Assembly: GCA_001839685.1 (NCBI GenBank)
Contig: MLAK01001093.1
Span: 36,908-100,907, forward strand
Direction of reading: 5' to 3'
Source of the DNA: Tritrichomonas foetus
Taxonomy: Eukaryota > Parabasalia > Tritrichomonadida > Tritrichomonadidae
Length of the DNA stretch: 64,000 nucleotides
The stretch's first letter is position 1; the number at the start of each line of letters is the position of its first letter. The notes beneath the pieces were generated by a model. It was not told the origin of the DNA and ran no database searches. It was given only the letters and a program-made list of their open reading frames with translations. Shown here piece by piece: positions 1 to 64,000 of this stretch. The position numbers and the translations under genes were made by a program.

Positions 1-3000
1 ACGATATATATTCCAGTTTTATTAGCATCTTTGATGACCCAAGATCAAGTTTTTTTCCCTCTTGCCGCGCCATCCAAGCTTTCAACGATATTGGGAAATG
101 AAAATATTATCACCGACGTAGTACTCATTTTTTTGCAATACAATGTAAATATTCCTCAATTTTCAACTTATGACGGACGCATGTTTCTTTACTTTGTTCC
201 ATATTTTGTCATTATATTTATCAATCTTTTATTTTTTTACCTTTTTCAACAAAACCATGCCATTAGTCCATTCTTTTGTCAGGTTCGTTGCTTCCTCTTT
301 TTATTTGTTCCTTCGGTGGCAATTTTGCCTATTTTAATTCGAGTCTCTTTTGCTTTAAGAGTTTATTTTCTTGATGATGGAAATTCAACAACCTATGTTC
401 CACATGAAGTAATACTCGGTGTGATATTTCTAATTATTTTAGGAATTTTTATCTTTTGGACATCACCATTAATTTCCCATTCTCCATTTTTAGGAAATGG
501 GCACATCCCATCTCATTTAATCACAGATTCTACATTTTTTATGAACACACAATTAGTTGATATTGTTAATGCGTGTGTTTGCATAGTTGCAAATAATGAT
601 ATTGCAATTATATTTTTTTCCGCTGTTGCATTTTTTAATGGAATTAATAAAATTTATTATGTTATTAAAAATTCATTTTTGTCAATTTTTCATTCATCCA
701 TTGTTTGTTCAGTTGCACTCACATATTCAGCAAGTGTCATTTTTTCACTATTATCTGTTATGCTCACTCAATTTTCCAATTTTATTGCTTTAATTGCATC
801 TGTGTCACTTTTATTGGTTTCATATATTATATTTTATTATATCTTTGTAAAAATTGAAAAAAAGGCAACTTCAATCATAGTAAATCAACAATTTGACCTA
901 ATTCAATCATCATCAATTCCAAAATTTATTCAAATTGCATTCACTAAAGATATTTTTACGCCAAATTTAATCGAAAATATTATTAAACGATTTGATGATA
1001 TTTTCACACCGGAATTTTTAATTTCTCGACTATTATGTGAAAAATCTTGTAAATTTGAAAATTTTACAATTGCTATTTCATCCCTCATCAATATTGAAAA
1101 TCTGACATTTTCACACCAATTCCTCGTTTACCAAATTTACCTAAAATTTCTGCGAAATAGTGAAAAAGCATTTGATATCAAAGGCTTAGATAAAATTTCT
1201 AAGCAAGTAGAACATTATCGAATAAGTTGTAATGATTTCTGGAATTTAATGCTCCTTGGCCGCACATGTGAAGCATTGGATATGGTTAGGTACTATTCAA
1301 AGAAATTTACTCGCCTTTATAGGAAATTTAATCAATATTATCAAATGTCGCCGCAAAATGTTCGTGTAAATGATTTATACATTGATTTTTTTCATTATTT
1401 CTCGACAAGTGCTAAAGATAATGAAACGTTGGTGTTTGAAGAAGACCAAAGTGCAACATCTCTTGCAACTGGTTCAGAAGCAAGTACAAATTCAAATATT
1501 ATTTCACATAATTTACACAAAATATTTGATAAAACTGTTCCTTTTTATTTGATCATTCTGAGAGTTATTGGTCTTCTTTGCTTCATTGTGAGTATATCAT
1601 CAGCAATGTTTCCAATTTTCCAGTTATTTGGTGATTCTAGTTCAATAATAAACTTGACACCTGCTTTAAATCAATCACTAAATATTGTTTTGGATTATGC
1701 AAATGTTAACTTAGCAATTTCACATGCTGTTAATTGTTCAAGATATATTTTTGACACATGTCAAGATGAATTTGATAGAATTTCTGCAACACTTGGTGAA
1801 CCCGAAACTGTTGAATGTCGCACAATTACTTCATTTTATGATAATTTCGAAAAATATACTGAAAATTTATTATATAATATGAATACTATGAATCTAAGGT
1901 TTTCGAATTTAACATCAAATGAACTTTTAGATGATGTAATTCAAGCCTGGTTTGGTCCAAGTATCTACTTATTCCCTGATTTTAAAGATATTTTGGTATT
2001 GAAAGATATTAAAATTGATGTTAATTCTATTCTTATGAGATTAGTTGATAGTGTGAAGATTAATTTTGGAATAAATCTAAATGATCGTTGCAATAATCCA
2101 TTTATTGATCGGTATAGAAGTGAATCGCATAATTATTTCAATGTTTCAACTGAAGTTCATTTAAAAATGAATCGTTCTTTGACTCATTATTTGAAATATA
2201 CTGAGTATTTACAAGAATCTACTACAAACTTTTTTGGACATAAAGATGTGATTATTATGATAGTGTTTGCATTTTTAGGGTTAATTATTCCACCTATTTT
2301 GAGTATTTGTTCTTTTAAATTCTTTTATAATACATTAAATAAATATTTTCGACCTCAAGATCATCCTAATAAAAAAATAATGAATCCTCCATTACGAACT
2401 GATGAAGTCGAAAAATTCAGATTTCCAAAAGAATATCTTTACTCATTTTTTGCTGCGCTAATACTGATTATTATTTCAATTTCAGCTGTATTGTTGTTGT
2501 CAAATTCTTTGACACAATCAATCAATGAATTAATTAGTGAAAGTAAAATGTTAATTAGTTTGCATCGCCTGGCTTTATACACAACACTATGTACACAAAC
2601 AACATATCGAACTTGGCAATTCTACCAAGATGTAAATGTTGATAATTTATATTATGCACTTCAAAAAGATTTTATTACAACAATTACTGAATTCTATGAA
2701 TCACTTTCACCTTTGAAAGTTCGGAGATTTAAGAATGGTCACCTTCCATCAGTTATGAATCCACATTGTAATTACATGAGTCGATCGAATCATGATATTT
2801 ATGGATGTTGGAACTTCATGCATCAAACCGAGTTGTTTTTCTTTATATTTCACTCAAACGGAATTAGACAATGGAGTGATATCATTTATGCTCATCTTTC
2901 ACATATATACGTGACACATTTAAGTAGTGATTTCTCGAAAATTGGAAATGTGTTTACTGAATATGCCATAGAAACTCAAGTTAAATTACAAGCTATTTTA

Positions 3001-4197
3001 GTTTATGGTATTATTTCATATTGTATCATTATATTAATAGCAATTATGCTTTTTCTGGTTAATATTATACATATTATGCATATTCAAAGGCAAATTAACA
3101 CATTCTTTATTACATTGAATCCTAATATCATTGCAGAAAATGAATGTATGATGAACTATGTAATTAGAGAAACTAATTCACCTGAAATTGATGAATATCC
3201 AAATAATACATTTATGAGCCTTTATGAAAAATCTGGTGTTGCTTTAATATTAATTAATGACCATTTAACAATCGTAGATTTCACTAAAGAAGTTCAATGT
3301 CTCTTTTCTTATCGTGCTGAACAACTGATTGGACAACAAATTGAATTATTGTTTCCAAGATTACTTGAAAATAATGATATTGAATTCTATCAACATATTT
3401 CCATTGTTAAAAAGCGACAAGCTGAAAATACGTTTGCTCGTACAGTCACAAGTCGCTTAAGTGATGGAGCCGAAATTATGATTAAATTGAAAGTTACTGG
3501 ATTTGATTTTGACGGACGATTATTCTATGTACTTGAATGTATTACTGTTGCTGATCTTTATATGTATGATGAACTAATTTTATCACATACCGAAGTATAT
3601 AATGAACTTTATCTCTCATCACTCCCAATCAGTCTGTTTCAAGATGCGCATCAACCAGATTCATTTGCAGTTCAGCATTTTGACAAATATGCAATCGTTT
3701 ATGTTTATTCCCCACTTGAGACTGATGATTATGAGACTATGAAAGCACAACTGGTTTCTATTTTACCATACTTTAATGGAAATATTGGAGGTGTTGTTAT
3801 CTATTGCTCGAATGTAACATTCCTTATTATTTTCGTTGATCAAAATTGCATTTTAAATGCATTACATTTTATTACTTCATATGGCGAAAACAGCTGGGGC
3901 TTTATTGTTGAAGGTGAGGATTTGGATTTAGTTCTTTTTCCACAACCTGACATTATGCTTCAGCTTCCTCCTGATGAAATTCCACTTGATATAATGCAGG
4001 CACATGTGCCATCACTATCTTTGGAGCCAATATCAGAATTGATACCGAAAATACCAAAACTGATAAACATGTGTAAGAAAGGAAAGATTTTATGCTCACG
4101 AAGTGTTTTGGATTTTTATTCAGGTGAGATACCACCAGAAATTGAGCACAATGTTAATTGCAACTTGAAATTGTACATGGTTGAAAGATATAGTTAA
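1..4197 (+). CDS. Multi-pass membrane protein with PAS domain and degenerate cyclase-like domain (5' partial)
   Basis: The frame is open from base 1 with no stop, and the first in-frame ATG is at base 34, so the start probably lies outside the window. Counting from base 31 there are about 1388 residues. The N-terminal third has several hydrophobic segments (about 51-75, 88-110, 128-146, 190-280). Further membrane segments flank two large polar loops near 500-530, 735-760, 810-835 and 985-1015. A PAS domain follows at about 1060-1175 (EKSGVALILIND, then FSYRAEQLIGQ). The last 190 residues align in order with the cyclase domain of trichomonad PAS-cyclase proteins: LYLSSLP before the domain and CSRSVLDFYSG near its end. 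The metal-binding core has become VYVYSPLETD, without the usual Asp pair. Probably a plasma-membrane sensor with a non-catalytic output domain; ligand unknown. Confidence 0.75.
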   Translation, partial: TIYIPVLLASLMTQDQVFFPLAAPSKLSTILGNENIITDVVLIFLQYNVNIPQFSTYDGRMFLYFVPYFVIIFINLLFFYLFQQNHAISPFFCQVRCFLFLFVPSVAILPILIRVSFALRVYFLDDGNSTTYVPHEVILGVIFLIILGIFIFWTSPLISHSPFLGNGHIPSHLITDSTFFMNTQLVDIVNACVCIVANNDIAIIFFSAVAFFNGINKIYYVIKNSFLSIFHSSIVCSVALTYSASVIFSLLSVMLTQFSNFIALIASVSLLLVSYIIFYYIFVKIEKKATSIIVNQQFDLIQSSSIPKFIQIAFTKDIFTPNLIENIIKRFDDIFTPEFLISRLLCEKSCKFENFTIAISSLINIENLTFSHQFLVYQIYLKFLRNSEKAFDIKGLDKISKQVEHYRISCNDFWNLMLLGRTCEALDMVRYYSKKFTRLYRKFNQYYQMSPQNVRVNDLYIDFFHYFSTSAKDNETLVFEEDQSATSLATGSEASTNSNIISHNLHKIFDKTVPFYLIILRVIGLLCFIVSISSAMFPIFQLFGDSSSIINLTPALNQSLNIVLDYANVNLAISHAVNCSRYIFDTCQDEFDRISATLGEPETVECRTITSFYDNFEKYTENLLYNMNTMNLRFSNLTSNELLDDVIQAWFGPSIYLFPDFKDILVLKDIKIDVNSILMRLVDSVKINFGINLNDRCNNPFIDRYRSESHNYFNVSTEVHLKMNRSLTHYLKYTEYLQESTTNFFGHKDVIIMIVFAFLGLIIPPILSICSFKFFYNTLNKYFRPQDHPNKKIMNPPLRTDEVEKFRFPKEYLYSFFAALILIIISISAVLLLSNSLTQSINELISESKMLISLHRLALYTTLCTQTTYRTWQFYQDVNVDNLYYALQKDFITTITEFYESLSPLKVRRFKNGHLPSVMNPHCNYMSRSNHDIYGCWNFMHQTELFFFIFHSNGIRQWSDIIYAHLSHIYVTHLSSDFSKIGNVFTEYAIETQVKLQAILVYGIISYCIIILIAIMLFLVNIIHIMHIQRQINTFFITLNPNIIAENECMMNYVIRETNSPEIDEYPNNTFMSLYEKSGVALILINDHLTIVDFTKEVQCLFSYRAEQLIGQQIELLFPRLLENNDIEFYQHISIVKKRQAENTFARTVTSRLSDGAEIMIKLKVTGFDFDGRLFYVLECITVADLYMYDELILSHTEVYNELYLSSLPISLFQDAHQPDSFAVQHFDKYAIVYVYSPLETDDYETMKAQLVSILPYFNGNIGGVVIYCSNVTFLIIFVDQNCILNALHFITSYGENSWGFIVEGEDLDLVLFPQPDIMLQLPPDEIPLDIMQAHVPSLSLEPISELIPKIPKLINMCKKGKILCSRSVLDFYSGEIPPEIEHNVNCNLKLYMVERYS

Positions 4198-4472
4198 TCA
4201 TTTTGATTGTTTGTAAATTAGAATATTCATATATACTTATTTGATTTTTAGTTTGAAAAGGTAAGATGATATATATATATATATTATATATATAATACAT
4301 TCAATGTGGATTCATATAGAGAATTGTCCCTATAGATGATACAATTTCATAAATGAATCGAATAATATTTAACAGATCAGATCTAAGTAACTTTTCACAG
4401 ATCACATCTGTGAATTAATATTTGGAAATGAGTAAAAGTTAGAATAATTGAATATAATTATGGTTAACGGAA
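4198..4472. other. Intergenic, AT-dinucleotide tract
   Basis: No gene is seen. An imperfect AT dinucleotide run lies at about 4269-4296, and a short imperfect palindrome built on AGATCACATCTGTGA-like sequence lies at about 4373-4415. It may hold the 3' end signal of the upstream gene and flanking sequence for the tRNA. Confidence 0.5.
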
Positions 4473-4544
4473 GTCCCAGTAGTATAATGGTTAGAATAGA
4501 TCCTTGACACGGATCAGACAGCGGTTCGATTCCGCTCTGGGACA
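4473..4544 (+). tRNA. tRNA-Val, anticodon GAC as read
   Basis: A 72-nt cloverleaf can be drawn by hand. The acceptor GTCCCAG (4473-4479) pairs fully with CTGGGAC (4537-4543), with discriminator A at 4544. The anticodon stem GATCC/GGATC encloses the 7-nt loop TTGACAC, placing U33 before anticodon GAC at 4506-4508. The T arm is AGCGG-TTCGATT-CCGCT. An internal B box GGTTCGATTCC and an A-box-like TAGTATAATGG are present, and a T7 run at 4545-4551 suits a Pol III terminator. The D stem has one A-A mismatch. Eukaryotes usually read Val GUU/GUC with AAC, so GAC is unusual. Discriminator A fits Val better than Asp. There is no intron. The tRNA ends 48 bp before the nonaspanin ATG. Confidence 0.88.
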
Positions 4545-4592
4545 TTTTTTTCTTGTTTTTTCCACAATCGATAAAATTTAAATTTTAAACAG

Positions 4593-6275
4593 ATGAATAT
4601 ATTTGTTCTATTTTTACCTGGTTTCTTTGCATCCCCGCTTTATTTTACAAACCAATACATTGTTCCCATCTCCTTAACTTCTATTTCGATTGATCAGCGC
4701 ACCCTTACAGAAAAAGATTTTATTCCATTGAATCTTTTTACTCTCGACAAAAGGCAGCCACCACAACCATTCAATTTTCTATTTCTTGGAAAGAAAGTAG
4801 TCCATTGTAATTTGCAAATTCCCTTTACAGAAAACAAAAATGTGAAATTATTTAGATTGAAAACAGATAACCAAACTTTTCCTTTGTTGATTGATACTAT
4901 CAAAAATAATTATTCTTTTAAGTTTATTGTTGATGATTTAGTTCGATTTTGTCCTTTCGGAGTTATTAATGAAAATGGGCAAGTTCAATATTACTCAAAT
5001 TTCCATTTTGATTTATATTATAATGGTAATTATGTAATTAAATATGATGTAACTCCTCAAAAATTGATGGATTTGTTACAAAAGCATAATCTCAAAATCA
5101 CAGCAACTGCAGAATGGCATTCCTCAACTGTCACAGTAAATAACAGACTTGAGTTATTCGTAAGTGATACATTTTCAAATATAAAAATTCATATTTATTC
5201 TTTAATTCAATTAATTTTCCAAATTGTTGTTATTTCTATTATCATTTATTTAATTTATCAGCAAATGATGGCAGATTTTAATTTTTCTCAAAGTATGGTT
5301 GATTTCGATGATTTCGAAGTTAAAACAAAAGATCGCGGATGGAAGATGCTGCATGGTGACATTTTCAGAAACCCAAGCAATTCGATTTTATTAACTATTT
5401 TTGTTGGTTCAGGATCAAATTTATTTTTAACGATGTTACTTTTATTAATATCATGCTGTTGTGTGAATATAGAATATGCGAAAGATAATTTTTTATATTT
5501 TGGCATATTTTTCTATGTAATTTCGTCAATTTTTTCAGGATTTTTCACAACTACATTGAGTAACATTTTTGGAGAAAGAAAGTGGCTTCGTTCTGTTCTG
5601 GGAGCAGCCTATTTTTTCCCTGTTTTTGGTGAATTATTTTTAGTTATCGGAAATTTCTTTGGCGGTCGTTCATTTTTCTTTACACCGATTTTTGTTATTT
5701 TACTGATTTTGTTGGTTCCTGTTTTGATTCTTTCCATTTTAGGCTCCATTTATTCAATTCGGAAGCGGTTATTCACCAAACTACCATGTGAGATTGCATT
5801 AGTTCCCCGTCAAATCCCCAAATTACCTTGGTATTTGAACGGTTGGTTTGTTTGTTTGATTGTTGGTATATTTATCTCAATTTCATTTATCACGGAATTA
5901 TTTTATATTCTTCATTCCTTCTTTCTTTCACATGTTTATAATCTTTACACTTATTTGACACTAACTTTTCTTTTCATTTTTGTATTGTCTGGATTATCCA
6001 CTATCATAATTATCTATTTTCGTCTTCAAGCTGAGTCTTACAAATGGCAATGGATTTCTTTTCTTGCACCGATGACATCTGGTCTTTTCGTATGGATTTA
6101 CTGCATCATTTTCTATTATTATTACTCTCTTGGATTCACAGTGGCGCAATTTTTGTCATATTTGTTCAAGACATTGATTATTTCTTTTGTTTTTGGACTT
6201 GTGAATGGGTTTGGCGGATATGTTGGAGCGACTGCATTCATTCGAGTTACATTTTCTAATTTGAAATTAGATTGA
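4593..6275 (+). CDS. Nonaspanin (TM9SF/EMP70 family)
   Basis: A 560-residue polytopic protein of the TM9 superfamily, which works in endosome/Golgi sorting of membrane proteins. It begins with a hydrophobic signal-like stretch (1-18) and has a luminal domain to about 195, a first membrane span near 200-222, and eight more spans in the C-terminal half. Family marks include GWKMLHGDIFRNP followed by FVGSGSNLF (about 248-275), FGERKWLR, VPRQIPKLPWYLNGW (about 408-422) and AESYKWQWISF (about 475-485). The luminal part is shorter than in animal or plant members. The ATG follows the tRNA terminator closely. No Lys-rich C-terminal sorting signal is obvious; the tail ends FSNLKLD. Confidence 0.9.
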   Translation: MNIFVLFLPGFFASPLYFTNQYIVPISLTSISIDQRTLTEKDFIPLNLFTLDKRQPPQPFNFLFLGKKVVHCNLQIPFTENKNVKLFRLKTDNQTFPLLIDTIKNNYSFKFIVDDLVRFCPFGVINENGQVQYYSNFHFDLYYNGNYVIKYDVTPQKLMDLLQKHNLKITATAEWHSSTVTVNNRLELFVSDTFSNIKIHIYSLIQLIFQIVVISIIIYLIYQQMMADFNFSQSMVDFDDFEVKTKDRGWKMLHGDIFRNPSNSILLTIFVGSGSNLFLTMLLLLISCCCVNIEYAKDNFLYFGIFFYVISSIFSGFFTTTLSNIFGERKWLRSVLGAAYFFPVFGELFLVIGNFFGGRSFFFTPIFVILLILLVPVLILSILGSIYSIRKRLFTKLPCEIALVPRQIPKLPWYLNGWFVCLIVGIFISISFITELFYILHSFFLSHVYNLYTYLTLTFLFIFVLSGLSTIIIIYFRLQAESYKWQWISFLAPMTSGLFVWIYCIIFYYYYSLGFTVAQFLSYLFKTLIISFVFGLVNGFGGYVGATAFIRVTFSNLKLD

Positions 6276-6719
6276 TTCTATTTTTTATTGTTGATAAAAT
6301 TTTTATACATTACTTTTTTCTTTTCTTTTCTATCTATCTATCTATCTATCAATTAAATCTTAACCAAAATAGTTTCATTAATATGTGGAAAAACTTTCCA
6401 ACATGCAACTCAACACCCATGTGCAGTCCAAGAATACACATTTCTTTATTCATTTTTTACTGTTGATTATTCAATTGCAGCAGTTTGTTTCCAATCCAAT
6501 GAATGCTTTTTGAAAAACTGAACAAAGGTCAATGAATGGAATGACTAATAACAAGCATAGTGAATGAAAATATATTTTATATGACATTTTTATTAATTGA
6601 TATGAATTAATATTCCATGAAGACATCAGTTGTCATGAGACTCTCAAGTTGAGATATGGTGGGCGGCCAGATTTGTATTGAATAATTTTTGAGAGCGAGG
6701 AGACCGTTTACTTTGACCA
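6276..6719. other. Intergenic with (CTAT)n microsatellite
   Basis: No open frame of note is seen. A tetranucleotide CTAT repeat of about five units lies at 6330-6350. The 60 bp before the next ATG are less AT-rich, which may mark the promoter of the following gene, but no clear TCAYW initiator stands next to that ATG. Confidence 0.5.
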
Positions 6720-8234
6720 ATGCAATCCTTTAAAGAAAAACTCGAAGCCTATGCCAAAATCATTCTTACACAAAAATCATCAAGCGAAATAAACCTCAAT
6801 ATCGCCGACTGTTCTGACAAATGTCAAAAATTATCAATTGAATATAAAGGAAAGTACGCTGATACTTGGCTCCTTCTTTCTATTCTACTCAGAAACTTCA
6901 CGGCAAAAAATATTGCGCCATTTTACCAGTTTCCAATCGACGAAGAAAACATCAATTCCTATATAAATTTGATCAAATTCTTAACTTGGCTTGAATACAT
7001 CTACAGAAAATATCATAACGCAAACAATGAAAAGAATATTCCATTGGTGAACCTTCGCTGTGGTGCTCATGACAAATTTTTGAGCAGCTTCAAAGGAGTT
7101 TTCGATACATGGAAGGCTGAAACTTTTCGAGGGCTTTTCGACAACAACTTAGAGACGAAAAATAAATCTTATGATATTTTCCAGGAGTACGCCATAAAAT
7201 TGGCCAATTCTGGTGACATTCCAGATCTCGAAAGGGAATATTATTTGGCCTTAACCGGCGATGAAAAATCACTTGTTAATTTATTACCTAAAGATGAGCA
7301 TAACGAAATGTGGGCAACTTTGTTTTCTCATTTTCTCACCCGAAAGCAATTCGAGGGGTTTAATGTGAAGTCAATCAACAAATTTACTCCAATTGAATTT
7401 CAACAATTTTGTTTTTGTGACAATCTTGAAAATAAACTCCAGAATACAAATTTCATCGGAAATGCCCAAATTTGTGATGATGAATCGTTGGTATTTTATC
7501 TCAATCTAGCCATTCTTTTTCAGAACAAAGAAGTCGCAAAATTGTTGTTACCGTCATATTTAAAGCTCCTTATTAAATACGAAATGTATGAAGAAATAAA
7601 ACTATATACAACCAGAAAAATGTTTGAAATAAATGATGTGAAGAATTCTGAGAAAAAATATGATACTATTGAATTTGTAGTTGATGCAGCACTTTCAATT
7701 GATAATCCAACTGATGCTTTCATTTCTCCTTTCCAAGAAGACAGCAAAACCTTGTTGAGTTTAATCAGCAAGAAAATAATAAACAGCGACTGGAAAGATC
7801 CTTCCAAATATATGAACGCACCAAAATGGCTACGCTTTGACCAAGGGAACAGTGATGAGTTCACAAGTACTGCAATGCAAGTAATGTATAAGCTTGTGTT
7901 GAAAAATGAATTAAATATCGCCTGGAATGCTTTCGAATTGGTTTCAACGAAGTTTCCAGCTTTAGAAAACCACTTTTGGATGACTTTTTTAGACCAGAAA
8001 AAACGATCAAATAGCAATGAAATGGAAGCTGAATATATTCAAGAAACTTTCAAATCACTCCTTCATTGGACCGTTTCGCTGAAAGGTGAATCTGTTGCTG
8101 GTTTCAAATTACTCGATAATGAAGAAGCCATCTCAAAATCGGAAGAATTGATTCAACATCTTTTCACTGTGATCACAAAAGTGTTTCAAAACAGTGAAAC
8201 GTTTCAGAAATTGAAATTAATGAAGAATGAGTAA
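6720..8234 (+). CDS. Alpha-helical protein, candidate Nup107/Nup84 nucleoporin
   Basis: A 504-residue soluble, almost wholly helical protein with no membrane span or low-complexity part. The region around residues 124-202 matches the Nup107 pattern of tryptophan and helix positions. The order is WKAETFRGLFDNN, then a short linker, LEREYYLALTGDEKSLVNLL, and EMWATLFSHFL. In Nup107 the equivalents are the GW(K)L segment, the YERAIY.ALSGN.. helix and the E..VWAYF segment. Nup107 is a stem member of the Y-complex of the nuclear pore scaffold. The protein is shorter than animal Nup107 (about 900 residues), mainly in the C-terminal tail, as is often seen in protists. The match is from memory of the family and needs a profile search; a different alpha-solenoid protein is the main alternative. 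Confidence 0.55.
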   Translation: MQSFKEKLEAYAKIILTQKSSSEINLNIADCSDKCQKLSIEYKGKYADTWLLLSILLRNFTAKNIAPFYQFPIDEENINSYINLIKFLTWLEYIYRKYHNANNEKNIPLVNLRCGAHDKFLSSFKGVFDTWKAETFRGLFDNNLETKNKSYDIFQEYAIKLANSGDIPDLEREYYLALTGDEKSLVNLLPKDEHNEMWATLFSHFLTRKQFEGFNVKSINKFTPIEFQQFCFCDNLENKLQNTNFIGNAQICDDESLVFYLNLAILFQNKEVAKLLLPSYLKLLIKYEMYEEIKLYTTRKMFEINDVKNSEKKYDTIEFVVDAALSIDNPTDAFISPFQEDSKTLLSLISKKIINSDWKDPSKYMNAPKWLRFDQGNSDEFTSTAMQVMYKLVLKNELNIAWNAFELVSTKFPALENHFWMTFLDQKKRSNSNEMEAEYIQETFKSLLHWTVSLKGESVAGFKLLDNEEAISKSEELIQHLFTVITKVFQNSETFQKLKLMKNE

Positions 8235-8752
8235 GATAATAGCGCATTTTTTATTGTTGATCATTAAATATAAATACTATTTTATTCATTATTCATTATA
8301 TATATTTCTCATGCATCTTTTTCTGTGATTTTTGAATGTATTTTGGATAATTTTATTTTTCTCTTCATAATTGTTGTGTATTCCTTCATTACCAGTCTAA
8401 AATGATGTTTCTTCAATAAAATGATGTTTCTTCAATAAAATGATGTTTCTTCAATAAAATGATGTTTCTTCAATAAAATGATGTTTCTTCAATAAAATGA
8501 TGTTTCTTCAATGAACCAATGGCTTGAATTTCCATATTGTTTTGAAATATTTTGAAGTTTTGTCACGCACATCATAAAGACAAACTTTCTCATTGATCAC
8601 AACAATTTTTTTTTGAATGAAGCCGAACTTATTCGGTTTACATGATAAAATCATTATTTATGACAAATAGCTATATAATACACAAATATAAAGAATAGAA
8701 TTCAACAAAATGAAATACAATTAATGATATTCATTAAAGAAATAATAATAAT
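8235..8752. other. Convergent 3' flank region
   Basis: Space between two convergent genes. It is AT-rich without recognisable genes, apart from a six-copy minisatellite listed separately. It presumably holds both 3' end signals. Confidence 0.5.
8399..8512. repeat. Minisatellite, 19 bp x 6
   Basis: Six perfect head-to-tail copies of the 19-bp unit AAAATGATGTTTCTTCAAT, 114 bp in all. Absence of any divergence between copies suggests recent expansion. Noncoding: the unit is not a multiple of three and stops occur in each frame. Confidence 0.95.
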
Positions 8753-9208
8753 TTAATTATCTAACAAAATAGCAAGGTTATTATTGTCTTGAATTTCCAT
8801 GCTGTTGAGCTGTCCAACAACAGTTGTCAAGACCTGATCTAAAAATCGAGCATAATCTTCAAATGGATGCGACTGTGATTGCGATAAAGCATCAATCTGT
8901 GGCAGGCTAAGGTGCGACTGAACTGACAGAATCGGAATGTTTTGAAAAGTGTTCACCTCAATATGGGAAAAGCATTCGTTGAAAGTCTGTTTTCGAGACT
9001 GTTCAATTTCTGGTGCAGCGATTACTGATAATGTCGTATGTTCGATTATGTCGCCCTCGTAAGAGTTTTTTCGTTTTGGTGTATCCATTGTATAATATGG
9101 TGTTGATCCTGTGTCTCCCGTAGATTGAATAGGCTTGAGAAGAGGTATATCGATGAATGATGGATCGACTGTTGATATAGGTTCAGGACGAGAAAGGCAG
9201 CAGCCCAT
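8753..9208 (-). CDS. Small dually acylated protein, LAMTOR1-like candidate
   Basis: The 151-residue protein begins MGCCLSR, a textbook N-myristoylation site (Gly2) followed by two cysteines for palmitoylation, so it should sit on membranes without a transmembrane segment. Size and both ends recall LAMTOR1 (p18), the 161-residue lipid-anchored scaffold of the Ragulator complex on lysosomes. LAMTOR1 also starts MGCC. Its last 38 residues begin with a PF-x-D motif and form a hydrophobic helix; here HPFEDYARFLDQVLTTVV begins a final stretch of the same length. The middle is Ser/Thr-rich and not conserved by eye. TCATAT, a TCAYW initiator-like motif, lies about 10 nt before the ATG. The gene is divergent from the C2-protein gene with 163 bp between starts. 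Gene call strong; LAMTOR1 identity is inference. Confidence 0.75.
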   Translation of the reverse strand: MGCCLSRPEPISTVDPSFIDIPLLKPIQSTGDTGSTPYYTMDTPKRKNSYEGDIIEHTTLSVIAAPEIEQSRKQTFNECFSHIEVNTFQNIPILSVQSHLSLPQIDALSQSQSHPFEDYARFLDQVLTTVVGQLNSMEIQDNNNLAILLDN

Positions 9209-9351
9209 TTAATATGATTGATCGATCTTTTATAAAAATGCTTCAATTCAATTGAATCAATTGAAATGGTAAACCCATTCAAAGCATATTTGGTTTCCAT
9301 TTTGTCCAATTCAATTTATAAACAGTCACTAAATTGGCTTTCACCTTCCAT

Positions 9352-9357
9352 TCATTC
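9352..9357 (+). promoter_or_regulatory. Candidate initiator (Inr) TCATTC
   Basis: TCATTC fits the trichomonad initiator consensus TCAYW, with transcription starting at the A. It lies about 15 nt upstream of the ATG at 9372, the usual very short 5' leader distance, and supports that start over the internal ATG at 9417. Confidence 0.45.
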
Positions 9358-9371
9358 TCCAAGGTTAATTT

Positions 9372-10727
9372 ATGGTCAAATCTTTAAAAAATCTTGAAAG
9401 TAAAGACAAAAGAAAAATGAATCCATCACAAGATTTAATTGGCTGTGATGGCGTTGTTTCTCTCTTCCTTAGATCGGGGAAGATGATTACATTACCCCCA
9501 TCTTTGTCACCACCATTGAATATAACTCTTCGAGTAAAAAATGGCGAGTTTAGCCGTTCTTTTAAACCTGTTTCATATAATGATGGATTTCCATATTGGA
9601 ATCAGCATCTGCAGATTCCTGTCCATGTCCATGCATCAAGCAGGCATCCGTCAAATGCATTATATCTTTCGCTTGAAGTTTTAGATCAAAATCAAGGCGA
9701 AAATGCTTATTATGTAATTGGAGTAATTATTCTGCATTTACATGATCTTGTGCCTTTGTCACAATACAAGACATCCTTTCGTTTTTTCAGTCCTGACAAA
9801 GTTGCAACGCCAGTGATTGGTCTTGTCAAAATGGACGTCAAATTTATGTATGGAATTTATGGGTATGGGTATTCCATGCAAATTGACGAACATGCTCTTC
9901 AGTCCAAAAGTGAGAACAAAAACATACTTTTTCCAAAAATTGAACCAAAATCATTTGGATCTGACATGTTTGATACCAAAGATAGTCAGCAAATCCTTAT
10001 CAATAGATTCCAATCACTTTTCCCAGGAAACTTTGACTTAGCCAAAGAATGGAACAGCAATTCTGATTACAACAACGCAGAAAATAATCAAAACAATAAC
10101 AAAAATAAAAATTCAAATAATAATCATAGTAATGACAATTCAGATAATAGAAATAATGATCAAGATGTTTTTAATCCAAATCACAGGACAACTCGGAAAG
10201 CACGATTAGAAAACTTGAAAAAAATGGTAATGCAAGAAAATCATAACCTTTCATTTGACTTAGATGAAAACGCCCACATCATTCAAGATCAGGCCAAAGA
10301 AATTATTGTCAATTTAGTCAACGTTCGCTTTATGAATTCCTACATGCATAATAGTGTTGATGTACAGAATCGAAATAGTGAATTTTCAACGATTTACACA
10401 ACCATGGGACTTAAAAACAATCATGAAAAAGGAAACAATAAAAAAACAAGAAATGATGACAAGATAAGTGGCAATAATCAAGAAAAAACTAATGAAAGAA
10501 ATAGTGAAAAAGGAAAGTCAAAGAAAAATAAAGAGAAGAAACGAAAATATGAATATTCATCTGACCAAAATTCGATGGAACTTGACGAAATCAGTAATTC
10601 AGATGAAAAAAGCTCATCAACACCAACCCGCTCTTTAACAAATTCTTACGCAGATAATTCGGTTTCAATAAGATCATCATTGAGCAGTTACAGCTCTGAT
10701 TCTGACGATTATTCGATTGACCTATAA
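9372..10727 (+). CDS. C2-domain protein with Asn-rich linker
   Basis: A 451-residue protein. Residues about 24-160 form a C2-like beta-sandwich: VSLFLRSGKMI, LNITLRVKNGEFSRSFKP, FPYWNQHLQIPV, LYLSLEVLDQN and YYVIGVIILHLHDL match the successive strands of C2 domains in trichomonad proteins. The usual Asp-rich calcium loops are weak, so phospholipid or protein binding without calcium is possible. Residues about 228-268 are a nearly pure Asn run with Lys/Ser. The C-terminal third is Lys/Glu-rich and ends in a Ser/Asp-rich tail, all probably disordered. The start at 9372 is preferred for its nearby initiator; an ATG at 9417 would also keep the whole C2 domain. The partner is unknown. Confidence 0.8.
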   Translation: MVKSLKNLESKDKRKMNPSQDLIGCDGVVSLFLRSGKMITLPPSLSPPLNITLRVKNGEFSRSFKPVSYNDGFPYWNQHLQIPVHVHASSRHPSNALYLSLEVLDQNQGENAYYVIGVIILHLHDLVPLSQYKTSFRFFSPDKVATPVIGLVKMDVKFMYGIYGYGYSMQIDEHALQSKSENKNILFPKIEPKSFGSDMFDTKDSQQILINRFQSLFPGNFDLAKEWNSNSDYNNAENNQNNNKNKNSNNNHSNDNSDNRNNDQDVFNPNHRTTRKARLENLKKMVMQENHNLSFDLDENAHIIQDQAKEIIVNLVNVRFMNSYMHNSVDVQNRNSEFSTIYTTMGLKNNHEKGNNKKTRNDDKISGNNQEKTNERNSEKGKSKKNKEKKRKYEYSSDQNSMELDEISNSDEKSSSTPTRSLTNSYADNSVSIRSSLSSYSSDSDDYSIDL

Positions 10728-10862
10728 TTTGAAAATACTTTGATTGTCAAAACTTCTGAAAACTAAATTAGACTTTCATGTATGAAACAGAGTAATTTTG
10801 TTTGTTTGTTAATAAAAAACTACTGCAAATTATCTTTTTATTTTTATTGAATGATTTCTTGT

Positions 10863-12593
10863 TTAACTTTCTTGGAAAGTTGATATTAAAGAACCATTTC
10901 CCCTTACTAGTGGAAAACGTCTCCGATTAACATTGGTATGAATTATGTCTAAATCTTCTATTTTCTTTTTATTTACAAGTCCCATATCGCCTAAAGCAGT
11001 CATATCGCATTTTATATTTACTTGTGTTTGCTTAGGAATATCAAAAAGATTGGTAATTATTTTACCCAGCCATTTTCCTCTATACCAAACTCTACATAAT
11101 GATTCACAACAAGGGTTAATTAAAATATAATCAGAATCATTTAATTCTTGATTCAATTTTATTTCTTCTTCTTGGAAAATTAAAGTTTGTTGGAATTTTT
11201 CTGTGTTCTTAATATATGTTATATTCAAAGGAAGTGAATAAACAATATTTTTGGTGTTTTTTGAAGGAGTAAATCGAATTTGCTTTAAAGTTAAATCATC
11301 ATTTAATAGAATAATCGGATAACCAGAATTTTTAACGAAGCAATCATATTTTTGGCATTCAAAAGCCTTCAAAAATGATTCATATGTTAAAATTTTACCA
11401 AAATTGATTAATTTCTGTAAGTAAAATGAAATTTCTACTAGGGTTTTATTCGAAAGTAATTGATATATAAAACAAACAGATTTTAAACAATAAATATCAT
11501 CAAAAATTTCTTCATTATCATCGTCTGAGTTAATGTCAATGTATATTGGGTCACCAAGTGCTCGAATAGATTTGTCAGTGTCTGAATTCAATATTTTTAT
11601 GAAAAATTGATTTTGATAAATTTCAAGTGCTTCCTCAGGTGTAAAGAACAAACGTAAGGCTAAAAATGTTGATATTCCTTCAATTATCCAAAATTCATTA
11701 ATTGATTTTGGATAAAATGGGAAATATTGTTTAATAATTTGTTTAGATATATACAATTTCCGATTTTTGTGGTTTTTTAAAATAGAATTTGTGAAAAGAA
11801 GCAAACCAGTGGTATTATTTTCACTTGCTATAACAGTTGAAATATTAGCAATTTGAATTGTATTAAAATGTGGTACTAAATTAAGCTTTTCTTCTATTTC
11901 ATTCAACAAAATAGAGAAAAGAGAAAGATAATTATTTCCCAAATCATTTAAAGTCTGATTTTCTTCATCAGATAAAATAGTGTGATCTAAATAAATAATA
12001 AGTTTAGTTCCTTTATTTGATGTCCCTTCAAATTTTTCATAAACTCCAACAACAAGAGAAAAGAAAGAAAAAGGCAGCTCACTTTTCGGGAAAACAAATG
12101 ATCGTTGATTTCGAACTAGTGGTTGAATATGCGAACATGGGATAGAACATATAGCGCTTTGACCATCTTCTTCGACTGTAATATTTGCTGAAATATTCGA
12201 AATATCAAATGTGTTCTGGCAAGGAATAAACAATGAACCAAAATTGGGAAATAATTGTATAACTGCTGTTGAATCGTCAATATAGGAAAAGCCTTCTTTA
12301 TAATGTTCAAGTGAGCCAATAAATGAGATTGCATATGGAAAAGATGGAGATTCATTAATGCATGCAATATGAAGTGTATGTTTTACTACATTATACATAT
12401 ATTTCAAATCAACACCTTTCTGTCTAACTGTGTTAATTTGAATAGATTTATCACATTTCAAAACAAGTTGGTGATTTGAAGGAACTTTATTAATTGTGTA
12501 AAAAACTGTTCCAACATAACTCATTGATATCGGTCTGACAAGGAGTTTAATTGTATAATCTAGAATTTTAACACTCGACTCATTTTCATCCAT
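10863..12593 (-). CDS. M1 aminopeptidase-like protein lacking the zinc site
   Basis: A 576-residue protein with the layout of the M1 (gluzincin) aminopeptidases: an N-terminal beta domain (about 1-200), a peptidase domain (about 205-430) and a beta domain carrying the family motif SGYPIILLNDDLTLKQIRF. At the active site, the HExxH helix is replaced by SKQIIKQYFPF (about residues 284-294), so both His ligands and the catalytic Glu are gone. The downstream Glu survives in WIIEGISTFLALR, and the GAMEN loop has become ASENNTTGL. It cannot be a zinc peptidase by the known mechanism. It also stops just after the start of the usual helical C-terminal domain. Probably a pseudoenzyme used for binding. 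The frame is intact, so it is not a decayed gene. Convergent with the C2 gene, 135 bp between stops. Confidence 0.82.
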   Translation of the reverse strand: MDENESSVKILDYTIKLLVRPISMSYVGTVFYTINKVPSNHQLVLKCDKSIQINTVRQKGVDLKYMYNVVKHTLHIACINESPSFPYAISFIGSLEHYKEGFSYIDDSTAVIQLFPNFGSLFIPCQNTFDISNISANITVEEDGQSAICSIPCSHIQPLVRNQRSFVFPKSELPFSFFSLVVGVYEKFEGTSNKGTKLIIYLDHTILSDEENQTLNDLGNNYLSLFSILLNEIEEKLNLVPHFNTIQIANISTVIASENNTTGLLLFTNSILKNHKNRKLYISKQIIKQYFPFYPKSINEFWIIEGISTFLALRLFFTPEEALEIYQNQFFIKILNSDTDKSIRALGDPIYIDINSDDDNEEIFDDIYCLKSVCFIYQLLSNKTLVEISFYLQKLINFGKILTYESFLKAFECQKYDCFVKNSGYPIILLNDDLTLKQIRFTPSKNTKNIVYSLPLNITYIKNTEKFQQTLIFQEEEIKLNQELNDSDYILINPCCESLCRVWYRGKWLGKIITNLFDIPKQTQVNIKCDMTALGDMGLVNKKKIEDLDIIHTNVNRRRFPLVRGNGSLISTFQES

Positions 12594-12731
12594 TTATGAA
12601 AAAGAGCTAGGAATAAATAAGCTTTTTCAGTATTTAAATGGGCGAATGATATTTGAGGCCAAATAACTTACGAAAAAGTGGAAATTTCCCTCTTTATAGA
12701 ACGCAGAGAATCGACGCATCCAGTTTTAAAA

Positions 12732-13157
12732 ATGAGTAACAACGGAGATAATTTGAATCTTCATGAAAATGAGGATAAAATCAAGGAAGAAGATATACAA
12801 TTGGTTCAAGAATTAGTTTTCGATTATTTTAAAAGTAAGGCAAATCAAAATAAAAAACTGAAAGAAAATGAAGAAGAAGAAGACATAAATCAGTTAATCA
12901 ATGAAGTTATAAATTATAACTCTTTAGAGCATATCACTTATAAAGATAATACCAAAAATATTTTCCGCTTTAAAAATGTTGTAAAAAAAGATGGAAATGT
13001 TTTTATTTTAGCTTATAACAAGAAAACTAAAAATGATGAATTATTAGATTTTTCATATATTGCACAAATATATCCTGACAAATTATTTAATTGGATTTCT
13101 AGGAAACAAATCTCCAAACTTCAGCCTGGTTCATTCTTGTTCCCTGCTATATATTAG
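12732..13157 (+). CDS. Small acidic protein with possible chromo-shadow-like domain
   Basis: 141 residues from the first ATG of the frame; the codons before it lack any ATG. The first 60 residues are acidic and charged (EDKIKEEDIQLVQELV, then ENEEEEDINQ). Residues about 68-135 show a beta-beta-beta-helix pattern that recalls the chromo shadow domain of HP1 proteins. FRFKNVVKKDGNVFILAYN takes the place of the strand pair with the aromatic/Lys pattern, ELLDFSYIAQIYPDKLFNWI takes that of the segment before the C-terminal helix with its cP..lI.FYE.rL shape. There is no chromodomain before it. Such domains dimerise and read partner peptides in chromatin. The domain call is a by-eye inference. Divergent from the M1-like gene, with 138 bp between starts. 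Confidence 0.6.
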   Translation: MSNNGDNLNLHENEDKIKEEDIQLVQELVFDYFKSKANQNKKLKENEEEEDINQLINEVINYNSLEHITYKDNTKNIFRFKNVVKKDGNVFILAYNKKTKNDELLDFSYIAQIYPDKLFNWISRKQISKLQPGSFLFPAIY

Positions 13158-13238
13158 CATAAATAAAATGTAAATTTATTATATAACGATGTATATTATT
13201 TTTTATTATTATATAAAAATAGAAATAAACAATTTCAT

Positions 13239-14513
13239 TTAATGAAACCTCGTGATCGTCTTGGAAATATTATATTCAGGAACAGTAATATTCAATTCTT
13301 CGGGAATGAGAGTCTGAAGCTGTCTTAAAGATTGATTGAATTTCGCCTGTGTTGCAGCAAGCATCTTATTATCTTCCATTATATCATTTTCGATTTCTTC
13401 TCTCTCTCTTCTTCTTCTATCTTCTATCTGTGCACGCTGATATTGTTTAATTCGATATTCTTCACGTTTCCTTTGTTGTTGGTTATACAGATAAGCATCA
13501 ACTTCCTGTTTTCTAGTTGGAAAAGCCTTCTTTGTACCAAGTCTTTTATGTGCCTGTTTCTCTTTTTGAAGTGTTAGCCATTCATTATGACGTTCTTCAA
13601 GAAGTTGATCTTGTCTCATTCTTAATTCTTGCACATGCTGAGCTGCTGCTTTTGCTGCTGCAGATTCGGCAAGTTCTTGAAAATCATTATTCTTTTTGGT
13701 TTGTTTTTCTAATTCACGAGCTCTTTGTTCAACAACTTTTGTTCTCATATTAGTTTTATAAATTCTTCTTCTTTCATCTTCTGCTTTTCTTTGATCTTGA
13801 ATTTTTTGAACTTCTGATCTTTCGCGTGCAATTCTTCTTTCGTCTTCAAGATCTTTTTCTCTGTTTCTTTCCTTTCTCATCATTAATTCTTCATTTCTTT
13901 GACGGAATTCTGCTCTTCGTTCATCAGCAAGTTGTCTAAGTCTGTTTAATCTTTCTTCTTCTTCTTTCTGTGCTTTTTTGTTTTGAATTTTGAGAACAGC
14001 TTCATATTTCTTTTCTTCAAGTCGTTCAAGCTCCTTCCTTTTTTCAACAAGTGCTAATTGTTCTTTGTATGTTTTATTAAGTTCTTGCTTCTTTTGGAGT
14101 CGCTTTAAACGTACACGCTCATCTTTCTCTTTTGCTAATTGAATTTGCTTCATTTCTGTTTCTGCTTCAGCAGCTTTTACTGTTTCATCATATAATCGTT
14201 TTTGTTGCATATAATCTCGTTGTTTGGCGGTTGTTTTAACCATGGTGTCGTAAATTAATTTTGATCTATGTGAGCGAACTTGTGGCATGACTGAATCGTA
14301 GACTGGAGTAGGCTCTGCTTCAGTGACAGGCGTTGGGTTCACTTTATCGTTGATTTTCTTGTTCAATGGAAACATTGCTGATGTTTTTGTATTGGGAGTA
14401 ACAACTGCTCCATCATGAGGTTGAAATTCATATCCTTCGGTTGGAAACAAATCATAATTTCCAATGATATCTGTTCTGGTGTAACCAGATGAATATTTCT
14501 TGCGCATTGTCAT
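13239..14513 (-). CDS. TPH-type coiled-coil protein, probable flagellar/cytoskeletal
   Basis: A 424-residue protein. Residues 1-90 are Pro/Asp/Tyr-containing and not helical. Residues about 95-395 are one long Lys/Glu/Arg/Gln-rich helix with heptads, of the trichohyalin-plectin homology (TPH) type found in ciliary microtubule inner proteins such as CFAP45 and CFAP53. The short C-terminal tail (ITVPEYNISKTITRFH) is less charged. Trichomonads bear several flagella and a microtubular axostyle, so an axonemal or axostyle role is reasonable, but the exact family member cannot be assigned by eye. Tandem ATGs open the gene (MTM). It converges with the small upstream gene, with 81 bp between stops. 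Confidence 0.75.
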   Translation of the reverse strand: MTMRKKYSSGYTRTDIIGNYDLFPTEGYEFQPHDGAVVTPNTKTSAMFPLNKKINDKVNPTPVTEAEPTPVYDSVMPQVRSHRSKLIYDTMVKTTAKQRDYMQQKRLYDETVKAAEAETEMKQIQLAKEKDERVRLKRLQKKQELNKTYKEQLALVEKRKELERLEEKKYEAVLKIQNKKAQKEEEERLNRLRQLADERRAEFRQRNEELMMRKERNREKDLEDERRIARERSEVQKIQDQRKAEDERRRIYKTNMRTKVVEQRARELEKQTKKNNDFQELAESAAAKAAAQHVQELRMRQDQLLEERHNEWLTLQKEKQAHKRLGTKKAFPTRKQEVDAYLYNQQQRKREEYRIKQYQRAQIEDRRRREREEIENDIMEDNKMLAATQAKFNQSLRQLQTLIPEELNITVPEYNISKTITRFH

Positions 14514-14965
14514 GATGAAATCTAATGTACGTTAAACAATAACGTGTTTCGTTCCACAAAAAATTTTAAACATTCAATATTGTGAAATTTTGAGTCAATT
14601 CAATCAATTGAATGTTTATTCGGTCTGCGAAAAAGAGGAAAAATCACCCATATGTAAATTTTTTCTGATTGAATGATTCCAGAATAAAGAGGGCAGAAAA
14701 TCATTTTTCATCATTGTGTTAATGGAAAGGCATAATATGGTTAGAATTCTTTTATGTTGAATTTCATCAATAATCGTATTATTTCATACATCTATAAAAC
14801 ATTTCTGATAGCATCACCCCACATAAAAACATACAAAGATGACTTGATGATAATCGATACTATCGAAAAAAGAAAAAAAATTACTTTTTTTATCGTAATT
14901 CACAAAATGGTCAAAAAAAGGTCAAATGTGGAGGTAAAAAAATTGCTTTTGAAAAGATTTTCCCA
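14514..14965. other. Divergent intergenic region
   Basis: Shared 5' region of the TPH protein and the LRR protein. A small frame at 14754-14969 begins with a non-ATG codon, has poor codon content and overlaps the next ATG, so it is not called. TCACAA near 14899 fits the initiator consensus but is about 65 nt from the ATG. Confidence 0.4.
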
Positions 14966-17170
14966 ATGAGCAAAAAAAGCCCAGATCTGACTAAGTTTTT
15001 CGATCCATCAACCGAGAACGTAGTAAAGACAATCTGGGTTCAACAGATCATTCAAGGGGGCAACTATAAAAATATATTTATTGCGATAACAGATTACTTC
15101 ATTCGAATTTATACAGAAACTGACGGCGATATTCAGCAAGCAAATGCGCACAAGCACCTAGATATTGTGGGACTCGACGCTTTAGACGAAATTACACTTC
15201 GAATTACATTTAAGAGTGAAATTGTCACAATTTTGGCTGATTCCTCCAGCAATATCCTACAGATTATCTACAGCACAGTTACGAAAGTTCTTCTACCTGA
15301 TGAGTATCCCAAATGCAGCCCTGCGATCAATATTAAAAATATCCAAAATAGCAGATTTATTTTTTCCGCCATAAAAATGCGTTACTGCGCACTTTTAGCA
15401 TGGCAGGGAAACACCCCCGATAAAAACGTTCTTTCAAGTTTGGACCGTTACGTCAATAAGAAGTCAAATTTTATTGATATGGGAATAATTAGTGACTATG
15501 GATTTAATGTTCCTGTTCTTCTGAATGCTTTCCAGCACCAGCCTTTGATTTCGACCATTCTGATTCCGCATCGTGAGAAAACTGATTTCTATGAATATCT
15601 GATAGATTTTCTTCCAAGCAGCAAAACATATAAAACGTTAATAATTGTTGAAACAATTCCAGAAAAATTTGAAGCAATGATTTTAGCAATAAATCCATGT
15701 CAAAACTTGAGTTTGAAATGCATCGAATTTTTAAACGTGAAAGAAATTACTTCAAAAACGATAGCACCAATTCATAAGCTTATTAAAGATGGACACAAAC
15801 TTTGCTTGAAATTCACAAATTGTTTTATTCCAAAATGTGAAAAAAGTTTAATTCAATTAATGGACAAACAAAAAAATCTGACTGGAATTCACATGACTTC
15901 TGTTTGGCTAAAAGATAGTGTTGCTATTAAAACTGTTGCTTTAAGATTGAAAAACTTATCTTTGCGAGGATGTAATATTCAAATTAGTGAAATTTTGTCA
16001 ATTCTTTCAAAAGTTCCAGCATCAAAATTAAAAACATTAGATTTATCAAACAATTCATGTATTACTCCAATTAATGATAAAATTTCTTTTCCAATTACCA
16101 TCAGAAAAGTAATTATGAATCATGTGAATTGGATTATTCGAAATTTCCATAAAGTCTTCTCATTGAGTTGTAATGCCAATCGTGATGTTACACTTTCTCT
16201 TTCATACGCAACTTTTCAAGATCGTAAGTTAGAAGATGCAATGAAAGAATTTTTTAATTTATTAGGGAAAACTACATCGCCTACTCTATCAGCTTTATAT
16301 TGGAATGGTTTCCCAACTGACCAAAAATTCTTTCAGTTTCTTCAAAAAGCAATTAACATCAAATTTGTCAGCTTCTCTGACTCGCAAATTAAAAATGTAC
16401 GGTATTTCCAATCATTTATCGAAAGTGCTAAACTTTTAAATACAATTGATATTCACTCACTTTCTGATTCCAAAAAGATAAATGAGATAATGAAAGTTGT
16501 ACTGAAAAAGTCGAGGACGATACAGCGTCTCGACATTTCTCACAATGATATAAACGACCAATCATTTAAGAAAATAGTTGAATTGTTATCGTCGAATAAC
16601 AACATTCAACAAATTCTTTTAGATGATCTCAAAAATGTCTCATTTAAAGAATATCAACAATTTTTGAATCTTCTTGAATCACGTTGTACAAATCTGAGAG
16701 TTTCTTTTCCAAGAACCGATTTTAACCGGTTTAAAGAACAGAAAGCACTGAATAATGATAAAATTCATAAATATCATAAATTATTTAATGAACCATTCGC
16801 TGATCCTGCTATTCAGCACTCAAAAGAATGGGAAAATTTGATTTTACAAGAATATCAAGACATAAAAATAGATGATCCAATTGAACCTCCTCAAATTGTA
16901 GAGGATGACGAAGATTCAAGACATTCGATTGGATCAAACCATTCAAGTAACTCTAGACATACGCCTGATAAACAGGCATTAAAGATTCTTCAGGCAAAAG
17001 GACCCCCTTCTCTTCAAAAGCCTGTAATTAAAAAGAAAGTGAAATTTGACCTGGTTGAAATTCCGCAAATTGACAATGATCCTGTAATTCAACAATTTAA
17101 TAATCATTACTCAATTAACTACTTAATGAAAGTGCTTGAATCAATAACTAACCAATCGAATGTGGCATAA
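14966..17170 (+). CDS. Leucine-rich-repeat protein, CARMIL-like
   Basis: A 734-residue protein. Residues 1-115 form a beta-rich segment that looks like the non-canonical PH domain of CARMIL/Lrrc16 proteins (IFIAITDYFIRIY, VGLDALDEITLRITFKSE). Residues about 160-590 carry irregular leucine-rich repeats of about 28 residues, for example LKNLSLRGCNI, LKTLDLSNNSCI and IQRLDISHNDINDQSFKKIVELL. The C-terminal 130 residues are charged and Ser-rich, with a basic stretch (KPVIKKKVKFDL) as in tails that bind capping protein. CARMILs regulate actin capping protein at membranes; trichomonads have many LRR proteins of this layout. I see no clear CPI motif, so the CARMIL role is inference. A long poly-T tract follows about 97 bp after the stop. 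Confidence 0.75.
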   Translation: MSKKSPDLTKFFDPSTENVVKTIWVQQIIQGGNYKNIFIAITDYFIRIYTETDGDIQQANAHKHLDIVGLDALDEITLRITFKSEIVTILADSSSNILQIIYSTVTKVLLPDEYPKCSPAINIKNIQNSRFIFSAIKMRYCALLAWQGNTPDKNVLSSLDRYVNKKSNFIDMGIISDYGFNVPVLLNAFQHQPLISTILIPHREKTDFYEYLIDFLPSSKTYKTLIIVETIPEKFEAMILAINPCQNLSLKCIEFLNVKEITSKTIAPIHKLIKDGHKLCLKFTNCFIPKCEKSLIQLMDKQKNLTGIHMTSVWLKDSVAIKTVALRLKNLSLRGCNIQISEILSILSKVPASKLKTLDLSNNSCITPINDKISFPITIRKVIMNHVNWIIRNFHKVFSLSCNANRDVTLSLSYATFQDRKLEDAMKEFFNLLGKTTSPTLSALYWNGFPTDQKFFQFLQKAINIKFVSFSDSQIKNVRYFQSFIESAKLLNTIDIHSLSDSKKINEIMKVVLKKSRTIQRLDISHNDINDQSFKKIVELLSSNNNIQQILLDDLKNVSFKEYQQFLNLLESRCTNLRVSFPRTDFNRFKEQKALNNDKIHKYHKLFNEPFADPAIQHSKEWENLILQEYQDIKIDDPIEPPQIVEDDEDSRHSIGSNHSSNSRHTPDKQALKILQAKGPPSLQKPVIKKKVKFDLVEIPQIDNDPVIQQFNNHYSINYLMKVLESITNQSNVA

Positions 17171-17264
17171 TCATTAATTTTATTTATTTATTCTTTTTTA
17201 CAACATAGTTGTTTGTTTTTTATATTTATTATTAAAAAATTTTTTGTATTTAACTCTCTATTTT

Positions 17265-17266
<2 letters not shown>

Positions 17267-17311
<45 letters not shown>
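17267..17311. repeat. Poly-T tract, 45 nt
   Basis: An uninterrupted T run starting 96 bp after the stop of the LRR gene, on its sense strand. It is one of three such tracts in the window, all 65-100 bp downstream of plus-strand genes. Confidence 0.95.
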
Positions 17312-17313
<2 letters not shown>

Positions 17314-17458
17314 GTATAATTGGAATGATTCTCGTTTTTTTAGAAACTTGATCATAAAATAAAGATAGAAATAAATGTAGATGATTTTATTCATCATGAT
17401 GAATGTGAAGAAATGAGAACTAATAAAGTTAATTATTCTTCATTAATTCTTCAAGAAC

Positions 17459-17672
17459 AAAAATGAAAAAGAAAAAACTGAATAAAGAAAGAAAAATAAA
17501 TGAGATAAGAAATACCTAAATGAAGAAAGAAAAAATTAAATGAAACAAGAAAAAACTGAACAAAGAAAGAAAACTAAATGAGATAAGAAAAACCTAAATG
17601 AAGAAAGAAAAAACTAAATGAAACAAGAAAAAATTAAATGAAGAAAGAAAAAACTAAATGAAAAAGAAAACT
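17459..17672. repeat. Degenerate purine-rich tandem repeat, about 78-bp period
   Basis: A/G-rich block made of roughly 20-bp variants of AAATGAAGAAAGAAAAAACT. A higher-order period of 78 bp is visible: the stretch from 17475 recurs from 17553 with few changes, and a partial third copy follows. It is noncoding and lies between two convergent genes. Confidence 0.85.
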
Positions 17673-17774
17673 AATATAATAAATAGTCAAAGTTAATGAA
17701 TGACAAAAGTTTAATACCAATAAATATATCATAACAATATAAAATAAATAAATATAAAAAATAAAATCTGGAAC

Positions 17775-18851
17775 TCATTCCTTCCCTTCCACATCCGAAT
17801 CCTTGAAAAGCCTGAGCATTTCATTCAACTTCTCTGTCCTCTTTGGTATCTTTCTCATGTATTTCCTTGGTTTCAATTCATCATCGTCGACATTTTTCGC
17901 TTCTTCGACGACTTTTTGAAACCTTTCCTGCTTCTGTCTGTTATTTTTTTCTTCATTTCGAGTTGCTTTTCTGACAAGCGCCTCATTTGGAAACACTTCT
18001 GGTTTAAATGTGCATTCTTCTAGTTCTGCTGTCTCCATTTCCACCTTAATTCCAGTCATTTCGATATCTTTCAAAACAGCCTGGGCTTCGCTGTACCTGC
18101 AAGATAAACCTTTTGCCCTCTTATTTCTAGTTGCCGACATATCAGGCTTATAAGTGTATTCATCTTCATATATGTATTGTTTTCTCTTAGGCATGGTCTT
18201 TGTAATTGACCTTACGGGCTTATTTGATTTTTTTATCATTTGTTCAGATTCTTTATTTACAAACTTCCCGCGTGGCTGCTGTTGTATGGCGCTACCTTCG
18301 TTGGTATTTTCTGTTCGTTTTTGGGCGCTTTTGTCCTGTCTGTTGATAAATTCGTCAAAATGATTCCTCTGTGGTTGAACTGATGGCGCCCGTCGTCGAT
18401 TTGATGGTGCAAACGATTGCGTTCGAGACGAGGGACGATCAGTATCCATAATTGAGCGGTTTAAATCTTTATTTCGCGAAGTAATTTTTCTCGAATTTGG
18501 ATCCATACATGACTGTTTCTTACGGATTGGTTCTTGTTTATTGTTAGCTTCGGTATGCGTCTTAATATCGATCAACAAATGGCCCTCATCGTCCCATATA
18601 GAATGCGATGGCTTTTGCCTAATAAACGGTTTCGAAACTGGGACCTTTGGCATTAACGCTTCTTTTTCTTTTTGTTCTTTTTCGATATTTTGTTTTGTCT
18701 GCAAGATTTTAAATTCCTTGATCTTTTGATCTTGAAGCGATCTCTCGACAATTGATTCAGCACCTCGGGGTGTTGACCTAGATCGGCGTATTGTTGACGA
18801 ACGAGACTGGTCCACCTTTCGAAGGCGGACAGGACAATTTGATGACTCCAT
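17775..18851 (-). CDS. Basic disordered protein, unknown function
   Basis: A 358-residue protein rich in Arg, Lys, Ser and Gln, with no membrane span. I do not recognise a domain. Two short related motifs stand out: YTYKPDMS (about 233-240) and ECTFKPEVFP (about 280-290), the latter resembling the CTFKP motif in several coiled-coil flagellate proteins. Helical, charged segments flank them (EEKNNRQKQERFQKVVEEAK). The N-terminus is Arg/Ser-rich (RSSTIRRSRSTPR) and may be phosphorylated. A cytoskeletal role is a guess from composition. The stop at 17775 and the ATG at 18849-18851 bound an uninterrupted frame. Confidence 0.7.
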   Translation of the reverse strand: MESSNCPVRLRKVDQSRSSTIRRSRSTPRGAESIVERSLQDQKIKEFKILQTKQNIEKEQKEKEALMPKVPVSKPFIRQKPSHSIWDDEGHLLIDIKTHTEANNKQEPIRKKQSCMDPNSRKITSRNKDLNRSIMDTDRPSSRTQSFAPSNRRRAPSVQPQRNHFDEFINRQDKSAQKRTENTNEGSAIQQQPRGKFVNKESEQMIKKSNKPVRSITKTMPKRKQYIYEDEYTYKPDMSATRNKRAKGLSCRYSEAQAVLKDIEMTGIKVEMETAELEECTFKPEVFPNEALVRKATRNEEKNNRQKQERFQKVVEEAKNVDDDELKPRKYMRKIPKRTEKLNEMLRLFKDSDVEGKE

Positions 18852-19373
18852 GTTTTTTGATGGATTTTCCTTAACGGACTGAAAAACTTTGTATGACTTT
18901 ATCTTCCCAACTAACTGAATTTTTGTTTCAACGATAATACTTTTATAGATGGCAAATTATAGAAAAACTTAATGAGAGAGAAATATGAATAATTCGGTAA
19001 TATGACAATTTACGAAATATTTTTATCATCGCTTTTGTGACTAAATACTATTTGTTGAAAATTGCATTTAAATTCTTGTAGTTTTGAATTCTCTATTTGA
19101 TGATAAGTCACGTTTCTCAAGAGTTTATGTGACTAATTTGCACTCTTCTGTTATTGAAGAGCATTCAATAAAAACCTATATATAAATAGAATGGAATTTT
19201 AGAAATATCATTTATTGTTGATTTAGTGGAAAAAGAATGAAATGATAAATTTTGAATGGCGAGAAAAACTTTTTTATTAAAGTTTTCATATAGATAAAAA
19301 GATCATGATAGTTTTATTATAGATTATTTTAAATAAAAGAGTCGTCAACATGAAATTTTGTCATTCAATAAAT
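18852..19373. other. Divergent intergenic region
   Basis: AT-rich 5' space between the basic protein and the Rab gene. No gene or repeat is recognised. An in-frame ATG at 19350 exists but precedes the candidate initiator at 19374. Confidence 0.4.
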
Positions 19374-19379
19374 TCACTT
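19374..19379 (+). promoter_or_regulatory. Candidate initiator (Inr) TCACTT
   Basis: Fits TCAYW and lies about 25 nt before the ATG at 19401 but after the ATG at 19350. If used, it makes 19401 the only possible start, which also agrees with where Rab homology begins. Confidence 0.45.
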
Positions 19380-19400
19380 TTTCTTTTTTCCACTTTTTGG

Positions 19401-20021
19401 ATGAGCCAAAAAGCATCAAAACAATTTAAAGTCATAATTGTGGGAGATAGTGGAGTAGGGAAAACGTCGATAGTCAATCGATATGTTTTTAATGAGTTTG
19501 ATCCAGATATAAAACCTACCATCACAATTGGTTATGAGTCTGCTTTTTATACTGTTCCAAGTGGAGAAACAGTAAAAATAGGGATCTGGGATCCAGCTGG
19601 CCAAGAAAAATTTCGATCTCTCACTCGGCATTTTTATCGAAATATTCAAGGCGCAATTTTGGTCTATGATGTAACCAATAAAGAAACACTTAAACATTTG
19701 GATGAATACTGGATCCCACAGCTCGAAGAATGCACTACAGAATCATATGTTTCTATCGTTGTCGGAAATAAAACCGATATGAAAAATGAAACTGATGCTT
19801 TCTCGATTGTTTCAACTCATGAAGGGATTGAATTTGCTCGCAAACACTGTGCTCTCTTTGTTGAAGTCAGTGCAAAAACCTCCGATAATGTTGAGAGTGC
19901 TTTCGCTGAGCTGATTCAACAAATTGCGATAATTCAATTTCCAGAAGAAGAAAATAACGATCAAGAAACAGTTGATATCGCTGGAGCTAATAATTTATCT
20001 TATTATGATATGTGTTGTTAA
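19401..20021 (+). CDS. Rab-family small GTPase
   Basis: 206 residues from the preferred ATG (MSQKASKQF); starting at 19350 would add a 17-residue hydrophobic extension not seen in Rabs. All G boxes are present: P-loop GDSGVGKTS, switch I Thr in KPTITIGYES, WDPAGQEKF, GNKTDM and VSAKT. The C-terminus ends DMCC, a double-cysteine geranylgeranylation site. The G3 box has Pro in place of the usual Thr of WDTAGQE. The catalytic Gln is kept, so GTPase activity is likely, but switch II geometry may differ. Overall closest by eye to the Rab1/Rab18/Rab35 group. It acts in vesicle traffic; the compartment cannot be assigned. Confidence 0.92.
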   Translation: MSQKASKQFKVIIVGDSGVGKTSIVNRYVFNEFDPDIKPTITIGYESAFYTVPSGETVKIGIWDPAGQEKFRSLTRHFYRNIQGAILVYDVTNKETLKHLDEYWIPQLEECTTESYVSIVVGNKTDMKNETDAFSIVSTHEGIEFARKHCALFVEVSAKTSDNVESAFAELIQQIAIIQFPEEENNDQETVDIAGANNLSYYDMCC

Positions 20022-20404
20022 TAAATATTTCATTTTTACACATCTGATTTCTAAACAAGCATCATATTTTATTCGACTTTTCATATTTTTTCTTTTCAAA
20101 AGATTTTTGAATTTTGGGAAAGAACGATTGAATAAAGTGTTTGTTCCCAAAATTGTTGATTGAAAGCCTTAATTTAAAGTGTATCAGTAAACTTACTTAT
20201 TAGATGTTATTATCTAATGAGAGAATAAATCTGCTACTTTTAAATATTGAGTCCATAAAAAGAAATAAATTATATGAACGTTGATGAATCAAAATGAACT
20301 TTATTTATCACCATATTAATTTTTGATATATTCAAAATAATTATGGATTGCAAATTGAATTAAAAGAAACTCTTGTTCAAGTTCCTTGTACAATTATTTG
20401 CCAG
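20022..20404. other. 3' flank of Rab gene
   Basis: AT-rich noncoding sequence. No VIT-domain remnant could be read here, so the pseudogene that follows lacks its 5' half. Confidence 0.4.
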
Positions 20405-21673
20405 AATAACAATCCTTCAAAAATAATAGTATTTTCGGTGGGCTTTGCGAACTTTATCTTGACAGCGACTTGAAGATGGTTTGCATGGGATTACAATTAC
20501 TTAAAAAGATAGATAATCCAGGTTTCAAATTCGAACCGGTATCAATCACAATTTCATTGTAGAATTAGCAAAAGTAACTCAGGGAATACTTATCTTTTTT
20601 TATCAGAATGAGTATAGTTTAAAAGTAGTAATGGATCAAATCGAATCATCTGTCCAAGAAACTTCTATTTTAATTCGAACATTGATATTGTAAATATATT
20701 ATATTATGAAACTAAGCCATTCTCCCTGCCAACCTCTTTAATAAAAGATTGATGCATATTTTCATTAAAACATCAGAGAAAGTACTCAATCCAATATTTT
20801 TACTAACAGAAAAGAATGGGGTTAATGAGGAAGAAATTATTATTGATAATATTATCAATAATAATGTAGAATTAGAAAAAATGCTTTCACATGACAATAT
20901 TAGAGATATGACAGCTAAAATAGCCATATATGATTCAACATCTATTCCAATTCTCAAAGAAAATACTATCGGAATGTCGAAGCAGGCAAATGTTTTATCC
21001 CAATTTATTCAGTTATCCTGCTTCATTAATAGCAACAAGGTTGAAAATAAGCCAATTATTGAAGATCTTATTTTTAGTGCACAACACGAGTGTGAATTCG
21101 ATTTTATTCAACAACAACAATGTTTTCTTCAGCAATTTTCTTTCCAGCAGCAAAAATATCTGTAGATCCGCAATAACTTTCTATGGGTCAACAACAACCA
21201 ACAGCAAGACCAGAGAGACTTTATAAACAGTTACACCAATAGGTTTCTGGCCAACAAAAAAACTGTGGATCGAAACAAGAGTGGGGATTCTTTCAAAATC
21301 AACAGAAACACACACCAGTCTGCCATCAATCACAGCATATGAAGTTGAACCAATTCACAAAGCAGATTTGCATGAATCCCCCACTGTTCCTAGCAAAAGT
21401 TTGAAGAGTAATAATTATTCTCTCATGTATTTACTTTTACTTCAGATTCATGATGGTTAGTGGGCAAATTTGGGTGATATTGAAGAAATGACAAAGAAAA
21501 AGCAGAATATTGCGCTAATTCCAAAAAATATTCTTGATATGATTAAATCTCAATATATGGATGAAGACAAAATTTGGTCAACTTTATTCGTTCTTTCTAT
21601 TCTAACGAAACATCACGAAACTCAATATGGTCAATTTCTTTTATCCAAGCAATCAAGCAGTTCCAACTTTTAA
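20405..21673 (+). pseudogene. Decayed VIT/vWA (inter-alpha-trypsin-like) protein gene
   Basis: Pieces of one protein are spread over several frames with stops. In order: the end of a vWA domain (SKIIVFSVGFAN, about 20412-20450); ELAKVTQGI then EYSLKVVMDQIESSVQETS (20562-20690); PANLFNKRLMHIFIKT leading into the long stretch to about 21160 with IGMSKQANVLSQF, the counterpart of the family's ELS.KY.VLSKYTSF motif; and at the 3' end LLLLQIHDG, a TAG where the family has Ser-Trp, then LGDIEEM and DKIWSTLFVLSIL (to 21673). The VIT domain and most of vWA are missing. No continuous frame can be made without several corrections, so it is a pseudogene, 5'-truncated. Such surface or cytosolic VIT/vWA proteins are multicopy in trichomonads. 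Confidence 0.75.
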
Positions 21674-21973
21674 GTTCTTCATTTGAATGGGAGCAACTAA
21701 TGAAAAAGCTCTAAATTTAACAATGTTAATTCCCAATACTAAGTCAACATCCTATTATCACTTCCAAGAATAAACAATGATTTCTGAATATTGGTTATTT
21801 ATTGATCTGCTTCTAATAATTAGAGAATCATTTTTAAAATATATTGATACATTTTTAACATTTATTTTCTTTCTAACATTTATTGATTCATCATTCACTA
21901 CACACTCTCCACAAAAATGAAAACAATTCGAATTAAACAACATTTACTATCACAAAATACAAAAAACATAAAA
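21674..21973. other. Intergenic, nothing recognised
   Basis: AT-rich sequence between the pseudogene and the convergent PP2A-B56 gene; no support for a gene. Confidence 0.4.
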
Positions 21974-23449
21974 TCATGAAGACAAGTATTGATTTGCCTC
22001 ACATTTCTCCAAAAATATATTCAATTTTTCTTCTTCTTCCTTCTTCACGATTGATTCATCATTTCCCACTGCAATTTCAATTATGTCAACCCAGTCAAAT
22101 CGATTTTCTTTTGATTGCTTTTTAATTGTTGCTGTTGTTGCCCTTGTTGCTGGTTTTGAACGAAAATGAAAATTAGAAAGCTGATCAAGAAGCCTTACAG
22201 CTACTTCTTTTTCTTTCTCATTCCAGTGGTCGCATGCGACTTTCGCTGCTGGCATCAAAATATCTGAAATGCTGTCAGGCATTGGCTTATAAACGTTTAT
22301 GAAGTCATCATCTGTTACAAAATTTGTTGCAAGTAACGCAATTCTGAAGTTTTGTGAATATAAACAAGGTGCAATAATTTTTAAAACTAAAGGTCCCACT
22401 TTTTCAATTACTGTTGCAGGCTGGGTTGGCAAAAGCTCAAAAAATTGATGCAAAAACAGAATTTGCTTCGTAGTTGATGCTCTCGGCCAGTGACGCTTCA
22501 AATAATGGAGACACCAAAGTGCTGTTGCTGGTTCAAGTTTTTGGAAGAAATTTGAAAGACGATGAAGTGATTCTTCAAACAAGTAAGATAAATCTGTTGA
22601 AAAAAGTGGATAAAAAACCGTCCGAAATAACAAAAAGTTACTCTGCTTCAATGGAAGAGGAAGTGATCTGAAATAGTCAAGAAAGAGTCTCAATATTGGA
22701 GCCATTGATAACGTATAGGTATGAACGCCATCCAGATACAAAATCACACGGGATAGAAGATGCCTCAAAATGTTTGTACGATAGCCAACATAATTCTGTA
22801 AAATGAAAGCTAGCTCTTGTTCGATGATATTGGATTCATCATAAAATGGCGAATCGAGCTGTTGAACGAGTTTGAATGTAAAATCATCGTCTAGCATTGG
22901 CGCGCAACTTTCGATGTCTTGAAGTAGGATTTGAAAGATCTGATGGACGATTTCGATATGTTCCCAATTTTTGACAACGAAGTTCATGGGAACCTCTGAA
23001 AATTCATTTGGAGTTTGAAAAGTTGGAATTTTTCGAAAAATATGCGATTTAATGAATTCGAGTAATTCGATATATGTATTTGGCGAGATTGCGTTTCGTA
23101 ATACTGGATCGGAGATAATTGTATGAATAGTATTCAAAGTGTCCCTCTTTTTCTCTAAGGCTGGAATTGGCGGATGTGGAGCGAAATTCGTAGATATTTG
23201 AATAATCGGATAATCCATAAAATTGTGACATCTGTGAATTAAAGGCGTCAATTCGGCAACTATCTGTGCGTTTGGCGTTCGAGGTGGCGTCAGGTCGCCC
23301 AAATTGGGAAGTCTATCGGTTTGCCCATTTTTTGGGTTGGTTGTCGTCGGGCGACACGTACGGCAACCTTGTTTATTTTTGGGGATGACGATTGATGGGT
23401 TCTGGGTATGTCTGCTTCGACCAGATTTTGAATTGATCGAATTACCCAT
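21974..23449 (-). CDS. PP2A regulatory subunit B56 (B')
   Basis: A 491-residue HEAT-like protein. The B56 fold runs from about residue 85 to 415. Signature segments are WEHIEIVHQIFQILLQ (about 160-175), LDSPFYDESNIIEQELAFIL (about 198-217), YRTNILRHLLSRVILYL and KLEPATALWCLHYLKRHWPRASTTKQILFLHQFFELL. B56 subunits direct protein phosphatase 2A to substrates by binding LxxIxE-type motifs. The first 70 residues are basic and Ser/Thr/Pro-rich. They start MGNSINSK, so Gly2 could be N-myristoylated, an unusual feature for this subunit that would put the phosphatase at membranes. The family's typical length is 450-600. Confidence 0.9.
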   Translation of the reverse strand: MGNSINSKSGRSRHTQNPSIVIPKNKQGCRTCRPTTTNPKNGQTDRLPNLGDLTPPRTPNAQIVAELTPLIHRCHNFMDYPIIQISTNFAPHPPIPALEKKRDTLNTIHTIISDPVLRNAISPNTYIELLEFIKSHIFRKIPTFQTPNEFSEVPMNFVVKNWEHIEIVHQIFQILLQDIESCAPMLDDDFTFKLVQQLDSPFYDESNIIEQELAFILQNYVGYRTNILRHLLSRVILYLDGVHTYTLSMAPILRLFLDYFRSLPLPLKQSNFLLFRTVFYPLFSTDLSYLFEESLHRLSNFFQKLEPATALWCLHYLKRHWPRASTTKQILFLHQFFELLPTQPATVIEKVGPLVLKIIAPCLYSQNFRIALLATNFVTDDDFINVYKPMPDSISDILMPAAKVACDHWNEKEKEVAVRLLDQLSNFHFRSKPATRATTATIKKQSKENRFDWVDIIEIAVGNDESIVKKEEEEKLNIFLEKCEANQYLSS

Positions 23450-24444
23450 TTTTCTTCTTGGCGAATTTGAGGGAGGACGAACAGGTTCACTAAATCTTAC
23501 TTCATTTGGTTCACTCTGGAATTAGAAAAATAAAACGAAACTACCGGATAGTTACTTGTTTTCATCATTCCTCAATTATACAGAATTTTCAAACGTTTAT
23601 TTTTTTATAGAGCAACATCAAATTTATATGAAATGTGAAATGAAAATATCATATTATTTGGATCACCTTTTGTATTATTTTTTGGTGATGTTGTAATATT
23701 TATAAATAATCAAATATATAAATATGTATATATAAATTATTTTATAATCATTCTAATGCTCCATGCTGATCAAAGAATCTCCATATGCAGTTAAATGATG
23801 TAATTGTAGTGAATTGATGAATGACTGACCATTCAAATTCGATCTGGGTTCGATGGAATGATAAAATCGTTAAAACAGTAGCAATATGATAACTCATACT
23901 TCCATGGGCACCAGTGTATCTTCCATATGGTGATGGATTTGATGAATCATTTGGAATTTAAATAATAATTTCCATATTTCAGTTTTCAGCTTCATCGAGA
24001 AAATGAAGAATGGTTCCTTCATTCAAGAAAACACGAGCTGTAATTTAAACAGTCCATAAATAAGCATGATTCTGCCTTACCCACAACATACAACAAGCAA
24101 CCATGATGGAGATTCGAAATTAATTCCATTCATTTGGAATAAAAGAAGATCAAAAGTTATAACATTGGTCATATAAAGAAATTTGAATTGAAATCATGAT
24201 CTTTATCATCAATTCTAATATGTGTACAAAGAATTTAGGACTGAATAGCTGTTGAAACTAATTCTTAGGAGAAAAATTCCAATTCAAAAATACAGATTTT
24301 GATGATTGGCTTCAAGAAATCATTAATCGAATATTCATTAATAAACCACTCTAGAGGCATTCAAATATAGTTAAAAATAACTTTCAACGTGGTCTTATTA
24401 ATACATAAAAATCACTATAATTTTTTTATTAAACATTACTAACA
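23450..24444. other. Long intergenic region, possible gene relic
   Basis: About 1 kb between two minus-strand genes. Composition at 23760-24180 is less AT-rich than typical spacers here, and short protein-like stretches can be read on the minus strand in shifting frames, but I could not match them to any family. No intact gene, RNA or repeat is seen. Confidence 0.35.
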
Positions 24445-26136
24445 TTATATTTTTGTAGATTTCAGCTTTTCAACAATTGGATCCCATGCTTCTCTAAAAG
24501 TATCAATCTCTAGATTTGTAAACTGATCTCTAAGTAGATCATGACATTGTAAAGTTGCGCACATTTTGGGTGTTTGCCAGCACGTAGATAAAGAATCACT
24601 GTGTACACCAAGTGGTTCATTTTTATTCATTACAGAATGATATTCTACACCAGCGACATTTGCTGCAGTATTATACCAATTCCTACATGTGTATTTATAA
24701 GGAAAAACTTCAATTAAATGTGTAGTATGATTCTGACGAGTTGGCTGCATCCAAATAACATGTGCGAGACCACTTCCATGGAGTCCAGCAAGCACAGAAG
24801 CACGAGAAACCAATCTTATTTGATCATCTACATCCATTACATGAAATTTAACCATTTGCACATCACAAAAATCACATGTTTTAACCATCATACCATACAA
24901 ATCATGTATATTAGCTATATTACGTGATCCTTCACCTCTATCGATTAATAAAACAAGTGGTTTCCCATTATTTCCAACAATATTTGCGGGTATTTTCAAT
25001 TCATCAAGAATTTCTTCACGCATTCCTTTTGCTGTATCTCTATTAAAATTATATTGAAAAGCAATAGAATCATCATATGTTCGTTTTGGATCAGGATTCT
25101 TCTCAAGTTTTTCAATACCTATTGTCCCTTTGTACATCAAAATTGAAGGGTTCTTTTCATCTATGATTGAAATCGGCTCAGTTGAGAAGATTTTCATGAA
25201 ATCATGAAATGCCCACACTCCATCTGACCGAACATAAATCCTTCTATTCGCCTTGGTATCTGTTCCATTTAACATCTTCATGAAATGATACAGAGGAATC
25301 ATGAAGTCAAAAATCGTATGCCAAAGCATATAATAGTTGTGAAAAACACCATAAATGTAACAAAAATCAGTAACTGGCTCTAAAGGATGTGGACAAGTTG
25401 AAGGCTTATATTGTAAAACAATAGGCTCGATTACAAGCTGATCTACTGTCTTGTCAAAGGGGGGCGCCCTCGGGCCTGGAACTAAAAACGGCTCAGGGAA
25501 GTCGAAAATGGCTGGAGAAAAGAAGAAAAAGTGGTGGTCAAAATAGGCAACATTTCTGAACTCGCACCATCGAGTTTCAAAGACTTCTTTATTATGGCAA
25601 CGGAAACGAGAATATTTTTCAATGTTTTCTTCTTCTGAAAAATCAGAAGCTTCAATCAGAACTGGTTCTCTTTTCAATATGTAGGGTTCCAAACTTTCTC
25701 TCGTTTTGGTAATGTTAACATCAGTTGAAGCACAATAAAATTCACATGAAAAATTATCAACAACTGGCATATAAAACCGTATTCTAATTGTATTTTTGTG
25801 AAGTTCTACTAGATCTGCTGAACCAAGTGGGAAAAATATCTTTTTCCGAAGCCATGTCGTGCTTAATGCAAAATGCGATAAAATAAAGGTTGGATCCTTT
25901 CGAGGCATATCTCCGTCATATTCAATTGTAATAATATCTGTTTCTGCGGATATTTTTTTAATTGAAGTGCAAACTTTCGGCGATGTTGGAATTATGACGA
26001 AATTATCTGGATTTTCGAAATCGTCTGGTTCTGGGTACGGAAAATAAAAAAGTAAGACATAGTCAATTACAATGAAAGTAATTAAAAAATATACAATAAA
26101 GAAACAATGAGATTTTCTTCTGACAGATCGCCTCAT
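24445..26136 (-). CDS. Glycosyltransferase family 61 (DUF563-type), type II membrane protein
   Basis: A 563-residue protein with a short basic cytosolic tail (MRRSVRRKSH), one signal-anchor span (about 11-33), and a luminal catalytic part. The C-terminal 300 residues hold the GT61 marks: YGVFHNYYMLWHTIFDFMIPLY, VLLIDRGEGSRNI and the hallmark LAGLHGSGLAHVIWM (about 463-477), followed by HLIEVFPYKYTCRNWY. GT61 includes plant xylosyl/arabinosyltransferases and animal EOGT; the donor sugar here cannot be told. It should act in the Golgi or ER on protein or glycan acceptors. Trichomonads make abundant surface glycoconjugates, so a role in coat synthesis is plausible. Confidence 0.88.
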   Translation of the reverse strand: MRRSVRRKSHCFFIVYFLITFIVIDYVLLFYFPYPEPDDFENPDNFVIIPTSPKVCTSIKKISAETDIITIEYDGDMPRKDPTFILSHFALSTTWLRKKIFFPLGSADLVELHKNTIRIRFYMPVVDNFSCEFYCASTDVNITKTRESLEPYILKREPVLIEASDFSEEENIEKYSRFRCHNKEVFETRWCEFRNVAYFDHHFFFFSPAIFDFPEPFLVPGPRAPPFDKTVDQLVIEPIVLQYKPSTCPHPLEPVTDFCYIYGVFHNYYMLWHTIFDFMIPLYHFMKMLNGTDTKANRRIYVRSDGVWAFHDFMKIFSTEPISIIDEKNPSILMYKGTIGIEKLEKNPDPKRTYDDSIAFQYNFNRDTAKGMREEILDELKIPANIVGNNGKPLVLLIDRGEGSRNIANIHDLYGMMVKTCDFCDVQMVKFHVMDVDDQIRLVSRASVLAGLHGSGLAHVIWMQPTRQNHTTHLIEVFPYKYTCRNWYNTAANVAGVEYHSVMNKNEPLGVHSDSLSTCWQTPKMCATLQCHDLLRDQFTNLEIDTFREAWDPIVEKLKSTKI

Positions 26137-27146
26137 TCTTTAATAAACGGTCATGAGAAGGTCAATTTGAAATGACCATTTTGATGATCATCGTTGGTCT
26201 ATCAAGGCAAGCATTGAATTTAAAAGAATGATATTCATCATATCACGGAAGATGTCAGACTCTTTCTGTTTCACCAATTATGTTGTTCATCAGTCGCGTA
26301 AGTTCTTAGTTACAGGGAAGTATAGCATGTCAGAAAAATTGGAGATAGTATTGAAAAAATATATCAAAAAATTGTGAAGAGAAAATTTTTATTGAAAATT
26401 CACCGTTTATTTAAATATTGAAGGGAGAACATTCCAACTTTTTCAGTAAACATTCAAATAAGCTCAAAGAAAAATCAATTTAAAAGTACTTTTATCTTTC
26501 ATCCCATCCACTTTTATTAAATTAAATTAGTAAAATAAGTTCAAGTATATTTTAGTAATTCACAGGATTACTTTGGACATCTTTTCACTTCCGAGTCTTG
26601 AAGCAGGAGATCTCCACCACTCAAAAACGACTATACCTTGATTTTGGATTCCATATCATTACTAAAAGAATGAGTATATAGACATTTCATTCATAAATCG
26701 GCAAAAAGGAAAATGATCATCCCAAAGATGAATTTATCTTTCCCATCATTGGTCATAAAACAATCGCACTAGGTGACAGTTTCTGATACCCATATGAAAT
26801 GGAATAATTATAATTTTGATCAATATGATAAAGAAATTACCAATATGGAAAACAACACAAAAAAATATTTCTCATTTTCACATAGCAAATTTTTATATCC
26901 TTAAATTTTATATTTAGTTTTTTTTGAAAATATAAATTTTTCTTAATTAATGTTTCTATGCTAATGAACTTTTTCTAAAAGACTTTCAAATATGTCTCAA
27001 TTTATCCATCATTATACTGATACTCTGATGATATCCCGTCGATAACGAAATATTTTTTATAGTAGTTGTAATATGATAATTGAGCCGAGATTAGTCGGAA
27101 ATATTTTTTACTAGCGGAAGAACTTTAAAAAAATATTATTAACTGA
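26137..27146. other. Long divergent intergenic region, nothing recognised
   Basis: About 1 kb between head-to-head genes (GT61 and AGC kinase). AT-rich, with stops in all frames; no repeats, RNA genes or relics could be identified by eye. Confidence 0.45.
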
Positions 27147-27152
27147 TCATTC
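27147..27152 (+). promoter_or_regulatory. Candidate initiator (Inr) TCATTC
   Basis: Fits TCAYW and lies about 13 nt before the ATG at 27163. Its position supports the long N-terminal form of the kinase rather than a start at the PH domain (27460). Confidence 0.45.
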
Positions 27153-27162
27153 AATTTTTTCT

Positions 27163-28803
27163 ATGACAATTCAAACAAATCCATCCTCACAATTAGATAT
27201 TCAGAAATTACTTTTTATTAAAACTTTTTCAATTTTCTTCATAAAAGTCGCGAATTACATTGAAACCTATAGAAAAGTTGGTTTTTCTCACATTCAAAAA
27301 GAAGCTAAAATCTCACAATATTTCATAAAAAACTCTGAAAATTTTTTGAAAAAAGGCTTTGAACAAATAGATTTTCAATTTATTCATCACATATTCAAAT
27401 ATTTCTATGTGTTTAAATCAATTCAAACATTCAATCAATTATACCATTTCGACATAATCATGGAAGGTTGGCTTGAGAAAAAGTCACGCATTGGTTTCTG
27501 GTCGAAACGATATTTCAAACTCAATGAAAACAAGTTGATTATCCTGAAGAACCCAACTGACTCACATCCTGAACTTGAAATAAATATGACATCAATGATA
27601 AAAACCGAACTTGGAGATCCAAAAAACAACAAATTCAAAATATTATTACCTAAACACGAAACCATCTATCTCAAAGCGGCAACTAAAAACTTGATGATGA
27701 GATGGATTCTCGATATCCGAGCATGCGCTTTTACCAATCCATCAATTTCAATGGAGATGTTTGATAAAATTGCAGTCATTGGAAGAGGCTTTTATGGGAA
27801 AGTTATGTTATGTAAGAACAAATCAACTAATGAATTAGTGGCCATAAAAGTAGTCAAAAAGTCGCGATTGATTGAACTGAAAAAATTGCATACAATCCTG
27901 AAAGAAAGAACTATATTGGTTAGACAAAGACATCCTTTTATCATAACTTTAAAATATGCCTTTCAGTCCACTAATAAGTTCTTCCTTTGTCTTGAATATG
28001 CACCAGGTGGTGATTTTTTCCACTTTTTGAGAAGTCATACACCAAATCTCCATGATTTTAAGCTCTACATTGCTGAAATTAGTTTAGCAATTAATGAATT
28101 ACATAAAAATGGCATTTTATATCGAGATTTGAAACCAGAAAATATACTACTTGATGAAAAAGGTCACGTGAAACTGACTGATTTCGGATTGTGTGAATAT
28201 TTGATTGACAATGAGCAAGCTCTTACTTTTTGTGGAACAGCTGAATATATGGCACCAGAAGTTATTATAAATAAAGGTTATGGCTTTGAAGTGGATTGGT
28301 GGGCGGTTGGAATTCTTGCCTATGAAATGTGCTACAAATCAACACCATTTAAATCATTCAATAGAGATTATGTATATCATGCAATTGTGAAAAATGAACC
28401 AGTTTTTCCAAAAGATTCTAATCCAGATATTGTTGAATTAATTAAATCATTACTACAAAAAAATCCGAAGGAAAGAGGAAATTTCGATACTATCAAAAAT
28501 TCGAATCTTTTTAAAGATTATGATTTCACGGCTGTTTACAATAAGAAAATCTTACCAAATTTTGTACCAGAGATTGATGATCCTAATGATTTATCTAATT
28601 TTGATTTGAAATATGATAAGGAAAAATCAGTTGATTCACAAAATGCCAATTCACATGATCAGGAACTCAAAATGTTTTCAGACTTTTCGTTTAATATATT
28701 CGATTTAAATAACGATGATGCTTCATTTGATGAGTACGATACTCCACAAGAAGGGAAATCTGCTCCTTCATCATCAATATTAAGCACAGAATTTGTGGAT
28801 TAA
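27163..28803 (+). CDS. PH-domain AGC protein kinase (PKB/Akt-like)
   Basis: A 546-residue kinase. Residues 1-99 are a Phe/Ile/Lys-rich extension of unknown role. A PH domain at about 100-195 starts MEGWLEKKSRIGFWSKRYF and ends in the conserved Trp helix (MRWILDIRACAF). The kinase domain at about 200-465 has GRGFYGKV, VAIKVVKK, YRDLKPEN, DFG (LTDFGLCEY), an activation loop with TFCGTAEYMAPE as in AGC kinases, and VDWWAVGILAYEM. A hydrophobic motif FSDFSF at 505-510 fits FxxFS(F/Y), the second phosphosite of PKB. PKB binds phosphoinositides through its PH domain and drives growth signalling. All catalytic residues are present. The alternative start at 27460 would remove only the extension; the initiator at 27147 favours the long form. 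Confidence 0.9.
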   Translation: MTIQTNPSSQLDIQKLLFIKTFSIFFIKVANYIETYRKVGFSHIQKEAKISQYFIKNSENFLKKGFEQIDFQFIHHIFKYFYVFKSIQTFNQLYHFDIIMEGWLEKKSRIGFWSKRYFKLNENKLIILKNPTDSHPELEINMTSMIKTELGDPKNNKFKILLPKHETIYLKAATKNLMMRWILDIRACAFTNPSISMEMFDKIAVIGRGFYGKVMLCKNKSTNELVAIKVVKKSRLIELKKLHTILKERTILVRQRHPFIITLKYAFQSTNKFFLCLEYAPGGDFFHFLRSHTPNLHDFKLYIAEISLAINELHKNGILYRDLKPENILLDEKGHVKLTDFGLCEYLIDNEQALTFCGTAEYMAPEVIINKGYGFEVDWWAVGILAYEMCYKSTPFKSFNRDYVYHAIVKNEPVFPKDSNPDIVELIKSLLQKNPKERGNFDTIKNSNLFKDYDFTAVYNKKILPNFVPEIDDPNDLSNFDLKYDKEKSVDSQNANSHDQELKMFSDFSFNIFDLNNDDASFDEYDTPQEGKSAPSSSILSTEFVD

Positions 28804-29180
28804 AATGATAATATGTTTTTCTTTTTTAATAAAAGTGCGGATAAAGAATCATTTCTTATAATCTTATATTTTATTATGATGATTTTTTCCCCTTAGAAGA
28901 TATTATTAATTAAATAATGTTAATAAACAGATATCCTTGTTAATATAAGTAATAAAGATGAAAGAGTGAGAATTGGATTCAGATTTCATGTGAAAATTTC
29001 TTGAAGGATTGACATATTGAATATTATTCACAGAATATGCAATAATTATAGATTAAATACTATGAGGGAATACATGTCTGTAATTTGGGATCTCATGTAA
29101 TGAAGTGAAATAATACGATAAAAAAAGTGGAATCCGATCAGTTCATATTGGTGACCGTTTACTTATGGTTGAAAAAACGA
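28804..29180. other. Intergenic, nothing recognised
   Basis: AT-rich spacer between two plus-strand genes. The frame of the next gene is open back to 29127, but only with a GTG codon there, so the start is placed at the ATG at 29181. Confidence 0.4.
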
Positions 29181-30035
29181 ATGAGGGAAAGAACTCCCAC
29201 ACCTTTCCGAGACTCGACACCAAATCCACCTTTACTTAAGTGCTCTTTATTAGCAAGAGCACCTAAGTACGCTGTTTGCCTTGGCCAAGGAATCAAATTT
29301 TTCTTCAATCCAGTCACAATGACGTTTTTTTTAGAATCTATATTTATCGTTTTATATTTTGGCGATTTCAAAAATTCCGACGTTATACATGTCCACTTAT
29401 GTAAATTACATAATATGATGCTTCCCCCGATGGTCACCATTGTTGGATTATATGGAATTTTCCGGCAAAAGAGACCAACACTAAAATACGACCACGGAAC
29501 ATACAAACGCATTGGAACGATTTACGGCATGCCATCAGGAGATGCATTTTTCGCTGGTGCAATATGTTCATTATTAATTGATAAAACCCCATTATTTTCC
29601 ATTTTTATTGTCGTAGCAGTTTGTTATTCGAGGACTATTGTTGGGTATCATAATATTATGCAAGTTCTCGTTGGCGCCATTCTTGGAATCATTCTTGAAA
29701 TCTCCATGAAATTCATTCCAACAGATACTTTTGTTATCTGGAATTGGATTACTACGATATTTCTTCCATTGATTATATTTTTTGACAAAAATTTTGAAAT
29801 TGTGGAGAAATGCGATTATGATAACTTGCAGATTTGGGTCATTATTGATTTTGCATATATTGCTTTTGATGTTATTTACTGTGCACCAGAAAGCCTAAAA
29901 ATCTTTCCAAATATTTCTCAAGGACTCAGATTGGCATTGGCTGTATCAATGTCGGTTGGATTTCATCTCCTCTCGACAGTTTTCTGCATGCGTGGAATAT
30001 CAGTTGTTACCATAGTTAAAAGTGTTTTTAAATAA
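29181..30035 (+). CDS. PAP2-superfamily membrane protein with altered active-site motifs
   Basis: 284 residues from the only in-frame ATG; about six membrane segments. Three PAP2 motifs can be lined up: FRQKRPTL (motif 1, RP), YGMPSGDAFFAG (motif 2, PSG with Asp in place of His), and SRTIVGYHNIMQ (motif 3, SR and the nucleophile His kept, but Gln where the last Asp stands). PAP2 enzymes remove phosphate from lipid phosphates or dolichyl diphosphate at membranes. The motif 2 His and motif 3 Asp assist catalysis, so activity is uncertain; a PSGD variant may form a subgroup with a changed mechanism. The N-terminal tail is basic and Pro/Thr-rich (RERTPTPFRDSTPNPP). Confidence 0.8.
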   Translation: MRERTPTPFRDSTPNPPLLKCSLLARAPKYAVCLGQGIKFFFNPVTMTFFLESIFIVLYFGDFKNSDVIHVHLCKLHNMMLPPMVTIVGLYGIFRQKRPTLKYDHGTYKRIGTIYGMPSGDAFFAGAICSLLIDKTPLFSIFIVVAVCYSRTIVGYHNIMQVLVGAILGIILEISMKFIPTDTFVIWNWITTIFLPLIIFFDKNFEIVEKCDYDNLQIWVIIDFAYIAFDVIYCAPESLKIFPNISQGLRLALAVSMSVGFHLLSTVFCMRGISVVTIVKSVFK

Positions 30036-30287
30036 ATGTTTATACTTGTATGATAGTAAAATGTTACTAAGATTGATTAATCAGTTATTTGACCTTATAT
30101 TTGACCTTTTGTATCTTTTAGACTTTGGTGAAAGTTTATTCGACTATTAATAGTCTTCTTTAAAAGCAAAAATATAAAAATGAATAAAATAAAAGAGTTT
30201 GGAAAGATTAGAATCTAAGTATTAGATTAAATTTTTTCCATTTAAAATCAAATAAAGAAATATATTTAAGAATATACAATTTTAGCC

Positions 30288-30773
30288 TCATTGTTGAGGG
30301 GCTTGTGCTGCATTTGGTCGGCAAAACATATTGAAAACAATAAACATCAAAGCGAATTGGATGATCATTGAAGGAAATCCACCTCCTCCGCCTTCTTGTT
30401 GAGCTTCTTGTTTTTGATAAACCAGGCGTTGAAAATCTTTCGAGCGGGAAAGAGAACATGTGGAGCTTTTGCGGTAGGAAGAAGTCACTTCGAATGAAAA
30501 TAAAGTTTCATCAATGAGATATAATTTGAAGTTAAAAGCTTTTGCTTTTGCTGGAGCTGACGTATTAATGGAGCCTCCATCTGGTCGTTCGATCAAGAAG
30601 AGTTTGATGGAATTTGAAAAGGAACTAACATCTGAGGATTCGTCTAATTTGGCTAAGTTTGAATTTTGTTCGTAGGAAATTCTGGCGAAATTATGAGAAA
30701 CTCCATTTTGGTCGATTGCCTTCACGGTGAGTGTTGTTGTGGATAGGGCAAAAGCAAGAAAAATCGGGAGCAT
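30288..30773 (-). CDS. Small type I membrane protein, unknown
   Basis: A 161-residue protein with an N-terminal signal peptide (MLPIFLAFALSTTTLTVKA), a predicted beta-rich luminal region of about 100 residues, then a Gly-rich hinge (EGGGGGFPS) and one C-terminal membrane span (MIIQFALMFIVFNMFC) with a short Pro/Gln tail. This layout is seen in small ER proteins, including EMC subunits such as EMC10, but no sequence motif proves it. Topology and the uninterrupted frame support a real gene. The function is unknown. Confidence 0.65.
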   Translation of the reverse strand: MLPIFLAFALSTTTLTVKAIDQNGVSHNFARISYEQNSNLAKLDESSDVSSFSNSIKLFLIERPDGGSINTSAPAKAKAFNFKLYLIDETLFSFEVTSSYRKSSTCSLSRSKDFQRLVYQKQEAQQEGGGGGFPSMIIQFALMFIVFNMFCRPNAAQAPQQ

Positions 30774-31221
30774 TTGGCTGATCCTGATCGTTGGCGGTTA
30801 GTCTCAGAATTATTTCTGATGAAGATTTCTAAATATCCTGTCATACAATATATTTTTTCTAATATTATGATAAGATTTCCTTTTATATTCATACTGCAAT
30901 GAATAATAATAGTTTTATTATAAAATATTGTTAGATAATGAAAATTTCAATTATAATTTCTCTGAATTAATGTTTGTGAAAAATATTAAAATGAATGGAT
31001 ACTGTCTATTGTGGAAAATCCAAATTATTATCACAATGAATAGAATGGATCATGCTGATTTTTTCCAAATTCTCATTCGTTGCAGCCATGAAGATGTACA
31101 ATGTGGTATTTCCGAAATAATTATAGAAGAGAAATAATGCAAAAATAAAGAAATAATAACAATTTTATTCATAATATAATAAGAAAGAATTACGCAAAAA
31201 AACCGAATTATAGCAAATATG
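30774..31221. other. Intergenic, nothing recognised
   Basis: AT-rich spacer between two minus-strand genes. A 69-codon plus-strand frame at 30928-31137 begins with TTG and has no recognisable content. Confidence 0.4.
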
Positions 31222-32400
31222 CTAATCATCTTCTTCCTCTTCATTATCTTCTCCTCTATTTCGAATAAATGTTTCTGTTTTCTTGCGCCAGAGTCTTGCT
31301 GGATTGGCTTTTCGTAATGTTTGATAAAACAGAAGCAAAAGAGACCACAAAAATGACACGAATTTAACTAGCCATTCAATAAATTGAATTTTTAGGCCAC
31401 TTCCAACTTTTTCTAAACCATCTATCCAATCAGCCATGACATTTACTTTACTTACAACAGCTTCAGTCGTCTGTGAAAGATCCATCGATTTTTCAGATAT
31501 GCTTCTGGACTTATGAGTGAGCTGAATAAGTGCGTTATTTGTATCATTTACATTCTGGGATATCTCTTGTACATTTTTTTCAATTAAATCAAGAGCAGCA
31601 TTTGCTTGAATTTGCCTGGCTTGAAAGTCATTCATTGGAAGATTCACAACAAGTCTTCTTCGAATCGGTTCTGACATTTTCTGTACTAAGTCATCATATT
31701 CAAATTCATCTTGGACTGGTGGCTGCACTTTTTCTGGCTCAATTATTTCATTTCCCGAATTTGATGATTTTGATGACTTTGATGTATTTGAAGAAATGGC
31801 TGGGTTGGTAGATGACATTGGTGAGGTCTGATCATTTTGGGGCTGCGATGGTGGAACTATCGGCTTTGATGTAGATGATGGAGGTGATTTTTTCTGTCCT
31901 TGTTGTGGAAAATGAAAAGCAGGTGGAATAACTTTCGATTTGGTTTGGTTTTGATGATCTTGTCTGGATTGCGCAGGTGGAATAATATTTATGTCTTTGC
32001 GTAAGAAATCCGGAAATGGCGAATCGTTTTCGTTTGGTTCGAAATTTTGCTTTTGGAATGCTTGGTCATTTGAGCGATCACCTGATCCAAGCGAGCTAAG
32101 TGTTGGATATTGGTCCTGTGACGAATTGGAATTAAATGGTTTGGATTCGACTGAACTGTTACTGCTTAGACGGTGGTTGGCTGTATTGGAATCTGTATGG
32201 TATTGTTGTTTCGATCTTGGTTTCCCGCTGCCTAAAGACGAAAAGGAATTAATATCAAATTGTGTTTGAATTGTTTCACGAAAATGGACTTCGGCATCTT
32301 CGGGTGTTACATAATCATCATGCTTGAATTTTGGGTCACGTGCTCTTTTTGCTGTCTTCGGGGTTGGAGCGAGATTCTTTAATAAAGAACCACCTCTCAT
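31222..32400 (-). CDS. Ser/Asn/Pro-rich protein with C-terminal coiled coil and hydrophobic segment
   Basis: A 392-residue protein. Residues 1-225 are disordered, rich in Ser, Asn, Gln and Pro, with repeated SSLGSG motifs. Residues about 230-325 form helices with heptads (ALDLIEKNVQEISQNVNDTN and following), then an amphipathic-to-hydrophobic stretch FVSFLWSLLLLFYQ (about 345-360), and a final basic and acidic tail ending EDNEEEEDD. A helical bundle before a near-terminal hydrophobic segment recalls SNARE or other tail-anchored proteins, but about 30 residues follow the segment and no SNARE zero-layer residue is clear. Not recognised; membrane attachment is inference. Confidence 0.65.
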   Translation of the reverse strand: MRGGSLLKNLAPTPKTAKRARDPKFKHDDYVTPEDAEVHFRETIQTQFDINSFSSLGSGKPRSKQQYHTDSNTANHRLSSNSSVESKPFNSNSSQDQYPTLSSLGSGDRSNDQAFQKQNFEPNENDSPFPDFLRKDINIIPPAQSRQDHQNQTKSKVIPPAFHFPQQGQKKSPPSSTSKPIVPPSQPQNDQTSPMSSTNPAISSNTSKSSKSSNSGNEIIEPEKVQPPVQDEFEYDDLVQKMSEPIRRRLVVNLPMNDFQARQIQANAALDLIEKNVQEISQNVNDTNNALIQLTHKSRSISEKSMDLSQTTEAVVSKVNVMADWIDGLEKVGSGLKIQFIEWLVKFVSFLWSLLLLFYQTLRKANPARLWRKKTETFIRNRGEDNEEEEDD

Positions 32401-32789
32401 TTTCGAAAAACTTTTTAAGATAGACTTGTATATCGATTAGGAAGATTGAACTGATAACTGGCCAAATAAATAAGCATAGAAAATAAAGGTAATAGAAAAA
32501 ATTCGACAATAAATTTAATCGTGAAAAGTTACTGAAGCATTATTGAATATATCTTGTGTGATATTAGTCCAGTGTGTCCATAATATGAACACTTTATCTC
32601 GTCGCGCCCGCTCTCAGCTGTTGCGGTATTAATTTTGGTTTCTCGCAATTGTTTCAATCGACAAAAGAGTTCAGTTCACCTTCGTGATGTGAAAAATTTG
32701 ACGGTTATTACAATATCAATGAGTTAAAATCAATTCGCTTTTTTCATTGACTCAATATTTGTATCAAACCGTTTTAGTGGACATTTTTA
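32401..32789. other. Divergent promoter region with a GC-rich patch
   Basis: Space between the disordered protein and Arp3. A strikingly GC-rich patch at about 32600-32635 lies in otherwise AT-rich DNA. It contains a 15-codon frame from the ATG at 32585 to the TAA at 32630. TCATTG near 32743 fits the initiator consensus, which would give Arp3 a leader of about 45 nt and leave the small frame outside the transcript. Confidence 0.4.
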
Positions 32790-34046
32790 ATGGCTCAATC
32801 AAATCCCCCAGTTATTATCGATGTTGGTACTGGATACACAAAAATGGGTTACTCCTGCAACAGCCGACCAGATTTCATCATCCCAACAATTATTGGAAAC
32901 AAAGATATGAAAAATGTTTCTCAATCCCAATTAGTCGGAACAGAAGACCTTGACTTTTACATCGGAAACGAGTCTATCAAAAACCAAACGCTTTATGTCA
33001 ATACAAACATCATGAAACACGGTCAAATCGATGATTGGGACAAAATCGAGCAATTCTGGGAACAATGCTTCTTCAAATATCTTCGTTGTGAACCAGAAGA
33101 TCACGCTTGCCTTTTGACCGAGCCACCATTAAACTCCCCAGATAATCGTGAATTTACAGCCGAAATCATGTTCGAAACATTCAACGTTCCATACCTTTAT
33201 ATCGGTATGCAGGCTATGCTTGCCATTGCTGCCTCATGGACAAGCAAAGGCACCCACAGTTTGACAGGATGCGTCGTCGACTCTGGAGATGGTGTTACAC
33301 ACGTTATCCCAGTCGTTGAAGGTTATCCAATCTCTAACGCTATTCAACACGTTCCAGTTGCCGGTAGAGAAATGACTCTCTTCATCGCCGATCTTTTGAA
33401 GGATCGTGAGCCATCAGTTCCACCAGAAGATCGTTTCACAACAGCCAAGGCTATCAAGGAACGTTACTGCAAGGTTTCAATGCACCCAAGTGCCACATTC
33501 GCTGCCTTCGATAAGAAGCGTAGCGATTTCATCCTCAAATATACAGGAAAGTCATCCAAGACCGGAAAAGAATTCACATGCGATGTTGGTTACGAACGTT
33601 TCCTCGCACCAGAAGTCTGGTTCTCACCAGAACTCGTTTCAAGNGAATATACTACACCAGTTTCAGTCCTTATCGATCGCGCAGTTCAACTTTCTCCAAT
33701 CACCAACCGTACACAGCTCTACGGAAACATCGTTCTTTCCGGTGGTTCAACAACTTATCACGGCCTCGGAAAACGTCTCCAGGCAGACGTTCAAGTCCTC
33801 GTCGACGAACGTCTTAAGGAGAACGCAGAGAGAGAATCAAAGCGCATTGGAAGGAATATCCAAGCCGGTAAAGTCGACGTTAAGATTTGCGAGCACAAGC
33901 GTCAGCGTTATGCCGTTTGGTACGGTGGTGCCATGCTTGCCTCCATCTCCAACTTCTACACAAAGTGCCACGATCGTGCACGCTACCTCGAAGTTGGCCC
34001 ATCAATCGCCCGTGCCAGCAGCATGTTCGGAGAAAGTGCTGTGTAA
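32790..34046 (+). CDS. ARP3: Actin-related protein 3 (Arp3), Arp2/3 complex
   Basis: A 418-residue actin-fold protein. The opening PPVIIDVGTGYTKMGYSC, LVGTEDLDFYIGNES, the Arp3-type MKHGQIDDWDKIEQFWEQ, CVVDSGDGVTHVIPV, IVLSGGSTTYHGLGKRL and the C-terminal YAVWYGGAMLASISNF are diagnostic of Arp3 rather than actin. Arp3 with Arp2 nucleates branched actin filaments, which trichomonads use for adhesion and amoeboid change. All nucleotide-loop motifs are present. Base 33644 is N, giving an AGN codon (Ser or Arg), a sequencing ambiguity. Codons are more C/G-ending than in neighbours, consistent with high expression. A long poly-T tract follows. Confidence 0.95.
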   Translation: MAQSNPPVIIDVGTGYTKMGYSCNSRPDFIIPTIIGNKDMKNVSQSQLVGTEDLDFYIGNESIKNQTLYVNTNIMKHGQIDDWDKIEQFWEQCFFKYLRCEPEDHACLLTEPPLNSPDNREFTAEIMFETFNVPYLYIGMQAMLAIAASWTSKGTHSLTGCVVDSGDGVTHVIPVVEGYPISNAIQHVPVAGREMTLFIADLLKDREPSVPPEDRFTTAKAIKERYCKVSMHPSATFAAFDKKRSDFILKYTGKSSKTGKEFTCDVGYERFLAPEVWFSPELVSXEYTTPVSVLIDRAVQLSPITNRTQLYGNIVLSGGSTTYHGLGKRLQADVQVLVDERLKENAERESKRIGRNIQAGKVDVKICEHKRQRYAVWYGGAMLASISNFYTKCHDRARYLEVGPSIARASSMFGESAV

Positions 34047-34111
34047 ACACCAGTAATTTTAAAGACAAACAGCAATTTCCTAATAATCTTCGCCTTTTTA
34101 TCTCTTTCTCA

Positions 34112-34113
<2 letters not shown>

Positions 34114-34168
<55 letters not shown>
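34114..34168. repeat. Poly-T tract, 55 nt
   Basis: T run starting 67 bp after the Arp3 stop on the sense strand. It is preceded by GCCTTTTTATCTC at 34092-34104, a 13-mer found at exactly the same distance before the tract at 40244. Confidence 0.95.
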
Positions 34169-34565
34169 CCTCCTATTTTTTCTCCTATTTTTTCTTTCTT
34201 TTGATTTGATGTTTGGGTTTTTAGAATGAAAGGCTACTGCGTCTGCGCTCTTCGTCTTTTCCATCACTTAAAATGCATCTGTGAGATATTTTCAAAAAAT
34301 TTTATTTGATCACTTTGGGAATCATTGCTGAGCCTAGAGATTTTAACATCGTGAATGAATCGAGTGGAGGCTGAATTCTATTCCAAATCATTGATGAGAT
34401 AGTACCACTTATTTATTCTGATGCTGATATTCGGCATAAATGAAAACACGAAAAAATGGAGAAATAGAAAAAAGATTCAGAGAAAAAGCATTTACGATAT
34501 AAAATGTTTATTTTGAGTATTTATGCAATTCTTCCTGAACCATTTTCTTGATCGTTAGAAGTCTT
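34169..34565. other. Convergent intergenic, nothing recognised
   Basis: Beyond the poly-T and T/C-rich stretch, an ordinary mixed-composition spacer without a gene that I can support. Confidence 0.4.
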
Positions 34566-35507
34566 TCATTTCATTCGTCTGTCTTTCTTTTTATTCATCA
34601 AGTATAAAGGTTTGAAATTGTTATTTTTACGTCCATCGAAGGATCTTAATGATCCGGAAAGAAGTAACGCAGGGAATCCATATTTTTCATATAACTGTGC
34701 AGCTATCAGCACATTTACTGTGTTTCCTTGTCTCTTGTTAACATATTTTCTAGTCTCCCTTTTTGCATATTTTTTAATACGTTTTAATATTGCTCTTTTT
34801 AGGCCTCTTGGGAAATGTGATTTTGGTGCATATTTCATGAAGAATTGCCTGTTCTGATTGAAAATTATACTTAATGTATCTGCTTCATTAGAATCATATA
34901 TATCTTCATTTTCATCATCAGAAGAATAATCATCATTGAAATAATTGGTCATGAATTTCTCTATTGACATAGTTTTATCATTGTTGTGATCGTGATAGGT
35001 ATTTTGAGCATAATAATCCACTTCATATCCGTCATCAGTACCATAATAATCTTCATATTGTTGATTATAATAATCATCTTTGTATTCATCATTATAAAAA
35101 TTGCCATCATAGTCATCATCATAATCGTTCTGTGAATAATCATAATAATGATTATCAGCATCATTTTTGTAATCATAATCATAATCATAATCATCATTTT
35201 TGTAATCATAATCATAATCATCATTTATGGAATCATAATCATAGACGTAATCTTCATTTACATCATCGTAATCATTGTTATGAAAATCATTAAATTCATT
35301 TTCTTCATCATTATCTTCATCATAATTATAATTATATTCTTCCTCCTTGATTTCTAATTCATCGTTTCCGTTATATTCGTCATTACTATAATAATTGTCA
35401 TATCCATTTGATTCGTCATATTCATCATCTTTATAAACATTATAATCGTACTGAACAGCTTTTGGCCTCGTGTGTGAAACACACACCATGAAAATCATAA
35501 CAAACAT
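34566..35507 (-). CDS. Asp/Tyr/Asn-rich putative secreted protein with basic C-terminus
   Basis: 313 residues from the first ATG; upstream codons of the frame have only TTG. The start MFVMIFMVCVSHTRPKA looks like a short signal peptide. Residues about 18-210 are an extreme low-complexity region of Asp, Tyr, Asn and Glu with repeats such as DYDYDYKND, strongly acidic. The last 90 residues switch to basic (RGLKRAILKRIKKYAKRETRKYVNKR) and end in a compact-looking segment with LIAAQLYEKYGFPALLLSG. A protein of opposite-charge halves, one Tyr-rich, could be exported, matrix-forming or calcium-binding. No family is recognised. Simple-sequence drift on AT-rich DNA partly explains the repeats. Confidence 0.65.
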   Translation of the reverse strand: MFVMIFMVCVSHTRPKAVQYDYNVYKDDEYDESNGYDNYYSNDEYNGNDELEIKEEEYNYNYDEDNDEENEFNDFHNNDYDDVNEDYVYDYDSINDDYDYDYKNDDYDYDYDYKNDADNHYYDYSQNDYDDDYDGNFYNDEYKDDYYNQQYEDYYGTDDGYEVDYYAQNTYHDHNNDKTMSIEKFMTNYFNDDYSSDDENEDIYDSNEADTLSIIFNQNRQFFMKYAPKSHFPRGLKRAILKRIKKYAKRETRKYVNKRQGNTVNVLIAAQLYEKYGFPALLLSGSLRSFDGRKNNNFKPLYLMNKKKDRRMK

Positions 35508-35639
35508 TGGGACAGGGATTGAAGTATCACTTTGAATTAATTTGCACAAAATTGAATTTACCTATTCAAAGTCATTGATTTATCACATCAAGACTTTTTG
35601 ATATTATCATGGTTAATCTAATTCACCAAAAATAAACGT

Positions 35640-35645
35640 TCATTC
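35640..35645 (+). promoter_or_regulatory. Candidate initiator (Inr) TCATTC
   Basis: Fits TCAYW, about 40 nt before the ATG of the coiled-coil gene and inside a 176-bp divergent spacer. Confidence 0.35.
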
Positions 35646-35683
35646 GCCCTTACCTTGAATTTTTGTCACAAAATCTTTCGTAA

Positions 35684-37177
35684 ATGCCAACCAACACAAC
35701 CAACAACCAAGAATTGATAGCCGAAATGTGCTTGCTAATCGACCAATGGAAAAATTTCTTCGACGCTTATCCGCAATGGAACAAGAGGCCATTTTCAAGT
35801 CATTTTGGAAAACTATTGAAAACGTCGGGAACAATCACCAACAATGCTCAAGCAAACTCAACAACCATCTCAAACAATCTGAAAGTCACCAAAGAGTACA
35901 TTTTCGGCTACTTCAAAAAATTTTTGCTAGATTTCGTTCGCCAAATTTATTACGATACCTTAAATGAATTCGACAAAAACTATAAGAGTATTGAATCTAC
36001 CATTTATGATTCGTGCAAAGACGAAAATAAATTAATTTTCCAAAAATATATTCGAAGGGTTCAATCATACTTCAGCAAAAATAGAGATATTCAATCCGCT
36101 TTGAAGAGAATTAAGAGGAATGCTGAAAAAATCAACAAAGACACCTCCAATTCGATTAATATTGATGATTTGACTAAATCCATTCAAAATCTCGAAAAAT
36201 CACTTCCACGCTATGAATTAATAAGAGGCATTAAAAACGAAGCTGTTAATTACATCACTCTTGTTGGAAACATCTTTAAAGAGCACAAAGTCAATCACGA
36301 CGACTCTAGACTTAAACTTTTCAGAGATGTTCTGACAAAATCATCTGAATATAGAAATAGTAGTAAATCGCTTGATACCATTCTTGGTTCTAAAAGGCAT
36401 CACAGAAGATATCGTTTTGCTGATAAAATTGAGTTTCCTGATGAAACCGATGGTTTTGTCAGATCGTTTTTATGCATTCCAATTGCGATCGATCTACCAA
36501 CAGAGCCACTCAGTAAACTTGAAGTCACTTTCGAATCAGTTAGTGAAGACTTGAGAGTTATGCAGGAAGATATATTCCAAACTGAATCGAAGAACCTTGA
36601 GATAGAAATCGGTAAACAGTTCGAAGTTGATTTTTCACGAAAAGTTTCTGCAGTTTATATTAAAGAACAAGAAGATAAACTCGAATCACTAAAACAAAGC
36701 AATCAAGAAGAAGAAGAAAAACTTCTTGAAGAATTAAAACGTGCCCAAGAACTTGATATTAAGGAGATAGATGAAGATTATGCCCAATTACATGCAAAAG
36801 TTGAACTTGATCTTTATCGAAACGCTAAAAAAGAACATGATACACTCAAATCTCGACTCAAAAATTTGATGAATTCATCAAATGACGACGATCGTGTTTT
36901 AAGAGAACTTGATACAAATCTGAAGAGAAAATTAGCTTTATTAAATGGTGCAGAAAAAGCAACACAACGAAACTTCCAAACAATGACTGCAATCATTGAA
37001 AGACTGATTGAGCACATTGTTAGGGAAACAGAAGTGATTTCTGCGGTTGGTGAAAATGAAGTTTCTCCAGCAATGAGTTTCAAAGAAGTGACAGAATTGT
37101 TATCTGAGGAGAAGGGACTGGCAAAAATCTTGAACCAATTGAAGCATGGATGGAAAGTTGTTTATGATTCGCATTAA
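35684..37177 (+). CDS. Coiled-coil protein, unknown
   Basis: A 497-residue, mostly helical protein. Residues 1-210 contain several helices without long heptads. Residues about 225-275 form a short less-helical insert (KRHHRRYRFADKIEFPDETDGFVRSFLCIPIAID). Residues about 280-430 are a Glu/Lys-rich coiled coil (KEQEDKLESLKQSNQEEEEKLLEELKRAQELD). No motor, CH or known tethering domain is seen. Its neighbours (HOOK-like and acidic proteins) give no functional link. Not recognised. Confidence 0.7.
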   Translation: MPTNTTNNQELIAEMCLLIDQWKNFFDAYPQWNKRPFSSHFGKLLKTSGTITNNAQANSTTISNNLKVTKEYIFGYFKKFLLDFVRQIYYDTLNEFDKNYKSIESTIYDSCKDENKLIFQKYIRRVQSYFSKNRDIQSALKRIKRNAEKINKDTSNSINIDDLTKSIQNLEKSLPRYELIRGIKNEAVNYITLVGNIFKEHKVNHDDSRLKLFRDVLTKSSEYRNSSKSLDTILGSKRHHRRYRFADKIEFPDETDGFVRSFLCIPIAIDLPTEPLSKLEVTFESVSEDLRVMQEDIFQTESKNLEIEIGKQFEVDFSRKVSAVYIKEQEDKLESLKQSNQEEEEKLLEELKRAQELDIKEIDEDYAQLHAKVELDLYRNAKKEHDTLKSRLKNLMNSSNDDDRVLRELDTNLKRKLALLNGAEKATQRNFQTMTAIIERLIEHIVRETEVISAVGENEVSPAMSFKEVTELLSEEKGLAKILNQLKHGWKVVYDSH

Positions 37178-37552
37178 ATCTTTACTATTTTCGATCTTTT
37201 ATATATTGTATCTAATTTTTTTTTCTTCATTGAGTTTGAATGCAGTTGAGTGAATATATGCTATTCTTTGAACTCCTGAATTCTTTGTTGATATTATTCT
37301 AGACAATATACATGTGATCTCTCAAATGTAAATGCTTTTTTATTTATATTGATAAAGAATAAATGTAAATCATCTGAAATCCCAATCAAAATTAAATAGC
37401 TAATATAGTTAATATTTCTCAAAGTTCTTTTGTAAGTACGTGGAACACACGGTTTTATAATTACGTATGAAAAATGTCGAGCTATATATTTCGAAAATGT
37501 GATTGTATACTTTTTATTAAAAACAAGAAATAGAACATACATATGAAAGTAG
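37178..37552. other. Convergent intergenic, nothing recognised
   Basis: AT-rich 3' flank shared by two convergent genes; no gene or repeat supported. Confidence 0.4.
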
Positions 37553-38572
37553 TTAAGCACCATCAGAATTATCAAGTCCATTGAATTCTAAATAAGCCTG
37601 TAAAATCACAGATTCAATTTCACCTGTATAAGGTGTCAAAATTTGATGTTCTGGTAATGGTGTATCTTCTGTAGATTCTGTAACTATTCGAGCTGTATCT
37701 GTTTGGTCAAAGTTTTCATGTAAATATTGGGTTATTTCTTTTTCCGGGTTTGATGGATCAACAACTAAGCCAACACAATCATATGGATATAAGTCATCAT
37801 ATGGTTTCCTTTTATTTCCTCGCTGTTTATAAGGTTTTATGTTCGATTGAATGTCACGATAAACAAATTTTTCTTTTTCTTCAAATTGATGCTCTTTTTC
37901 TTTCTTGTGAAGATCATTAATGTAAGCAGGATCGAAAACTTGTAACGGTCGCTCAATGTCAAGCTGATTAATAAAATTCAATAATTCGATTGTGTCTTTA
38001 TCAGGGGTTGGATCAAAATTATCGATAGAATTTCCAAGCTCAGCTTCCTCTTCCTCTTCTTCATAGAATTTGGCCTCTTCAGTTTCTTCTTCTTCAATCT
38101 GTGCATCATCAAAATTTTTCACAATTTCTGGAATGTCTTTATCCATATTCTCGAACTTGGCAAAAAGAATTAACGTTTCGCGATCTGACGGAGTAATTAA
38201 TTCAATTTCTTCTAATGAATTTTCTTTGCTTGAATGAAGCGCTTCTGAAATAATTTGATCGGCATCACCACAGAATTCAGAGGATGTATCGTCATCGTTA
38301 CTATTTGATTTTCTATGAATGTCTTGATTTATTTCTTGATTAATTTCTTCTTCTTCTTCTTGGGAAATTTCTAATTCTCTGTGCGGCTCTTCTTCGAAAT
38401 TAAAGGAACTATCTTCTTCTTCTTCTTCAAGAAAAAGTTGGTTTTCTTGTAAATTATCATCCAATCCTTCATCAACTCCTTCTTCTTCTTCTTGTAAAAC
38501 TACATTGTCATTATCGTCATCGCTTGCCAATTTTTTCAGTGTCGATATGAAATTGTCTTCTTCTTCGCTCAT
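37553..38572 (-). CDS. Highly acidic protein, unknown
   Basis: 339 residues from the ATG that begins MSEEEDNFIS. The frame is open further upstream, but that part is hydrophobic, would run into the HOOK gene and has no good ATG. Residues 1-190 are dominated by Glu and Asp with short helices. Residues about 190-339 look more folded: TIELLNFINQLDIERPLQVF, RKPYDDLYPYDCVGLVVDP and a C-terminal LQAYLEFNGLD. I do not recognise a family; acidic proteins of this kind can be chaperone- or chromatin-linked. It is divergent from the HOOK-domain gene, 168 bp between starts. Confidence 0.7.
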   Translation of the reverse strand: MSEEEDNFISTLKKLASDDDNDNVVLQEEEEGVDEGLDDNLQENQLFLEEEEEDSSFNFEEEPHRELEISQEEEEEINQEINQDIHRKSNSNDDDTSSEFCGDADQIISEALHSSKENSLEEIELITPSDRETLILFAKFENMDKDIPEIVKNFDDAQIEEEETEEAKFYEEEEEEAELGNSIDNFDPTPDKDTIELLNFINQLDIERPLQVFDPAYINDLHKKEKEHQFEEKEKFVYRDIQSNIKPYKQRGNKRKPYDDLYPYDCVGLVVDPSNPEKEITQYLHENFDQTDTARIVTESTEDTPLPEHQILTPYTGEIESVILQAYLEFNGLDNSDGA

Positions 38573-38721
38573 GCTTTTATTTCTAAATTCGAAGTTTATC
38601 AAGACGTTTAAAAAAGTTTTTTTTCGATCAAACAAAACGATATCATTTATTGTATAGTTTATTTTATCTGTAAAATAATTTGACCAAATAATGAAGTTTA
38701 GCTGAAATAAAGTTACTACGA

Positions 38722-38727
38722 TCACTT
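38722..38727 (+). promoter_or_regulatory. Candidate initiator (Inr) TCACTT
   Basis: Fits TCAYW and lies about 15 nt upstream of the ATG at 38741, which it helps to choose; the frame extends a few codons further only with TTG. Confidence 0.45.
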
Positions 38728-38740
38728 TTTGTATTTTAAA

Positions 38741-40165
38741 ATGGTTGAGTGGGAGCAAACAGATGCCCTTCTCCATTGGATGGCAAAATTCGAATTGGAC
38801 ACAGACGACTTTGTCCAAGATCAAAACAAGCTTCTTGATGGACGAGTTTTCACACAAATTTACAATGTTTTAGCCAGCGATTCGATCGATCTCTCCAAAT
38901 TAAAGCCAGTAGCAAACGATAATGCATGGGTGAACATGCTTCTCAATCTAAGGCTAGTAGGATCCCACCTGTCGGCCTTCCTCAAAGAGAACGGAATTGA
39001 AATGGCAGTCGATTTAAGTACAATAGCACGTAAAAAGGACCAGAGCGAACTTTTGAAGCTTTTGAAATACTTCTTAATTTTCGCAATGAAGGCCCCTAAC
39101 CGCAAAATAGCAATAGCAAACGTTCGAGCCCTTGATAGATCATACCAAATTCATATTCAAACAATTCTCGAAGAATTCACAGCCAAGAAACCGCAAACCG
39201 TTCACACACCACAAAAATCAGCCATTGAATCAATCCACCAAAGGCAAAAAATCCAACAATTAAATTCTGAAATTGAAGACTTAAGGGCTAAATCTGATCT
39301 GTTAACTAAACAAGTTGCGGAAAAGAAAGCAGATATTGAGCAATTAAATGTGAATGTTCAATCAAAAATGGATTCTACACTAAATGAAATGAAATTCCAA
39401 TATAATGAAGAAAAACGACGAAGAGATGCAACACTTGAAAAAATTAAAAGAGTCGAAGATTCAATTAGTAATAATAAGAAAGAAATCGCCAAAATGAAAG
39501 CCGAAGAGTCAAAAATTACAAATGAAATGCAGAAAGGTAATGTTACAGAATTAAGCATTCAACAACTTGAAGCAAAACTGTTAATCATGAAACAAAAAGC
39601 GATGAATCTTGCTGACAAAACTCCTGATAATTTGAACTCCTTCAACGATTTCATAAAAATGTTTAATGTTGATGAAAAAAGAGAGAAAGTTGAACAATTG
39701 AGAGATATCGTTGAAAATTACGAAAAAAATCAAATGATGAAAAAAGCAGAATACGATGCACTTAACTCGACACTTAATGCACAAAATCAAAAAGCATCAA
39801 TTGCAATGTTAAGAAGAATTGCTCAATTAAATGAAGAAATGGATAAATCACCACTCGGTGAAGCAAAAAGAAAAGTTTTCAGATTAAGAAAAATCATTGA
39901 AAAATTAGGTGGTGAAATTGACAAGTTTGAAAAGAAAGGCGGTGATATGGAACTTCAAGTCCTACAAAGTGAGCTCACAAAAATGGCCCAAAGAAAAGCT
40001 TATGAATCGGATTTACTCGCCAAAAAGCTTTCTTTCATGCAATCAACAGCAGAACAGTGCGATTTGAGACTGCAGAGGCTGAAGCTCCACGTGGGACTCC
40101 AGCTCCACTCGAATCGTTTAAAGAGATTTAAAAACTGCTTTGCTGCAGATGCAGACAAGTCATGA
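38741..40165 (+). CDS. HOOK-domain (NN-CH) coiled-coil protein, dynein adaptor-like
   Basis: 474 residues from MVEWEQTDA. Residues 5-150 match the HOOK domain: LLHWMAKFEL, LLDGRVFTQIYNVL, NAWVNMLLNLRLV, KDQSELLKLLKYFLIFAM and IANVRALDRSYQIHIQTILEEF follow the order of the divergent calponin-homology fold and the extra helix of Hook proteins. From about 165 to 450 it is a long coiled coil. Hook proteins link cytoplasmic dynein to vesicles or endosomes, the NN-CH domain binding the dynein light intermediate chain. The cargo-binding C-terminus is short (about 20 basic residues), so cargo choice is unclear. CCDC88-type proteins are an alternative. A 63-nt poly-T tract follows. Confidence 0.8.
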   Translation: MVEWEQTDALLHWMAKFELDTDDFVQDQNKLLDGRVFTQIYNVLASDSIDLSKLKPVANDNAWVNMLLNLRLVGSHLSAFLKENGIEMAVDLSTIARKKDQSELLKLLKYFLIFAMKAPNRKIAIANVRALDRSYQIHIQTILEEFTAKKPQTVHTPQKSAIESIHQRQKIQQLNSEIEDLRAKSDLLTKQVAEKKADIEQLNVNVQSKMDSTLNEMKFQYNEEKRRRDATLEKIKRVEDSISNNKKEIAKMKAEESKITNEMQKGNVTELSIQQLEAKLLIMKQKAMNLADKTPDNLNSFNDFIKMFNVDEKREKVEQLRDIVENYEKNQMMKKAEYDALNSTLNAQNQKASIAMLRRIAQLNEEMDKSPLGEAKRKVFRLRKIIEKLGGEIDKFEKKGGDMELQVLQSELTKMAQRKAYESDLLAKKLSFMQSTAEQCDLRLQRLKLHVGLQLHSNRLKRFKNCFAADADKS

Positions 40166-40241
40166 AGTGAATGAAATTCTTGACCATATAGCTTTTACAT
40201 GAAACTTTCTTTTAAATAAATGCCTTTTTATCTCATTTGTA

Positions 40242-40243
<2 letters not shown>

Positions 40244-40307
<64 letters not shown>

Positions 40308-40330
40308 TTTGTTTGTTTGTTTGTTTGTTT
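40244..40330. repeat. Poly-T tract (63 nt) followed by (GTTT)n
   Basis: T run at 40244-40306 starting 78 bp after the HOOK stop, then GTTT units to about 40330. It is preceded by GCCTTTTTATCTC at 40222-40234, 22 nt from motif start to tract start, as in the Arp3 flank. Confidence 0.95.
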
Positions 40331-40569
40331 CATAAATTATTTATTTTCCGGAGTTAGGTGAAACAATTTTCATTGAATAAAAAATCCATGTAAGAACATT
40401 CCAATGGTCTTACTTAAATAGTTAATGAAAATCCCTCAATTAAGCATTTTAATCATTCTTTTTCTGAATACTTGAATTAAATATCGAAACAGAAACAATT
40501 ATGAAAAATATATTAATGTAATAAAATCCTTTTTAGATATTTCGAATTCTTCTTCATTCAACAGCAGTA
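40331..40569. other. Convergent intergenic, nothing recognised
   Basis: AT-rich 3' flank of two convergent genes; no gene supported. Confidence 0.4.
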
Positions 40570-41526
40570 TTAACTATTATTAGCGTAGCTTTCGCGTAAA
40601 TATGTTTGGTAGTTTTCACAAAGCTCTGTAAATCTTTGAAAATGCTCATTTTTGATCCATGAAGGGACCAAAGCTTCTCCATAGACAAATTTCTTAATTT
40701 CTTCTCTTTTATTGATAATGTAATGCCTGCACCTGCAATATTTTATTCCAAATTCATCAGCTAACATTTTTATCTCCTTTTTAGGAGGAGTTTCCTTTAA
40801 TTCATACTTTAAAATATATTTATGAAGCTTTTCTTTTTGTTCCTGATTCAGTGGAACGTATTTAGGACTGTTTATCCCATTTCCTTCACTAGAGTTTTCA
40901 CTGCTTTTAATATCACTTGAATATTCACTGTTGCAATTATTAATGGGCTCAATTTCAATTATCGGATTCATGAAATCAAGATTGTTATTTCCTAAATCAA
41001 AATCATTTATTTTATCAGCTGATTGATTTTCTTCGTTTGGAGGCAGAATCGAAGACGAAAGATTTCTTTGGGCTAGATTTTGAGAGGCAGTTGGCGGTTT
41101 ATCGGTTTCTTTTCTGAGCATCTCTTCACATTTTTCTGTAATTAAATTAATGGCGTTGATAAAATCATCGAGCTCTTTTTGTAATTCGCACTGTGGATGT
41201 GATTCAGAATTTGCAATCTTCTCAATTTCCTTAGAAAACTCATCAATCATTTTTTCCAGCACCATTTGATATATAAAAAGGATGTGTATCATATTTCTTT
41301 TGGTGATGATTCCCTTGTTGTCCATTTTGTTGTATATATTCGGATCTATACGTTTAATTTCTGCTGTTTTGATTAAATTTATGTTTTGCATCAATACCAA
41401 TGATTCACTGAAAGTGTTTGATGGACCGAAACTCTGGCACCAGCTTGCAAATTCGTAGTTGGATGACTTTTCTAAGTCGAAATTGCACAAATCGAAAGTG
41501 TTGTTACATTCCTCGAACTCGAACAT
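40570..41526 (-). CDS. Homeodomain-like (TALE-like) protein, putative transcription factor
   Basis: A 318-residue protein. The N-terminal 150 residues are helical without a known domain; residues about 150-220 are Asn/Ser-rich linker. Residues about 222-278 fit a homeodomain. LNQEQKEKLHKYILKYE matches helix 1, PPKKEIKMLADEFGIK matches helix 2 with the Pro typical of TALE-type loops, and RCRHYIINKREEIKKF matches helix 3. The invariant Asn51 and Arg53 are kept in INKR, and the segment matches WFIN-R of TALE proteins except that Trp48 and Phe49 are Tyr and Ile. Homeodomain DNA binding uses just these helix 3 residues. A 40-residue tail follows. Confidence in the fold is moderate. Confidence 0.65.
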   Translation of the reverse strand: MFEFEECNNTFDLCNFDLEKSSNYEFASWCQSFGPSNTFSESLVLMQNINLIKTAEIKRIDPNIYNKMDNKGIITKRNMIHILFIYQMVLEKMIDEFSKEIEKIANSESHPQCELQKELDDFINAINLITEKCEEMLRKETDKPPTASQNLAQRNLSSSILPPNEENQSADKINDFDLGNNNLDFMNPIIEIEPINNCNSEYSSDIKSSENSSEGNGINSPKYVPLNQEQKEKLHKYILKYELKETPPKKEIKMLADEFGIKYCRCRHYIINKREEIKKFVYGEALVPSWIKNEHFQRFTELCENYQTYLRESYANNS

Positions 41527-41878
41527 CGATGAAACGATTCAAATTCTTTTTGAATAGGTTGCATCAAATACCTTTCAATTTTAAAAAGGCTTATGAACTT
41601 TTTTTCGTGAGATAATGTAAATTCTCTGAATTAATAAGCCATATATATTATCAAAAAGTTGCATTTTTCGGATTTCTTAGTGAAGATTTTCTGACTTTTT
41701 CTCCATCCACTCCAGATGAAAAGGAAATCAAATCTATTTTTTGATTTGGATAGTACCCATAAAATGTAAAAAGTCGATTTTCCAGTCACTTTTCTGAGTC
41801 GAATAATAGCATAAGAAAGAATAAAAATTGAATTGAAAATAAATAAAATGACATTTATCAAACAAAATATCAAACATG
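41527..41878. other. Intergenic 5' of an inserted element
   Basis: AT-rich sequence upstream of the minus-strand homeodomain-like gene, ending at the TA that flanks the repeat element. No gene supported. Confidence 0.4.
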
Positions 41879-42426
41879 TACAGTCGTTTTCGAAATAGAA
41901 TATTTCAGTTTTCGAAATAGAATTTCCTATCGGTTTTATTTTTCTAAATAAAATTTTTTTTTATCGAAATTGAATTATTTTGTTTCGAAATAGAATTTCA
42001 TAAACCGAAAAATTTTTCAAAATAAAATAATTTTGTTTCGTTTTAAAGTTTCAAAAAATTGATCTTTTTCAATGAGTTTTCTCAAAAAGTTCCAAATGAA
42101 TATGGGGTATATGGAGGTATATGGGTGTAGAGGATGTAGATTCTTCTTTAGGGTGATGGAAATCGACAGGGTTAATATAGAGCGGGGAAAATAAAACTAA
42201 AAAATTTGGCAAAATACGTGATATGTGATGTGAAAATCACATCAAAATAACAATATTAATTGGGAAAATATTGATTTTATCTTAATTTTTAGTTAATTTA
42301 TTTCTCCCCTTCACAAATTAGATAATAAATAAGTTGTTGATTCATTTTGTTTCATATGAGAGTGTGGAAATTCTTGGGAAACTTATAAAAAAAAATTCTA
42401 TTTCGAAACAAAAAAATTTTATTATG
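41879..42426. mobile_element. Partial copy of TA-flanked inverted-repeat element (left 548 bp)
   Basis: By reading, identical over 548 bp to 42584-43131. It starts with TA then the terminal repeat CAGTCGTTTTCGAA and breaks off at the assembly gap. Either it is the first of two tandem copies whose right 208 bp fall in the gap, or an assembly duplicate of the complete copy. Confidence 0.8.
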
Positions 42427-42583
42427 NNNNNNNNNNNNNNNNNNNNNNNNNNNNNNNNNNNNNNNNNNNNNNNNNNNNNNNNNNNNNNNNNNNNNNNNNN
42501 NNNNNNNNNNNNNNNNNNNNNNNNNNNNNNNNNNNNNNNNNNNNNNNNNNNNNNNNNNNNNNNNNNNNNNNNNNNNNNNNNNN
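42427..42583. other. Assembly gap, 157 N
   Basis: Run of 157 N between the partial and the complete copy of the element. The missing right part of the first copy would be about 208 bp. Confidence 0.99.
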
Positions 42584-43341
42584 TACAGTCGTTTTCGAAA
42601 TAGAATATTTCAGTTTTCGAAATAGAATTTCCTATCGGTTTTATTTTTCTAAATAAAATTTTTTTTTATCGAAATTGAATTATTTTGTTTCGAAATAGAA
42701 TTTCATAAACCGAAAAATTTTTCAAAATAAAATAATTTTGTTTCGTTTTAAAGTTTCAAAAAATTGATCTTTTTCAATGAGTTTTCTCAAAAAGTTCCAA
42801 ATGAATATGGGGTATATGGAGGTATATGGGTGTAGAGGATGTAGATTCTTCTTTAGGGTGATGGAAATCGACAGGGTTAATATAGAGCGGGGAAAATAAA
42901 ACTAAAAAATTTGGCAAAATACGTGATATGTGATGTGAAAATCACATCAAAATAACAATATTAATTGGGAAAATATTGATTTTATCTTAATTTTTAGTTA
43001 ATTTATTTCTCCCCTTCACAAATTAGATAATAAATAAGTTGTTGATTCATTTTGTTTCATATGAGAGTGTGGAAATTCTTGGGAAACTTATAAAAAAAAA
43101 TTCTATTTCGAAACAAAAAAATTTTATTATGAGACAAATTCTGGTTGGTTTGTAAACTATTCAAATTTAAAAATTCTATTTCGAAAAAAATATAGGTTAA
43201 GATTCTATTTCGAAAACATTGGAAAGCAAATAGAAACATTTTGAAATCTTTTCGAAAAATATTCTAGTTTCCTATATAAACATTTGAAATACTGAAATTC
43301 TATTTCGAAACACTAAGAAAACCAATTCGAAAACGACTGTA
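42584..43341. mobile_element. Non-autonomous inverted-repeat transposon (Tc1/mariner-like MITE)
   Basis: A 754-bp element flanked by TA on both sides. It begins CAGTCGTTTTCGAA and ends TTCGAAAACGACTG, perfect 14-bp terminal inverted repeats. A TA target duplication and CAGT ends are typical of Tc1/mariner elements. Inside, the motif TTTCGAAATAGAAT occurs three times near the left end, and its reverse complement ATTCTATTTCGAAA four times near the right end, like repeated subterminal transposase sites or a fold-back structure. There is no transposase-sized open frame, so it depends on enzyme from elsewhere. T. vaginalis is known to hold mariner elements; the relationship is inference. Nearest genes are the homeodomain-like protein and the ubiquitin-like protein, neither disrupted. 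Confidence 0.75.
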
Positions 43342-43398
43342 AATAAAAAACAAAATTAATATAACAAGCTTAAAAGACAGTTCCTATATATAATAATT

Positions 43399-43968
43399 CT
43401 ACCACATCCATTGGTTCCATCCAATGCTCGCAAAAAATGCACCTGCTTCCTCAATTGTACTATATTTGGGAAGGGTTCCACTCTTTTGATCCTTTTTATC
43501 ATCGTCTGGAGGTTTTGTTGGCTTCCAGAATGTCGGCAGAGGATTTTCTGATATTTCTTGCGGCTTTTTTGGTAAAACTGTCGGCAATGGTTTTATTCGA
43601 ATAATTTTGTGTTTTGCTGGTTCGAGCGGGTGATTTTCGATCTGTTGTTCTAATTGATTTAAATGTATGTCGTTAATTTTTGCGGCTTCTCGAGCGATTC
43701 CTTCTATCGATTTTATCATTCGCTGATTGTCTTTCGGAACTGTAAAAACGTAGGCGTAAATCGTATCGCCACTTTTTATTCCATAACTCTTTATTGATGC
43801 GTCTTTTTCAATCGTCAATTCGTTGAAGCAAAGTCGAAGCTCTTGATTTGGACCGCAGGCAAACCTTAGCATTTTGTAGAGGTCTTCGCCTGTGGCATCT
43901 TGTGGTGGGATAATAGGCAAAAATGCGCCATCCGGCCATCGAACGCGTAATTGAGGCTGTGAACACAT
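43399..43968 (-). CDS. Protein with N-terminal ubiquitin-like domain
   Basis: A 189-residue protein. Residues about 6-75 form a ubiquitin-like fold: LRVRWPDGAFLPII (first hairpin), ATGEDLYKMLRFACG (helix), QELRLCFNELTIEKDASIKSYGIKSGDTIYAYVF (the following strands, with the LxxYGIxxGdti pattern of UBL domains). There is no C-terminal di-Gly for conjugation. The middle is helical and the C-terminal half Pro/Lys-rich, ending in a small helix with aromatic end (FFASIGWNQWMW). UBL-containing adaptors of this size often feed the proteasome or p97; the role here is unknown. Confidence 0.75.
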   Translation of the reverse strand: MCSQPQLRVRWPDGAFLPIIPPQDATGEDLYKMLRFACGPNQELRLCFNELTIEKDASIKSYGIKSGDTIYAYVFTVPKDNQRMIKSIEGIAREAAKINDIHLNQLEQQIENHPLEPAKHKIIRIKPLPTVLPKKPQEISENPLPTFWKPTKPPDDDKKDQKSGTLPKYSTIEEAGAFFASIGWNQWMW

Positions 43969-45172
43969 TTTTGATTTTCCTTGATCCTTTTGAATGAATT
44001 CCAGAAATTTTTTGAATAGTTAATAATTAGTTTTTATTTGAATTGGAAGGAATTGAATCTTCCATATTCACATAAAGTTTTATTTTTGAATTTTTTTTAA
44101 TATTGATTGTGAGATTTTGTTAAGAAAAATTCTATAATTCTATAATATTTAATAGAAAATATCTAAATTCTTCATGAAATAATATTAGAACTTATTCAAT
44201 AAGTTTTATCAATAATCATCTTTCAGAACAAAAATTATCCAATTCAGAAATATTTACGAAGAATTCTCAGAAATAATTCAGAGAAAACATATTTGAGTTT
44301 TGATCGGCGCTCGTCATATGAATTTTGAGAGATAACGAAAGATCTTTTTAAAATAACACTCAATATTATTCAGAATTCATAACTTAATTTTTTCGTCGTT
44401 CTGAATTCATCTGAAATAAAAAATTAATGATCTCGAAGCAAAATACTATATATAAGAGTTATATATTCAATTACTAGGAAAAAAATTGTTAAAATAAAAT
44501 GATACGCTAAGAGATCCACAAATTTTTAACTCTGAATTCACCTTATTTTCACCATATATCAAATCTTTAACTTTTTAAAGCATTTTTGAATTTAAACCAT
44601 TTCTGAGATAAATCCCAACACTGTTTATAAGTACAATTAATGAAATCATTATTTTTCCATTTATAAGGCTACATAGATACATGAAAAATTTCCCAAAACT
44701 AGCTTTTCTCAATGGTCCAATATTTATAATTTTGCTTTCAACTTTCAGTATAATTTTACCGATTACACCAAGAAAAATAAAACATGGAATTTGTTTGGGA
44801 AGAAAGAAAAATCACATTGTTTGCAATGATTGTCATGAATTTTGATTTTTTCGTCATCTTCACAATTATTGTCAGCAAAAAAATAAATTTTTTTCTAAAT
44901 GAAAGATAAATCTTTACTTCTTTTGATCAGGATTCTTCTTTCCGAAATTTGATCGAAGTTTTCATCTTCCAAATTGATTCCTTCGTTTTTCTCAGATCAA
45001 AACTGATCGGTAAAAATTTTACACATTCGGCTCAGTTATGGCTTAAATTCTATGTTTTGAAGTGAGAATCATCTACAAATTTTTCCAATAATCTTCTTTC
45101 TTTCTTTCTTTCTTTATTCTTTTTATATTAAACAGTTGACACAACAAATTTTATACCAAATTGTGATTTGTC
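43969..45172. other. Long intergenic region
   Basis: About 1.2 kb, AT-rich with a CTTT microsatellite at about 45092-45115. A plus-strand stretch near 44700-44840 reads as a membrane segment followed by a Cys-containing piece, but it is short and matches nothing I know. No gene is supported. Confidence 0.4.
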
Positions 45173-45615
45173 TTATATTTTGTTCATGAATTGCTTCACT
45201 TTATGTTTCCTTGTGATATATCGGTGATTTATCAAATATAAAATAACCATAAGATCACCTGTTTCACTCCCTGATACTTCATCAGCACACCCTGTAAAGG
45301 TAATATTATCACCATTTTTTATCACTGGTTCATCTTGTACTGTACCAATTTTCTTTTCGTCAATTATTAACTTCCTTGACATTTTATTCATATATTATTA
45401 TGAACAATTAGTTTGTCACATCCTTTACAGGTGGGGATAGAGAATATTCTTGGGGATTTATTGGTTTCCTTTTCATTATTTTCATTTTTGCCTTCCACCA
45501 AACACTGGTTGATCACTACAAGAACAGGTGATTGGAGATTTTACTTTGATACAACCATTACCTTTACATTCTGGAGTTGAGTGAGCGCCACATTTTATAA
45601 ATATTTCATCAATAT
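45173..45615 (-). pseudogene. Decayed DnaJ (DnaJA/Ydj1-type) gene fragment
   Basis: On the minus strand, from 45615 down, the zinc-finger region reads KCGAHSTPECKGNGCIKVK with a stop soon after. In another frame TCKGCDKLIVHNN corresponds to the last CxxCxG repeat. A 72-codon frame (45391-45173) then gives the substrate-binding domain: KLIIDEKKIGTVQDEPVIKN, GDNITFTGCADE, SETGDLMVILYLINHRYITR, matching the family's GD-I-F-GEGD, EPGD and H-F-R signatures. The J domain, the first finger and the C-terminal part are missing, and stops or frame changes interrupt it. It is a relic of a type I Hsp40 co-chaperone gene. Confidence 0.8.
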
Positions 45616-46320
45616 GAATTTTTTATGTAATCTAAAACAGAAAGAAGAATGCACTCCTATGAATAATCGCATTTTGTAATAATGGAAATTTATTTAGTGA
45701 TCAACAGAATTCTAAATTTTGCAGATTAGGAATTTTATATTACATTGGGTACATTTTGTATTTTAATTTTAGATCGTGTGAATTAATTCAGAATCCAACA
45801 GATTTAATTCGATAAGCTCAGTGATATCACTCCTCATTAATTCCCAAAAGAAAACGACTAGAAGTATCAATCCCATAAAACATTTATTGTTAGTCATTTA
45901 TGGCAATTTAATGACTTACTCATAATATTAAAATTCTTGAGAGATTGGGTGATATGAATACATTTTCTGAGGAAATATTTTTTCAAGGAGATTCTCAAAT
46001 TGATAAACTTTTTGGGTTCACCATGATACTTTTTCGATAGGAAATCTAAAATTGAGATCATAGAAATAGTTTGGTAATAATGTAAAACATTGAAATATTT
46101 CAAAGAAAAGGAAAACCTAACAACAAATCTTTCTCTCAGAAATTATTATGATGTATGAGGCTTTTTAATATAAAATTTCCGTTTCATAATATTTGAATGA
46201 TTGATCTCAATTTTTTACTTAGAAATATTTTCCGTTTTGAGAGAATAACCCAGATTTTCAAAAATTGTGTAAATTCTCAAAAAAAAATGAATAAATTATT
46301 CAATTCTTGGAAATCTTTCA
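45616..46320. other. Intergenic, nothing recognised
   Basis: AT-rich sequence upstream of the ABC transporter. A 69-codon minus-strand frame at 45894-46103 has no recognisable content and is not called. Confidence 0.4.
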
Positions 46321-46331
46321 TCATTTCACTA
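46321..46331 (+). promoter_or_regulatory. Two overlapping candidate initiators
   Basis: TCATTT (46321) and TCACTA (46326) both fit TCAYW and lie 3-13 nt upstream of the ATG at 46334, typical of very short trichomonad leaders. Confidence 0.45.
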
Positions 46332-46333
46332 TA

Positions 46334-48181
46334 ATGAGAAAAGACACTCCGCTGTTTAAACTTCGAAGTGCAGACAGTGCAGAAGATACTGTAAAGCTTC
46401 AAGGAGGTGAATTCAAAAGAGCAATGAAATTAATAGAACATAAAGGAAGATTAATTATTTCTATAATTTTTGCAACTTTATCTGGAGCAGCCCCAATTTT
46501 GATGAACATTTTTATGGGTGATATGGTTACATCTTTGAGTGGTGGAGGATCAGGAATGCCAAATATTCCATCAAATGGTCAAATCCCACCAGAAATGGCA
46601 GATTTAATTAAAGATTATATGAGTGATGCTGTTACAGGTTTTGCAATCAAAATGAGCTACATTTTAGTTGCGATGACTTTCATTCAAATTTTGAATTGCA
46701 TTTCAAGAGGAGTTGTTGGACCAACTTATGTTACTGACTTACGAAGACTTTTATTTACCTCATTAATTAATCAAGATATCTCTTATTTCGATAAAACATC
46801 AACAGGCATTATGATGTCTCGAATTTCTGAAGATGTAACTCTTGTTCGTCAAACTTATATAGAAAAGTTCATTCAAATCATTCAAATGTCAGCACAAACT
46901 GTAGCAAGTATTATATTAGCATTTATTTATTCATGGAAGGTTTCACTAGTTGCTTTCAGTGGTACAATTTTAATCGGATTATGTTTTTGGCTTGGTGAAA
47001 AATTCGTTGATAAAATGTGGACATCATTTAATGATACAACTTCAGCTGCTGCTTCTAAAGCAGAAGAAGTAATTACTTCATTTCGAACAGTAAAATCATT
47101 TGATAACGAATTGTATGAAGCTAAATTGTATTCAGAGAATCTTTCATCGATTCACAATGTTTTAAAAAAAACATCTTTAGTGAAAGCAGTTCAAGCTGGA
47201 ATAATTATGTTGTTAATGTGGGGAATTATTGGTGGATTATTATTCTATTCAGGTTATTTAGTTTTATTTGAAGGTTTGGAAAGTGGCTCCATTGTTGTTT
47301 TAATGGTTGCTTTAATGATGGCTGCAACTGGTCTTCAATCTGCTGTAACTGCTTACGATGATTTCAAAAAGGCTAGAGTTGCAGCAGCTAAAATACTTCA
47401 GATTATTGATATGAAACCAAAATTTGATGCAGATGAAGGTGATACACTTGAAGAAGTTGGAGGAAAAATTGAATTTAAGAATGTTACTTTTAAATATGAT
47501 TCAATGAAAGATAATGCAATTGATGGTCTTTCATTCACTATTAATCCCGGTGAAACTGTAGCTCTTGTTGGTGAAAGTGGCTGTGGAAAAACTACAACTC
47601 TAGCATTATTACAACGTTTCTATGAAATTGATTCTGGTTCAATTACAATTGATGATGTTGATATTCGAACAATTTCGCCCCACTCATTGAGATCTAAAAT
47701 TGCTGTTGTTCCACAGGGTCCTGTTTTGTTTTCAATGTCCGTAAAAGAAAATATACAGTTTTCGAAGACTGAAGCTAATGAAGAAGAAGTTGAAAATGCT
47801 GCAAGAATTGGAAATGCTCATAATTTTATTTGTGATTTACCTGATGGATATGATACAATAATACAGCAAACAAGCTTGAGTGGTGGTCAGAAACAAAGAT
47901 TATGTATTGCTCGAGCAATTCTTGCTAATGCTCCTATTCTGATGTTAGATGAAGCAACTGCTGCATTGGATACAGAAAGTGAACAATTGGTTCAACAATC
48001 ATTGGAACACTTCAGGCATGGAAAAACTGCAATTTTAGTGGCGCATAGATTGTCGACTGTGAAAAATGCAGACCGAATTTTCGTGTTTCAGAATGGAAAA
48101 ATTGTTGAAGAAGGAAAACATGATGAGCTCGTACTAAAGAATGGAATATATGCTGATTTGGTGAAATACCAACTTCAGTAA
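46334..48181 (+). CDS. ABC half-transporter, ABCB/exporter type
   Basis: 615 residues from MRKDTPLF; the frame extends upstream only with TTG. One membrane domain of about six spans (about 25-330), with a longer extracellular loop after span 1 rich in Gly, Pro and Asn. One nucleotide-binding domain follows (about 375-615): Walker A GESGCGKTT (about 413-421), Q loop VPQGPVLF, signature LSGGQKQRL (about 515), Walker B ILMLDE with catalytic Glu, D loop ALD and H loop AHRLS. All catalytic residues are intact, so it should hydrolyse ATP as a homo- or heterodimer. The type is that of P-glycoprotein and TAP exporters; the substrate is unknown. Such genes are multicopy in trichomonads and some relate to drug efflux. 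Confidence 0.93.
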   Translation: MRKDTPLFKLRSADSAEDTVKLQGGEFKRAMKLIEHKGRLIISIIFATLSGAAPILMNIFMGDMVTSLSGGGSGMPNIPSNGQIPPEMADLIKDYMSDAVTGFAIKMSYILVAMTFIQILNCISRGVVGPTYVTDLRRLLFTSLINQDISYFDKTSTGIMMSRISEDVTLVRQTYIEKFIQIIQMSAQTVASIILAFIYSWKVSLVAFSGTILIGLCFWLGEKFVDKMWTSFNDTTSAAASKAEEVITSFRTVKSFDNELYEAKLYSENLSSIHNVLKKTSLVKAVQAGIIMLLMWGIIGGLLFYSGYLVLFEGLESGSIVVLMVALMMAATGLQSAVTAYDDFKKARVAAAKILQIIDMKPKFDADEGDTLEEVGGKIEFKNVTFKYDSMKDNAIDGLSFTINPGETVALVGESGCGKTTTLALLQRFYEIDSGSITIDDVDIRTISPHSLRSKIAVVPQGPVLFSMSVKENIQFSKTEANEEEVENAARIGNAHNFICDLPDGYDTIIQQTSLSGGQKQRLCIARAILANAPILMLDEATAALDTESEQLVQQSLEHFRHGKTAILVAHRLSTVKNADRIFVFQNGKIVEEGKHDELVLKNGIYADLVKYQLQ

Positions 48182-48890
48182 GCATATATTTCATGATGTT
48201 TGTGTAAATAAAGATTAAAAAAAATAACTTTATCGATTTTATTTTACAGCTTCTGTCAATATTAATTATTCCTCATTAATTATTATTACAATGATATTTA
48301 TTAGCCTTGACTGTTGTGAAAGTAACCACTTTAACCATGAAATCCTTATTTTAGTTCTATTGAAGTGCTTTGTTTATAGGATATGAAATTTTCGTTTTTT
48401 TATGAATTCCACAACGTATCATTTTTGGTTTCAGTGAATGAGGAAACTCCTTGTAAATATCGATCAATGAATAGAGACTTTCACATACATGAATTATTCA
48501 GGGAAATAATTTGTTAAAAAATATTCAAAGATTAAAAAAGGCTTTTTCATAAATAATTCTATAACATAACTTTATTAAAAACAAATTAAATATTTAAAAA
48601 GAAAGTATAAAAACGCAATGTCAATCCAAAATGACCAATCCAAATGAATTTATTTGATTATTTAATTTTTCCGTGTACAAACTAATTTTCAACATTATTT
48701 TTTTTATTTCAATTTCTTTCTTGTTAAATTTCGCTTTTCTTTCTTTACATAATACTTCTTTACAATGACCTTAGAAGTATATCATCGGTCAACTCAATTC
48801 AATTAATCTTCCTTTTGCAATAAAAATTTATGATTAACTCAAAATAATTGAAAATGACCATATTCGAAAAAACTCTGTTAAATATATCGA
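48182..48890. other. Convergent intergenic, nothing recognised before the VNTR
   Basis: AT-rich 3' region of the ABC gene leading into the 21-bp repeat; no gene or RNA supported. Confidence 0.4.
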
Positions 48891-49058
48891 TTTTGATTAT
48901 CATTGTTGTAGTTTTGATTATCCTTGTTGTAGTTTTGATTATCATTGTTGTAATTTTGATTATCATTGTTGTAATTTTGATTATCATTGTTGTAATTTTG
49001 ATTATCATTGTTGTAATTTTGATTATCATTGTTGTAGTTTTGATTATCCTTGTGGTAG
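48891..49058. repeat. VNTR, 21 bp x 8
   Basis: Eight head-to-tail units of 21 bp (TTTTGATTATC followed by ATTGTTGTAA with few variants). Units 2 and 8 have CC for CA at the same position, and units 1, 2, 7 and 8 end in G not A, giving a roughly symmetric order of variants. The last unit overlaps the stop end of the neighbouring minus-strand gene. Because 21 is a multiple of three, several frames stay open through it; on the minus strand one reads as repeated DNQNYNN. Confidence 0.95.
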
Positions 49059-49973
49059 TTTCGAAGCAACAAGTGGAATTAATTTTGTATCGGTTTCAAG
49101 AAACAGTTGTGTGTCGGGATCAGTTTGAAGATCGAATTGTGGCAGTCTTCTTCTTCTTTTTTGTTGTTGAAGGCGTGAAACTGTTCGTGTTTTGGTTGGG
49201 TCATTAGAATTTTGGGCAATGGATAAAGCGAAAAGGTCGCGCGGTCGAATTTTTGGTTTTGGCTCTTCAATTTTTTCATATTCAATTTGGTATTGTTCAA
49301 GAACATAAGGAATGTTCGCAAACTCTTTACTGACAACTTCTGGTTTTCCGCTTGCATCAACTTTTCCAGTCAGTGTTCCAAATGATCCATCTAATGTATC
49401 GCCGATATATTTCCATGCGAGGTATGATTTTGGATTCTTTATGACCGACTGAGTTCTTCTTCCTCCGTTTGCAGCTGTCCTTGTTTTCGAAATTTGTGAA
49501 CTTTGCGAACTTTGCGTCATATTCCGTGTATGAGGAAACTCCTCGCTTGAGCTGTTATCTGGAATGGATGGAATTGTGTCGGCTGGATCTTCGAAAGTAT
49601 ATTGAATTTGTCGGGAAATCGATCTGGATTTAATATATTTTGGTCCGCGGGTGGCTGGCTTAGTTTGTGGCTCGATCATTTCTATGCCTTTTTTTGGAGG
49701 GACTGGGGGTGGTCTTCGTTTTACAAGTTCGTTCTGTAGAAAGTTGAAATCTATTGGTTCGGGAGGAGGTGGAGGACGATCGATCATTGCTCGCAAAAAG
49801 CTGAGATCGTCTTCGGCTAGTTCTGATTTTGGTGTGGCGTAAATCTCAGCTAATTTTGTGGGAGGATTATACATCAAAAATATAGGAACTTGCCAAAAAA
49901 ACGATCTTTTAGAAAATGGGTGTTCACTTTTTCCGTATTTATATGGTCTTAATCTTCTTGTTGGAAATTTCAT
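49044..49973 (-). CDS. Proline-rich protein, unknown, ending in a VNTR
   Basis: A 309-residue basic protein with Pro-rich stretches (RPPPPPEPID, RRPPPVPPKKG) that could bind SH3, WW or EVH1 domains, and Ser/Thr-rich disordered parts. A more ordered piece lies near residues 190-235 (SYLAWKYIGDTLDGSFGTLTG, PYVLEQYQIEYEKIEEPK). No family is recognised. The stop at 49044 lies inside the last unit of the 21-bp repeat. The neighbouring frame continues as an Asn-rich repeat, so a one-base change would replace the last few residues by about 60 repeat residues. An internal ATG at 49874 is a possible later start. Confidence 0.65.
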   Translation of the reverse strand: MKFPTRRLRPYKYGKSEHPFSKRSFFWQVPIFLMYNPPTKLAEIYATPKSELAEDDLSFLRAMIDRPPPPPEPIDFNFLQNELVKRRPPPVPPKKGIEMIEPQTKPATRGPKYIKSRSISRQIQYTFEDPADTIPSIPDNSSSEEFPHTRNMTQSSQSSQISKTRTAANGGRRTQSVIKNPKSYLAWKYIGDTLDGSFGTLTGKVDASGKPEVVSKEFANIPYVLEQYQIEYEKIEEPKPKIRPRDLFALSIAQNSNDPTKTRTVSRLQQQKRRRRLPQFDLQTDPDTQLFLETDTKLIPLVASKLPQG

Positions 49974-50286
49974 TGAAAAACATTTAATTCAATATAAGAC
50001 GATCAACTATTTTTAGGTAAAGTTTTTCCCATTTCTATAAAATTTTAAAATTGACCATTATGTTGGAGTTAAGGCCGATTTTATCTTGGTCATAAAAGTG
50101 ATACCTATCATATAGTCAACGGAAAAAGGTATCAGTTGAAAATATATTTTTCGTCAAACACGATTTTGTGGGACTCGGTCCACTCCTATCTATGACTGAA
50201 TTGTTATATAAAAAACTCATGGCAAAATTACCATACAAAAAGGTCAAAAAAACCGTCAGGGTCGGTCAAAAAATTAGTTTAAGTTT

Positions 50287-51630
50287 ATGAGTTCTCAGCA
50301 AGATAATCAAGCAAACCAACCGGTTAAATTCACCAATCGCAAGCAACAACGCCAACTTAGGCAGCAGCAAGCCAAAGAAAAAGCACAACAACAAAATCAA
50401 CCAAAGCAAAACGCTGAAGGTGCCCAAGGAAATCAACAACAGCGTCAACGAGGAAAAGGACAACCAAATCAACAAAACCAGCAAAAAATTCAACAAAAAC
50501 AATCGAACGAGAATTCATCGAAACAAACCAACAATCAAGCCCCAGGTCCTGTTTCAGAAATCGCCTCTTTATTTTCGCATATTCCAATTGTTCACAAATG
50601 GACATCAAAAGACTTGCTCGAAAAGATGAAACCAGCAGATCGCCCATTGATTCATCCCGCTCTTCTTGAATTCGCTTTACAGACTGCACAAGACATTTCA
50701 CTTGACGAGGACGAACGAACCAGGAAGTTCCTTCGCATGATGAAACAGCAAATCAACGATGAACCAGAAATGCCAAAAGAAAGCTTTCAACGCGCAATTT
50801 TCCAATTAATCAAACGTACAATGACACTTCTCTCATTTATTCGCTTGACACCCATCGGAATCGGAAACGCCGTCAGATTCATTAAAAATCAAATCGCGCC
50901 AAATTCAAACATTCCAGCCGAGGAACTCAGGTCCTCACTTAAATATGCAATTGATCATTACATTGATGATAAGATCGATGACGTCTCCCAGTTTCTCGCA
51001 AAAACAACAGCCAACACAATCCTTGATGGAGACGTAATTATGACATATGGATGGTCGCCAGTAATTTGTAAAGCATTGAAAATTGCCGCAAATAATAAAA
51101 TCAAATTCCGTGTAATTGTTGTTGACTCTCGTCCAAACTTCGACTCAAGGACACTCATTGAACAAATACCAGACTTAGATGTTCGTTATGTTTTGATCAG
51201 CGGGCTTAGTTATGTAATGCCTGAAGTGAAGAAAGTATTGATTGAGCCAAACGGAATTTTGTCTAATAACGCAGCTCAGACACCAATAGGAACAGCAATG
51301 ATTTCCATGGTCGCTCATGAATGTGGAGTGCCTGTTATTTTCGTGTGCGGGTCTTACAGATTCGTCGGCGATGTTCGAATCGATGCCCTTTCAAAGAATG
51401 AAAGAATAGCTGAAGAACTGATTCAGCCAGTCCCAAGACCAGATATGAAAACAGACTCAGAATATCTCGCTTTGACTTATGATGTAACACCAGGACAATA
51501 CGTCGACGTAGTCATATGCGAACTCGGAAACATTCCAGTGAACTCGATTTCAACAAATATCAAGTTTATACAGGATTCTTATACTATGTTTTCCAAACCT
51601 CAAATGAAATCAACAGTAAAGGTGAAATAA
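50287..51630 (+). CDS. Translation initiation factor eIF2B delta subunit
   Basis: A 447-residue protein. Residues 1-85 are a Gln/Asn/Lys-rich disordered tail. The rest is the eIF2B alpha/beta/delta (ribose-1,5-bisphosphate isomerase-like) fold: a helical part (IHPALLEFALQ, FLRMMKQQI), then the Rossmann-like part with DGDVIMTYGWSPVICKALKIA, FRVIVVDSRPNFDSRTLIE, YVLISGLSYVM, EPNGILSNNAAQTPIGTAMISMVA and GVPVIFVCGSYRF. The Asn/Gln-rich N-terminal extension and the VVDSRP motif fit delta better than alpha or beta. eIF2B exchanges GDP for GTP on eIF2 and is the target of stress regulation through phosphorylated eIF2-alpha. Confidence 0.9.
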   Translation: MSSQQDNQANQPVKFTNRKQQRQLRQQQAKEKAQQQNQPKQNAEGAQGNQQQRQRGKGQPNQQNQQKIQQKQSNENSSKQTNNQAPGPVSEIASLFSHIPIVHKWTSKDLLEKMKPADRPLIHPALLEFALQTAQDISLDEDERTRKFLRMMKQQINDEPEMPKESFQRAIFQLIKRTMTLLSFIRLTPIGIGNAVRFIKNQIAPNSNIPAEELRSSLKYAIDHYIDDKIDDVSQFLAKTTANTILDGDVIMTYGWSPVICKALKIAANNKIKFRVIVVDSRPNFDSRTLIEQIPDLDVRYVLISGLSYVMPEVKKVLIEPNGILSNNAAQTPIGTAMISMVAHECGVPVIFVCGSYRFVGDVRIDALSKNERIAEELIQPVPRPDMKTDSEYLALTYDVTPGQYVDVVICELGNIPVNSISTNIKFIQDSYTMFSKPQMKSTVKVK

Positions 51631-52599
51631 AGATGTAATATTGATATATAGTTACCAACTAATGAACTATAGAGTAAATTTAATTAAAAATTTTTATTTG
51701 AGACAATTTACAAATTATTCTTTTCTTTTTTACATTCTTTTCTAATGTGTATTTGAATGTGTTTCAGGCCATGAAATGTGTTTCTTCATTGCCAGAGAAA
51801 GATTCGATCTTGCTTTTGAGGCGCTTATTTAATTTTTGTTGAAAAGCGTTTTTGCCAATTCGCCAACCTTCTAAAGTTTTTGATGAGTTTCCCAGAGCAA
51901 TAAGATGAATTGGAAATTCTCATTATTCAGCACATTTTTACAAAATTTAAATGCACTTTTCTTAGTGTGAAATCGGGTAGAAGTTTTCTGAATTTTCAAT
52001 TGTTTCTAAAATGATGAACTTGATATATTATTACAAATTGAACCTTTTGGTAGTTAATATATGAAGTGGCATACTATCTTCAAAAGGTTGGAAATAATAT
52101 CAACATTTTCATTTTTCTTTTGAATGAACAACATAAGGATACGAGAAAGACAATATTGAAAAAAGATGTGAACATATTGGGAAATATGCTTTTGAATCAT
52201 CAAAATCATTGAAAAGAATCATAATTCTAACTTCTGTTAATTCATTGATGATTCTGAATTTTCCTCATGTGAGAATCTTGAAGAAGCCATTATTGAAGAA
52301 GGATTTGAACATATTGGAGTACCATAATAATAAATCCGAGCCCCAGATTTGAGCATTGGCTTACCAACCAACACCTTGGTGGATAAAACTGTCAATATTT
52401 TACTTATACATTCTTTATATTAAAATTGTTTTAGATCCACAATAAAAAGTTTCTTATTCAATAAATTATGATTTTATCAAGAAACATAAAAAAATGTGAT
52501 ACTATCATCATACAAATTTTTTTCATTATTATTAGCATTTATGCGATTGAATATTTAACTAAAATTAAGATAGTTGGGGGATGTGATTTTATTTAGAAT
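51631..52599. other. Long convergent intergenic region
   Basis: About 970 bp with no gene I can support. A 9-bp inverted repeat (AACCTTTTG at 52041-52049, CAAAAGGTT at 52081-52089) could form a weak hairpin with a 31-nt loop. Confidence 0.4.
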
Positions 52600-54177
52600 T
52601 TATTCTTCAACAGAATTAGAAAGGTGCCCAAATAGCTCAATATTGCTTAAGCTGATTGCTCCAGCATCGGTCTTACTGATTCTGATGTAACGATACGATT
52701 TTGTTGATAGACATGAATAGGAATGGAAAACGTATGAACTTGATAAATCTCGTGTGTTTCTTTCATCAAGTTTATCCCAACTTTTATCATCATTTGATCC
52801 TTCAATCATCCATTGATATAAATATCCATTATTTCCATCACTTGATTTTATTGTATAATAATCTAACGTGACTGCTTTTTGTCTAAAATCAAATTTTAAC
52901 CATCCCGTAATATCTCGTGAATTAGGGTGACCAACAGTGCAAGAATTGTTCGATGAATAGTTCACAATCGTATCATAATTCTTTTGACCTAAATAATTAT
53001 AAGTATGCACAATTTCTTTATTAATACAGTTGCCTTGACATTCTTTATTCAAGTGATTGAAAATTCCATTGAATGGCGAGGATGAATCAAATGAATAATA
53101 TTCGCCAAGATGTCGAGTGTAATGAAGATGGGGATCAATATGAAGTTTCAAGCGTTGGCATAAATGTTTCCAAATACTTACATTTAAATTTTCAAATTTA
53201 AAATGTTCAATAAAATGTTTCATTTTGGAATCACTCAAATATTCAAATTCTATATAAGATAGTAAAATTTCATAGTTCTTTCCAAGAGAAAAGATTAAAT
53301 CATATAACCAATTCTCACTCTTGATAACAAACTTGGGATGACTTAAAATACTTTCTAATATTTCTACAGATAGTTTGGAATATTTTTCTTTCTCCATTTC
53401 CGTAAAATGTGCTGCAATAAATTCAATTTCTTCTTCAATAGAAATATGACTTTGTGATAATAGATTTAATCGTTCAATTACATTTGTAGTTTTCATTTCT
53501 TCTCCTTCTTTGTTCAATTTACTGATTAATTCACTGTTTCCAATTTCAAGAGCAATATTCATTAACAGTTCTTTTTCTTCACTATTTTGTTTGATTTCAA
53601 TTTCCTTTCCTTTCATTAAACATATCATTTTATAAAAAACTTCATTAAGGAGATCTCCATCACATTTTTTATCGAGTTTTTCTTTTGAATTTTCATCTTG
53701 TTCTTTGGATTCTTCTTGTTCTGATGTGAATTCGTTTAATTTGTTCGCAGTTTCTTCTTCTTGATGAAGAAAATACTTTTTAAATTTGTTAACTGGATAA
53801 TATTTCAATTTAAACGTGTCGATCGTTGGATCTAACTTGAGTTGCTCGCACAGTTTTGGTGATAAGAAACAGGCAAGAAACTTTGGACATATATAAAAAA
53901 GATCATTGAAAACGAATGTAAAATCATTTTCTAATTTCACTACTTGTAGAGCTTTCTCTATCCCCGATGATAATAATTGGATACTCTTTGATTGATTTTT
54001 TGATATCTTATCACTTTTAGGATGAAGCATCAATTCATCTTCTGAGTGATCATTGGTGATGTGCTCTACTTTTATCTCTTGTTGGGTCATTGAATTTATT
54101 TTTACCTTTCTGTCTACATCATTTCGATCATAAATTGGCTGCACATGCTTTCTTGAGCGCATGAAAAGTTCTTCCAT
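52600..54177 (-). CDS. BTB protein with C-terminal F5/8 type C (discoidin-like) domain
   Basis: A 525-residue protein. A divergent BTB/POZ domain spans about 80-225 (DFTFVFNDLFYICPKFLACFLSP at its start), interrupted by a long acidic insert (about 140-170). A BACK-like helical region (about 240-350) follows. At about 365-520 is an F5/8C-type beta-sandwich: FNGIFNHL, GWLKFDFRQKAVTLDYYTIKS, YQWMIEGSNDDKSWDKLDER and YRYIRISKTDAGAISLSNIELFG. This combination is a large family in trichomonads. BTB-BACK proteins are usually adaptors for cullin-3 ubiquitin ligases; there is no signal peptide, so the C-terminal domain acts inside the cell. A cullin gene lies about 6.5 kb away, which may be chance. 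Confidence 0.88.
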   Translation of the reverse strand: MEELFMRSRKHVQPIYDRNDVDRKVKINSMTQQEIKVEHITNDHSEDELMLHPKSDKISKNQSKSIQLLSSGIEKALQVVKLENDFTFVFNDLFYICPKFLACFLSPKLCEQLKLDPTIDTFKLKYYPVNKFKKYFLHQEEETANKLNEFTSEQEESKEQDENSKEKLDKKCDGDLLNEVFYKMICLMKGKEIEIKQNSEEKELLMNIALEIGNSELISKLNKEGEEMKTTNVIERLNLLSQSHISIEEEIEFIAAHFTEMEKEKYSKLSVEILESILSHPKFVIKSENWLYDLIFSLGKNYEILLSYIEFEYLSDSKMKHFIEHFKFENLNVSIWKHLCQRLKLHIDPHLHYTRHLGEYYSFDSSSPFNGIFNHLNKECQGNCINKEIVHTYNYLGQKNYDTIVNYSSNNSCTVGHPNSRDITGWLKFDFRQKAVTLDYYTIKSSDGNNGYLYQWMIEGSNDDKSWDKLDERNTRDLSSSYVFHSYSCLSTKSYRYIRISKTDAGAISLSNIELFGHLSNSVEE

Positions 54178-54457
54178 TTCTATTTTTTTTCTCTCTCTTC
54201 TTGACTTTGAGATTTTGTCACATCATTATTTTCCTGCTTGTATCTATCACATGAAATATATTATTAATTACACATCACATTTTGATGATATAAAAAATAA
54301 TACAAAAAGAAATAAAAGATTAAAAATAGTCGTAGAATCCATAACAATTTTACATATTCCAGGGGCATTTCATGACCAAAGAAATCAAAAAACATAACAC
54401 AAGTAATTAATAAATAATTATACAATAGTATATTATATATAAAACTACAAATTTGGT
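54178..54457. other. Intergenic between two minus-strand genes
   Basis: AT-rich, no gene supported. Confidence 0.4.
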
Positions 54458-55844
54458 TCATCTTCGCATGGTAAACTCGCGGAAAAGGGACAAAAGTTCA
54501 TCTGGAGACAATTCTGGTGCTCCTCCTGCTATATCTTGATTTTCCATTTTTGGAACTTCACCACCAAAGTCTCGCGTTGTTGCTTCATCAATTCTACGCA
54601 TCTGTTCTTTCGTTTCGTCTGGAATGTTTTGTATTGCATTATGTGCTTCTTCGTTTACACATTCTATTTGATGGAGCATATGCCAACAGAAAATTGATAG
54701 TATTACATTACTTCTCTCAATTATTTGATGTGATGCAAAAGGAATAATTTCACTTAAAACTTGACTACATAGCTGTGGATGATTTAAACATTGTTGAATA
54801 AGATTGAATACTTTAAAGTGAGCATTTGAATGATTTGGAAACCTTAAAAATATAGTTTTTGTGAGTTCACCAATATTAAATTCAACAAAATTATCTGCAA
54901 GTCGAGAACTAAGTGATAAAGCTTGAGCTAGAAACTCTAAGCATAGTGCTTGATAACGATAGAAAACTGGTGTTTGAGATCTCAAGTTTAAAATTGCTGT
55001 TGCAATCAAATTTGTCATAAACGGGAGAGAAGATTGATTACAAAGTATTAAGTAAAGTGACCATTGTGAAAAAAGAAGGTCGACTCTTTCAACTTGATAA
55101 TTTTTGATCAAAACTTGAATATTTTCTGGTTGTCTTAACACTTGACAAACTTCTTCTCTTAAAGCCAAAACTCGCATCAACCTGAACATTCCTATTGAAA
55201 AAACAACATCTCCATCTTTTTCAATTTTGTCCGGCAAATCTCGAATTTTCGAAATTGCAAGTGGAATAATGCCAGATTGAAAAAGAAATTGAATTAATTT
55301 TCCATCATCTTCTTTAATAGTGACGATAGATGCAAATAAATTCAAAACTGGGTGAAGTGAGCAATAAGGTAAGAATTTATCCAAGAAATTACACCATTCT
55401 GCGGTTTTTTCTGGAAATAAGGCGAAGCAAGAAACCAAAATAGATGAAAAGCGCGCCATCATTAAAAGGTTCGGCGGATTTTCGATATCTGAAAATATCT
55501 GGTTTGCTATTGTTTGAATTAATTCGGTTTGGAGGAGGCCGTTTATTAGGCTTCGATTATCAGTTGAGAAAAACCCACAGGCGCGCAAAGAAAGTGGCGA
55601 GTTTTCTGGTCGTAATGCGATATTAATCACACCTTTTATATTTTTCATTATACTGTTGTTAGAAAATAAACATACAAGTCAACCAATTCTATATTTCCTG
55701 CGCGAAAGCAGCGAACACAGGCTTCATCGTTGAGAATATCTTCGATCGAGGGATTCTCTTTGATTAATAACTGATGGATTGTTTCGGCGAATGGAACGGA
55801 AAATCTGGGATTAGAATAATTAAAAGATACTTCGAAGAAATCAT
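54458..55844 (-). CDS. SAPS-domain protein (PP6 regulatory subunit/SIT4-associated) with short intron(s)
   Basis: An alpha-solenoid protein of the SAPS family, which target the Sit4/PP6 phosphatase. The ATG at 55648 would give 396 residues but miss the conserved N-terminus, which is readable upstream in another frame: FAETIHQLLIKENPSIEDIL, then EACVRCFRAGNIELVD, the counterpart of the family's LL.KE..TLEELLDEDD, QECK..N.KLIDF. Removing the 23-nt intron at 55653-55675 joins these to IMKNIKGVINIAL in frame and gives the expected LVDF. The start is less sure: no ATG exists in the exon 1 frame. Removing a weaker 26-nt candidate intron (55805-55830) connects it to the ATG at 55842-55844 and yields MISSKF, comparable to the family's M-F-W-K-F. 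The model has exons 55831-55844, 55676-55804 and 54458-55652, 445 residues. The C-terminal tail is acidic. Confidence 0.8.
55653..55675 (-). other. Ultra-short spliceosomal intron, 23 nt
   Basis: On the minus strand it begins GTATGT and ends CTAACAACAG, with only TTATTTT between. This is the trichomonad pattern of GTAYGT and a fused branch-point/3' splice motif (CTAAC...AG). Removal restores the SAPS frame exactly at the conserved LVDF position. Confidence 0.82.
55805..55830 (-). other. Candidate second short intron, 26 nt
   Basis: Minus strand: begins GTATCT and ends CTAATCCCAG. Both ends differ from the consensus (C for G at position +5; CTAAT for CTAAC). It is proposed because its removal supplies an in-frame ATG and the conserved N-terminal K-F of the SAPS family; otherwise the exon has no ATG. 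Confidence 0.4.
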
Positions 55845-56477
55845 GATTTGTGTCGAGAATGAAGATTTTATTTTTAAGCTTTTTTTTCTGATATTCAAAA
55901 AAATGAATTACTTAGAAAAAGTTTAGAATATATGTTCACAAAGTTTTTAAAAAGTTTGTCGAATCTATGAAAAAGTTGAACAGAAAAAAGAATTTTGGAA
56001 ATTTGAAAAAAACTAAAACTGGAAATAAACTTTTTCTATAAACACCGCGGAAAGATAGAGGCTTGTGAAATTTATTGAATGATAAAGATTTTATAAGATT
56101 CAAAATTCAATATGCATTCATCTGTGATTAACCACTTCCATCGAATTCGTTTTAGCTACAATAGAAAAAGTTTATCAGATCACTGTGCTCTCAACATAAA
56201 TATCTGATTTCTACATTTTTATATAGTCTCATCAGTACTATTTTCATTTTATTTCCCAATAGCTAAGTAATTTATCGATTTTTTAAGAGAATAAGCAATT
56301 TTTTACTTTATTCTATTTTTGTTTTTATGGTATAATTATTGAGCAAGTGCATATAAACAAAAATAAACAAACGATATATATTTAATAATTCATTTTTGAA
56401 AATTGTACAAACCATTAATAACAATATATTAAATTTGGAGTATGTATTATTATTTAGAAAAACAGTAATATTTATTT
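55845..56477. other. Intergenic, nothing recognised
   Basis: AT-rich spacer between two minus-strand genes, with no repeats, RNA or relic seen. It presumably holds the SAPS promoter. Confidence 0.4.
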
Positions 56478-59474
56478 TTATTCAAATAAAGGTTTGAAAG
56501 ATGATGTATCCGTATTCTTGACTTTGCGTGGTCTTTTCTTTTGAACAATAGGAGCCATGTTTTTCTTCTTTTGTTTGGCTTTTGATTTTTTATCTTGAGC
56601 TTCATCACTTTTTGAACTACCTGCGATTACAGGAGTTGTTGTTGATCCAAGAACTTTCAGTGTCTCAAACAAGTTCATTGGTTTATGTGATGTAGGCTCA
56701 TCTTGTGCATTTTCTTCATTAGAATTATGTGTATTTGTTGGTTTTGATGAGCTTGGAACATCTTTAGCGTTTCTAACATAGACAACTTGATCTTCAGAGC
56801 TACTTCTTGATACAGAATGTTTTTTACGCAATTCTGAGGATGTTTCTCTTCGTATTGTAATAATTTTCCTTTGTGGTTTTCTAATTGTACCTGTGAGCTT
56901 ATCTGCAACAACAGAAGCATCTAAAGTGTCTGCATATTCAACAACAAATTGCCGAGCTTTTTTAGTTTTAATATTTTGAGCAATATGATATGCACGATAC
57001 TCTAAACCACTTTGAATTGCATTTGGAAACATTTTGAGTAACTCTGCATCACATTTATTCTTTTTGATATTGAAAGCGATCTGATTCATTAACCAAGGAC
57101 GAACTTCAGTATCTAATGTTAAAATATGTGTGTCAAGTGAATGAAGTTTTGGAATAGGATATGTTGCTGGACTTTTTTGACTTCGAAGTGGAACTCCATG
57201 GATAAGTCCATTTTCGGCTTTAACTACCCAATAATTATCAGTTGTTGTATCAAAATATTCCTTTAAGTCGAGTACTGGAATCCATTGCCATGAAAAATCT
57301 TTACTCAGGAAATGTACTAAATTCAAATGATCTTGAATAAAAACTTGATGTTTCTCATCAAAACCAATCCACTTGATAGGTTGATTTACAGAGACTACAC
57401 CTTCAATTAAAACTTTAGACTTTAAAACAGAAATAAGTCTGAAATTCAAATCTTTTCCAAATGGATATGCGTAGAATAAATATTTATCTCTTCCCACCAT
57501 TACAGTACAATTGTAAGGTAGAGAAATAATATCAATTTCAAGACCTGCTGATGTAAAAACACGAATACATGGTGCATCTGTAGCAACTGCAAACCATTCT
57601 TTACCACAAGCAATAAGTTGTGCTTTTTCATTTTGAAGGAAAATTGATGTTGTTTTATCTGGAGCCCATGATTTATGATGTTCATAAACAATATCAGAAT
57701 CAGATGCACCAATGAAGCCGTGCTCATCAATTGTAAAGAATTTAAACTGGTTAACATTGGGAATTTCTTTAGTTTTTCCATCAACCATTGTATGAATATC
57801 AATTTCTGTGGTTCCTTCTTCCTCTCTACGAAGAAGAGCTGCTGCATAATAATTCCAACATAAATATCTACGATTACCAACAAAGTGGTCATTGTTTCCA
57901 GGCATGAAAGGAAAAGTAAAATCGATAATGTCATCTTCATCTAAAATATCTTCTTCATCAGACATAGTACCAGATTCAAATATTCCTTCATTTTTCTCTT
58001 CTTCTTCTTCTTGCTTTGGATGAAGTTTTGCTCTTTGCTCAGGATCTAAATACTGTTCAAAATCAATTTCGTGGTCAGATGATGATTCTGATGGCAAAAA
58101 TACTGGTTCTGGTTCGGGCTCTGGTTCTGGAGCCATTTCTTTGAGTCGTGCTTCAAATTCTTCAGCTGGCTCAATAAAATCGGCAAGATCAGATTCATCT
58201 TCATCATCTGATATTTTTTCTCTTTGGATATATTTGTTAGAAACTAGTTTCTTTTGCTGTTTAGTTTTCTTTTGTTGTTTCTTTGGTTTCTTCGGTGGTG
58301 CTTTTTTCTTTGTTCCACCAGTTTTTTCTACTGTATTGTTCTCTTGATCACTTAAGTCCGATAACGAATCATCTTCATCTTCAACTTTCTTTTTACGAGG
58401 AACAACTGGTGCATTTAAAAAGTCGGTCAATGAATTTCCTTTCTTTTTATTAGATTTGTTACTAGATTCAAATGACTCATCATCATTTTGCTTAATTGGT
58501 TTTGGTGAATCAACAACATTTTCCCATATGTGAAGTTCTCCATTTTCATCACCAGCTGCTAATGAGCCAAATCCCCATGAAAGTGCTGTAATTCGTTCAC
58601 ATGGTTGCTCGACTGAAAATGTAAGAATAGAATATAATGTTTGTGGAGAGTCTGGATTTTCTGACAAATTAACACGCTTTCCATCATATTGAGAAATAAT
58701 AATTGTTCCGCTATCATCACATGTAGCAATATGATCAGTTGACAGTGAAGCAGCAACTGCAACGATGTTAGAATTATGTTTTTCATTTTGTAAAATAGCT
58801 TCTTTATTTCCATTTAAATGAGAAATAGAATGAATATCACCATCATCTAAAAAGAGAAGTTCTGATTTAAATGTAAAACATGGCAGGCAAAGTTTTCCAC
58901 TTTGCTTTATATTTCTTTGGAAAATAATTTCTTGAGTTTGACTATTAATTGCCGTTAAAATCAAACTATTTGATGAATCAATAGATAAGATATCAAGAGT
59001 GTCGCAAACTGGCCCAAAACCTATCCATTCAATTCGAGAGGAGTTCTCAAGAAAAGTCGATAAAACATCACAATGATCTCTGAATTTCTTTAATAAAATG
59101 ACTTTTGATTTATCTGCAATTGCAATCAAATCTTCGCTTGAAGTGGAACAAACGTGTTCAATAGAAGAATTGTGGGAAAATATTGTATTATGATTACCAC
59201 AATTTGGCCAACTGCATGATATTAATTCGGAATTGAGCGCTACTAAAAAAGTTGACGATTGTTGACAAAAGCAAAAAGAGAGAACTGGATTTCCTTCGAG
59301 GAAGTTTAAATTGTGAACTGATGAAATAGTTAAATTTTCGACATTGAAGCAGTTCAAAATATTATCATCTTTCCCGAGCGAAATTACGTCTTCACCTGTG
59401 AATGGATCAAATGATACTTGCTTGCACGAACCGAAGTGATTGTTAGTTTGTTTCCTTTCGCGAGGTAAATTCAT
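56478..59474 (-). CDS. AND-1/Ctf4/WDHD1-like replisome protein
   Basis: A 998-residue protein. Residues 1-330 form WD40 repeats (VSFDPFTGEDVISLGKDDNI, IVAVAASLSTDHIATCDDSG, ITALSWGFGSLAAGDENGELHIWEN). Residues about 335-520 are acidic and Lys/Glu-rich, with a run of Pro-Glu pairs. Residues about 530-820 match the SepB beta-propeller of AND-1/Ctf4: GNRRYLCWNYYAAALL, GKEWFAVATDAPCIRVFTSAG, IKWIGFDEKHQVFIQDHLNLVHFL, SWQWIPVLDLKEY and DNYWVVKAENGLIHGVPL. A helical part and a basic tail follow; no HMG box is seen. Ctf4 trimers link the CMG helicase to polymerase alpha and other factors at the fork and in cohesion. The length is near that of animal AND-1 (about 1100). Confidence 0.88.
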   Translation of the reverse strand: MNLPRERKQTNNHFGSCKQVSFDPFTGEDVISLGKDDNILNCFNVENLTISSVHNLNFLEGNPVLSFCFCQQSSTFLVALNSELISCSWPNCGNHNTIFSHNSSIEHVCSTSSEDLIAIADKSKVILLKKFRDHCDVLSTFLENSSRIEWIGFGPVCDTLDILSIDSSNSLILTAINSQTQEIIFQRNIKQSGKLCLPCFTFKSELLFLDDGDIHSISHLNGNKEAILQNEKHNSNIVAVAASLSTDHIATCDDSGTIIISQYDGKRVNLSENPDSPQTLYSILTFSVEQPCERITALSWGFGSLAAGDENGELHIWENVVDSPKPIKQNDDESFESSNKSNKKKGNSLTDFLNAPVVPRKKKVEDEDDSLSDLSDQENNTVEKTGGTKKKAPPKKPKKQQKKTKQQKKLVSNKYIQREKISDDEDESDLADFIEPAEEFEARLKEMAPEPEPEPEPVFLPSESSSDHEIDFEQYLDPEQRAKLHPKQEEEEEKNEGIFESGTMSDEEDILDEDDIIDFTFPFMPGNNDHFVGNRRYLCWNYYAAALLRREEEGTTEIDIHTMVDGKTKEIPNVNQFKFFTIDEHGFIGASDSDIVYEHHKSWAPDKTTSIFLQNEKAQLIACGKEWFAVATDAPCIRVFTSAGLEIDIISLPYNCTVMVGRDKYLFYAYPFGKDLNFRLISVLKSKVLIEGVVSVNQPIKWIGFDEKHQVFIQDHLNLVHFLSKDFSWQWIPVLDLKEYFDTTTDNYWVVKAENGLIHGVPLRSQKSPATYPIPKLHSLDTHILTLDTEVRPWLMNQIAFNIKKNKCDAELLKMFPNAIQSGLEYRAYHIAQNIKTKKARQFVVEYADTLDASVVADKLTGTIRKPQRKIITIRRETSSELRKKHSVSRSSSEDQVVYVRNAKDVPSSSKPTNTHNSNEENAQDEPTSHKPMNLFETLKVLGSTTTPVIAGSSKSDEAQDKKSKAKQKKKNMAPIVQKKRPRKVKNTDTSSFKPLFE

Positions 59475-59679
59475 AAAAGGTATATTTTTTTTGGTGATTT
59501 AGCGTACGTTTAACATTTACAAAAAATCACAAAAGACGGAAAAATCGATATGAAGCGACTTTAAAAATTATTCGAAAACAAGAGAATCTAAAAACCAGAA
59601 TTCATTAACGTACACCTCTATAGTTTATTACAGCAAGAAAATTTCGAAAAACAAGTCAATTCGCATTCAAAAAAAATAT

Positions 59680-60447
59680 TCATTCGCCTTCATCACGAGT
59701 CCACATTGTGATATTTTCCCGTAAAAGTTGTTGAGTTGTTGCAGCTTCAGAATAGTCATCATCATTACCATCGTGAACCAAAATTCCACTTTCATCAAGC
59801 GCATTTTGAGCTGTATCGATCGCCTGCTTTTTTTGGTTTTCTACTTCGTATAAAAACACGCTATAGTTTAGAGAAAGCGACAGGGAAAGTGCCGAGCCAC
59901 GTTGAAGTGATTCTTTCGAGATATGCATTGCTTTCAAATAGCATTCCCTTGCTTTGCTGGCAAGCTCTTGCTGGTTCGCTTCGGATGCGAATTCGTATTC
60001 GTATCTGTAAAAATCTGCGTTCATTTTTAGATAGAAAGCGTTTGAGTTTGCATCCATCGTTTCCGGATATAAATATTTATCGATCATCATATGAACTTCT
60101 GTACATAAATCGAATAATTCAACCTGTAATATGTTTTTGAGTTCTTCCAATTTTTGAGCTCGGTCGATCTTTCCGCTTTTTCTTTGCTGTTCTGCAATAG
60201 CGCGTAAAATTCGCAGGCCATTTCGTTTTTTGAGGGTGGCACTCCGATACGTACTCAGAAACAAGTTTCTTTGTTCTCGATTGAGTGTTGGATTGGCGGG
60301 AATTAATTCGCGGATTAATTTTAGCTTGTGGGTATTGCATTCCATCGGTTCAAGAATTTTGGCGACAGTAAATTTTGATGCCCATATTTCATCGGGTTTG
60401 GCTCTCGAGGAATTTAAATCGGAAGCTTCTCTTCTGGATGATCTCAT
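59680..60447 (-). CDS. 14-3-3 protein
   Basis: A 255-residue protein of the 14-3-3 family, phosphoserine/threonine-binding dimers. Family marks are NREQRNLFLSTYRSATLKKR (helix 3), SNAFYLKMNADFYRYEYEFA (helix 5, with the Arg-Tyr pair that grips phosphate), LSLSLNYSVFLYEVENQKKQA (helix 7, Asn kept) and TTQQLLRENITMWT (helix 9). Lys49 of the phosphate pocket appears as Arg in TYRSAT, a mild change, and Arg56 seems conserved. The protein starts with a 35-residue basic, Ser-rich extension not usual in the family, and the canonical N-terminal dimer helices are divergent. Divergent from the cullin gene with 288 bp between starts. Confidence 0.92.
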   Translation of the reverse strand: MRSSRREASDLNSSRAKPDEIWASKFTVAKILEPMECNTHKLKLIRELIPANPTLNREQRNLFLSTYRSATLKKRNGLRILRAIAEQQRKSGKIDRAQKLEELKNILQVELFDLCTEVHMMIDKYLYPETMDANSNAFYLKMNADFYRYEYEFASEANQQELASKARECYLKAMHISKESLQRGSALSLSLSLNYSVFLYEVENQKKQAIDTAQNALDESGILVHDGNDDDYSEAATTQQLLRENITMWTRDEGE

Positions 60448-60735
60448 TTAACGAGGCTGACATGTTATTTAAAAAACCAAATCATTTACATTCGATTGAT
60501 GAAACAATTTATTTCTAATTACTAAAGTTAGTCATAATTTATGACTCATAAATAATTGTGAGTGATTCTATGAAAGTCTTATTTACAATAACATATTTAA
60601 GGAATTCTATAAGGCATCATTCATTACACATTTGTGATATTATGCTGCCAATTATTGATATCAAAATTTCTACATCAATTTTTTCATATGACATTTCCGT
60701 ATGATTAATATGACAGAATAATTTTTAACAAGAAA

Positions 60736-62865
60736 ATGAGTTTTGATCAAATTAGTCAATCATTTATTGGCTGGGTCTATGATATTTTTGCTGGAAACAC
60801 CATTTCCCTTTCATTCGATGAAATCTATTCGTCCACTTTTGAACTTATCCATCAAAAAAATGTTGCGTTCGCAGTCGATCAAATAAAGCTCGGTTTTGCC
60901 GCAGTTTTCGACGAAGAAAAATTCAGCCTTATGGACAAATCAGACGAAGAATTTAATCAAGCCCTCTCCGAAATAGCCAACAAAATGTTTTCCGCAATTT
61001 CCGTAGTCAAAAAAGCTTTCAAGCCGATTTTCTTGAAGGAGCCAAAGATAGACTTAGATAACGATATACTTTTGCAATTTCGAGCAACTATTCTGGATGA
61101 TTCAAATATGGCCAATAAAATTAATGATTTCCTTATTTCTTACGCACACAAGCTTCCAGGAACATATGACATTAATAGTGAAAAAGAAATGATTGAATTG
61201 GTTATAAAGTTGTTTAATAATTCACCACAATGGACTCTATTTTTCAATTCTCTTTTAGAAGCAACTGATGCCTATTGTTTAATGCTGTCATCAACAGTTT
61301 TAGGTGATGTTAATGTCAAGCAAAATCCAATAATTTATTTGGGAGTCGTTCTCGAAGCTGTTCGTCATGAAAAGAAACTCTGGAATTTCTTTCCAAAAGA
61401 ACTCTATCATCAACTACAGTATATGATGATTACTTCACTTGTATTTGACCTTAAAGATGAAGTGATATTTAATAGTCAAAATGCACCACTCTTCGCCAAA
61501 GCATTTTTTGATGACTTTTCCAATTTTTCAATTTTTGAATCCCTCCTTCAAGAAGTTTTCATTGATGGTGATTTACTAGGTTATATAGCAGATCTCATGT
61601 TTGAACACTTCTCCCGGATGGTTGATACAGTTGCTCGAGAAAATGAAAATAATGCAGCTTTGGCGAGTGGAAACAAAATAATTGATTGTTTAATTATTGT
61701 ATACGAAAAAATAGACCTTTTTGCAACAACTATTCTCAGAAATGCTCAATCCTTCAATGACAGGCTTGATGAATTCCGTCGCCAAATAATTCAAGACGAA
61801 CGTTTAAACTTTGAGTATAATGCTGCACGTTATATTGATCGAAAAATCGATTTAATGTTTAATGATCCAACCAAAGAAAAAGATTATCGTATACAAATCA
61901 ACCAAGTCGCGAAAATTATTTTATATTCTCTTAATAAAATGGCTTTTATTGATCAACACAACTTACTAATGTTAGCAAGATTATGTAAATTCGCTGGACA
62001 ACAATATAAAATTGAGCAATGCGTATTAACTATAATGGAACCATTTATGCCACCTACTTTAGCCGAACCATTCCTAGAAAAGTTGAAAACCTTCGAAGAA
62101 TCAGAAAAGATTAACAAAGATTGGGCTAAAGAAAAATATGGTGATCGTTTTAGCGTATTTGTTTTACCTGCCACAAAAGCAGCAACAATTACTTCACGAT
62201 TAGAGAAAATTAAACTTCCTAATGAATTCCAAGAATGGCAAAACACGTTTACTTCATTCTTTATGAAATATCAAAAAAATGAACATTTGAGATTAAGATG
62301 GATTTATGAAGATAATCTTGTTGTTTTGGATTTGCTTTTTCCAAGATGTAATTTTCAATTAAAGGCACCTTTAGTATTCGTAATTATATTCTACGCAATG
62401 ATGACGAACCCGAGTGCTAATTATTGTTATTTGAGTCGCGTTACAAACCTCCCTGTGAAACATATTGAACATATTGTTAAGAAGGCGGCTAGTAAAGCTT
62501 TTCAATTGTTCCATATTATTCCTAGTGATTCTCTTGAAGAAACACAAGTTAAATTTAACATGAAATTTATAACTTCGAATAAGAAAATGTTGTTAACTAT
62601 TCCTCAATTCCAGCTTCAAATTACACAAAAGGCAGGAGCTGATGAAAGACTTCAAAAGAAGAGATTACATATGTATCAATCACAAATCATTAAAATTATG
62701 AACAGCAGCAAAACATTAGATTCAAATAATTTGCGTGAATTAGTTATCAAAGAACTTTCTGCCAGTTTCAAATTTGTCGAAAGTGATTATAACCAAGCAA
62801 TATCTGGATTAATTTCACAAGGAATTATTAAAAGGGATGAAAATTTATTTTCATACACACCTTGA
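60736..62865 (+). CDS. Cullin with altered neddylation site
   Basis: A 709-residue cullin, the scaffold of RING E3 ubiquitin ligases. The N-terminal helical repeats cover about 1-380. The cullin homology region is marked by WIYEDNLVVLDLLFPRCNFQLKAPL (about 516-540), and the C-terminal winged helix by MYQSQIIKIMNSSKTLDSNNL, FKFVESDYNQAISGLISQGIIKRDE and FSYTP at the end. In cullins the motif is I-V-R-I-M-K with the NEDD8-accepting Lys after Met; here that position is Asn (IKIMNSSK). The family's length is normally 740-780. The subfamily (CUL1 or CUL3) cannot be settled by eye. The ATG at 60736 is the natural start. Confidence 0.88.
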   Translation: MSFDQISQSFIGWVYDIFAGNTISLSFDEIYSSTFELIHQKNVAFAVDQIKLGFAAVFDEEKFSLMDKSDEEFNQALSEIANKMFSAISVVKKAFKPIFLKEPKIDLDNDILLQFRATILDDSNMANKINDFLISYAHKLPGTYDINSEKEMIELVIKLFNNSPQWTLFFNSLLEATDAYCLMLSSTVLGDVNVKQNPIIYLGVVLEAVRHEKKLWNFFPKELYHQLQYMMITSLVFDLKDEVIFNSQNAPLFAKAFFDDFSNFSIFESLLQEVFIDGDLLGYIADLMFEHFSRMVDTVARENENNAALASGNKIIDCLIIVYEKIDLFATTILRNAQSFNDRLDEFRRQIIQDERLNFEYNAARYIDRKIDLMFNDPTKEKDYRIQINQVAKIILYSLNKMAFIDQHNLLMLARLCKFAGQQYKIEQCVLTIMEPFMPPTLAEPFLEKLKTFEESEKINKDWAKEKYGDRFSVFVLPATKAATITSRLEKIKLPNEFQEWQNTFTSFFMKYQKNEHLRLRWIYEDNLVVLDLLFPRCNFQLKAPLVFVIIFYAMMTNPSANYCYLSRVTNLPVKHIEHIVKKAASKAFQLFHIIPSDSLEETQVKFNMKFITSNKKMLLTIPQFQLQITQKAGADERLQKKRLHMYQSQIIKIMNSSKTLDSNNLRELVIKELSASFKFVESDYNQAISGLISQGIIKRDENLFSYTP

Positions 62866-63173
62866 AATACATTGTAAATAAATATTACTTTAATTAACTG
62901 ATTGGAAGTTATTTTTTGAATATTTTTTCCATAGGAATTCATACAACACTTTTTCAATTGTTATGTGGTCTTTCATATTTGATGACCATATTAATATTGA
63001 AAGAAATCTTTGATTTTCCTGTGATTTATATAAACTTTTCAATAATAGATTAGGTCAAATATTTGATGATATGACGCCGGTTTTCGTCAAAATTTTGCCA
63101 CTGAGATCAATGTTCTGTTTGAAAAAAATCACATACTTTGTTCAATTTTTTCACCATAACTCGAAAAATAGAA
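62866..63173. other. Intergenic, nothing recognised
   Basis: AT-rich spacer. The exosome gene's frame is open back to a TTG at 63138, without an ATG before 63174. Confidence 0.4.
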
Positions 63174-63776
63174 ATGAGAGCTGATCGCAGAAAATACGAC
63201 GAATACCGAGAAATATCATTGACGAAAGGATTATGTATGTCATCCCAAGGGTCAGCTAGATTAAAATTCGGGCCAACCGAAGTCATAGCGAACGTGAATG
63301 GACCAAAAGAATGCAGATATCGTGAAGTTGATACAGGTTTGACACAAGTTCACGTCAAAACATTCCCAGAAAAGCACGAACTTAATGACATCATCGTTAC
63401 AGCCATTTCTAACGCTTTAGACTTATCAGCTTATCCAGATTCATATATCGAAATTTCTATCACAATTATTTGCGACGATGGCTCCCTCGCAAGCTGCGCA
63501 ATCAATGCTGCCATTCTGGCGCTTCACGATGCCCACTTGAAGTTGACCAGAAAAGTATCCGCATCATGCTTTACATTCAAAGGAAAGGAGCTTTACATTG
63601 ACCCGACTCGTCACGAAGAGGAAGTTGCTGATGGTGTTGTTACGTTTGCTTATTCGCACGAGGACCAAAGAGTGTTTTCGTGCTTCTTCGAGGGAAATAT
63701 TGATCCAGCAATGATGGTTGCTGCAACATCAAGAGCTACATACAATAAGGAAATCATGCTTCCTTTCTTTGACTGA
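63174..63776 (+). CDS. Exosome RNase PH-like subunit (RRP46/RRP41-type)
   Basis: 200 residues from MRADRRKYDEYREIS. The RNase PH fold is clear: GLCMSSQGSARLKFGPTEVIANVNGPKECRYREV, ISNALDLSAYPDSYIEISITI, the hallmark DDGSLASCAINAAILALHDA and a C-terminal helix-strand end. It is one of the six ring subunits of the RNA exosome, which degrades and trims RNA in nucleus and cytosol. Small size and the start favour RRP46 (EXOSC5), but RRP41 is possible since its beginning also has the RxDGR-like motif, seen here as RADRRKYDE. As in other eukaryotic ring subunits, phosphorolytic activity is not expected. Confidence 0.88.
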   Translation: MRADRRKYDEYREISLTKGLCMSSQGSARLKFGPTEVIANVNGPKECRYREVDTGLTQVHVKTFPEKHELNDIIVTAISNALDLSAYPDSYIEISITIICDDGSLASCAINAAILALHDAHLKLTRKVSASCFTFKGKELYIDPTRHEEEVADGVVTFAYSHEDQRVFSCFFEGNIDPAMMVAATSRATYNKEIMLPFFD

Positions 63777-63944
63777 TTTTATTTTATATTTAGAATATAT
63801 ATTATTAAACATTGTTGGCTTAGAGCAATATCTGCTTCATTTTTATCTTCATAAAATAATGTGAACAGTGTTCGACTGATTAATATCAATGTGAAGTGAT
63901 GAAGCTCATTTTCAGAAAAATGAATTACTGTTTACAAGCGAAAG
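63777..63944. other. 3' flank of exosome gene
   Basis: AT-rich noncoding sequence leading into the terminal repeat of the window. Confidence 0.4.
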
Positions 63945-64000
63945 AAAGAAATCATTCAACAAAAGAAATTATTCAACAAAAGAGATCATTCAACAAAAGA
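63945..64000. repeat. Tandem repeat, about 17 bp, running off the window
   Basis: Three units of AAAAGAAATCATTCAAC with one or two changes each (63945-63960, 63961-63977, 63978-63994), and the start of a fourth at the window edge. Total copy number cannot be seen. Confidence 0.85.

Follow-up and report, generated by a model that had tools for sequence, protein, structure and literature searches.

Introduction

The closest described counterparts of the introns analysed here are the type B introns of Trichomonas vaginalis and T. stableri, types A and B having been defined by Wang (2018; PMC6260720). As given in the sections of Callejas-Hernandez (2025; PMC12316389) drawn on here, of the 63 active introns known in T. 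vaginalis, 24 belong to type B, three of these being 23 nt long. Among its Armadillo-type genes, six contain type B introns, which lie in the 5' UTR in two of them and are in phase 2 in the other four. The same sections report 23-nt introns in T. stableri, together with three genes that have two introns each. Type B introns are ~23–26 nt long with GT–AG ends and a T-rich middle, and TCTAA stands before the 3' site, the branch site being fused to the 3' splice site; the six shortest lack a base at -4. Most T. vaginalis cDNAs were found in both spliced and unspliced form (PMC12316389). Type A introns of T. vaginalis resemble those described below in the fused branch site and in having, at the 5' end, a conserved motif that extends over as many as seven nucleotides, but are 56–196 nt long (PMC12316389). 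The shortest introns elsewhere, as cited in the portion of PMC12316389 used, are those of Stentor (15 nt) and Bigelowiella (18 nt), which are likewise far under the usual minimum but belong to unrelated lineages and are shorter still.

For Tritrichomonas foetus, a cattle parasite, the KV-1 annotation was produced by BRAKER, with OrthoDB proteins as the guide; in the gene statistics of that paper, no gene has more than two exons and introns average 175 nt (range 5–898; PMC11415386). According to the relevant passage of a review, early T. foetus drafts were annotated by a bacterial pipeline without introns (PMC12428144). The available portions of the Histomonas and T. musculus papers give introns in ~5–6% of genes and leave this class undescribed, and the word foetus is absent from the corresponding portion of Hudson (2019; PMC6679479). 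Ultra-short introns in Tritrichomonas were not reported in the titles and abstract openings of the open-licence PMC literature searched. The kind of intron is already known from Trichomonas; what is apparently new is that it occurs, and seems to be abundant, in Tritrichomonas, and that its position is deeply shared among paralogues.

Here we analyse a gene in a 64,000-nucleotide stretch of T. foetus DNA (the window). It is highly probable, on the sequence evidence set out below, that the segment 55675–55653 is a U2-type (GT–AG) ultra-short type B intron (intron 2) in a gene with a second such intron at 55830–55805 (intron 1), that the two together are removed to give a 445-residue protein, and that intron 2 is probably ancestral and was lost repeatedly.

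Gene structure at the locus

The predicted structure is given in Table 1. An initial annotation had placed a single 23-nt intron at 55653..55675, and its letters, coordinates, strand and phase were confirmed: the minus strand reads GTATGTTTATTTTCTAACAACAG between the exon flanks ...TGGTTGACTT and TATAATGAAA, and the segment splits codon 48 after two bases in a frame ending E-L-V-D-(TT/T). With the segment retained, the upstream frame stops no more than nine codons from the junction codon. With it excised, the two frames are joined as claimed and the upstream frame reads on to the stop codon at 54458. A naive model starting at ATG 55648, with loss of the N-terminus, had also been foreseen; the unspliced ORF from this ATG encodes 396 residues, and the protein collection holds a 396-residue protein for this contig that equals it, so the naive model is the one in the collection.

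The initial annotation overlooked the upstream 26-nt segment, and the gene very probably has two ultra-short introns rather than one. The frame upstream of intron 2 is open from 55911 and contains no ATG. Within it lies 55830–55805 (GTATCT...TCTAATCCCAG), the architecture of which is like that of intron 2. Its removal joins the exon beginning at ATG 55844 to exon 2 in phase 2 (...TTTCTTCGAA to ATTTTCCGTT) and supplies a start codon to the ATG-less frame. The predicted spliced coding sequence (14 + 129 + 1195 nt) would encode 445 residues.

Table 1. Predicted features of the window gene (window positions) and introns of its intron-bearing paralogues
Feature	Position	Strand	Description
Exon 1	55831..55844	-	14 nt, ATG ATT TCT TCG AA; M-I-S-S and 2 nt of codon 5
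Intron 1	55805..55830	-	26 nt, phase 2, GTATCTTTTAATTATTCTAATCCCAG; predicted here, absent from the initial annotation
Exon 2	55676..55804	-	129 nt; ends N-I-E-L-V-D-(F)
Intron 2	55653..55675	-	23 nt, phase 2, GTATGTTTATTTTCTAACAACAG; predicted
Exon 3	54458..55652	-	1195 nt including the stop codon; ATG 55648 inside
L006 (C209)			Two introns, 23 and 24 nt
L007 (C724)			Two introns, 25 and 25 nt; GTAC donor in intron 1
L008			One intron, 24 nt
L011			One intron, 26 nt; GTAC donor
L030			One intron, 25 nt
L048			Intron of 26 nt; locus fetched for its motif

Splice-site motifs

Both segments have the GT...AG ends of U2-type introns within extended motifs, GTATGT...CTAACAACAG for intron 2 and GTATCT...CTAATCCCAG for intron 1, and their removal restores a conserved coding frame. 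The 3' motif of intron 2, TCTAACAACAG, contains TCTAA (CTAA preceded by T rather than A) fused to the 3' splice site behind a T-rich middle, as in type B introns; that of intron 1, TCTAATCCCAG, also contains TCTAA, and the lengths of 23 and 26 nt lie within the type B range. The 3' motif here is often TCTAAY-N2-CAG, which, with the different genus, distinguishes these introns from those of Trichomonas.

In the proposed mechanism, the donor of the predicted introns would be recognized at the U1/U6 site (GUAUGU or GUAUCU), followed by a spacer rich in T and then by UCUAAY-N2-CAG, in which branch site and 3' splice site are fused and the presumed branch adenosine is 6 nt from the 3' end. Donor site, spacer and fused branch site would fill the whole intron, so that the distance from the donor to the branch adenosine would be only 16 and 19 nt.

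Tests of the N-terminus

The spliced N-terminus was compared with a profile built exclusively from paralogues without detected introns, 20 in number. The doubly spliced protein aligned from residue 1 across both junctions with a best-domain score of 203.3 bits, whereas the ORF beginning at ATG 55648 reached a best-domain score of 172.5 bits. Exon 2 scored 12.1 bits in the predicted frame, the only frame past the inclusion threshold; one of the other frames scored -2.0 bits, below the threshold, and the other gave no report. It could be argued that the gene simply starts at ATG 55648, that the short protein is the product and that the upstream open frame is a chance occurrence or an old remnant, since the 396-residue ORF retains most of the profile score and is the form held in the protein collection. 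We regard this as highly unlikely: the upstream 48 residues alone match the intron-less profile with an E value of 4.3e-6 (12 test sequences searched), and an intron of the same class stands at the same site in six paralogues.

An intron 1 followed by a 129-nt exon 2, in phase 2, was found in three genes (the window gene, L006 and L007), and it occupies one column of a nine-row alignment, though not of the 32-row alignment, in which the first residues are gapped. Models of L006 and L007 without intron 1 score within 2.1 bits of models with it, and in L007 a 21-nt variant ties with the 25-nt version; intron 1 adds only about five residues, and the profile therefore hardly tests it. TCAYW is the consensus of the initiator element. 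A match to it lies 18 nt before ATG 55844 and occurs in one of five paralogues looked at; the same consensus was found in 10 of 37 spliced models, compared with 952 of 5000 random 30-mers.

Paralogue family and shared intron position

When the genome was searched with the spliced protein, 40 places matched at E ≤ 10, corresponding to ~37 loci including the window gene (two of the places are the window gene itself, and C993 and C966 each contributed a pair of pieces with one frame length). The loci cut out numbered 30, of which two were the window gene, and ~32 family members entered the alignment and tree. The family is large and divergent, with collected models of ~400–600 residues.

Intron 2 interrupts an F or Y codon, in phase 2 and in an identical column of the 32-row alignment, in seven genes: the window gene and the six paralogues of Table 1, in which it is 24–26 nt long. 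The six are 15.7–22.6% identical to the window protein, and among the seven genes 20 of 21 pairs are 12–23% identical, the remaining pair being 45% identical. Such sharing between divergent paralogues is a difference from the type B introns described in Trichomonas. In the tree of 32 rows the window gene, L006, L007 and L008 form a supported group, and the distribution of intron 2 over the seven genes requires at least four changes. Repeated insertion into the same codon would also produce this distribution; the simplest reading of the alignment and tree is one ancestral intron 2 with several losses, and intron 2 would then probably have been present in the ancestor of the family.

No working intron 2 was detected in 25 of the 32 rows, L031 being counted among them. 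At position 743 of L031 (C628:31014) there is a 28-nt intron-like sequence, seemingly at the conserved site, the splicing of which gives an immediate stop at the junction codon; this locus is possibly a decaying copy, or possibly uses another splice site.

Splicing of intron 2, which we take to be constitutive, might instead be inefficient and regulatory, with retention of the 23 nt tuning the protein level by ending translation within nine codons of the junction. The early stop in the retained frame and the coexistence of spliced and unspliced forms for most T. vaginalis cDNAs (PMC12316389) are consistent with such a role. It is nevertheless unlikely, because unspliced RNA may be plain precursor and because in most rows of the family no working intron 2 was detected.

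Searches with the window protein among 5.8 billion proteins returned the window's own protein as the sole match. A search of proteins with the nine-row alignment added one named T. foetus protein, hypothetical protein TRFO_28079, which agrees with the L014 product in length and in its N-terminal letters.

A genome-wide class of predicted ultra-short introns

Motif searches were performed on the 63.7-Mb genome, a draft of 1064 contigs, with the reversed genome as control. This genome encodes an IMPDH that agrees with PDB 1ak5, the T. foetus enzyme, at 503 of 503 residues. The strict pattern GTATGT-N0-12-CTAACAACAG gave two matches (control one); the match other than intron 2, in C79, also bridges two frames. 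The exact 3' motif TCTAACAACAG behind a nearby GTRY gave nine matches (control seven), so that motif matches without a frame test were not counted as introns and the case for intron 2 rests on frame restoration and conservation rather than on the motif alone.

The pattern GTAT-N6-16-TCTAAY-N2-3-CAG gave 167 matches (control 34), and GTAT-N6-13-TCTAAY-N2-3-CAG gave 151 (control 27), of which 58 were C type (control 15) and 93 T type (control 12). One repeated sequence accounts for 37 of the T-type matches, leaving 114 non-repeat matches. The motif excess (151 - 37 - 27 = 87) suggests ~80–90 introns with GTAT donors. The corresponding patterns with GTAC (22 matches, control 22) and GTTT donors (74, control 78) showed no excess in the genome, although two GTAC sites, intron 1 of L007 and intron 2 of L011, are supported by position despite the null count.

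The repeated sequence, GTATATTTAATTTCTAATTTCAG, is intron-like and present in 37 identical copies (e.g. C30:39805-39827 and C195:64156-64178), perhaps within a repeated element; two distinct copies, of three fetched, were reported without frame bridging.

A site was scored as bridging when an ATG-started frame was joined to at least 60 codons and the unspliced reading ended within 25 codons. The test covered 63 distinct motif sites in 58 fetched loci, comprising nearly all C-type matches and only part of the T-type matches. Frames were bridged at 31 of the 63 sites, compared with 136 of 3713 other GT..AG segments of 22–28 nt in the same loci (Fisher p = 1.7e-26) and eight of 253 GTAT..AG segments there (Fisher p = 2.7e-18). 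Candidates were picked by motif and controls by position, so these figures show that the class is real rather than its exact size. Passing lengths were 23 (10 sites), 24 (4), 25 (11), 26 (5) and 28 nt (1), and none of five motif sites of 21–22 nt passed. A test for one intron can overlook genes with two, and some of the 32 failing sites are located in candidate genes of that kind. Under a looser test over 96 loci, 37 of 74 sites passed. Compared with the 24 type B introns of T. vaginalis, there are apparently more sites here (114 non-repeat matches, with 31 of the 63 tested bridging frames). Two U2 snRNA genes scored over the Rfam cut-off (~81 bits), in keeping with a spliceosomal mode of removal.

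A base-calling or assembly error creating a false frameshift, the event named in the initial annotation as a refutation, would dispose of intron 2 altogether; the genome is a draft, and the initial annotation alone could not exclude such an error. It would not, however, place GTAT...TCTAAY..CAG at the break, recur, with differing lengths and letters, at the identical codon and phase of six paralogues, or recur at 31 of 63 sites genome-wide, and we consider it exceedingly improbable. The ultra-short spliceosomal nature of 55675–55653, as first proposed, is strongly supported by the shared column and phase, the profile test of the N-terminus and the genome-wide frame-bridging class.

Ten spliced proteins with recognizable folds, picked by eye from 12, were scanned against Pfam, and all ten matched at E ≤ 0.001. 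The best stretch crosses a junction in six (two Arf-like proteins, a histone-fold protein with an E value of 1.8e-4, a cyclophilin, an RRM protein and Tctex-1), begins at the junction in two (Rab-like) and lies outside it in two (EF-hand and chromo). One Arf-like gene (L040) requires two 24-nt introns, and in the C79 protein kinase a PH domain is completed across a 25-nt intron (Pfam PH, 2.3e-12).

Further candidates were noted. In the window, a 26-nt segment on the minus strand, 23541-23516 (GTTTCGTTTTATTTTTCTAATTCCAG, phase 0), is a third candidate for an ultra-short intron, with an alternative GTAG donor 3 nt upstream; it lies just before a PP2A B56 gene (21974-23449) and would join a short ATG exon to 513 open codons. 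Locus L050 (C124:21582-21603) has a possible 22-nt intron, GTATTTTCATTCTAACACACAG, in phase 0, with 76 open codons before it (no ATG) and 314 after; if real, it would be under the 23-nt minimum of PMC12316389. Locus L053 has three motif matches within 260 bases of one strand (C169:19794, 19828 and 20016).

Implications for Tritrichomonas genes

With dozens of candidates in the genome, and precedents in T. vaginalis and T. stableri, which bear out the statement in the initial annotation that very short introns occur in T. vaginalis, the 23-nt intron is no isolated oddity. We lean, by a small margin of confidence, towards the view that T. foetus has an expanded class of 23–28-nt introns (~80–90 with GTAT donors, which is severalfold more than the type B introns of T. 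vaginalis), some of them in two-intron genes, and that some positions predate paralogues now ~20% identical. Some may perhaps predate the split from Trichomonas, since Armadillo-type genes there have type B introns in phase 2. If so, introns close to what is physically possible for a spliceosome would be a stable ancestral state of trichomonads, not a late oddity, and the class has probably been largely missed by published Tritrichomonas annotations. How a spliceosome would fit a donor and a branch point 16 nt apart in a 23-nt intron is a mechanical puzzle, and the same-codon intron in seven paralogues, ranging from 23 to 26 nt, offers a natural set of sizes on which the minimum could be tested.

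The dozens of candidates also suggest that gene models of T. foetus are in many cases split or lack their true N-termini, among them models for dynein light chains, for small GTPases and for a kinase with a PH domain; the average intron is 175 nt in one annotation, and an intron-free bacterial pipeline is described for the early drafts.

The encoded protein and neighbouring genes

The assignment of the gene to the SAPS family fared less well than the intron. The window protein matched no Pfam family at E ≤ 1, and nine family members scanned against Pfam gave no SAPS match at E ≤ 1. A genome search with PF04499 (SAPS/SIT4-associated proteins) gave no match above the curated cut-off, only L003 and L004 below it. 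The L003 match, to the C-terminal part of the profile (21.9 bits, cut-off 25.6 bits, E 9.5e-5), is what stands of the assignment, and the protein is perhaps distantly related to SAPS.

A search of PDB sequences gave no match at E ≤ 1. A low-confidence structure model of residues 50–445 (the 396-residue form), made from a two-row alignment, is all-helical with a mean pLDDT of 60. One PDB structure matched this model at E ≤ 0.001, a cilia doublet-microtubule chain; the next matches, with weaker E values and large r.m.s.d., were designed armadillo repeats, β-catenin and others. The protein may thus be of a divergent armadillo type. Genes with Armadillo-type folds are among those with type B introns in T. 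vaginalis, and two-intron genes are known from T. stableri.

The gene is flanked on the same strand by a Ctf4/Mcl1 (WDHD1-like) replication protein at 56478-59474 and, at 52600-54177, by a protein whose match to an F5/8 type C domain is slightly under the cut-off.
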